From assembly GCA_945878355.1 (NCBI GenBank), contig CAMCTC010000050.1:1-32360 (forward strand): a stretch of DNA of 32,360 nucleotides, written 5' to 3'. Each line of letters begins with the position of its first letter. The first letter of the stretch is position 1. A model generated the notes under the pieces. That model was not told the origin of the DNA. It made no database searches and was given only the letters and a program-made list of their open reading frames with translations. Source of the DNA: Bordetella parapertussis. Lineage in GTDB: Bacteria; Pseudomonadota; Gammaproteobacteria; Burkholderiales; Burkholderiaceae_C. Shown here one piece after another: positions 1-32,360 of this stretch. A program made the position numbers and the translations under genes.

Positions 1-753
1 CGCCACCAGAATCGCGCCGGGGGTCATCGCATTGAGGTCCGGGTGAGCGCCTCTCAGCGCGGCGCTCTGAAAGGCGTCGATGATGCCGGCCAGCGGGTTC
101 AGGGTGTAGAGCGTGTACAGCGCGTTCGACCATTCACCCGCAGACTGCTGCGTCACCAGTTTGTCCTTCACCAGTTGAAGAGGATAAATAACAGGAGACG
201 CGTACATCATCAGGCTCAGCAGTACCGGCAGCGCTTGGCCGACGTCGCGAAAGTAGACATTGACGGCGGCACCGACGAGAGCGATGGTCAGCGCAGCCAG
301 TACCGTGTAGGCGACGATGAGCGGGACCCATAGCATGTAAATGCTGGGTTGCATGCCATACCAGACCATGAGCCCAGCGAGAATGACGAAGTTGATGCCC
401 AACTCGACCAGCTTGGTCAGTACGGACGTGATGGGGAAGATCTCGCGCGGGAAGTAGATCTTCTTGATCAACGCAGTGTTGCTGACAACGCTGTTCACGC
501 CGTCGGACGCCGATTCCTGGAAGAAGGTCCAAGGCATCAGCGCGGCGAATACCAACACGGGATAGGGGATGTTGCCGCTTTCGATGCCGACGAAGCTCTT
601 CACGAGCGTGAAGATCAGCATCAGCGCTATCGGTTTTATGATTGCCCATGCGATACCAAGATAGGCCTGCTTGTAGCGCAGCGCGATGTTCTTCCATGCC
701 AGCGTGAACATCAGCTCGCGATAGTCGTAGATATTCTGTGCAGCACGCAGCAT
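1..753 (-). CDS. ABC-2 type polysaccharide export permease (Wzm-like), partial at C-terminus
   Basis: The frame is open from an ATG at 753 to the window edge (251 codons, no stop), so the last few residues lie outside. The translation begins MLRAAQNIYDYRELMFTL and continues with a run of hydrophobic segments around WAIIKPIALMLIFTLVKSFVG, VLVFAALMPWTFFQ and FVILAGLMVWYGM, with the FFQESASDGVNSVVSN and LIKKIYFPREIFP blocks typical of ABC-2 permeases that export O-antigen, capsule or teichoic-acid-like polymers (Wzm/KpsM/TagG family). In that family the permease forms an inner-membrane dimer and works with a separate ATPase (Wzt), which would be expected further left. An AGAGG lies a few bases before the ATG, and only 15 bp separate it from the amidotransferase gene upstream on the same strand, so the two are probably co-transcribed. 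Confidence 0.88.
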   Translation of the reverse strand, partial: MLRAAQNIYDYRELMFTLAWKNIALRYKQAYLGIAWAIIKPIALMLIFTLVKSFVGIESGNIPYPVLVFAALMPWTFFQESASDGVNSVVSNTALIKKIYFPREIFPITSVLTKLVELGINFVILAGLMVWYGMQPSIYMLWVPLIVAYTVLAALTIALVGAAVNVYFRDVGQALPVLLSLMMYASPVIYPLQLVKDKLVTQQSAGEWSNALYTLYTLNPLAGIIDAFQSAALRGAHPDLNAMTPGAILVA

Positions 754-768
754 AGGATGGCCTCTGGG

Positions 769-2478
769 CTAGATACGCAGCTGATGCGGCTGAGCCCGGA
801 GCCACTGTTCCAGCATCATCAGGATCCAGACCATCTCTCCGTAATACCCAGGGTGGGCGGGCAAATGAATGTCGAGCAATGAGCGGATGAACGCGGGCTG
901 GACGATGCCTCGCTCTGCTAGGAATTGCAGCGATTCGGCGGCAAATTCGCGAAGTGCTGCATCACGGTTGGCCCATACGCCGAACGGTAGGCCGAAGCCC
1001 TGCTTCTTCTTGGTCAGGATTTCGTCGGGCAAGAAGCCACGCAGCGCTTCCTTGAAAAACCAGCGTAGTTTCAATCCCTTGAGCTTGTATTCCGATGGCA
1101 GGCGCAACGAGAAGTCCACCAACGAGGTACTCAGAAGTGGAAATCCCACTTTCACATTGGCCAGATGGGTGCTGCCGCGAACCTTGGGCAGGTCAGTCTC
1201 GGCCAACGTGTAGCGCCAGTCGTAGGCCAGCATGCGGTTCAACGGGCTGCTGCCCGCGCCCTGCTGCCACAGCGCGCGTTGTTGGTGCAATGGATCGGCA
1301 GGGTTGACCTGCGCCAAGAAGTCGGGGGTGAACACCTGCGTCATCCCCATGCGCAACAGCAGGTTGTACATCTGCATACGGTCGGGCAACGGCACCTTGG
1401 CCTGCTCAACATAGCTTCGACCTTTGCGCACGAGCGGCAACCTGCCCAGCGGGCTGCGCTCTAGCAGGGGCTCGAGCAGGCCGCTTCGAAGCGCGGCGGG
1501 AATGCGGTCGTAGAAGCCGAACACCCTCTGCTTTGCGTAGCGAGTGTTGCCGCCAAACAGTTCGTCGCCGCCGTCGCCGGCCAGCAGTTTGGTCACGCCG
1601 TCGTCGCGCGCCATCTTCGCGCAGTAGAAAGCTGGCAGTGCAGACGAATTGCCGAAAGGTTGGTCGTGGTGCGCTGCGGCGGCAGGGATGCTGCGCACCA
1701 GGTCGTCCGGCGTGACGTAGTACTCGTGATGCTCGCAGCCAAAGCGCTTGGCCGCAAGACGCGCATATTGCATCTCGTCGTAGCCTTCGGCATCGAAGCC
1801 AATCGAGTAAGTCGCAGCGGGCTGGCCGGTCACTTCGCCAATCATGCCTGCCAAGGTCGAGCTGTCGGTACCTCCACTCAGAAAGCAAGCCGGCTTGCTT
1901 CCGTCCAACTGAGTGGCGACAGCGTCGCGAAGCAGGTGCCTGAACTCGGTAGCCAGAGACTCGAAGTTCGCGTCGACGGGTTCTTGAAAGGCCGGTGACC
2001 AGTATGGCGCGACGGTCAGGCTGCTGCTCTCGAAGATGGCGTAATGCGCCGGCGGCAGGCGATAGACACCCTTGAAGGCGGTCCGAGGCGATGGCACGAC
2101 ATGGAAATACAGGTAGTCGAACAAGGCTTGCGGATCGATCGCCACCGCGGGCTCTAGGGCAGCCAAGTCGTCGGCGCGTGGGCCGAAATGAAGATGCGTG
2201 CCAATCAGTCGATAGCACATCGTCTGCACAGAAAACCGATCGACCGCCAGGAAAGTTCTACCTCTTGGGTCAACAATGCCGACTGCAAATTCTCCGGTCA
2301 CGCCGGCGGCCGCTTGCCTCGCACCCTTGACCAGCGCCGCTTGCCACGCCGCTTCGATCGACCGATCGCAATGGGTATGAGACGACTTTGGCCCTGGGAA
2401 TTTAGGGGATCCCAGGAGTATCGTCTTGCTGCCCCTGCTGCCCCTGCTGACCTTGAGGTCCGGATGGACTGCGTTCAT
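769..2478 (-). CDS. Asparagine synthetase-like amidotransferase without the N-terminal Cys nucleophile
   Basis: A 569-residue protein whose C-terminal two thirds is a clear asparagine synthetase domain: the PP-loop SGGTDSS begins at residue 201 and GDGGDELFGG follows near residue 300; both bind ATP and pyrophosphate. The N-terminal part keeps the end of a class II glutaminase fold (GEFAVGIVD, then AVDRF near residues 62-82), but the first residues are MNAVHPD rather than the MCGI start that carries the catalytic cysteine, so glutamine hydrolysis is doubtful. AsnB proteins usually have about 600-650 residues. Because it lies between a UDP-uronate epimerase and a polysaccharide exporter, it may amidate a uronic acid of the polymer, as WbpS-type proteins are thought to do; this is inference. 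The ATG at 2478 overlaps by ATGA the stop of a possible 42-codon ORF upstream. Confidence 0.82.
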   Translation of the reverse strand: MNAVHPDLKVSRGSRGSKTILLGSPKFPGPKSSHTHCDRSIEAAWQAALVKGARQAAAGVTGEFAVGIVDPRGRTFLAVDRFSVQTMCYRLIGTHLHFGPRADDLAALEPAVAIDPQALFDYLYFHVVPSPRTAFKGVYRLPPAHYAIFESSSLTVAPYWSPAFQEPVDANFESLATEFRHLLRDAVATQLDGSKPACFLSGGTDSSTLAGMIGEVTGQPAATYSIGFDAEGYDEMQYARLAAKRFGCEHHEYYVTPDDLVRSIPAAAAHHDQPFGNSSALPAFYCAKMARDDGVTKLLAGDGGDELFGGNTRYAKQRVFGFYDRIPAALRSGLLEPLLERSPLGRLPLVRKGRSYVEQAKVPLPDRMQMYNLLLRMGMTQVFTPDFLAQVNPADPLHQQRALWQQGAGSSPLNRMLAYDWRYTLAETDLPKVRGSTHLANVKVGFPLLSTSLVDFSLRLPSEYKLKGLKLRWFFKEALRGFLPDEILTKKKQGFGLPFGVWANRDAALREFAAESLQFLAERGIVQPAFIRSLLDIHLPAHPGYYGEMVWILMMLEQWLRAQPHQLRI

Positions 2479-2603
2479 AGATGAGAAAGCTTCTCAAATC
2501 GACTGAGAGATCTTGTAGCGATATTGGTCATTTGTGAAACATTTCGAGGAGCCATCGAGCAATAGCGTCGTCTTGAAAAACCTCGTGACTTCAGCATCTT
2601 CAT
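2475..2603 (-). CDS. Possible 42-residue coupled small ORF
   Basis: An open frame of 42 codons fills the gap between the epimerase and the amidotransferase exactly. Its ATG overlaps the epimerase stop (ATGA, 2600-2603) and its TGA overlaps the amidotransferase start (ATGA, 2475-2478). The product would begin MKMLKSRGFSRRRYC and is rich in Arg and Ser, with no domain I recognise. No good Shine-Dalgarno sequence precedes it. The double overlap is what raises it above noise; it could serve only to couple translation, or be a coincidence. Confidence 0.25.
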   Translation of the reverse strand: MKMLKSRGFSRRRYCSMAPRNVSQMTNIATRSLSRFEKLSHL

Positions 2604-3607
2604 GGCCTGAAGTAGACCCGGTACCAATCCACGAATTTCCCCACCCCTTCGTCAACCGAGGTGCCAGGCCGTGAGCCCGTCCACTGCGCCAGCGCTGACA
2701 CGTCGGCGTGGGTGGCGGGCACATCGCCGGGTTGCAGGTCGCGGTAGTGTTTGATCGCAGGCTTGCCGACGTGACGCTCGATCGCGGCGATGAAATCCAT
2801 CAGCGGCACTGGCTCCTGATTGCCGATGTTGAACACACGGTACGGTGCTTGGCTGCGTGCTGGATTCGCGGTCAGCGCGTCGTGATGAGCCTCTGCCGCC
2901 GGTGGACGGTCCAGGGTTCGGACCACACCGTCCGCGATGTCGTCGATGTAGGTGAAGTCACGCACCATGCGGCCGTGATTGAAGACCTGTATCGGCTCGC
3001 CGGCGAGTATGGCTTTGGTGAAGAGAAACAGCGCCATGTCCGGCCGCCCCCAGGGCCCGTACACGGTGAAAAATCGCAGGCCGGTCGTTGGCAGCGCAAA
3101 CAGATGGCTATAGGCGTGAGCCATCAGCTCGTTGGCCTTTTTGGTCGCTGCGTACAAGTTCACTGGATGATCGACGCTGTGTTGTTCGGAAAACGGCATC
3201 CGCTTGTTGCCACCGTAGACGCTTGAACTCGATGCGTAGACCAGGTGGGCGACGTTGTGATGACGACAGGCTTCAATCACATTGGCGAAGCCGACCAGGT
3301 TGCTGTCTATGTATGCGTTCGGGTTGATCAGCGAGTATCGAACGCCGGCCTGTGCTGCCAGGTGAACGACCTTGTCGATGCGCTCTTGATGAAAGAGTGT
3401 CGCCATCGCGTCGCGATCGGCGATGTCGAGTTGATGGAAATTAAAGTTGCTGCGCTGCGTGAGCAAGGCCAGTCGGTCTTGCTTGAGTTGCGGGTCGTAA
3501 TAGTCGTTGAGATTGTCGATGCCGACGACGTTGTCGCCTCTGTCTAGAAGGCGTTGCGCTACATGCATTCCAATGAATCCGGCTGCGCCGGTGAGCAGTG
3601 TTTTCAT
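2600..3607 (-). CDS. UDP-glucuronate 4-epimerase (extended SDR)
   Basis: A 335-residue extended short-chain dehydrogenase/reductase. The NAD-binding GxxGxxG is at residues 7-13 (GAAGFIG), followed by the acidic turn VVGIDNLNDYYDP, which is characteristic of UDP-glucuronate epimerases (LspL/Cap1J/WbpP-like). The SSSSVYGGN segment and the catalytic YAATK (Tyr152, Lys156) complete the active site, and FFTVYGPWGRPDMA matches the substrate-side signature. The enzyme should interconvert UDP-glucuronate and UDP-galacturonate in the cytoplasm and so supply acidic sugar for surface polysaccharide. It is first in the visible minus-strand cluster. Upstream on the same strand lie two TTGAC-type boxes near 3711-3735, but no convincing -10 is spaced from them. 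The length is normal for the family. Confidence 0.93.
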   Translation of the reverse strand: MKTLLTGAAGFIGMHVAQRLLDRGDNVVGIDNLNDYYDPQLKQDRLALLTQRSNFNFHQLDIADRDAMATLFHQERIDKVVHLAAQAGVRYSLINPNAYIDSNLVGFANVIEACRHHNVAHLVYASSSSVYGGNKRMPFSEQHSVDHPVNLYAATKKANELMAHAYSHLFALPTTGLRFFTVYGPWGRPDMALFLFTKAILAGEPIQVFNHGRMVRDFTYIDDIADGVVRTLDRPPAAEAHHDALTANPARSQAPYRVFNIGNQEPVPLMDFIAAIERHVGKPAIKHYRDLQPGDVPATHADVSALAQWTGSRPGTSVDEGVGKFVDWYRVYFRP

Positions 3608-3975
3608 TCAGTTCACAATGAGCCGGTGCTTTTCCGACGAGAGTGGCCATTGTGTTTTGACAGCGATCATTGCGCTTGGTCAGAATGCTCGGTCGAAGCC
3701 GTTTCCAAACGTCAATTTGTTTGTCAACCCGCCCTTGATGTGGTGAGATCGTCGTCGAGACCAACTTCGCCTTTCAGTTCACGCTGCTGGGTCCCCGGGT
3801 CACGGGGTGCTCGGTGCTTTTAGCTCTGTGAGACCACCAATGGGTGACAAAATTGCTTGGCGCAGACTTGTGACCGCTGCTGAGCGAGACTATCGTGACT
3901 TTGGCACGTTCAAAAAATGGCCGCGTGCATGCTTTCGCCGACGCTGCGGCAAGCAGACCCACTCGATCCGCTGAG

Positions 3976-4725
3976 GTGAGGCTATGTTTTAGATTGTTAG
4001 GTTTGTCGCTCGCAGGCTTGATGGGTCTGATCGGGTCGGGCGCTTCCGGGGGCCCTGTGTCGTCGGCCAATGATGGTGATGTTCTTCAGCCGGCCATGGG
4101 GATTTCTGGCAGTGTTGGGCGTGATGGGCGAGTCCTTGACCCGCAGCGTCGGCAGGCGCCTGGCCTGACCTTGGAGCGTTCGCCGATGCTTGATGCGTCC
4201 ACCGGCGACAAGAATCTCGATCTGCTGCTCGAGGTCTCGGGCAAAGAAGGGACCGTCGATTTTCTGGACATGGGTCAGCGGGCCTCCAGCGTGCTCAGCG
4301 CTCGCGCGCTGGCGCGGATTCGAGGGCGGGCGGCAGTCGATCGGTCTGGCCGCGCCGTCGCTTCTGCCCCCAATCCTCAGCCGAGATCGGAACTGCTCGG
4401 CGATCCAAGCCTTGACTTGAGTGATCGTGGTCAGCCTCGCAGTCCGCCAAAGGTCGGCCAGGATTGGTCCGGCGGACTGGGTGGTGGATCGTCGTTCGGA
4501 GGCGAGTCCTCGGGCGTCGGGTTCTCTGCAGGACCTGCCCTTGGCGGCTACACCGACGTCGGTCAAGACCGCCGCGCTGGCGTGGAAGCTGACGACAGCG
4601 TTCTCAGAAGTTGGCCGCGCGAGGTGATTGCCTTTCTTCGTCGGTATCGGTTTGTGCTCATTGGCAGCGCTGTCGTCGGCTTGTTGTTGGCTTGGGCTTT
4701 GTCGCTCATCCGTCCTTCCGACTGA
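3976..4725 (+). CDS. Unrecognised exported/membrane-anchored protein
   Basis: I do not recognise this protein. From the GTG at 3976 the product is 249 residues, beginning VRLCFRLLGLSLAGLMGLIG, which looks like a signal peptide or N-terminal anchor; a longer reading from GTG 3895 adds 27 residues that would bury that segment. The middle is hydrophilic (a GDKNLDLLLEVSGKEGTVDFL block), then Gly/Ser-rich (GGLGGGSSFGG), and the C-terminus is one hydrophobic helix ending in SLIRPSD, preceded by basic FLRRYRF. G/C preference at third codon positions supports real coding. It is divergent from the epimerase and upstream of cysD in the same direction with a gap of nearly 190 bp. A two-anchor periplasmic protein tied to the polysaccharide locus is possible but unproven. 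Confidence 0.6.
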   Translation: MRLCFRLLGLSLAGLMGLIGSGASGGPVSSANDGDVLQPAMGISGSVGRDGRVLDPQRRQAPGLTLERSPMLDASTGDKNLDLLLEVSGKEGTVDFLDMGQRASSVLSARALARIRGRAAVDRSGRAVASAPNPQPRSELLGDPSLDLSDRGQPRSPPKVGQDWSGGLGGGSSFGGESSGVGFSAGPALGGYTDVGQDRRAGVEADDSVLRSWPREVIAFLRRYRFVLIGSAVVGLLLAWALSLIRPSD

Positions 4726-4913
4726 ACAAAGCGTCCTGGCCTGAGCGGCAGGTCACCGTTGCGACCCACGATCTTCGTGATGGATTCCGACTCTGCGTGA
4801 AACGGCGTCGGCGACGATGATGGATGGCTTTCCTACGGGCTCAGAATTCAGGACTTGACGTTCCGTGCGTCGTCTTTCTCGCACCGCTCCATTCGTCCGC
4901 CAATGGCATTTCC

Positions 4914-5813
4914 ATGAAGCTCACCCATCTGCAACGGCTTGAGTCCGAGAGCATCCACATCATGCGCGAGGTGATCGCCCAGTGCGAAAAACCGGTGATG
5001 CTTTACTCGGTGGGCAAGGACAGCGCCACCATGCTGCATCTTGCCAAGAAGGCGTTTTACCCTGCGCCGCCGCCGTTTCCGCTTCTGCATGTCGACACGA
5101 CCTGGAAGTTTCGCGACATGTACAGCCTGCGAGATCGGATGGTCAAAGAGGTTGGGATGGAGCTGTTGGTCTATCAGAACCCGGAAGCTGCTGCGCTGGG
5201 CATCAACCCTTTCGTACATGGCTCACAGGTTCACACTGACATGTGGAAGACGCAGGGCCTGAAACAAGCGCTAGACAAGTACGGGTTCGACGCCGCATTT
5301 GGTGGTGCAAGACGAGACGAGGAAAAGTCACGCGCCAAGGAGCGCATCTTCTCGTTTCGCAGCAAGCAACATCGTTGGGATCCCAAGTGCCAGCGCCCTG
5401 AGCTCTGGCAGCTTTACAACGCGCGAATGCATATGGGCGAGTCGATGCGGGTATTTCCAATCTCCAATTGGACCGAGCTAGACATCTGGCAATACATTCA
5501 CCTCGAGGGTATTCCGATCGTGCCGCTGTACTTCGCAGCCGAGCGACCGGTGGTCGAACGTGATGGCGCGCTGATCATGGTTGACGATGAGCGATTTCCG
5601 CTTCGGGACGGCGAGCTACCCGTGCTGCGCAAGGTGCGCTTTCGCACGCTGGGCTGCTACCCGCTCACAGGCGCGATCCAGAGCGAGGCCGACACGCTGC
5701 CGGCGATCATCCAGGAGATGTTGTTGGCACGGACCAGCGAGCGCCAGGGCCGGATGATCGATCACGACAGCTCTGCCTCAATGGAAATGAAGAAGCAGGA
5801 AGGCTACTTCTGA
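4914..5813 (+). CDS. cysD: Sulfate adenylyltransferase subunit 2
   Basis: A 299-residue member of the PP-loop ATP pyrophosphatase family. From [20 protein letters not shown] the sequence follows CysD closely: the PP-loop SVGKDS is at residues 32-37, then [36 protein letters not shown] and [11 protein letters not shown], ending with the MKKQEGYF tail. CysD adenylates sulfate to adenosine 5'-phosphosulfate in the cytoplasm, driven by GTP hydrolysis in its partner CysN, encoded directly downstream. The ATG at 4914 was chosen because upstream in-frame residues (from 4824) do not resemble the family, although no strong ribosome-binding site is visible before either start. The length matches the usual ~300 residues. 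Confidence 0.97.
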
Positions 5814-5873
5814 TGCGCACTTCGATACCTCAGGATTTTCTCGGTGCGGCCTCTTTGTGTCAGGGTCGCTGAC

Positions 5874-7787
5874 ATGGCGCATGTTTCTGATCTCATTGCC
5901 AGCGACATAGAGAGCTATCTGCGAAAGCACGAAGAAAAGAGCCTGCTGCGGTTCATCACCTGCGGCAGTGTCGATGATGGCAAGAGCACAGTGATTGGGC
6001 GCCTGCTGTTCGACTCCAAGATGCTGTTCGAGGACCAACTCGCCGCGGTCGAAGCTGACAGCCGGCGCTGGGGCACGCAGGGCGACGCGATCGATTTCGC
6101 GTTGCTGGTTGATGGCTTGGCTGCCGAGCGTGAGCAGGGCATCACGATCGATGTGGCTTACCGATATTTTTCGACCGACCGGCGCAAGTTCATCGTCGCC
6201 GACACGCCAGGGCATGAGCAGTACACGCGCAACATGATCACCGGCGCCTCCACTGCCGACGTTGCGGTGATCCTGATTGACGCCCGCAAGGGCGTGTTGA
6301 CGCAATCTCGGCGCCACAGCTTTCTGGTCAGTCTGATCGGCATCCGCAAGGTTGTGCTTGCCGTCAACAAGATGGACCTGGTGGACTACTCAGAGAAGGT
6401 CTTCCTCGACATCGTCGAGCAGTACCGGGTGTTCGCCAGGCAACTCGTCGCAGCGAGCCCGCTGGACATCACGGCAATTGCGCTGTCTGCGCTCAAGGGC
6501 GACAACATGCTGGTGCCCAGCGTGCAGATGCCCTGGTACCAAGGCCCCACGCTGATGGACTATCTCGAGACCGTGGAGGTCGACGAGATCGGCCAGCAAG
6601 CCGGGCCGATGCGATTGCCGGTGCAGTGGGTGAATCGACCTGACCTCGATTTTCGTGGGTTTGCTGGCACCCTGAGCAGCGGCATGGTCAGGCCAGGCGA
6701 CCGCATCCGCGCCCAGCCCTCGGGCCGCGAGAGCACGGTCGTTCGCATCGTCACTGCCGACGGCGACCTGCCGCTCGCTGTGGCCGGCCAATCGATCACG
6801 CTGACGCTGGCCGACGAGATCGATATTTCGCGCGGCGACGTGATCAGCGCTGCGGCCAGTCCGGCCGAAGTCGCTGACCAGTTCGAGGCCACGTTGGTAT
6901 GGATGAGCGAAGAGGCGATGTTGCCGGGGCGACCCTACCTGATGAAGATGGCGACCCGCAGCGTCGGCGCGACGATCACCGAGCCCAAGTACAAATACAA
7001 CGTCAACACGATGGAGCGCCTGGCGGCCAAAAAGCTCGAACTCAACGAGATCGGCCGATGCAACATCGCGCTGGACCGAGCGGTGGCTTTTGACGCCTAC
7101 GCCAGCGATCGTCAGACGGGTGGCTTCATCCTGATCGACCGCATGAGCAACAGCACTGTCGGCGCCGGCATGCTTCATTTCGCGCTGCGCCGTTCGCACA
7201 ACATCCATTACCAAGCTGTCGATGTCGACCGGGCCGCCCGTGCTGCGCAGAAGGGCCAGCGGCCGGCGGTGATCTGGTTCACGGGGCTGTCGGGCGCGGG
7301 CAAGTCGACGATCGCCAACTTGCTGGAGACCAAGCTGCAGGCCTTGGGCCGGCACTCCTATCTGCTTGACGGCGACAACCTGCGGCACGGCTTGAACCGG
7401 GACCTGGGCTTCACCGACGCTGACCGGGTGGAAAACATCCGCCGCGTTGCCGAGGTGGCGCGGCTGATGGTCGACGCCGGCTTGATCGTGCTGACAGCCT
7501 TCATCTCGCCTTTTCGCGCCGAGCGTGCGCTGGCGCGTGGCTTGCTCGCCGTCGGTGAGTTCATCGAGGTCCATGTCGATACGCCGCTGGCGGTGGCCGA
7601 GCAGCGCGACGTCAAAGGCCTGTACGGCAAGGCGCGGCGTGGCGAGTTGCGCAACTTCACGGGCATCGATTCGCCGTACGAGGCGCCCGAGCAGCCTGAG
7701 CTGCGCATCAACACTGCGGCTTGTACGCCGCAAGCCGGCGCTGATCTGGTGCTCGCCACCTTGTTCGAGCGCGGTCTGTTGGGCTGA
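5874..7787 (+). CDS. cysNC: Bifunctional sulfate adenylyltransferase subunit 1 / adenylylsulfate kinase
   Basis: A 637-residue fusion. The N-terminal part is the CysN GTPase: G1 loop GSVDDGKST at 31-39, DTPGHEQ from 110 and NKMD from 165, followed by elongation-factor-like barrels. The C-terminal part, from about residue 440, is an APS kinase (CysC) with P-loop GLSGAGKST at 471-479, [10 protein letters not shown] and FISPFRAER. With CysD it makes APS and then phosphorylates it to PAPS. The same domain order occurs in NodQ of rhizobia. No PAPS reductase or sulfite reductase is nearby, so PAPS could go to sulfation of the neighbouring polysaccharide as well as assimilation; this is inference. 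The ATG at 5874 fits the family N-terminus; a GTG at 5844 would add ten residues. The gap to cysD is about 60 bp. Confidence 0.96.
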
Positions 7788-7817
7788 CCCGGTGACTGTT
7801 CAAGTCAGGGCTGCGCC

Positions 7818-8600
7818 ATGGACTGGATGAGCCCGGTTGCCGGTTTCTGTGTCGGCGCGCTGGTGGGCATGACTGGGGTAGGCGGTGGCGCGTTGATGAC
7901 GCCCATCCTGGTGCTGATGTTCGGCGTGGCCCCAGCCGCCGCAGTGGGCACCGACTTGTGGTTCGCCGCGATCACCAAGATGGTCGGTGGCACGCTGCAC
8001 CAGCGCCGAGGTGGTGTCGATTGGCAGGTGCTGCGCCGCCTGTGCGCAGGCAGCCTGCCTGCCGCCGTCCTCACACTGCTGTGGCTGCACCGCAGCGGCG
8101 CAGCGCAACTCAGGCAGGGGTTGATCCTCAATGCGCTGGGCCTGGTGCTGTTGTTGACGGCCCTGGCGATGATCTTCAAGAAACGAACCCATGCGATGGG
8201 GCAAGCACTTCGCGCCAAGGCGCCGGCCGATTTCAAGCGTGCGCAGCCCTGGCTGACGGTGTTGGCCGGCGCGGTCCTTGGCGTTCTGGTCAGTCTGACC
8301 TCTGTGGGGGCTGGTGCATTGGGCGCGGTGATGCTGCTCTACCTCTATCCCTACCGTATGAAGCCTGCGCGACTGGTTGGCACCGATATCGTGCATGCGA
8401 TCCCGCTGACCCTCGTCGCCGGCACCGGTCACCTGTTGATGGGCAACGTCGACCTGCTGTTGCTGGGCCAGTTGTTGCTGGGTTCCGTCCCCGGCGTGGC
8501 GGTCGGCGCCTGGGTCGGTACCCGGGCGCCCGAGAACTTCTTGCGCGCTGCAGTCTCGCTGGTCTTGATCGCAGTGGGTAGCAAGATGCTGCTGGCCTGA
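7818..8600 (+). CDS. TauE/SafE family sulfite/anion exporter
   Basis: A 260-residue polytopic membrane protein of the TSUP (TauE/SafE) family. The opening VAGFCVGALVGMTGVGGGALMTPILVLMFGV is the hallmark first repeat with the conserved Gly-rich G-VGGGAL, and the second half repeats it as LVSLTSVGAGALGAVMLLYL. About seven or eight hydrophobic stretches are visible. Members move sulfite, sulfoacetate or related anions across the inner membrane. It starts about 30 bp after cysNC on the same strand, so a role in sulfur metabolism (sulfite efflux, or sulfate entry) is likely, but the substrate cannot be read from the sequence. The initiation region CTGCGCC before the ATG has no strong Shine-Dalgarno sequence. 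Confidence 0.88.
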   Translation: MDWMSPVAGFCVGALVGMTGVGGGALMTPILVLMFGVAPAAAVGTDLWFAAITKMVGGTLHQRRGGVDWQVLRRLCAGSLPAAVLTLLWLHRSGAAQLRQGLILNALGLVLLLTALAMIFKKRTHAMGQALRAKAPADFKRAQPWLTVLAGAVLGVLVSLTSVGAGALGAVMLLYLYPYRMKPARLVGTDIVHAIPLTLVAGTGHLLMGNVDLLLLGQLLLGSVPGVAVGAWVGTRAPENFLRAAVSLVLIAVGSKMLLA

Positions 8601-8690
8601 AGGCTCAACGCCTCATTGGCGCCCTGGGTGGGCACCGATCCTGGTCGAATCGGCTACCATAGTTCGGAGATTGGTCAATCGGAGATCCAG

Positions 8691-9167
8691 ATGGTGAAAG
8701 TCAGCTTGCAGGTCAATTCCCAGGCGGTCAGCGCCGATGTCGACAGCCATATGTTGCTGATCGACTTGCTCCGCGGTCCTTTGGCGCTGACCGGCACCCA
8801 CGCCGGCTGCGACACAGCACAGTGCGGCGCTTGCACGGTGCTGCTGGACGGCCAGGCCGTCAAGAGTTGCAGCGTGCTGGCCGTCCAGGCCCAGGGACGC
8901 AGCGTCACCACCGTAGAAGGCCTGGCCAAAGGCGACAAACTGCACCCGCTGCAGCAGGCCTTCATGGACTGCCACGGCCTGCAATGCGGTTTCTGCACCT
9001 CGGGCATGATGATGACCAGCGCTTGCCTGCTGGCTGGCAACCCGAACCCGACCGAGGGTGAGATCGTCCACGCGCTCGAGGGCAACCTCTGCCGCTGCAC
9101 GGGCTACGTCAACATCGTCGCCGCGGTCCAGCAGGCCGCCACCGCGATGACCGGAGCGCAAGCATGA
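8691..9167 (+). CDS. 2Fe-2S subunit of a molybdenum hydroxylase (CoxS-like)
   Basis: A 158-residue protein with both cluster sites of the xanthine dehydrogenase/CO dehydrogenase small subunit: a plant-ferredoxin-type set C40, C45, C48, C60 (GCDTAQCGAC...C) and a C-terminal helical set C99, C102, C134, C136 (CGFC...CRC). It carries electrons from the molybdenum site to an acceptor. GGAG six bases before ATG 8691 supports this start; the upstream in-frame extension is not family-like. The stop overlaps the start of the large subunit (ATGA), which implies translational coupling. Similar proteins serve isoquinoline oxidoreductase, nicotinate dehydrogenase and many uncharacterised aldehyde or heterocycle hydroxylases. 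Confidence 0.93.
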   Translation: MVKVSLQVNSQAVSADVDSHMLLIDLLRGPLALTGTHAGCDTAQCGACTVLLDGQAVKSCSVLAVQAQGRSVTTVEGLAKGDKLHPLQQAFMDCHGLQCGFCTSGMMMTSACLLAGNPNPTEGEIVHALEGNLCRCTGYVNIVAAVQQAATAMTGAQA

Positions 9168-11530
9168 ACGCCCCGCTCGAAGCCGGGCGCTTTGGCAGCG
9201 GCCAGTCGGTGCGCCGGATCGAAGACCCGGCGCTGATCCGTGGCCTCGGCCAGTACACCGACGACATCTCGCTGCCCGGCCAGACCTTTCTAGTCTTTTT
9301 GCGCAGCCCCTATGCGCACGCCAACATCACCAGCATCGACACCGCGGCTGCGAAGACCATGCCCGGCGTGCTGGCGGTCTACACCGGTGCCGACCTGGTT
9401 GCTGCGGGCGTCAAGGCGATGCCTGCGCCGTCGGGTTTCCCAAGGCCCGATGGCAAGCCCGGCGTGTCGGCACCCCGCCGCGCGCTGGCCCATGGCCGCG
9501 TTCGCTTCGTCGGCGAGGCGGTGGTCGCGGTGGTGGCCGAGTCGCTGGACCAGGCCCGCGCTGCTGCCGAGGCGGTCGAGGTCGACTACCAAGAGCTTCC
9601 CGCAGTGGTCAACGCTTTCGCAGCGATGCGGCCCGGCGCGCCCCAGCTTTGCGACGAAGCCCCAGACAACATCGCTGCGGCCATGCGCCATGGCGACGCC
9701 GCAGCGACCGAGGCTGCTTTTGCCAGCGCTGCGCACCGGGTGTCGGTCGACGTCGACAACCAGCGCCTGGCGCCCAGCCCGATCGAGCCGCGTTGCATCA
9801 ATGCCGCGGTCGGCGCCGTTGGCAGCGCTGATGCGGGCCGGCTGGTCGTTCGCTTGTCGTCGCAGATGCCCACGGCTGTTCGCGGCGGGCTGGTCGACGC
9901 GATTCCTGGCCTGAGCGTTGAGAGCGTGCGGGTGCTGGTCGGCGATGTCGGCGGTGGTTTCGGCATGAAGACCGGCATCTACCCTGAGGACATCGCGGTG
10001 GGCTTTGCCGCGCTGCAGCTCAAGCGGCCGGTCAAGTGGCGTGCTGACCGACTCGAGGAGTTCCTGGCCGCGGTGCACGGCCGCGACGTCATCAGCCGGG
10101 CCGAACTCGCACTCGACGCCAAAGGCAAGGTGCTGGCGCTGCGGGTGCGCGGCATCGCCAACGTCGGCGGCTATGCCACCGGCACTGGCGTGGCGATCCA
10201 GGTACTGATCGGGCCTTGGGTGTCGACCAGCATCTACGACATCCCGGTGATCGATCTGCATTTTTCCGCGGTGATGACCAACACCACGCCCACCGGTGCC
10301 TACCGCGGCGCTGGCCGGCCCGAAGCGATCTACCTGACCGAGCGGCTGATGGACGCCGCGTCGCGCAAGCTCGGGCTCGACCCGGCCGAGCTGCGCCGAC
10401 GCAACATGATCCGCCCCGATCAGATGCCTTACAAGAATCCGATGGGTCAGACCTACGACAGCGGCGCTTTCGAGCAGATTCTCGACCAGGGCTTGGCGCT
10501 GGCCGACTGGTCGGGCTTTGCGGCGCGTCGCGCGCAGTCCGAGGCCCGTGGCAAGCTGCGTGGCCGTGGCATCGCCACCTTCTTGGAGTGGACCGGCGGC
10601 AACGTGATGGAAGAGCGGGTGACGGTCAACGTCACCGCCGACGGTTTCATCGAGCTGGGTTCGGCCACGCAAGGCATGGGGCAGGGTATCGCGACCAGCT
10701 ATGCCCAGTTGGCGGTCGATGTGTTCGGCGTGTCGATCGACCGCATCCGAGTGCTGCAAGGCGACACCGACCGTGTCAACGGCTTCGGCAGCGCCGGTTC
10801 GCGCTCGCTGTTCACTGGGGGCTCGTCGGTCGATGTGGCGTCACGCCGCACTGTCGATGAGGCCAAGAACCTGGCCGCTGAGGCGCTGGAAGCGCCGGCG
10901 GCCGACATCGAATACCGCGAAGGCCGCTTCAACGTCGCGGGCACCGATCTGGGCATAGGCTTGTTCGAGCTGGCTGCGCGCCAACCCGAGGCCCGTATCC
11001 ATGTCGACAGCACGAGTTCGGCTGGCGGCCCGACCTGGCCCAACGGCTGCCATGTCTGCGAGGTCGAGCTCGACCGTGCCACTGGTGAGGTGGCGGTGGT
11101 GGCCTATGCCTCGGTCAACGACATCGGGCGCGTCGTCAGCCCGACCATCGTCCGTGGCCAGGTTGACGGGGGTGCGGTGCAAGGCATAGGCCAGGCGTTG
11201 TGCGAGCGTGTTGCGTACGACGCCGAGACCGGGCAGTTGCAAAGTGCCAGCTTCATGGACTACGCGATGCCCAATGTCGACGGGTTCCTGGGTTTCAAGA
11301 CCGCTTTCGACACCTCGGTGCCGTGCAAGACCAACCGGCTGGGCGTCAAAGGCGTGGGCGAGCTCGGCACCATCGGCGCGACCCCGGCTGTCGTCAACGC
11401 GGTGATCGATGCGCTCGACCACGCCGGTCTTGGCGCTGCGGCCGAGGCGATCCAGATGCCGGTGACGGCCGAGCGGGTCTGGCGCGCGCTGAACCTCAAG
11501 CAGTTCGACGCCAGCCCGTTCACGCTCTGA
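9164..11530 (+). CDS. Molybdopterin-binding large subunit of an xanthine dehydrogenase-family hydroxylase (CoxL-like, form II motif)
   Basis: A 788-residue molybdenum-binding subunit beginning with the family N-terminus GQSVRRIEDPALIRGLGQYTDD. The active-site loop reads AYRGAGR at residues 379-385, which is the form II signature, not the AYxCSFR of proven form I CO dehydrogenase, so CO oxidation should not be assumed. The catalytic glutamate is in GVGELG (E733), and GGGFGMK (near residue 265) and QGMGQG contact the molybdopterin cytosine dinucleotide. It should hydroxylate an aldehyde, purine or other heterocycle with water as oxygen donor. Its start overlaps the small-subunit stop. There is no FAD-binding (CoxM) gene on either side: upstream is the TauE-like exporter and downstream is a convergent transporter operon. 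Confidence 0.93.
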   Translation: MNAPLEAGRFGSGQSVRRIEDPALIRGLGQYTDDISLPGQTFLVFLRSPYAHANITSIDTAAAKTMPGVLAVYTGADLVAAGVKAMPAPSGFPRPDGKPGVSAPRRALAHGRVRFVGEAVVAVVAESLDQARAAAEAVEVDYQELPAVVNAFAAMRPGAPQLCDEAPDNIAAAMRHGDAAATEAAFASAAHRVSVDVDNQRLAPSPIEPRCINAAVGAVGSADAGRLVVRLSSQMPTAVRGGLVDAIPGLSVESVRVLVGDVGGGFGMKTGIYPEDIAVGFAALQLKRPVKWRADRLEEFLAAVHGRDVISRAELALDAKGKVLALRVRGIANVGGYATGTGVAIQVLIGPWVSTSIYDIPVIDLHFSAVMTNTTPTGAYRGAGRPEAIYLTERLMDAASRKLGLDPAELRRRNMIRPDQMPYKNPMGQTYDSGAFEQILDQGLALADWSGFAARRAQSEARGKLRGRGIATFLEWTGGNVMEERVTVNVTADGFIELGSATQGMGQGIATSYAQLAVDVFGVSIDRIRVLQGDTDRVNGFGSAGSRSLFTGGSSVDVASRRTVDEAKNLAAEALEAPAADIEYREGRFNVAGTDLGIGLFELAARQPEARIHVDSTSSAGGPTWPNGCHVCEVELDRATGEVAVVAYASVNDIGRVVSPTIVRGQVDGGAVQGIGQALCERVAYDAETGQLQSASFMDYAMPNVDGFLGFKTAFDTSVPCKTNRLGVKGVGELGTIGATPAVVNAVIDALDHAGLGAAAEAIQMPVTAERVWRALNLKQFDASPFTL

Positions 11531-11585
11531 TCTGCCGGCGGGCCTGAGGGGCGGCGGCGTCAAGCCGCTGCGCTTCGGCCGAGCT

Positions 11586-12755
11586 TCAAGCTGCGCGCAA
11601 GCAGTCGACGATCTGCATTCTTGCGGCGCGCCAGGCCGGGATGAAGCCGCCGATCACGCCCATCGCCAGCGCGAAGACCATCGTCTGAACAGCGATCTGC
11701 GGTGTCAGCACGAACCTGAAGGCGAGCTCGGCAAAGGTCTGGAAGTTGGTGGTCGACACGTCGACCACCTGCATCGCGCTGGCTGCGGCCAACCCCGCCA
11801 AGCCGCCCAGCGCTGAGAGCAGCAGCGATTCGGTCATGAAGGCTGTGAGCACCGCGCTGCGCCTAAATCCCAGTGCCCGCAGCGTGCCGATCTCGCCGGT
11901 GCGCGAGGCCACCGCCGCGAACATCGTGATCATCGCGCCGACCACCGCGCCGATCGAGAAGATCAGCGCCAGGCTCAGGCCCAGAATGTTGATGAAGGTG
12001 GCGAGCGCTTCGCTCTGCTCGGCATAGAAGCGGACCTCGGGCTTGGCCTCTAGCGACAGCCTGGGGTCGTCGTCGATGCGAGACCTGGTGGCCTCGAACA
12101 GTGCGGCATCGGCCAATCGAAACAGCACGACCGAGTAGACCGGTCGCCTGAAGGCCTGCAGCATCTGCTCGGCATCGCCCCATATCTCGGAGTCGAAGCC
12201 GCTGCGGCCGGCCTCGAACTTGCCGACGATCTGCCATTCGCGGCCGGCAAACCGCAGCGAGGCACCGAGGTCTATGCCTGCGAACCCGGCTGCGGTGGCT
12301 GCGCCGACGACGATCTCCGAGGTGCCAGGCCGGAACATCCGGCCCGCGACGAACTTGACCCCGGGGCGCAACTGCAGGCCGAGCTCGGAGCTTCCGCGCA
12401 CGGTCACGTTGCTGGGCTTGCCGTTGCTTCGCTTGGGCAGGCTGATCAGCACCACCGGCTCCGGACTGAACAGCGGCCGGCCGGCCGCGTCGGTGGCAAC
12501 GCCGGGCAGCGTCGACAGCACGTGGGCCTTGTCGCGCTCGATGCCGCTGTTGATCTCGGCCCCTGCGCCTTTGCGCAACACCATCACGTTGTCGGGCTGG
12601 CCGGTGGCCACCAGCGTGCTGCGGATGCCCTCGCTCATCATCAACACGGTCGCGAACACATAGACCACCAAAGCCATGCCGCCCGCCGTCAGCGCGGTGG
12701 TGACGCGCCTCACCCACAGGTTGCGGGCGATGTAACTGAAGGGGATGGCACGCAT
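11586..12755 (-). CDS. FtsX/MacB-type ABC transporter permease, second of a pair
   Basis: A 389-residue permease with the MacB/FtsX layout: one N-terminal transmembrane helix (residues about 17-40, ALTAGGMALVVYVFATVLMM), a periplasmic domain of roughly 220 residues, then three helices near the C-terminus. The segment RTGEIGTLRALGFRRSAVLTAFMTESLLLSALGG is the FtsX coupling-helix signature. It is last in the four-gene operon adaptor, ATPase, permease, permease and is separated from the other permease by a structured repeat of about 75 bp. This family does not pump through the membrane pore; it uses ATP-driven movement of the periplasmic domain, usually to drive export of lipoproteins, peptides or antibiotics from the periplasm. 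The substrate is unknown. Confidence 0.9.
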   Translation of the reverse strand: MRAIPFSYIARNLWVRRVTTALTAGGMALVVYVFATVLMMSEGIRSTLVATGQPDNVMVLRKGAGAEINSGIERDKAHVLSTLPGVATDAAGRPLFSPEPVVLISLPKRSNGKPSNVTVRGSSELGLQLRPGVKFVAGRMFRPGTSEIVVGAATAAGFAGIDLGASLRFAGREWQIVGKFEAGRSGFDSEIWGDAEQMLQAFRRPVYSVVLFRLADAALFEATRSRIDDDPRLSLEAKPEVRFYAEQSEALATFINILGLSLALIFSIGAVVGAMITMFAAVASRTGEIGTLRALGFRRSAVLTAFMTESLLLSALGGLAGLAAASAMQVVDVSTTNFQTFAELAFRFVLTPQIAVQTMVFALAMGVIGGFIPAWRAARMQIVDCLRAA

Positions 12756-12786
12756 GTCAAATTCCGCGTGGTCTTGGCCAAGCGAA

Positions 12787-12862
12787 CACCGTGGAACCGG
12801 CTTCGCCGGGCCACTGGTGTTGCCCCCTTGAGGGGGTGCGCCGAAGGCGCTTCGGGGGTGGG
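12787..12862 (-). repeat. Dispersed structured intergenic repeat, copy A
   Basis: On the minus strand, starting just after the stop codon of the first permease, the sequence runs CCCACCCCCG, a GC-rich hairpin (GCGCCTTCGGCGC), CCCCCTCAAGGGGG, CAACACCAGTGGCC and a CCGGCGAAGCCGG hairpin. It aligns over its whole length with copy B at 18046-18125, with a few substitutions that mostly fall in the first stem. It is non-coding and palindromic, a REP-like element. Confidence 0.85.
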
Positions 12863-12863
12863 C

Positions 12864-14018
12864 TCATATCTGACGCAGCCCGGCGACGATGTCGATCCGG
12901 CTCATCTTCCAGGCCGGCCAGGCCGCGGCCACCGCGCCCACGCCGAGCGCCGCGGCCAGTTGCAGCGCCATCGTCAGCGTCGAGACCTGGAACACCGGGA
13001 ACAGCGTGCCCACCGCGCTGCGAAAGCCCGCAGCCAGCGGCAAGGTCAGCAGCACACCTGCCAGGCCGCCGATCGCCGCGATCAGCAGGCTCTCGCCGAA
13101 CAGCAGCCGCACGACGAAGCCGGGCGAAAACCCCAGCGCCTTGAGCGTGGCGTATTCGGCCAGGCGCTCGCGCGCTGTCATCGTCATCGTGTTGGCCATC
13201 ACCGCCATGATGATCACGACGATGATCAGGCTGACCGCTCGCACCGCCACCAGGATGGCCTCGCTCATCGAGACGAAGCTGAGCTGGAAAGCGGCCTCGG
13301 TCTCGGTCATGGTCTCGGCCAGTGAATTGGCGAACAGCTGGTCGACGCGCTGGCCGACCAGCGCGGCGTTGTTGGGCTCGTCGATGCCGACGATGTACAC
13401 GCCTACCGCGTCGGCACGGCGCGGTGATTTCAGCCGGATCGTCTCGTTGACATAGCCCCAGTGCATCAGCAGCTGGCTCTCGTCGGTCTTGGCGTCGGCG
13501 CCGTCCCAGATGCCTCGCAGGTTGAAGGTCCAGGTGCCAGGGTAGATCGTGCCGCGCAGCGGGATTTGGTCGCCGACCTTCCAGCCGAACTTGTCCGCGA
13601 GCTTGCGGCCGACGATCGCGCCCTGCCGGTCGCGGTAAAAGGCCTGCTTCTGCTCCTCGGGCAGCCGGTACTCGGGGTAGAGCGGCAGGTAGGTGGTTGG
13701 GTCGATCGCGAATTGGGGGAAGAAATTGCGCTCGGTGACATAGACGCCGCCGAACCAGTTGGCCCAGCTCACCTGTCGAACCCCTTCCACCCCTCGCAGT
13801 CGCTGGCCGTAGTTCAGCGGCAGCGCGAAGGTCAGCGAGATGTTGCTGCGCGTGACCAGCCGAGTGCTCGAACTGCCCTCGACGCCGGCATACCAGGCGT
13901 CGACGATGGTGCGAAGCAGACCGAAGGCGCAGATCGCCACCACCAGCCCGACCATCGTCAGCGCGGTGCGCAGCTTGTGGCGGAAGGCGTTCTTGAGCAG
14001 CAGCTTGAACAAAAACAT
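12864..14018 (-). CDS. FtsX/MacB-type ABC transporter permease, first of a pair
   Basis: A 384-residue permease with an N-terminal helix (LTMVGLVVAICAFGLLRTIV), a large periplasmic domain and three C-terminal helices (around SLIIVVIIMAVMANTM, ESLLIAAIGGLAGVLL and LQLAAALGVGAVAAAW). The conserved RERLAEYATLKALGFSPGFV segment precedes the second helix. It is related to but clearly different from the next permease in the operon, so the two could form a heterodimer. It starts 4 bp after the stop of the ATPase gene. The stop codon is followed at once by a structured intergenic repeat, which may limit read-through or degradation at this point in the message. Confidence 0.9.
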   Translation of the reverse strand: MFLFKLLLKNAFRHKLRTALTMVGLVVAICAFGLLRTIVDAWYAGVEGSSSTRLVTRSNISLTFALPLNYGQRLRGVEGVRQVSWANWFGGVYVTERNFFPQFAIDPTTYLPLYPEYRLPEEQKQAFYRDRQGAIVGRKLADKFGWKVGDQIPLRGTIYPGTWTFNLRGIWDGADAKTDESQLLMHWGYVNETIRLKSPRRADAVGVYIVGIDEPNNAALVGQRVDQLFANSLAETMTETEAAFQLSFVSMSEAILVAVRAVSLIIVVIIMAVMANTMTMTARERLAEYATLKALGFSPGFVVRLLFGESLLIAAIGGLAGVLLTLPLAAGFRSAVGTLFPVFQVSTLTMALQLAAALGVGAVAAAWPAWKMSRIDIVAGLRQI

Positions 14019-14022
14019 GGGG

Positions 14023-14709
14023 CTAGACCACCTCGTTCACCAGCACGCCTTTTTCAAGGTGCACCATGCGCCCGGCGCGGGCGGCGGCCTTGGGGTCGTG
14101 GGTGACCATCACGATGGTCTTGCCCAGTTCGTGCACCAACTGGTCCAGCAGCGACAGCACCTCCTCGCCGGTGTTTCGGTCCAGGTCGCCGGTGGGCTCG
14201 TCGGCGACGATCAGCGCCGGGTCGGTGACCAGCGCGCGTGCGATCGCGACCCTTTGCTGCTGGCCGCCGGATAACTCGCTCGGATAGTGGTCTGCGCGAT
14301 CGGTCAGGCCGACCAATGCCAGCACTGCGGCCACCCGCTCGTGCCGCTCGCGCGACGACAGGTTGGTCAGCAGCAAGGGCAACTCGACGTTGTCGAAGGC
14401 TGAGAGCACCGGCAGCAGGTTGTAGAACTGGAAAATGAAACCGACGTTGGCAGCACGCCAATCGGCCAGCTCGCCCTCGGACAGGCTGGCGATGTCCACG
14501 CCGCCGATCTCTATCGTGCCGCTGGCGGGCTTGTCGATCCCGGCGATCAGGTTGAGCAGCGTGCTCTTACCCGAACCGCTAGGGCCCATCAGCGCGACGA
14601 ACTCGCCTTGCGCTACCTCGAGATGGATGTCGACCAAAACTGGAATAGCCTGGCCGCCGCGCACATAGCCTTTGCTGAGCTGGCTGATGCGGATCAGCGG
14701 GGGCGTCAT
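14023..14709 (-). CDS. ABC transporter ATP-binding protein (LolD/MacB type)
   Basis: A 228-residue nucleotide-binding protein of the MacB/LolD family. Walker A GPSGSGKS is at residues 42-49, the Q-loop lies in FIFQFYNLLP (90-100), the signature LSGGQ at 146-150 and the Walker B ending LIVADE at 166-171, followed by PTGDLD; the switch histidine is in MVTHD. It should power the two FtsX-like permeases encoded immediately downstream. Its ATG overlaps the stop codon of the adaptor gene (ATGA), and its own stop is 4 bp from the permease start, so the four genes form a tight operon. Confidence 0.95.
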   Translation of the reverse strand: MTPPLIRISQLSKGYVRGGQAIPVLVDIHLEVAQGEFVALMGPSGSGKSTLLNLIAGIDKPASGTIEIGGVDIASLSEGELADWRAANVGFIFQFYNLLPVLSAFDNVELPLLLTNLSSRERHERVAAVLALVGLTDRADHYPSELSGGQQQRVAIARALVTDPALIVADEPTGDLDRNTGEEVLSLLDQLVHELGKTIVMVTHDPKAAARAGRMVHLEKGVLVNEVV

Positions 14710-15968
14710 TTGGCGCTCACCACCACCTTGGCGCCGGCCTTGAGGGTATCGACTGGGTTCAGCACCACGCGTTGGCCCGACTTCAGGCCTTCGCCGCCGA
14801 CCTCCTGCAGGTCACCAATCTTTCGGCCCATCGTCACCTGAACGGCCTCGACCGTGTCGGCGACCAGGCGGAAGACGGTTTTCTTGCCGTCGCGCTCGAC
14901 GATGGCCTTGGGGTTGACCGCGATCACCGGCTTCTGGTCTTCGTTGGATGCGGGTCGAGACAGAAAGCTGACCTTGGCGCTCATCTCGGGCAGGATGCGC
15001 GCATCCAGCACTTCGAATCGGATCTTGGTCATCACCGTGGCCTTGGCCCGGTCCACGGTCGGCACGATGCGCGAGACATTGCCGCGAAAGCGCATCTCGG
15101 GCAGCGCATCGAGCGTGATCTCGACCGGCTGCTCGGGCTTGATGCGCGCGACATTGCTCTCGCTGACATCGGCCTCGACCTCGAGCGTGGCCATGTCGGC
15201 CATCGTCACCACCGCACCTGAGGTGCCTGTGGCCGAAGAAAAAGGCGTGATCATGTCGCCGACATTGGCGTTCTTGACCAGCACCACGCCGTCGAAAGGC
15301 GCGCGGATCTCGGTGTTGGTCTGGTTGACCTGCTGCACCTTGACCAAGGCCTGGCTCTGCGCGATGCCGGCCTGGGCGCTGAAGACTGCTGCTTGCAGCG
15401 TGGCGAGCGCCGATCGGGCCACCGCCAGTCGGCGCTCGGCACCGTCTACTGCTTGCGCCGAGACGAAGTTTTGGGCCCGCAAGTCCTGCTGGCGCTGCAG
15501 TTCGACCTCGGCATTGGCCAGTTCGGCCCGGCCTTGGCCGAGCGCTGCCTCGGCCTGGGCTTTGGCCGCCTGCGACTGGGCCACGCCCGACACGCTGGCG
15601 GCCACCGCCGCTTGCACGTCGCTGGCGTCGAGCCGCCCGATCAGCTCGCCCTGCTTGACCACACTGCCCTCGCGCACGCGCAGCTCGATCAGCCGGCCAG
15701 TGCCCTTGCTGGCCACCGCGGCACGGCGTTGGGCGACCACATAGCCCGATGCCGTGAGCTCGGCGTATTGTTGTGACGGGTAGGCCGCGAGCACAGCGCC
15801 AGCCTGCACCTCGGTCTTGCGCGGTATGGCGAGCAGCGCGCCGCCACCGATCAACACCCCCAAGCCCAGCACCCAGGGCCAACGCTTGCGGCGCCGACGC
15901 AGCGGTGCGCTGCGGTCGATCTTGAGCTGGGACAGTCGGTTGGCAGGAGGGTTGGGCGCGTCGGCCAT
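14706..15968 (-). CDS. Periplasmic adaptor (membrane fusion) protein, HlyD/MacA family
   Basis: A 420-residue adaptor starting at MADAPNPPANRL. A basic stretch (LRRRRKRWPW) leads into one hydrophobic anchor (about residues 31-48). Then come a lipoyl half-motif, a long alanine- and glutamine-rich coiled-coil hairpin (GVAQSQAAKAQAEAALGQGRAELA and following), the second half (TEIRAPFDGVVLVKNANVGDMI), and a beta-barrel/membrane-proximal domain (ISRIVPTVDRAKATVMTKI-like). Such proteins bridge an inner-membrane ABC transporter to an outer-membrane channel; no TolC-like gene is seen here, so a shared channel is likely. The open frame continues upstream to 16493 but overlaps htpG on the other strand, so the ATG at 15968 is preferred. 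It is divergent from htpG. Confidence 0.9.
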   Translation of the reverse strand: MADAPNPPANRLSQLKIDRSAPLRRRRKRWPWVLGLGVLIGGGALLAIPRKTEVQAGAVLAAYPSQQYAELTASGYVVAQRRAAVASKGTGRLIELRVREGSVVKQGELIGRLDASDVQAAVAASVSGVAQSQAAKAQAEAALGQGRAELANAEVELQRQQDLRAQNFVSAQAVDGAERRLAVARSALATLQAAVFSAQAGIAQSQALVKVQQVNQTNTEIRAPFDGVVLVKNANVGDMITPFSSATGTSGAVVTMADMATLEVEADVSESNVARIKPEQPVEITLDALPEMRFRGNVSRIVPTVDRAKATVMTKIRFEVLDARILPEMSAKVSFLSRPASNEDQKPVIAVNPKAIVERDGKKTVFRLVADTVEAVQVTMGRKIGDLQEVGGEGLKSGQRVVLNPVDTLKAGAKVVVSAK

Positions 15969-16044
15969 GGCGTGAACGGGCTGATGCCTTGCGGGCGAAG
16001 CACCGAGCATGCCATGACTGGCGCCGCCTGCAGGCGGGGCAGAC

Positions 16045-16071
16045 CTTGAAAGCAGGGCGCCGGCCCCAAAA
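16045..16071 (+). promoter_or_regulatory. Heat-shock (sigma-32) promoter of htpG
   Basis: CTTGAAA at 16045-16051, a 12-bp spacer, then CCCCAAAA at 16064-16071. This matches the sigma-32 (RpoH) consensus CTTGAAA...CCCCATNT at the -35 perfectly and at the first five bases of the -10. The expected transcription start near 16078 leaves a leader of about 80 nt before the htpG ATG. A heat-shock chaperone directly downstream is the expected target. Confidence 0.85.
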
Positions 16072-16157
16072 TGTTGCCAGCAGGCCTTTTGATAGCCAGA
16101 TTTTTTCATGCACAAGCGCCGACTGTCGGCCCCAACGACGCCAACCTCCACAAGCCC

Positions 16158-18041
16158 ATGACCAAGCAAACCCACGCCTTCCAGGCCGAAGTCAAGCAGA
16201 TCCTGCACCTCGTCACCCACTCGCTGTACTCCAACAAGGAGATCTTCCTGCGTGAACTGGTGTCCAACGCGTCCGACGCCTGCGACAAGCTGCGATTCGA
16301 GGCGCTGGACAACAACGCGCTCTACGAAGACCAGGCCAGTCTGGAGGTTCGGGTGATGTTCGATGCCGAGGCCAAGACCCTGACGATCCGCGACAACGGC
16401 ATCGGCATGAGCGCCGATGAAGCCGCCTCGCACCTGGGCACGATCGCCAAGAGCGGCACCCGCGAGTTCATGTCCAAGCTCGAAGGCGAGCAAAAGAAAG
16501 ATGCCAACCTGATCGGTCAGTTCGGCGTCGGCTTTTATTCAGGCTTCATCGTTGCCGACCGCATCACCGTCGAGACCCGCCGCGCCGGTGTGGACGCGAG
16601 CCTGGGCGTTCGCTGGAGCAGCGAGGGCAGCGGCGAGTACGAGCTCGAGAACATCAGCCGCACCGAGCGTGGCACCGATGTGATCCTGCACCTGCGCGAC
16701 GAGGAAGCCGAGTTTCTGTCGAGCTGGAAGCTCAAGTCCATCATCAGCAAGTACAGCGACCACATCTCGCTGCCCATCCTGATGCAGAAGGAGGAGTGGG
16801 ACGCCGAGGCCAGCAAGCAGGTCACGAAGGACGAGTGGGAGACCGTCAACAAGGCTGCGGCGCTGTGGGCACGCGCCAAGAGCGACATCACCGACGCCGA
16901 ATACCAGGAGTTCTACAAGCAGATCAGCTACGACCAGGATGCACCGCTGGCCTACACCCACAACCGGGTCGAAGGCCGCAGCGAGTACACCCAACTGCTT
17001 TACGTGCCGGCCAAGGCGCCGCAGGACATGTGGAACCGCGACAAGCGTGGTGGCGTGAAGCTCTACGTCAAGCGCGTGTTCATCATGGACGACGCCGAGG
17101 CGCTGATGCCGGTCTACCTGCGCTTCGTCAAGGGCGTGATCGATTCGGCCGACCTGCCGCTCAACGTCAGCCGCGAATTGCTGCAGGAAAGCCGCGACGT
17201 CAAGGCGATACGCGAGGGTTCGACCAAGCGCGTGCTGGGCATGCTCGAGAGCTTGGCCGACAGTGACAGCGCGGACGACAAGGCCAAGTACCTGAAGTTC
17301 TGGAACGAGTTCGGCGCGGTGCTGAAAGAAGGCATAGGCGAGGACTTCGCCAACCGCGAGCGTCTGGCCAAGCTGTTTCGCTTCGCGTCGACCCAGGCCG
17401 ACGAAGGCGTGTCGCTGGCCGACTACGTCTCGCGCATGAAGGAAGGCCAGGAAGTGATCTACGTGATCACGGCCGACACGCTGGCTGCTGCCAAGTCCAG
17501 CCCGCAGCTCGAGATCTTCCGCAAGAAGGGCCTGGAGGTGCTGTTGCTGACCGACCGCGTCGACGAGTGGCTGCTCAGCCACCTCTACGAGTTCGAAGGC
17601 AAGCAATTGCAAAGCGTGGCCAAGGGCGCGGTCGACCTGGGCAAGCTGCAGGACGAGGACGAAAAGAAACACGCCGAGGTGGTGGCCGAGACCTTCAAGC
17701 CCACGCTCGACAAGCTCAAGGCCGCGCTGGCCGATCGCGCCAAGGACGTTCGCGTGACGACGCGTTTGGTCGACTCACCCGCTTGTCTGGTTGTCGAGGA
17801 GGGCGACATGAGCGGCCACCTGGCGCGCATGCTCAAGCAGGCTGGCCAGAGCGCGCCCAAGAGCCAGCCCATCCTCGAGGTGAACCCCGAGCACGCAATG
17901 GTCAAGAAGCTCGCCAGCGATGATGCCCGCTTCGACGATCTGGCCCACATCCTGTTCGACCAGGCGCTGCTGGCCGAGGGCGGCCAGCTCGACGACCCAG
18001 CGGCCTATGTCGCCCGGGTGACCAAGTTGCTCAGCGCTTGA
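16158..18041 (+). CDS. htpG: Molecular chaperone HtpG (Hsp90)
   Basis: A 627-residue bacterial Hsp90. The N-terminal GHKL ATPase motifs are all present: [18 protein letters not shown] (with the ATP-site Glu and Asn), [18 protein letters not shown] and [11 protein letters not shown]. The middle domain holds the conserved [11 protein letters not shown] with its catalytic-loop arginine, and the C-terminal dimerisation domain is complete. HtpG is a cytoplasmic homodimer that remodels client proteins with DnaK under stress. The ATG at 16158 gives [19 protein letters not shown], the normal family start; the upstream in-frame codons from 16071 are leader sequence behind the sigma-32 promoter. No strong Shine-Dalgarno sequence is visible. 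Confidence 0.98.
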
Positions 18042-18045
18042 ATTG

Positions 18046-18125
18046 ACCCACCCCCGCAGGCGCCAGTGGCGCCTCCCCCCTCAAGGCGGCGACGCCAGTG
18101 GCCCGGCAAAGCCGGTTGCCCGGCG
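18046..18125 (+). repeat. Dispersed structured intergenic repeat, copy B
   Basis: This starts 4 bp after the htpG stop. It runs ACCCACCCCCG, GGCGCCAGTGGCGCC (hairpin), CCCCCTCAAGG, CGACGCCAGTGGCCCGG and a CCGGCAAAGCCGG hairpin. It is the same element as copy A, and like copy A it reads in the direction of the gene whose stop codon it follows. It lies between the convergent htpG and srkA genes. Confidence 0.85.
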
Positions 18126-18166
18126 TCTGCTTGCCGGGGTCGGCGTCTTGCTTGGCCGTCCTCGCC

Positions 18167-19288
18167 TCAGTCCACCCAGTCGAGGTCTAGCGGCGGTTGC
18201 GCCATCGCCTCGATCTGCTCGCGCAGCTGGATCGTTTGCTGGCCCCAGTAGCCGGCGTTGCCGAACCAGGGAAATGCCGCCGGGAAAGCCGGGTCGCTCC
18301 AGCGCTCTGCCAGCCAAGCGCTGTGGTGGATCATTCGCAGCGTTCTCAGCGGCTCGATCAGTGCGAGCTCGCGTTGATCGAAATCGCGGAACTGGCGGTA
18401 GCCCTGCAGCACCGCGGCCATCTGGCCGCGCATCGCGTCCGGGCTGCCCGACAGCAGCATCCACAAGTCCTGGATCGCCGGGCCCATCACCGCGTCGTCG
18501 AGGTCAACGATGTGCGGCCCCTCGCCATCGTCGCGCCACAAGATGTTGCCGGGGTGGCAATCCCCGTGCAGCCGCAGCATCCGGGTCGGCACCGCCGCCA
18601 TGGCCTGGTCGACCGCGGCCAATGCCTGTTCGCAGCTCTCGCGCCACGGGCCGAGCTGGGCCATCGGGATCTGGTCCAAATCCAGCAGCCTGGCCAGCGC
18701 CGCGTGGCCAAAGGTCGCGGCGTCCAGCGTTCTGCGCTGCTCGAACACCCGCTGTTCGCCGACCGCGTGCAGCCTGGCGATGAATCGGCCCAGCCAGCGC
18801 AGCGTCTCTGGCTGGTCCAGCTCTGGGCCATGTCCGGACCGGCGCGGGTAAGCCGCCAGCCGGAAAGCCTCGCCTTCGATCAGCGCATGGGCCAGGGTCT
18901 GGCCTGATGGCAGCCGCAGCGGGGGCACCACAGGCACCTCGGCAGCGGCCAGTTCGGCGCCGAAGCTGTGTTCTTCCTCGATCTGCGCATCGCTCCAGCG
19001 GCCCGGCCTGTAGAACTTGGCCACCACCGCGCCGCCGTCCTCTAGCATCACCTGGAAGACCCGGTTTTCGTAACTGTTGAGCTGCAGCAACCTCCCGTCG
19101 CCTCGCAGGCCGACATCGTCGAGCGCGTCGAGCACTGCTTGCGGCGTCAAGCGCGTGAACGGGTGGGCGGACGTCAAGCGCCGACTCCGGGCAGGGTCGG
19201 TGACGATGGGGCCGATGGGCTCGATGGGGCGGTCTGTCGGGTGGTCATCTGCCACCATAGCAGGCGCATCGGACGGTCTCGTCATCAT
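18167..19288 (-). CDS. srkA: Stress response serine/threonine kinase SrkA (YihE/RdoA family)
   Basis: A 373-residue kinase-like protein of the APH/choline-kinase fold. Recognisable SrkA features are HPFTRLTPQAVLDALDDVG, LNSYENRVFQVMLEDG, VAKFYRPGRWSDAQIEEEH, the catalytic loop LHGDCHPGNILW and the metal-binding DLDDAVMGPAIQDLW. SrkA phosphorylates Ser/Thr in the cytoplasm and protects cells in envelope or oxidative stress. E. coli SrkA has 328 residues; the extra length here is an N-terminal extension, and a later start (for example the Met eleven codons in) is possible. The ATGATGA start overlaps the stop of the acetyltransferase gene, so the two are translationally coupled. Confidence 0.92.
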   Translation of the reverse strand: MMTRPSDAPAMVADDHPTDRPIEPIGPIVTDPARSRRLTSAHPFTRLTPQAVLDALDDVGLRGDGRLLQLNSYENRVFQVMLEDGGAVVAKFYRPGRWSDAQIEEEHSFGAELAAAEVPVVPPLRLPSGQTLAHALIEGEAFRLAAYPRRSGHGPELDQPETLRWLGRFIARLHAVGEQRVFEQRRTLDAATFGHAALARLLDLDQIPMAQLGPWRESCEQALAAVDQAMAAVPTRMLRLHGDCHPGNILWRDDGEGPHIVDLDDAVMGPAIQDLWMLLSGSPDAMRGQMAAVLQGYRQFRDFDQRELALIEPLRTLRMIHHSAWLAERWSDPAFPAAFPWFGNAGYWGQQTIQLREQIEAMAQPPLDLDWVD

Positions 19289-19986
19289 TCCTTGGCGGTC
19301 CGGCCGGTGGTCTGGCCGATGTCGCACTTCAGGTCTGCAATGGTGTCGATCACGCCGCTGACCAGTCGCGCCTGCTGCTTGAACCGGTAATCGATTTCGG
19401 CAGCGCCGTCGCCGACCCACTGTTCCAGCCGCGAGGCCAGCGTGTCGTGGGGCAGCTTGAGGTAGGCGTCAGTCTCGCTGCCGGCGCGGTCCACGGTCGC
19501 GCCGGCCTTGCGCACGATGCGAAGCATCACGTGGTTTTCGCTCAGTGCGTGGATGAACATACTGTCGAAGCCGCGGTTGCGGGCATGCAGCATCGCGTGC
19601 CCGAACAAGCAAGCGCCATAGCCTCGGCCTCGGGCATGCGTTGCGACCGAGACACCGAACTCGGCGGCCTTCGGACCTGGCGTGCCGGCGTCCGGGAAGG
19701 CCAGGTGGGCCATCGCGATCAGATCCAGCCGCCGGTTGAACACACCGAAGACTTCGTCGCGGTCGAAATTCAGGCCTTGCACATAGCGGCCGATCTGTTC
19801 GTCGCCCGCCGTGTAGCCGAAACGCAGGTAGCGGTCGCGTTCGGGCAGTCCTGTCAGGTGGGCGAGGATGCGATCCCGGTGATTCGGTGTCAACGACCGG
19901 ATCGGCACCCATGGCGTCGTCCCCGCGCGTTCGACCGCAGCCGCCCCGCTGCCGGCCGGCTCAGAGGACTTGGATTCGCTGGTCAT
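19285..19986 (-). CDS. GNAT family N-acetyltransferase
   Basis: A 233-residue protein with a GNAT fold: after a low-complexity N-terminus comes IRSLTPNHRDRILAHLTGLPERDRYLRFGY, then AEFGVSVATHARGRGYGACLF, which contains the acetyl-CoA pyrophosphate-binding RGRGYG loop, and HALSENHVMLRIVRKAGA, the usual motif B. The substrate is not evident; this N-terminal pattern is shared by stand-alone GNATs of proteobacteria. It is the first gene of a two-gene unit with srkA, overlapping it by 4 bp. An AT-rich stretch with GATATAAG lies about 35 bp before the start and could supply a -10 box. Confidence 0.88.
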   Translation of the reverse strand: MTSESKSSEPAGSGAAAVERAGTTPWVPIRSLTPNHRDRILAHLTGLPERDRYLRFGYTAGDEQIGRYVQGLNFDRDEVFGVFNRRLDLIAMAHLAFPDAGTPGPKAAEFGVSVATHARGRGYGACLFGHAMLHARNRGFDSMFIHALSENHVMLRIVRKAGATVDRAGSETDAYLKLPHDTLASRLEQWVGDGAAEIDYRFKQQARLVSGVIDTIADLKCDIGQTTGRTAKE

Positions 19987-20103
19987 GGATTTTGCCTGAT
20001 AACTAAGTAAAAACCCTTATATCATGTTGCTGATCGGCGCGGCTTGCGCGGGTCCATCGGTCGGGGGTCTCAATGCGCAGCCTCCGGCCCTGCTGCTTGC
20101 GGC

Positions 20104-20317
20104 TACAATGTCCGGCTGTCCCCAATGATGGCGGGGTGGTGCATTGGATTTTGATGTCTCGACGCTTTGGTGCCGGGTCGCAAGATCTGAGAAGCTGGTT
20201 GCACGAAAACCGAGAGGTCGCCCTGATAAGCGGTTCCGAGGTTGAGGCTTCAAGCACCGAAGAGCTGTCAGCGGTACGGCGCCCATGTCGGGTGCCGGCC
20301 CAACCCGAAAGACCCTC
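20104..20317 (+). promoter_or_regulatory. Probable promoter -10 and leader of rplM-rpsI
   Basis: The 331-bp gap between the divergent acetyltransferase and rplM holds no supportable gene. TACAAT at 20104-20109 is a good -10 hexamer, but no clear -35 lies 16-18 bp before it. The roughly 200-nt leader that would follow contains an inverted repeat CCAATG/CATTGG (20122-20147). In E. coli the rplM leader is a target of autoregulation by L13; whether this leader acts in that way is unknown. Confidence 0.4.
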
Positions 20318-20761
20318 ATGAAGACCTTCAGCGCCAAGCCGGCCGAGGTGACGCACGAGTGGTTTGTGCTTGATGCCACCAACAAGGTGCTCGGACGTGT
20401 CGCCAGCGAAGTGGCACTCCGTTTGCGCGGCAAGCACAAAGCCATTTACACGCCTCACGTCGATACCGGTGATTTCATCATCATCGTCAACGCCGACAAG
20501 ATCCGTGTCACGGGCAACAAGTCCGAAGACAAGATCTATTACCGCCATTCGGGCTACCCGGGCGGCATCCACGCCACGAGCTTCAAAGACATGCAGGCCA
20601 AGCACCCCGGCCGCGCTATCGAGAAGGCGGTCAAAGGCATGTTGCCCAAAGGCCCGCTCGGCTACGCGATGATCAAGAAGCTGAAGGTGTATGCCGGTGA
20701 TTCACACCCGCACACCGCCCAGCAGCCCAAAGCGCTGGTAATTGCAGCGCTGGAAATCTAA
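20318..20761 (+). CDS. rplM: 50S ribosomal protein L13
   Basis: A 147-residue protein beginning [20 protein letters not shown], the standard L13 start, with [49 protein letters not shown] and [12 protein letters not shown] all in place. L13 binds 23S rRNA early in large-subunit assembly. The ATG at 20318 fits the family; the upstream in-frame ATG at 20285 would add 11 unrelated residues. It is followed after 9 bp by rpsI, the conserved bacterial pair. Confidence 0.99.
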
Positions 20762-20770
20762 GGAGCGGTG

Positions 20771-21163
20771 ATGATCGGTAATTGGAACTACGGCACCGGC
20801 CGCCGCAAATCGTCGGTGGCCCGTGTCTTCATGAAGCGCGGCGAAGGCCTGATCATGGTCAACGGCAAGACGGTGACCGATTATTTCGGCCGTCAGACCT
20901 CGATCATGATCGTCAAGCAGCCGTTGATGCTGACGAACAACGAGATGTCTTTCGACATCAAGATCAACGTGCGTGGCGGTGGTGAATCGGGCCAAGCCGG
21001 CGCGGTGCGTCACGGCATCACCCGTGCGCTGATCGACTACGACGCGACGCTCAAGCCTGACCTGAGCCGCGCCGGTTTCGTCACGCGCGATGCGCGTGAA
21101 GTCGAGCGCAAGAAGGTTGGTCTGCACGGCGCGCGTCGTCGCAAGCAGTTCAGCAAGCGCTGA
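20771..21163 (+). CDS. rpsI: 30S ribosomal protein S9
   Basis: A 130-residue protein, [20 protein letters not shown], ending in [11 protein letters not shown]; the conserved C-terminal KR tail contacts tRNA in the ribosomal P site. AGGAG at 20761-20765 lies 5 bp before the ATG at 20771 and only 2 bp before the GTG at 20768, so the ATG is chosen. It is co-transcribed with rplM, and a strong hairpin follows about 50 bp after the stop. Confidence 0.99.
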
Positions 21164-21213
21164 TGGCGCAATGCTCCGGCACGCAGGTGCTGGAGCTTGG
21201 CTCTCGGGCCACA

Positions 21214-21245
21214 CACAAAGGCCGCTTTTTCAAGCGGCCTTTGTG
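21214..21245 (+). terminator. Hairpin terminator after rplM-rpsI
   Basis: A perfect 14-bp stem (21214-21227 with 21232-21245; CACAAAGGCCGCTT paired with AAGCGGCCTTTGTG) and a 4-nt loop. The T-run lies mostly in the stem-loop rather than after it, so termination efficiency is uncertain, but the position between rpsI and erpA fits. Confidence 0.75.
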
Positions 21246-21416
21246 CTTGACGCGACGCCGATGACCCGGTCTGTTGCAAGGTCAAGCCTTCCCGTGGGAC
21301 CATGTAGGGCAAACACGTTTTTTCGGGCGGTGATTTCTTCGCTGGCCAACTCGCGTGACACGGATATTCAATCGTCGGCCGCCTGACCGGGTGCCGACCT
21401 CTTCGCTGGAGAACCT

Positions 21417-21791
21417 ATGAACGCAGTCGCTGAAAACATCGACCTTGACACGCTCGACATGCCGCCGCCGCTGGTCTTCACCGACAGCGCTGCCGCGAAG
21501 GTCGCCGATCTGGTGGCCGAAGAAGGCAACCCCGAGCTCAAGCTGCGCGTCTTCGTACAGGGTGGCGGCTGTTCTGGATTCCAGTACGGCTTCACCTTCG
21601 ACGAGGTCGTCAACGAAGACGACACCCAGATGAGCAAGAACGGCGTCACGCTGTTGATCGACGCGATGAGCTTGCAGTACCTGGCTGGCGCCGAGATCGA
21701 CTACAAGGAAGACCTGCAGGGTGCGCAGTTCGTGATCAAGAACCCGAATGCCACCACCACCTGCGGCTGCGGATCGAGCTTCTCGGCCTGA
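21417..21791 (+). CDS. erpA: Iron-sulfur cluster insertion protein ErpA
   Basis: A 124-residue A-type carrier. The three cluster-ligand cysteines are C52 in [11 protein letters not shown] and C116/C118 in the CGCGSSFS tail. ErpA passes Fe-S clusters to apoenzymes such as IspG/IspH and respiratory proteins. GGAGAA precedes the ATG. Its position after rpsI is common in betaproteobacteria. The stop codon ends 1 bp from the stop of the convergent ilvA gene, with no separate terminator between them. Confidence 0.96.
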
Positions 21792-21792
21792 G

Positions 21793-23343
21793 TCAGCGCA
21801 GGAATAGCTGGTACACCGGGTTGTCGGTTTCCTCGACACAGGGGTAGGCCAGCGCCTCGCGGAAAGCGTCGAAGGCTGACGCGTCACCCGCAGGCACCTG
21901 GATGCCGACGAGGATGCGGCCGTGATCCGCGCCCTGGTTGCGGTAGTGGAACAGGCTGATGTTCCAGTTCGGGTGCAGGCTCGAGAGGAATTTCATCAGC
22001 GCGCCCGGCCGCTCAGGGAAAACAAAGCGAAACAGCCGCTCGTCGGCTGCCAGCCCTGAGGCGCCACCGACGCGGCCGCCGACCATGTGTCGCACATGCT
22101 CCTTGGCGAGTTCGTCGTCGGTCAGGTCGACCGTGGCAAAGCCGTGGCGCGCGAAGTTGCGAGCGATCTTGTCTGCATCCTCGCGCTTGGCGATCGTCAC
22201 GCCGACAAAGACATGGGCCAGGTGGGTGTCTGAGATGCGGTAGTTGAACTCTGTCACCGAGCGCGGCCCTAGCAACTCGCAAAAGCGCTTGAACGAGCCG
22301 CGCTCCTCGGGAATCGTCACCGCGAACAGCGCTTCGCGTTGCTCGCCGAATTCGGCCCGTTCGGCGACAAAGCGCAGTCGATCGAAGTTCATGTTGGCGC
22401 CGCAGGTGATCGCCACCAGGGTCTTGCCTTTGAGCTTGTGGCGCGCGGCATATTGCTTGACCGCAGCCACCCCCATCGCGCCGGCCGGCTCGAGGATGCT
22501 TCGGGTGTCCTGAAACACATCCTTGATCGCTGCGCAGACCTCGTCGGTGTCGACGACGACGAAGTCGTCGACCAGTTCGCGGGTCAGGCGGAAGGTCTCC
22601 TCGCCAACGAGCTTGACCGCCGTGCCGTCTGAGAACAAGCCGACATCGGCGAGCGTGACGCGGTGGCCGGCCTGCACCGAGCGCAGCATCGCGTCCGAGT
22701 CGCGGGTCTGCACGCCGATCACCAGGATCTCGGGCCGCACGGCCTTGATGTACGACGCCACGCCCGAGATCAGCCCGCCGCCGCCGATCGCGACAAAGAT
22801 CGCCGTGATCGGCCCCTGGTGCTGGCGCAGGATCTCCATCGCGATCGTGCCCTGGCCGGCGATCACGTCGGGGTCATCGAAGGGGTGGACGAAGGTCAGT
22901 CCCTGGTCGCGCTGCAAGCCGAGAGCGTGGTCGTAGGCGTCTGAGAAGCTGTCGCCGTGCAGCACCACCTCGCCGCCCAAGGCCAGCACTGCGTCGATCT
23001 TGAGCTTCGGCGTGGTCACCGGCATCACGATCAGCGCGCGACAACCCAGTTTTTTCGCCGACAGTGCCACGCCCTGGGCATGGTTGCCTGCAGACGCGCA
23101 GATCACGCCCTGGGCCAACTGCTCGGGCGCCAGGTGCACCATCTTGTTGTAAGCGCCGCGCAGCTTGAAGCTGAACACCGGTTGCTGGTCCTCTCGCTTG
23201 AGCAACACCGGGTTGCCGATGCGGCGCGACAGGTTGCGCGCTGGCTCAAGCGCGGATTCGATCGCCACATCGTAGACCTTCGCAGTGAGGATCTTCTTCA
23301 GGTAATCGGGGCGGGACGCGGGAATGGTCTTGGCGCGGGCCAT
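21793..23343 (-). CDS. ilvA: Threonine ammonia-lyase, biosynthetic
   Basis: A 516-residue enzyme. The N-terminal PLP domain has the Schiff-base lysine K60 in FSFKLRGAYNKM, then SAGNHAQGVA and the phosphate-binding GGGGLISGVASY. The C-terminal ~190 residues form two ACT-like regulatory domains (for example RSVTEFNYRISD and NWNISLFHYRNQGADHGRILVGIQVP), which in this family bind isoleucine and valine for feedback control. It deaminates threonine to 2-oxobutanoate, the first step to isoleucine. AGGAG lies 9 bp before the ATG at 23343. The frame stays open upstream to 23487 but only by running through a terminator, so that extension is rejected. TATCAT (minus strand, 23386-23391) could be the -10 of its own promoter. 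Confidence 0.97.
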   Translation of the reverse strand: MARAKTIPASRPDYLKKILTAKVYDVAIESALEPARNLSRRIGNPVLLKREDQQPVFSFKLRGAYNKMVHLAPEQLAQGVICASAGNHAQGVALSAKKLGCRALIVMPVTTPKLKIDAVLALGGEVVLHGDSFSDAYDHALGLQRDQGLTFVHPFDDPDVIAGQGTIAMEILRQHQGPITAIFVAIGGGGLISGVASYIKAVRPEILVIGVQTRDSDAMLRSVQAGHRVTLADVGLFSDGTAVKLVGEETFRLTRELVDDFVVVDTDEVCAAIKDVFQDTRSILEPAGAMGVAAVKQYAARHKLKGKTLVAITCGANMNFDRLRFVAERAEFGEQREALFAVTIPEERGSFKRFCELLGPRSVTEFNYRISDTHLAHVFVGVTIAKREDADKIARNFARHGFATVDLTDDELAKEHVRHMVGGRVGGASGLAADERLFRFVFPERPGALMKFLSSLHPNWNISLFHYRNQGADHGRILVGIQVPAGDASAFDAFREALAYPCVEETDNPVYQLFLR

Positions 23344-23417
23344 GGGCAGCTGTCTCCTGGGATTCCTGATCTTGTGCGGCGCAGCATGATAGCCGCGGGC
23401 TGGCAAGACGGCTGACC

Positions 23418-23448
23418 AAAAAAAAGCCCAGGGTTCGCACCCCGGGCT
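23418..23448 (-). terminator. Intrinsic terminator between the leader RNA and ilvA
   Basis: Read on the minus strand: AGCCCGGGG, a 6-nt loop, CCCTGGGCT, then a run of T. The stem is 9 bp with one G-U pair and the T-tract is 8-9 long, a textbook Rho-independent terminator. It faces ilvA and lies upstream of it on the same strand. Confidence 0.85.
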
Positions 23449-23522
23449 GAATCCACCAATCAAGGAGGTGGAGGAGACAACTTGCAAGGTCAGCAGCCTC
23501 AGTTACCGCGCCACTGACCGAT
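23418..23522 (-). ncRNA. Candidate small RNA or attenuator leader upstream of ilvA
   Basis: A compact minus-strand transcription unit in the otherwise empty gap between ilvA and the divergent osmC-like gene. A sigma-70-like promoter lies just before it, and the RNA would fold into three hairpins: GGUCAG/CUGACC (23489-23519), CCACC/GGUGG (23453-23471), and a terminator (23425-23448) followed by U-tract. Between the first two lies a pyrimidine-rich single strand with CUCCUCC, and the second hairpin includes ACCUCCUU (complement of 23462-23469), identical to the 3' end of bacterial 16S rRNA. It ends 75 nt before the ilvA start, so it could be an attenuator; but ilvA appears to have its own -10, which favours a free small RNA. 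Confidence 0.5.
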
Positions 23523-23528
23523 AGGGAG

Positions 23529-23557
23529 AGTCTAGCCGCTTGATTGCTGCGCCGCAA
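23529..23557 (-). promoter_or_regulatory. Promoter of the ilvA-upstream RNA
   Basis: On the minus strand, TTGCGG (23552-23557) and TAGACT (23529-23534) are separated by exactly 17 bp, giving moderate matches to the sigma-70 -35 and -10. The start of transcription would be near 23522, just before the first hairpin. Confidence 0.5.
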
Positions 23558-23681
23558 TATGATGTGGTCATCAGGTCTAGGGAGCGCACTCCAGAGCCTG
23601 GGGCGCGGATGCACGGCTTCGGTGCGATCCGCAGGAAGTCACCGATCACCAACAGGCGGCAGCGCCTGAAAGAGCCAGACC

Positions 23682-24104
23682 ATGGAATGCAAGATTCATT
23701 GGGTGCCCGGCAGCGGCATGGGTTTCGTGGCCGAGACCGGCAGCGGCCACCTGTTGACGATGGACGGTGCGCCCGACGGCGGCGGTCGCAACCTGGCGCC
23801 CAGGCCGATGGAAACCCTGCTCGCCGGCGCAGGCGCCTGCACGGCTTACGACGTGGTGCTGATCCTCAAGCGCGGCCGCCACGACGTGACGGGCTGCGAG
23901 CTCAAGGTCGAGGCTGACCGCGCCGCCACCGACCCCAAGGTCTTCACGCGCATCAACCTGCATTTCACCGTCACCGGCCGCAAGCTGGCCGAGGCCGCGG
24001 TGGCCAGGGCGATCGCGATGTCGCATGAGAAATACTGCTCGGCGACGATCATGCTGGGCAAGACTGCCGAGATCAGCACCAGCCACGAGATCATTGATAT
24101 CTGA
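23682..24104 (+). CDS. OsmC family protein
   Basis: A 140-residue OsmC/YhfA-type protein. The two redox-active cysteines are C53 (GACTAYDVV) and C119 (KYCSATIML), in the expected contexts for thiol-dependent peroxide reductases of this family; PRPMETLLAGAGACTAYD is the conserved central helix. Members reduce organic hydroperoxides as cytoplasmic dimers, though the YhfA branch is less well studied. It is divergent from ilvA and convergent with coq7, whose stop lies a few base pairs away. The ribosome-binding site is weak (AAAGAG). Confidence 0.92.
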   Translation: MECKIHWVPGSGMGFVAETGSGHLLTMDGAPDGGGRNLAPRPMETLLAGAGACTAYDVVLILKRGRHDVTGCELKVEADRAATDPKVFTRINLHFTVTGRKLAEAAVARAIAMSHEKYCSATIMLGKTAEISTSHEIIDI

Positions 24105-24109
24105 CCGAT

Positions 24110-24736
24110 TCAGACGACGTGGGCCACCCGCGTCATCACGCCTGCCGCAGCCCGCATCAACCAGCGCACTGGCGTGGGCACCGGGCTGGCGCCGGCCTGC
24201 AAGGCCTGGTCTGCGTGTCGGGCTTCGTCGGCCTTCATCTGCGCGACCACCGCGCGCGAGGCCAGGTCCTGCTCCGGCAGGCGCTGCAAGTGGCCGGCTA
24301 GGTGGGCTTCGACCTGTTGCTCGGTTTCGACGACAAAGCCCAGGCTGATGCGGTCGCCGGCACGCCCAGCGGCCAGGCCGATCGCGAACGCACCGGCGTA
24401 CCACAGCGGGTTGAGCCAGCTGGGCCGGTCGCCCAGATCGGCCAGCCTGCGCTCTATCCAGGCCAGGTGGTCGGTCTCCTCGCGGCCTGCGGCCAGCATC
24501 TGGGCCCGCAGCTCAGGCGTTCGGGCCGTCAAGGCCTGGGCTGCGTACAGGGCTTGGGCGCAGACCTCGCCGACATGGTTGACCCGCATCAGCGCGCCCG
24601 AAAGCTTGCGCTGCGCTGGGTCCAACGAAGCGCCGGTTTGGGCTGGCAGCGGCATCGGCCGCGCCGCGTGTGCGCTGCGGGTCAGCGTGCGCAGCGCTTG
24701 ATCGGCGCTGCCGAGTACATCGTCCAGGGTTGGCAT
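24110..24736 (-). CDS. coq7: Demethoxyubiquinone hydroxylase Coq7
   Basis: A 208-residue di-iron protein. The metal ligands are visible: Glu in [12 protein letters not shown], the EETDH (ExxH) pair in [15 protein letters not shown], Glu in [12 protein letters not shown] and the ExxH in [11 protein letters not shown]. It carries out the last ring hydroxylation in ubiquinone synthesis (demethoxyubiquinol to demethylubiquinol) at the inner membrane; a hydrophobic helix ([16 protein letters not shown]) fits peripheral membrane binding. The ATG at 24736 gives [18 protein letters not shown], the usual start; the frame continues upstream to 24853 without family resemblance. Confidence 0.95.
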
Positions 24737-24952
24737 CTGCCGAGGATAGCCCAGCGCCGATTGCCACGCTTGCGTTGTAGCAAGACAACAGCCGGCACGC
24801 TTTCTGGGCTTAATGCTTTGCGAATGGCCCCCACTCTGGTGCAATACATACAACTTCCGATGAGGATGTTGGCCTGACCGGCCCCCACCGCTCCCGGTGA
24901 GAGGGTTTCCTTCGGGATCGGGACCTCTTGTTCAACCTAGGAGATTTACCAA

Positions 24953-26044
24953 ATGAAAAAGTCACTCGTCGCATTCGCTGTGCTCAGCGCATTCGCTGGC
25001 GCCGCTTCGGCCCAGTCGTCGGTCACCGTTTTCGGTGTCGTTGACCTGAGCGCCAACTCTTGGAAAAACGGCTCGAATGAGCAAAAAAAGCTGGACAGCA
25101 ACCAGATGAACAGCAACCGTCTGGGCTTCCGCGGCACTGAAGACCTCGGCGGCGGCATGAGCGCCAGCTTCTGGCTCGAAGGCGGCATGGACAGCAGTGT
25201 CGGCCTGGGCGGCAACGCCAACGGCGGCTTCGACTTCCAGCGCCGTTCGACCGTCAGCCTGAGCGGCAAGTTCGGCGAAATCCGCCTCGGCCGCGACTAC
25301 ACCAGCCCGTTTATCCTGGACGCCACTTTTGACGTCTACGGTGCCAACGGCATGGGCAACTCGCTGAACCTGTACGCCAGCGCTGCTGCGACCATGGGTT
25401 CCGGTGCCGGCACGGTCGTGCGCGCCAACAACATGGCCGCTTACTTCCTGCCTAGCGGCCTGGGTGGTGTGTACGGTTCGGTCCAGTTCTCAGCTGCTGA
25501 GGTCGGCGCTGTCGACGGCGGCGCTGTCAAGGCCGCCGGCAACGGCATGACCGCTGGCGTGATTGGCTACGCCCAAGGTCCGATCAACGTCGCGCTCGGC
25601 CTTGCTCAGACCAAGACCGCTACCGTCAATGATTTCAAGGTCATGAACATCGGTGGTTCGTACAACTTCGGTGTGGTCAAGGTCCTGGGCCTGTGGGACC
25701 AGCATAAGTACGGCGCGCTGAAGTACACCACGACCCAATTGAGCGTTTCGGTCCCTGTCGGTGCCGGCGAGATCAAGGCCAGCTACGTTCGCGGCGATGC
25801 TTCTGGTTCTGTGGCCACGCAGAACAAGGACTCGACCTTGGTTGCTGCCGAGTACATCCACAACCTGTCCAAGCGTACCGCGCTGTACGCCCAGATCGGC
25901 CAAGTCGACAACAAGTCTGGCACGGCTGCTTCGCCTGGCGGCGCCGCGACCGTCGGTGGCGGGCTGGCTGCTACGGCTGCCGAGCTGGCTGTTGGCGGCT
26001 TCAAGTCGACCGGCTACGGCGTCGGCGTTCGTCACAGCTTCTGA
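24953..26044 (+). CDS. Gram-negative porin (Omp32-like, betaproteobacterial)
   Basis: A 363-residue outer-membrane porin. It has a 20-residue signal peptide (MKKSLVAFAVLSAFAGAASA, cleavage before QSS), the classic first strand SSVTVFGVVDLS, then SNRLGFRGTEDLGGGMSASFWLEGG and RRSTVSLSGKFGEIRLGRDYTS, and it ends in GVGVRHSF with the terminal Phe needed for BamA recognition. Members form 16-strand trimeric channels, often anion-selective. AGGAG sits 8 bp before the ATG, and codon usage is strongly biased towards C-ending codons, as expected for an abundant protein. Two hairpins follow, the second with a T-tract. It is divergent from coq7. Confidence 0.96.
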   Translation: MKKSLVAFAVLSAFAGAASAQSSVTVFGVVDLSANSWKNGSNEQKKLDSNQMNSNRLGFRGTEDLGGGMSASFWLEGGMDSSVGLGGNANGGFDFQRRSTVSLSGKFGEIRLGRDYTSPFILDATFDVYGANGMGNSLNLYASAAATMGSGAGTVVRANNMAAYFLPSGLGGVYGSVQFSAAEVGAVDGGAVKAAGNGMTAGVIGYAQGPINVALGLAQTKTATVNDFKVMNIGGSYNFGVVKVLGLWDQHKYGALKYTTTQLSVSVPVGAGEIKASYVRGDASGSVATQNKDSTLVAAEYIHNLSKRTALYAQIGQVDNKSGTAASPGGAATVGGGLAATAAELAVGGFKSTGYGVGVRHSF

Positions 26045-26050
26045 TAGCGA

Positions 26051-26122
26051 CAAGGCTGGGACCGGTTAACCGGTCCACGGCCTTGCGCTTCAGTCCAAAA
26101 GCCGCCTCAGGGCGGCTTTTTT
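26051..26122 (+). terminator. Double hairpin terminator after the porin
   Basis: First hairpin: CAAGG...CCTTG (26051-26085) enclosing the perfect palindrome GGACCGGTTAACCGGTCC (26059-26076). Second: AAAAGCCGCC/GGCGGCTTTT around a TCAG loop (26097-26120) followed by further T. The second is a strong intrinsic terminator; the first may protect the 3' end of this probably abundant message. Confidence 0.88.
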
Positions 26123-26279
26123 GCGTCTTGTCAAGTTGGAGCAATTTGCACGAAAGCATGGCGCCGCAGAGGTCAACTCTAGGGAGAGCAGGGCGTTTAT
26201 CGTGTGTCAGGCCGCAGAATCTGCCTGAAGTGATGTGCATTCGCTCATCTGTCCACCAAAAATCCCAGGGAGTTGAACC

Positions 26280-26630
26280 ATGAACAAATTTGTCTTGATT
26301 GCCGCTGTCGTGCTGTCGCAGCTCAGCGCATCGGCTTTTGCCCAGGCCACGCGCGCCGAGGTCAAATCAGAGGCCGCATCGGCCAACAAGGCGCGTGCGA
26401 TTCCGTCCGGTGAAATGACCAAAGAGCCCAAGGCCAAGTCGACCAAAGACCGTGCCGAGGTCAAGAAAGACGCCGCATCGGCCAACAAGGCGCATGCGAT
26501 CGACTCCGGCGAGAAGGTCACCGAGCCCAAGGCCAAGTCGACCAAGGCCAAGGCCGAAGTCAAGGCCGAGACCAAGGACGCGATCAAGAAGGGCGACATG
26601 CCTGCCGCAGGGGAAGTTGGCAAGAAGTGA
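26280..26630 (+). CDS. Small secreted Ala/Lys-rich repeat protein (DUF4148-like)
   Basis: A 116-residue protein with a signal peptide (MNKFVLIAAVVLSQLSASAFA, cleavage before QAT). The mature part holds two copies of a unit of about 34 residues, RAEVKSEAASANKARAIPSG... and RAEVKKDAASANKAHAIDSG..., each followed by a KEPKAKSTK-type linker, and then a shorter third piece (KAEVKAETKDAIKKGD). This resembles the short periplasmic DUF4148-type proteins common in Burkholderiales, whose function is unknown. It is very basic and lacks cysteine. AGGGAG precedes the ATG. It has its own terminator, so it is probably a single-gene unit. Confidence 0.85.
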   Translation: MNKFVLIAAVVLSQLSASAFAQATRAEVKSEAASANKARAIPSGEMTKEPKAKSTKDRAEVKKDAASANKAHAIDSGEKVTEPKAKSTKAKAEVKAETKDAIKKGDMPAAGEVGKK

Positions 26631-26665
26631 TGTGATTCGCCCGGGCGTTGCCCGGGCTGGCCTGC

Positions 26666-26689
26666 AGAAGCGCTCGACAGAGCGCTTCT
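26666..26689 (+). terminator. Terminator after the repeat protein gene
   Basis: AGAAGCGCTC (26666-26675), loop GACA, GAGCGCTTCT (26680-26689): a perfect 10-bp stem followed by TTGCGTTG. A weaker CCCGGGC inverted repeat lies just upstream. Confidence 0.75.
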
Positions 26690-26795
26690 TGCGTTGTGCG
26701 CCCGGCACGGGCGCACTCCCGCGGGGGCAAGTCCCGCCGTAAGTTGATCACAGCGAACGAAGTGAAGCGCAACTGCATGAGGGGCGGATCGGTGA

Positions 26796-26830
26796 TTGAC
26801 TTGAAACTTATGAGAACTTATTATTTCAAG
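26796..26830 (+). promoter_or_regulatory. Promoter and operator of the RelE/Xre module
   Basis: TTGACT (26796-26801), 17-bp spacer, TATTAT (26819-26824): five of six matches at each hexamer. A perfect 7-bp inverted repeat CTTGAAA (26800-26806) and TTTCAAG (26824-26830) brackets the spacer and -10, and AACTTAT occurs twice 10 bp apart inside it. This is a likely autoregulatory site. The predicted start of transcription (about 26831) coincides with the toxin ATG at 26832. Confidence 0.75.
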
Positions 26831-26831
26831 C

Positions 26832-27090
26832 ATGAAGTCGATCGAGTGGCGCACCAAGGCCGGGGCGTCAGTTGCGAAAGCTGCCGGCCTCGGCGGGGCT
26901 TGAGCTTAGGCGCGCTGTCACCGCCGAACTGGTAGACCTGGCCCAAGCTCGTAACGTCAAAGCGCTGACGCGGCACGAGTTTGGATTTCGCCTTCGGGTC
27001 GGAAACTATCGGGTGTTTTTTGACTTTGACGGCGCGGTGCGCATTGTCAGCATCGAGGAAGTGAGCAAGCGCGATGAACGCACGTATTGA
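26832..27090 (+). pseudogene. RelE/ParE-type toxin gene with a frameshift
   Basis: The ATG at 26832 reads MKSIEWRTKAG and then runs out of frame, stopping at 26901. Dropping one G from the GGGG at 26862-26865 joins it to RQLRKLPASAGLELRRAVTAEL and on to the end at 27090, giving about 85 residues, the normal RelE/HigB toxin size; VGNYRVFFDF and VRIVSIEEVSKRDE are the usual core and C-terminus with conserved Arg and Lys. So the gene appears inactivated by a 1-nt insertion, unless ribosomal frameshifting or a sequencing error is involved. The 72-codon remainder could start at TTG 26872 but would lack the first helix. The 3' end overlaps the antitoxin gene by 17 bp. Confidence 0.75.
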
Positions 27091-27406
27091 GTTTCAAACC
27101 ATTTTGGGCGCGGATGGTTTGCCGGCGTTTGTGGTTCTGCCCTATGCCGAATTCATGCGCCGGTTTGATCCTGACCGAGACCTGGTGCCCAACGCAGTGG
27201 TCAACCTGGCGATGGACCAGGGATGGAGCCCCGCGCGGGCATGGCGCGAGCATCTGGGGCTGACGCAGGCCGTGGTCGCTCAGAGGCTGGGTGTGTCGCA
27301 GGCTGCGGTGGCGCAGTTTGAGGCCGCTGAGGCCAAGCTCAAACCTGCCACGCGTGGCAAACTGGCGGCAGCGCTGGGCGTTTCGCCCGAGCAACTGCGC
27401 TGGTGA
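27074..27406 (+). CDS. Xre-family antitoxin (helix-turn-helix)
   Basis: A 110-residue protein. The N-terminal part (residues 1-45), with GLPAFVVLPYAEFMRRFDPDRDLVPNAVV, resembles the Phd-like heads of this antitoxin group; residues 51-110 carry an Xre helix-turn-helix (LGLTQAVVAQRLGVSQAAVAQFEA, 61-84). Its start overlaps the end of the RelE-type toxin gene, the toxin-first order seen in HigBA-like pairs. It should neutralise the toxin and repress the shared promoter at 26796-26830. The gene itself is intact although the toxin frame is broken. A solitary repressor role is the alternative. Confidence 0.88.
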   Translation: MNARIEFQTILGADGLPAFVVLPYAEFMRRFDPDRDLVPNAVVNLAMDQGWSPARAWREHLGLTQAVVAQRLGVSQAAVAQFEAAEAKLKPATRGKLAAALGVSPEQLRW

Positions 27407-27447
27407 TGCTGGGGACCTTCAGCAGCGCGATCGAATGGGCTGCAGCG

Positions 27448-27468
27448 GCTACTTGACCCAGGTGTTGA
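27448..27468. repeat. Direct repeat 1: orphan copy of the gspF 3' end
   Basis: The 21 bases are identical to 28188-28208, which contains the last six codons of gspF and its stop (on the minus strand, AAC ACC TGG GTC AAG TAG). Here the sequence is not attached to any gspF gene; just upstream of it on the minus strand the reading is a brief LNPINTWVK-stop. It marks one edge of the mazEF-like segment. Confidence 0.9.
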
Positions 27469-27479
27469 TCGGGTTCAGG

Positions 27480-27815
27480 TCACAAGCCCAGGTGCAGCCG
27501 CAAGGCGGCGTCGATCGCGGTCATCAGCGCCGCAGGCACGTGGCCTGACACGGTCTTGGCCAGGCGCCGCTTGTCCAGGTTGCGGACTTGTTGCGCCATG
27601 GCTTTGCTGTCCTTGGGCAAGCCGGTGTCCGATGCCAGCAGTTTGACCTCGAATGGAAAGACTCTCGAGACATTGGACGTGAGCGGCAGCACGGTGACCA
27701 GCGCCGCCGCGCGGTTGGCCGAATCGTTGCTGACGATCAGCACAGGGCGGGTCTTTTGAGTTTCTGAACCCAAGGTCGGGTCCAGATTCGCATAGACCAC
27801 ATCACCACGCTTCAT
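27480..27815 (-). CDS. MazF/PemK-family endoribonuclease toxin
   Basis: A 111-residue toxin with the family's signature start MKRGDVVYANLDPTLGSETQKTRPVLIVSND, then ALVTVLPLTSNVSRVFPFEV and DSKAMAQQVRNLDKRRL. The Arg of TRPVLIV and the Thr/Ser of the VLPLTS strand are the positions that form the RNA-cleaving site in MazF/PemK. MazF proteins cleave mRNA at short sequences. Its ATG overlaps the 3' end of the upstream antitoxin gene by 14 bp, so translation is coupled. The complete length and motifs suggest an active toxin. Confidence 0.93.
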   Translation of the reverse strand: MKRGDVVYANLDPTLGSETQKTRPVLIVSNDSANRAAALVTVLPLTSNVSRVFPFEVKLLASDTGLPKDSKAMAQQVRNLDKRRLAKTVSGHVPAALMTAIDAALRLHLGL

Positions 27816-28077
27816 CGCGGGCTGCCAAGGCGGCGTCAGCCGAGACCAAGCCGTCGTTGACAGTGCCGGCGAAGGCTGTGTCGATCTGCTGGTCGTGCTC
27901 GACGCTCTGGGCGTAAGCCGTTGCCAGCGCGCTTTCTTGTTCGACACGCTGCAGCAACTGCAAGGCCTTGGCAACGACAGCCGATCGCCCTTTGGCCGAA
28001 TGCGTCGCTGCGTAACGGTCGATGAAACCGAGCATGGACGGATCGAGGGAGACTGAGATTTTTTGAACAGCTTGCAT
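27802..28077 (-). CDS. MazE-like ribbon-helix-helix antitoxin
   Basis: A 91-residue protein starting MQAVQKISVSLDPSMLGFIDRYAATH. The pattern KISVSLD, then a helix, then KGRSAVVAKALQLL is a ribbon-helix-helix DNA-binding fold; the acidic C-terminal half (DQQIDTAFAGTVNDGLVSADAALAARDEAW) is suited to wrap the toxin. It should neutralise the MazF-like toxin and, with it, repress the promoter that lies just upstream. The ATG at 28077 is preferred over an in-frame start at 28098, which lies inside the operator. Confidence 0.88.
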   Translation of the reverse strand: MQAVQKISVSLDPSMLGFIDRYAATHSAKGRSAVVAKALQLLQRVEQESALATAYAQSVEHDQQIDTAFAGTVNDGLVSADAALAARDEAW

Positions 28078-28079
28078 GG

Positions 28080-28121
28080 TTGCTACCGAAAGTAGCATAA
28101 AAACAGCGTATTTGGTAGCAA
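28080..28121 (-). promoter_or_regulatory. Promoter and operator of the mazEF-like module
   Basis: On the minus strand, TTGCTA (28116-28121), a 16-bp spacer, and TATGCT (28094-28099). Three GCTACC-type half-sites cover it: GGTAGCAA (28114-28121) over the -35, GTAGCA (28092-28097) over the -10, and TTGCTACC (28080-28087) at the start region; the outer two form a perfect 8-bp inverted repeat. This arrangement fits cooperative autorepression by the antitoxin. Confidence 0.75.
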
Positions 28122-28187
28122 AAAATCAGAAAATTTGATGGGATCGGTTTGCCAGCGAAGGCATCCGGCCCGATGCCAGCTCGATCT

Positions 28188-28208
28188 GCTACTTGACCCA
28201 GGTGTTGA
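28188..28208. repeat. Direct repeat 2: genuine gspF 3' end
   Basis: This contains the last codons (NTWVK) and TAG stop of gspF. It is an exact 21-bp match to 27448-27468; the two copies are in the same orientation, 740 bp apart, with the mazEF-like module between them. Confidence 0.9.
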
Positions 28209-29403
28209 GCTGGATGATGGGCAGCAGCACCGCCAGCACGATCAGCATCACGACTGCGCCCATCACGACGATCAGCAGCGGCTCGAGGATCGTCGCGAGT
28301 GCCATCGCGCGGCGCTGGACCTCGCCGCTGAGTTGGCGTGCGGCGCGGTCCAGCATCTGCGGCAATTGGCCGGTCTGCTCGCCCAAGCGCGCGAACATCG
28401 CCAGCAGGCCGGGAAAGCGCTTCTTCGCCGCCAGCGCCGATGCCAGCGGCGCGCCCTCGCGGACCTGCACCAGGGCTTCGAGCGCATCGGCGCGCAGCGC
28501 CCGGTTGGCCAAGGTCTCGGCCGCTGCTTGCAGCGCCTTGAGGATGGGCACGCCGGCGTTGGCCAGCATCGCCAGCGTGCTGGCGAAGCGCGCCGCGTTA
28601 TAGCCCCGCGCGACCCGGCCGACCAGCGGCAAGCCGAGCCAGGCGGCGTCAAAGCGCTGGCGGAACAGTTCTTTTTTCAGCGCCATCGTCAGCGCCACGC
28701 CACCGCCTGCAGCGGCCAGCAGCACCAGCCAACCCCACTGCCTGACAAATGCGCTCAGGCCCAGCATCGCGGTGGTCAACCAGGGCAACGCCCGCTTGTT
28801 GCTGGTGAACACGCTGGCGACCTGCGGCACGACATAGGTGACGAGAAAGATCACGATCACGAAGGCGATCAGCGAGACGATCGCCGGGTAGAGCGCAGCG
28901 CCCAGCAGCTTGGCTTGCAGCGCCTGGCGCTCTTCGAGGTCGTCGGCCAGGCGTTCGAGCACGGCACCCAGCGCGCCGCTCTCCTCGCCTGCGGCCACCA
29001 CGGCGCGGTAGACATCGTCGAACTCGCGCGGGGCGCTGGCCAGCGCCCGGGCAAACGGTGCGCCGGCGTTGACCTCGGCGCGCAGGTGGGCGACGAGGTC
29101 GCGCTGGGCCGGCGAGTCGGCTTCGTCGGACAGCGCCGTGAGTGCGCGCTCTAGCGGCAGCCCGGCGCCGACCAGGCCGGCGAGTTGGCGCGTCCACACT
29201 GCCAGCCCGGTGCTGCCAAACACCCGTCGCGACCAGCGTGAGGCGCCGGCGCTTTGCACGCTGGCCGCCAGCGCCTGCACGCCCAGCGGCACCAGGCCCT
29301 GGGCGCGCAGTTGCGAGCGCGCGGCCTTGGCGTTTTCGGCTTCGAGCACGCCGGTGCGGGGCTTGCCTTGCGCGTCGAGCGCATCGAAGGTGTAGGCGGG
29401 CAT
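28189..29403 (-). CDS. gspF: Type II secretion system inner-membrane protein GspF
   Basis: A 404-residue protein beginning MPAYTFDALDAQGKPRTGVLEAENAKAARSQLRAQGLVPL, the typical GspF N-terminus. It has two tandem GspF domains, each with AxFARxLAxLxxAGxPL-like blocks (WTRQLAGLVGAGLPLERAL and FASTLAMLANAGVPILKAL), and three transmembrane helices, ending in LNTWVK. It forms the inner-membrane platform that links the GspE ATPase to the pseudopilus. It follows gspE by about 15 bp. Its last 20 bases have been duplicated 740 bp away, beyond the mazEF-like module. The full length indicates an intact gene. Confidence 0.97.
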   Translation of the reverse strand: MPAYTFDALDAQGKPRTGVLEAENAKAARSQLRAQGLVPLGVQALAASVQSAGASRWSRRVFGSTGLAVWTRQLAGLVGAGLPLERALTALSDEADSPAQRDLVAHLRAEVNAGAPFARALASAPREFDDVYRAVVAAGEESGALGAVLERLADDLEERQALQAKLLGAALYPAIVSLIAFVIVIFLVTYVVPQVASVFTSNKRALPWLTTAMLGLSAFVRQWGWLVLLAAAGGGVALTMALKKELFRQRFDAAWLGLPLVGRVARGYNAARFASTLAMLANAGVPILKALQAAAETLANRALRADALEALVQVREGAPLASALAAKKRFPGLLAMFARLGEQTGQLPQMLDRAARQLSGEVQRRAMALATILEPLLIVVMGAVVMLIVLAVLLPIIQLNTWVK

Positions 29404-29418
29404 CGGCTGTTGGCGTTT

Positions 29419-30834
29419 TTAGTCGCGCGTGACGCGCAACACCTCTTCGAACGAGGTCACGCCCTCGGCGACCAGGCGCGCGCCGTCGTCGCGCATCGGC
29501 ACGAAGCCGCCGGTCTTGGCCGCGGCCAGCAACTCGCTCTCGGCAGCGCGACCGTGGATCAGCGCGCGCAGCGCATCGTCGACCACCATCAGCTCGTAGA
29601 CCCCGGTGCGGCCTTTGTAGCCGGTCTGGCCGCAGGCGGTGCAACCCACCGGGTGCCAGCGGCCGTCGCCGTCGACCCGCTTGCAGGCCGGGCAGAGCTT
29701 GCGCACCAGGCGCTGGGCCTGCGCGCCGAGCAGGCTGCTGCTCAGCAGATAGGGCTCGACGCCCATGTCGATCAAGCGGGTGATCGCGCTCGGCGCGTCG
29801 TTGGTGTGCAAGGTGGCGAGCACCAAATGGCCGGTCAGCGAGGCCTGGATCGCGATCTGTGCGGTCTCGAAGTCGCGGATTTCGCCGATCATGATCACGT
29901 CCGGGTCCTGGCGCAGGATCGCGCGCAAGGCCTTGCCGAAGGTCAGGTCTATCCTGACGTTGACCTGGGTCTGGCCTATGCCTGCCAGCTCGTACTCGAT
30001 CGGGTCTTCGACCGTCAGCACATTGGTGCTGGTGGTGTCGATGCGGCCCAGCGATGCGTACAGCGTGGTGGTCTTGCCCGACCCGGTAGGCCCGGTCACC
30101 AGCACGATGCCGTGGGGTTGGTGCACCAGCCGGTTGAACGAGCTCAACACCTCGCCGCTCATGCCCAGGGCTTCGAGCGTGAACTTGGACTCGCTCTTGT
30201 CGAGCAGGCGCAGCACTGCACGCTCGCCATGGGCTGATGGCAGCGTGGAGACGCGAACGTCGATGGCACGTCCGCCGATGCGCAGGCTGATGCGGCCGTC
30301 TTGCGGCAGGCGTTTTTCGGCGATGTCGAGCTCGGCCATGATCTTCAGGCGCGAGATCAGCGCGGCGTGCAGCGCGCGGTTGGGCTGCACCACCTCGCGC
30401 AGCGTGCCGTCGACCCGGAAGCGCACCGCGCTGCTGCGCTCGTAAGGCTCGATGTGGATGTCGGACGCGCCGTCCTTGGCGGCTTGCGTCAGCAGCGCGT
30501 TGAGCATGCGGATGATCGGTGCGTCGTTGGCCGCTTCGAGCAAGTCCTCGACCGCCGGCAGGTCTTGCAGCAGCCTTGAGAGGTCGACTTCGCTCTCGAC
30601 CTCGCCGACCACGGTCGCCGCGCTCGATTCGCCGCTGGCGTAAACGCGGGCAATGCGCTCGGTCAGCACGGCCGAGTCTTCGCGCTCGACCCGGTTCACC
30701 GCGTGCAGGCGCAGCACCTCGCCCAGCGCGCTGGGGGCGGTGTTGTCGGTAGCCCAGAGCACGCGTTCGCGGTCGTCATCCTCGAGCAGCATCTGCTGGG
30801 CCTTGGCAAAGCCGTAGGGCAGGGGGTGTTTCAT
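29419..30834 (-). CDS. gspE: Type II secretion system ATPase GspE
   Basis: A 471-residue secretion ATPase. Walker A GPTGSGKT occupies residues 248-255, the Asp box is VEDPIEYEL, Walker B is [14 protein letters not shown] and the His box is LATLHTNDA; the tetracysteine zinc site CPACKR...CTACGQTG is near the C-terminus, typical of GspE and PilB. It hydrolyses ATP on the cytoplasmic face to drive pseudopilus assembly. The ATG at 30834 gives [20 protein letters not shown], a good GspE start. At ~470 residues it is slightly short, with a reduced N1 domain. It lies between gspD and gspF in the standard order. Confidence 0.97.
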
Positions 30835-30850
30835 GCCGCGACCAGCCGAT

Positions 30851-32360
30851 TCAACGCGTAGGCGCCGGGCTGGCCGCAGCACCCGGCTTGTCGGTCTTGG
30901 CTGGGGGCAGCACCGGCCCGGCGTTGATCGGCATCACCTGGCTGGGTGTCGGCTGGGCGCCTTGCTGCTCGGCGCGGATCGCCTCGTAGCGATCGAGCGT
31001 GAGCGACTGCGCGGTCTGCGCGTCGCGCAGCACCACCGGCCGCAGGAACACCAGCAGCACCGATTTGCTCCGTTTGCGGCTCTCGCTGCGGAACAGGTTG
31101 CCCAAGCCTGGCAGATCACCCAGCAGCGGCACCTTGTCCTGCCCGCCGTCGTACTGGTCTTTCATCTGCCCGCCCAGCACCATGATCTGACCGTCGTCGG
31201 CGACGATGGTGGTCTCGACCGAGCTCTTGTTGGTGGTCGGGCCGTTGGCGTTGCTGGTGGAGTTGGCGACCACGCTGGAGTTCTCCTGGAACACCGTCAT
31301 CCGCACCACGCCGCCCTCGCCAATCTGCGGCTTGATCTTCAGTGTCAAGCCCACGTCCCTGCGCTCGACAGTCTGGAACGGGTTGACCGTGCTGCCGCTG
31401 GTGCCGGTATTGGTGAAGCTGCCGGTGACGAAGGGCACGTTCTGCCCGACGACGATCTTGGCTTCCTCGTTGTCCAGCGCCACCAGGTTGGGTGTGGACA
31501 GGATGTTGGTGCCCGAGACGGTTTCAAGGAAGCGCGCCAGCGCGCCCAGCGTGTAGACGCCGTTGACTTTTTGCAGCAGGCCGACGTTCAGCCCGTTGGT
31601 CGCTGCGCTGGGGGACAGGCCGGTGCTGCCGTTGCCCAGTTGCGACAAGGTCAGGATGTTGTTGCCGCTGGCACCGAAGTTGGTGCCGGCGGCCAGGCCG
31701 AAGCGGTCGCCTTTGCTGCCGAGCAGGCCTTGCCACTGGAAACCGAGCTCGGCAGCCTTGCTGGCGTCCATCTCGACGATCATCGACTCGACAAAGACCT
31801 GGGCCCGGCGGCCGTCGAGTTGGTCGATCACGCCGCGTATCTGCCGGTACAGCGGCTCGGCGGCAGTGATCACCAGCGAGTTGGTCGCCGCGTCGGCCTG
31901 GATGAAGCCGCCGGTGCTGGGTTGGGCCGAGGGTGCGTTGGGTGTCGTTGCCACGCCCGCAGCGGCGGGGCTGGTCGCTGCCGCGCTGCTGCTGACGCCA
32001 GCAGAGGTCGCGCCGCCGCCAAAAGCCGCCCGCAGCACCGCAGCCAGTTTGGCGGCATCGGCGTTTTTCAGGTAAACGACATGGATCGTGCCGGCCGGCC
32101 CGCTCAGGCCGGGCCGGTCCAGGCGCCCGATCAGCGCGCGGATGCTGGCCAGCTTGGCCGGGTTGGCGGCTCGGATGATCAGCGCATTGCTGCGCGAATC
32201 GGCCAGCACCGACACGCCGGTGTTCGGTACGCCGGGGGCTGTCGCTACGCTGGCGTCGCCGAGTTTTTGCACCATCGCGGCGAGGTCGGAGGCGATCGCG
32301 TGTTGCAGCGGCACCACCTCGACGTCGGTGGCCGCAGGCAGGTCGAGCGCGGCGATGATC
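30851..32360 (-). CDS. gspD: Type II secretion system secretin GspD, partial (N-terminus outside window)
   Basis: The frame is open to the right edge; the first residues seen are [21 protein letters not shown], which belong to an N-domain, so the signal peptide and N0 domain are missing. Two further N-domain units follow ([22 protein letters not shown] and [20 protein letters not shown]), then [22 protein letters not shown] and the secretin core with [19 protein letters not shown], and [11 protein letters not shown]...[15 protein letters not shown]. GspD makes the outer-membrane channel of the type II system. The N-terminal linker between repeats is enriched in Ala, Ser and Thr. It precedes gspE by 16 bp. 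Confidence 0.96.

Follow-up and report, generated by a model that had tools for sequence, protein, structure and literature searches.

The window analyzed here is a 32,360-nucleotide stretch of DNA from Bordetella parapertussis, and the locus of interest lies between two genes that point away from each other: ilvA (21793..23343, − strand; domains PALP and Thr_dehydrat_C) and an osmC-like gene (23682..24104, + strand; PF02566), beyond which the domain search placed coq7. The Rfam covariance search called for by the first-pass annotation returned RF02278 ("Betaproteobacteria toxic sRNA") at 23479-23418 on the − strand, with 62.8 bits against a gathering score of 50 (E 1.4e-10). The match is full length, covering the entire model (positions 1-64 of 64), and is the sole Rfam match above the gathering score in the whole window. 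The sRNA itself is not new: it belongs to the known family RF02278, whose traits, a CU-rich 5′ arm, an aSD-like hairpin 1 and an intrinsic terminator, are all present in the window RNA.

The predicted primary transcript of ~105 nt (23418..23522, −) would start at an A 7 nt past the −10 hexamer and has its 3′ end in the U run. The Rfam-matched double-hairpin core (23418..23479, −) is the likely processed form, by analogy with NcS27 of Burkholderia cenocepacia and S17S of Bordetella pertussis. The interval originally singled out, 23418-23557, comprises the promoter plus the RNA, the RNA alone being predicted at 23522-23418. Folding of the 107-nt strand from 23524 gave three hairpins upstream of ilvA, as first described, at −48.2 kcal/mol, compared with −33.6 (sd 4.0) for shuffled sequences (z −3.67); 1 of 200 shuffles folded as well. 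The 5′ hairpin (23488..23519, −) lies outside the Rfam model and is variable in sequence, and the alignment with same-genus loci leaves no room for it in two of them (L021 and L022). The open arm in the predicted fold is the single-stranded seed UUGCAAGUUGUCUCC (23473..23487, −), and the pyrimidine-rich CUCCUCC strand reported earlier is indeed present (CTCCTCC at 23476-23470, − strand). Next come hairpin 1 (23452..23472, −; stem UCCACC/GGUGGA, loop UCCUUGAUU) and the intrinsic terminator (23418..23448, −), which consists of a 10-bp stem (23448-23425), a 4-nt loop and the U run. Both the terminator scan and the fold recovered this terminator, already judged strong at first sight, and it was the sole terminator-like site in the scanned 22900-24100 (shuffles: mean 0.5).

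The exact 16S-tail sequence noted in the first-pass annotation is present (ACCTCCTT at 23469-23462, − strand; ACCUCCUU in the RNA, at 23462-23469 within hairpin 1), but it is not freely exposed in the predicted fold: UCCUU alone lies in the hairpin-1 loop, and ACC is base-paired in the stem. GUCUCCUC, which begins inside the single-stranded seed, is invariant across 61 aligned sequences. Among the 5 pairs predicted for hairpin 1 of the osmC-linked RNA, 1 had changes on both sides, a count that says little because the sequence hardly varies; the terminator was lost from the automatic fold through alignment gaps.

The promoter-like pair proposed for the RNA, a −35 hexamer TTGCGG (23552..23557, −) and a −10 hexamer TAGACT (23529..23534, −) separated by a 17-nt spacer, is present and backed by conservation in relatives. 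A strict sigma-70 scan of 22900-24100 found no promoter at the sRNA, since both hexamers are off consensus. The first reading recognized the hexamers and overlooked a PhaR-type box, ATATTGCGGCGCAGCAA (23544..23560, −), within which the −35 hexamer lies.

Distribution and genomic neighborhood of the RNA

To describe the family distribution, matches were counted at E 0.001 or better, and those above the gathering cut-off are given as over the cut-off. RF02278 was found in 32 of 40 relatives (24 over the cut-off), in 107 of the 120 genomes of the family sample (86 over the cut-off; 13 without a match) and in 80 of the 120 genomes of the order sample (48 over the cut-off). The phylum sample yielded matches in 8 of 120 genomes, the 3 over the cut-off all falling in the window's family-level group, f1. 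Few genomes in the family sample have a second copy above the cut-off. G031 and G080, which belong to the same family, contain 9 and 8 matches, and osmC or a PhaR-type string is nearby for only some of these. A sigma-54-like motif, TGGCACG-N4-[CT]TGC, which we take to be a sigma-54-type promoter, lies no more than 120 bp upstream of 7 of 32 further copies (L256-L261, L264); the control windows gave 0 of 12844, for a pattern composed after viewing the copies on which it was counted.

The neighborhood of the RNA was compared in 122 loci of group f1, excluding second copies and L028, a same-genus locus with a weak match, no osmC and no box. The osmC gene lies divergently upstream in 113 of them, and ilvA follows downstream in 105 of these 113; two of the nine loci without a divergent osmC (L176, L181) are phasin-linked copies. 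Among the 107 best matches of the family sample, 98 have a divergent osmC, and 90 have ilvA behind the RNA in the same orientation (a script set the RNA strands of L001-L209 from similarity to the window). In other families' loci, osmC is often kept and ilvA is absent behind the RNA.

We also examined 80 named records anchored on osmC (L316-L395), the 80 best among at least 590 relatives. The RNA scored above the gathering score in 52 of them (20/20, 10/20, 9/20 and 13/20), always upstream of osmC on the opposite strand; 16 of the 28 records without the RNA belong to Massilia, Duganella, Janthinobacterium or Rugamonas. The next tested neighbor of the RNA was rplM in 47 of the 52 loci, including those of Burkholderia, Ralstonia, Pandoraea and Polynucleobacter, followed by rpsI and erpA where the stretch extends that far. 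In the other five (L383, L384, L391, L392 and L395, from Burkholderiales bacterium C2, Paucibacter, Roseateles and Mitsuaria), it was ilvA. Since the RNA stays beside osmC across the order, with ilvA following only in the window's group and these five named records, we assign it to the osmC side and reject its being a leader of ilvA. As a separate observation, rnpB (RNase P RNA) lies directly beyond osmC in 37 of the 80 named loci, making this a dense non-coding RNA neighborhood.

The PhaR-type box at the sRNA promoter

The PHB-responsive regulator PhaR/PhbF has a site footprinted in Herbaspirillum seropedicae, TG[N]TGC[N]3GCAA (PMC3206438), and a consensus from R. eutropha, YTKNTGCRNYGCANMAR (PMC12849132), from which the window box differs at 2 of 17 positions. 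When the window was aligned with 18 loci of the same genus, 17 of the 18 (all but L028) showed a block [AT]TATTGC[AG]G[CT]GCA-[ACG]-CA or similar over the −35, and behind it a variable stretch and then a TAGACT-like −10. The core TGCRNYGCA was found within 200 bp upstream in 106 of the 113 osmC-linked loci, compared with 34 of 1549 control windows from the same loci, and the full string YTKNTGCRNYGCANMAR at up to 2 mismatches in 79 of 113, compared with 75 of 1549. In 98 of the 106 loci, the core begins 21-23 nt before a −10-like hexamer (under a loose −10 definition, searched over 18-27 nt). Phasin promoters, used as a positive control, gave 21 of 23 loci versus 8 of 201 control windows; these are 23 of 27 loci, leaving out L213 (no upstream DNA) and L234, L235 and L236 (weak or secondary). 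Known phaR promoters fit the string less often (8/19 versus 11/162). A box of PhaR type, as judged from its sequence, covering the −35 of an RF02278 promoter is a new observation; no report tying the family to PhaR or phasin was found in the mostly open-access main texts searched.

We compared genomes with and without PhaR (PF07879), which is encoded in 84 of the 120 order-sample genomes. In PhaR-encoding genomes, the string at up to 2 mismatches occurred in 40 of 71 RNA loci versus 46 of 974 control windows (p 5e-29), and in PhaR-lacking genomes in 1 of 17 versus 7 of 201 (p 0.48). The two groups of RNA loci differ with p 1e-4; this test, like both group tests, ignores relatedness, and lineage is a confounder because most of the 17 loci without PhaR belong to families where PhaR was not found. 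These 88 loci leave out the second copies L109 and L063 and the order-sample matches without sequence. Over the order, the co-occurrence of RNA and PhaR is weak (both in 61 genomes, RNA alone in 19, PhaR alone in 23, neither in 17; p 0.056), and therefore PhaR cannot be the sole control of the family: 19 of the 80 RNA-containing genomes lack PhaR and then, as a rule, the box. In the window's family, PhaR is encoded in 119 of 120 genomes, so its presence is uninformative there.

Among the 52 named loci, 36 had the string at up to 2 mismatches, compared with 56 of 963 controls; some of these matches fall within the RNA, or a long way upstream of it. Burkholderia proper, Cupriavidus and Ralstonia have a degenerate form of the PhaR-type element, and a block like ATTTCG[CT]A[AG]TGCAAAT was seen there by eye upstream of the −35 (L327, L329, L333, L338, L342, L343, L356); this may perhaps be a drifted PhaR box or the site of another regulator. 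In PhaR-lacking genomes (L020, L046, L050, L186, L192, L194, L199, L202-L204), a palindrome-like ATTAGA-N-AAT-N-CTAAT or parts of it were seen by eye around the RNA −10.

The pattern ATRTTGCRNYGCARCA, searched in eight chosen same-genus genomes, gave 32 matches at ~28 distinct sites, whereas the backward-read control gave 1. All 8 genomes have the sRNA promoter among these sites, and at least 6 have the main phasin promoter; such matches arise partly by construction, the pattern having been written from these promoters. What does not follow from the construction is how small the number of other sites is, and that the intracellular PHB depolymerase PhaZ (L445) is among them, as is, for two genomes (L433, L452), 3-hydroxybutyryl-CoA dehydrogenase; four more have no evident PHB tie (L440, L439, L449, L435), and five have no assigned gene (L437, L438, L444, L453, G016:C45). 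In the nearest genome (G001), a PhaR-type box also lies 32 bp before a boxC-type gene of the benzoyl-CoA epoxide pathway (L426, position 1501, − strand).

A sister RNA behind phasin genes and the seed shared with it

Weak RF02278 matches lie behind phasin genes: of the 32 further copies (L256-L287), 15 come after a phasin gene on the same strand. The 3′UTR of the main phasins of the same genus (L210-L221, L223) contains GTCTCCTCGG in 13 of 13 cases, followed by an inverted repeat and a terminator, and no element of this type was found in the 3′UTRs of the secondary phasins L231, L232 and L235. For the 30 best phasins of the family sample, GTCTCC followed by a U run occurred within 250 nt past the stop in 22, compared with 1 of 3160 windows of the genome G004; this count misses L218, which carries the element, and L416, with GTCTCC and no U run, and includes L403 with a short, doubtful terminator. 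All 30 have the PhaR string at up to 2 mismatches. In an alignment of 37 phasin-linked RNAs, GTCTCCT-[CT]-GG is kept and both stems covary: 14 pairs, with 99.0% of cells paired and 12 pairs showing changes on both sides, gave a covariation score of 0.581, compared with 0.207 for shuffles and at most 0.148 when slid. The RNA keeps GUCUCCU and lacks ACCUCCUU. The scored phasin-linked copies all fall below the RF02278 cut-off, and we thus regard them as a double-hairpin sister of the family and not as formal members. The sister RNA would be released from the phasin mRNA as a separate RNA.

The seed was compared with the ribosome-binding sites of the genus by counting 7-mers 4-9 nt before ATG in 432 kb (20 G004 stretches plus the window; three other sequence sets, being repeats of a few same genes, were dropped). 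The words CAGGAGA (11 of 31 before ATG, 1.7 expected) and AGGAGAC (12 of 33, 2.2 expected) were the most enriched in this position; GGAGACA gave 6 of 19 (0.7 expected), compared with 0 of 46 (2.4 expected) for the 16S-type GGAGGTG and 2 of 23 (1.1 expected) for AGGAGGT. The sRNA arm is thus complementary to the genus's own extended ribosome-binding site. The likeness to the 16S tail explains only a part: it is the invariant GUCUCCUC that fits the genus site AGGAGAC, and the 16S-type GGAGGUG is little used.

Interpretation and comparison with known systems

Considering all of these observations, the explanation we regard as likely is that the window encodes a trans-acting RF02278 sRNA, transcribed divergently from osmC and orthologous to NcS27, which blocks ribosome-binding sites and is controlled through PhaR and PHB alongside phasin and the sister RNA. 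The suggestion that a small RNA acts here on its own and binds ribosome-binding sites has held up well, with a full-length RF02278 match and with relatives that are free transcripts whose pairing is predicted (PMC5688073) or, for one target, demonstrated (PMC11722255). The sRNA would be transcribed from its own sigma-70-type promoter as the ~105-nt transcript and probably trimmed to the 62-nt double hairpin, in which the hairpin-1 loop, together with the single-stranded UUGUCUCC arm, would pair with the extended Shine-Dalgarno sequence AGGAGACA in other mRNAs and keep ribosomes from entering. When free, PhaR would sit over the −35 and hold expression of the sRNA down; PHB granules would titrate PhaR away and release the sRNA together with phasin, whose mRNA would carry in its 3′UTR the sister RNA that shares the seed. 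While carbon is being stored, both RNAs would damp the translation of uptake and catabolic genes. PhaR binding, the direction of control and the targets in this organism are what we infer from sequence, and because PhaR can also activate (phaP3, PMC12849132), the sign of the control is uncertain.

A more general form of this proposal, which we place only just above an even chance, is that in Burkholderiales PhaR and two seed-sharing RNAs, one from an osmC-divergent gene and the other released from the phasin 3′UTR, tie translation to the carbon store. Granule titration would raise phasin and both RNAs, lowering uptake and catabolic mRNAs with an extended AGGAGACA, and the extra copies with sigma-54-type promoters would add nitrogen control in some genomes.

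Among the other explanations, that of a general toxic or 16S-mimic RNA, which sequesters Shine-Dalgarno sequences globally via ACCUCCUU as a growth brake while some other regulator, or none, binds the box, is improbable but fares best. The family name refers to the growth inhibition that other members cause in E. coli (cited in PMC5688073 and PMC4603805), overexpression of NcS27 slows growth (PMC5688073), ACCUCCUU is present in the window RNA, and the family also occurs in the 19 genomes that lack PhaR. However, the predicted fold places the ACC of ACCUCCUU in a stem, the sister RNA lacks ACCUCCUU yet keeps GUCUCCU, and the box agrees with the PhbF footprint as well as with the PhaR consensus and recurs at phasin, phaZ and the 3-hydroxybutyryl-CoA dehydrogenase gene. 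We give still less credence to the idea that the box serves the divergent osmC and is near the sRNA merely by chance. The box does lie in the gap that both units flank, and 122 bp separate it from the start of osmC in the window, but its core stays 21-23 nt from the sRNA −10 in 98 of 106 loci, and a box also precedes some RF02278 copies with no osmC in the stretch examined (L106, L107, L132).

The remaining proposal, that the RNA is an attenuator of isoleucine synthesis, i.e., the 5′ part of an ilvA transcript whose terminator answers isoleucine or a related signal, is very improbable and was rejected on synteny: ilvA does follow on the same strand in most loci of the family sample (90/107), and the window ilvA RBS (AGGAGACA, 23351-23358, −) has an 8-nt match to the seed and the ATG 7 nt behind, the sole such site in the window for ATG or GTG starts, but the osmC-side RNA has rplM as its next tested neighbor in 47 of the 52 named loci against 5 with ilvA, the first-pass annotation saw no convincing leader peptide in the sequence, relatives are mapped as free RNAs (PMC4603805, PMC11722255), and a seed-RBS match of at least 7 nt occurs in just 11 of 106 ilvA loci. 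The same counts, for which start codons were chosen automatically and crudely, gave 2 of 106 for osmC and 3 of 65 for coq7; since the ilvA match is not kept in relatives, we do not claim ilvA as a target.

For the PhaR-controlled, RBS-blocking sRNA that we prefer, the published work leaves room for a signal. The control of the known family is stated as open, both for sRNA accumulation in B. cenocepacia (PMC5688073) and for S17, for which a Bvg-linked repressor, itself not yet identified, has been postulated (PMC11722255). The riboregulation of PHB in Cupriavidus necator is described as undeciphered (PMC8401924). The PhaR-type box and the sister RNA in the phasin 3′UTR name a candidate signal, PHB granule status, and suggest, at the level of sequence, that stored carbon helps set the amount of the sRNA. 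If this is true, the PHB regulon of Burkholderiales gains a regulatory RNA arm.

NcS27 of B. cenocepacia is a 92-nt RNA between BCAL3348a and BCAL3349, in the orientation -> <- -> (PMC4603805, Table 3). BCAL3348 is a ribosomal-protein gene (PMC5688073), and BCAL3349 would be osmC. The locus L327 of Burkholderia aenigmatica has the same orientations, with a small ORF (+) adjoining rplM, the RNA (−) and osmC (+); a start 6-9 nt past its TATAAT predicts 94-91 nt, and the A at 8 nt gives 92, compared with ~105 nt predicted for the window RNA. By synteny, with osmC divergent in both the window and L327, the window RNA is the ortholog of NcS27, whose primary transcript is described as longer and then processed (PMC5688073, PMC4603805). 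The B. cenocepacia double-hairpin RNAs NcS03, NcS05, NcS27 and NcS62 share the CU-rich arm and two hairpins with the window RNA. The text consulted names no regulator for them and mentions a common upstream motif in three of the four (Fig. S3; PMC5688073, PMC4603805). According to the same papers, Burkholderia genomes carry three to five RF02278 copies, in contrast to the few second copies in the window's family, and the degenerate PhaR-type element of Burkholderia proper likewise differs from that of the window. The double-hairpin RNAs are reported at higher levels in glucose than in starvation medium (PMC5688073), and the proposed PHB-store model fits this difference as well as the growth attenuation by NcS27.

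S17 of B. pertussis adjoins coq7, and its abundant form, S17S, is a 67-nt RNase E product starting at a C/U-rich stretch (PMC11722255, a preprint). The window RNA also has coq7 close by, with osmC between them, and is probably the ortholog of S17 as well. Pairing of S17S with one target RBS was shown through compensatory mutations, and 70 of the 92 genes rising in the absence of S17 match its single-stranded sites (PMC11722255). The RBS pairing reported for S17S is the basis on which this mechanism is carried over to the window RNA.

Two sRNAs from elsewhere invite comparison. The NmsR RNAs of Neisseria meningitidis have two CU-rich unpaired stretches matching ribosome-binding sites, and differ from the window RNA in their tandem loci and TCA-cycle targets (PMC5688073). 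MmgR of Sinorhizobium meliloti, from a different bacterial class, is a PHB-tied sRNA that is repressed by the PhaR homolog AniA and lowers phasin levels (PMC8401924, PMC7204398); its likeness to the window RNA is the link to PHB. As listed in the accounts consulted, the PhaR/PhbF regulon comprises protein genes and no small RNA, and its box consensus and the position of the box near the −35 of phasin promoters fit the box in the window (PMC3206438, PMC12849132).
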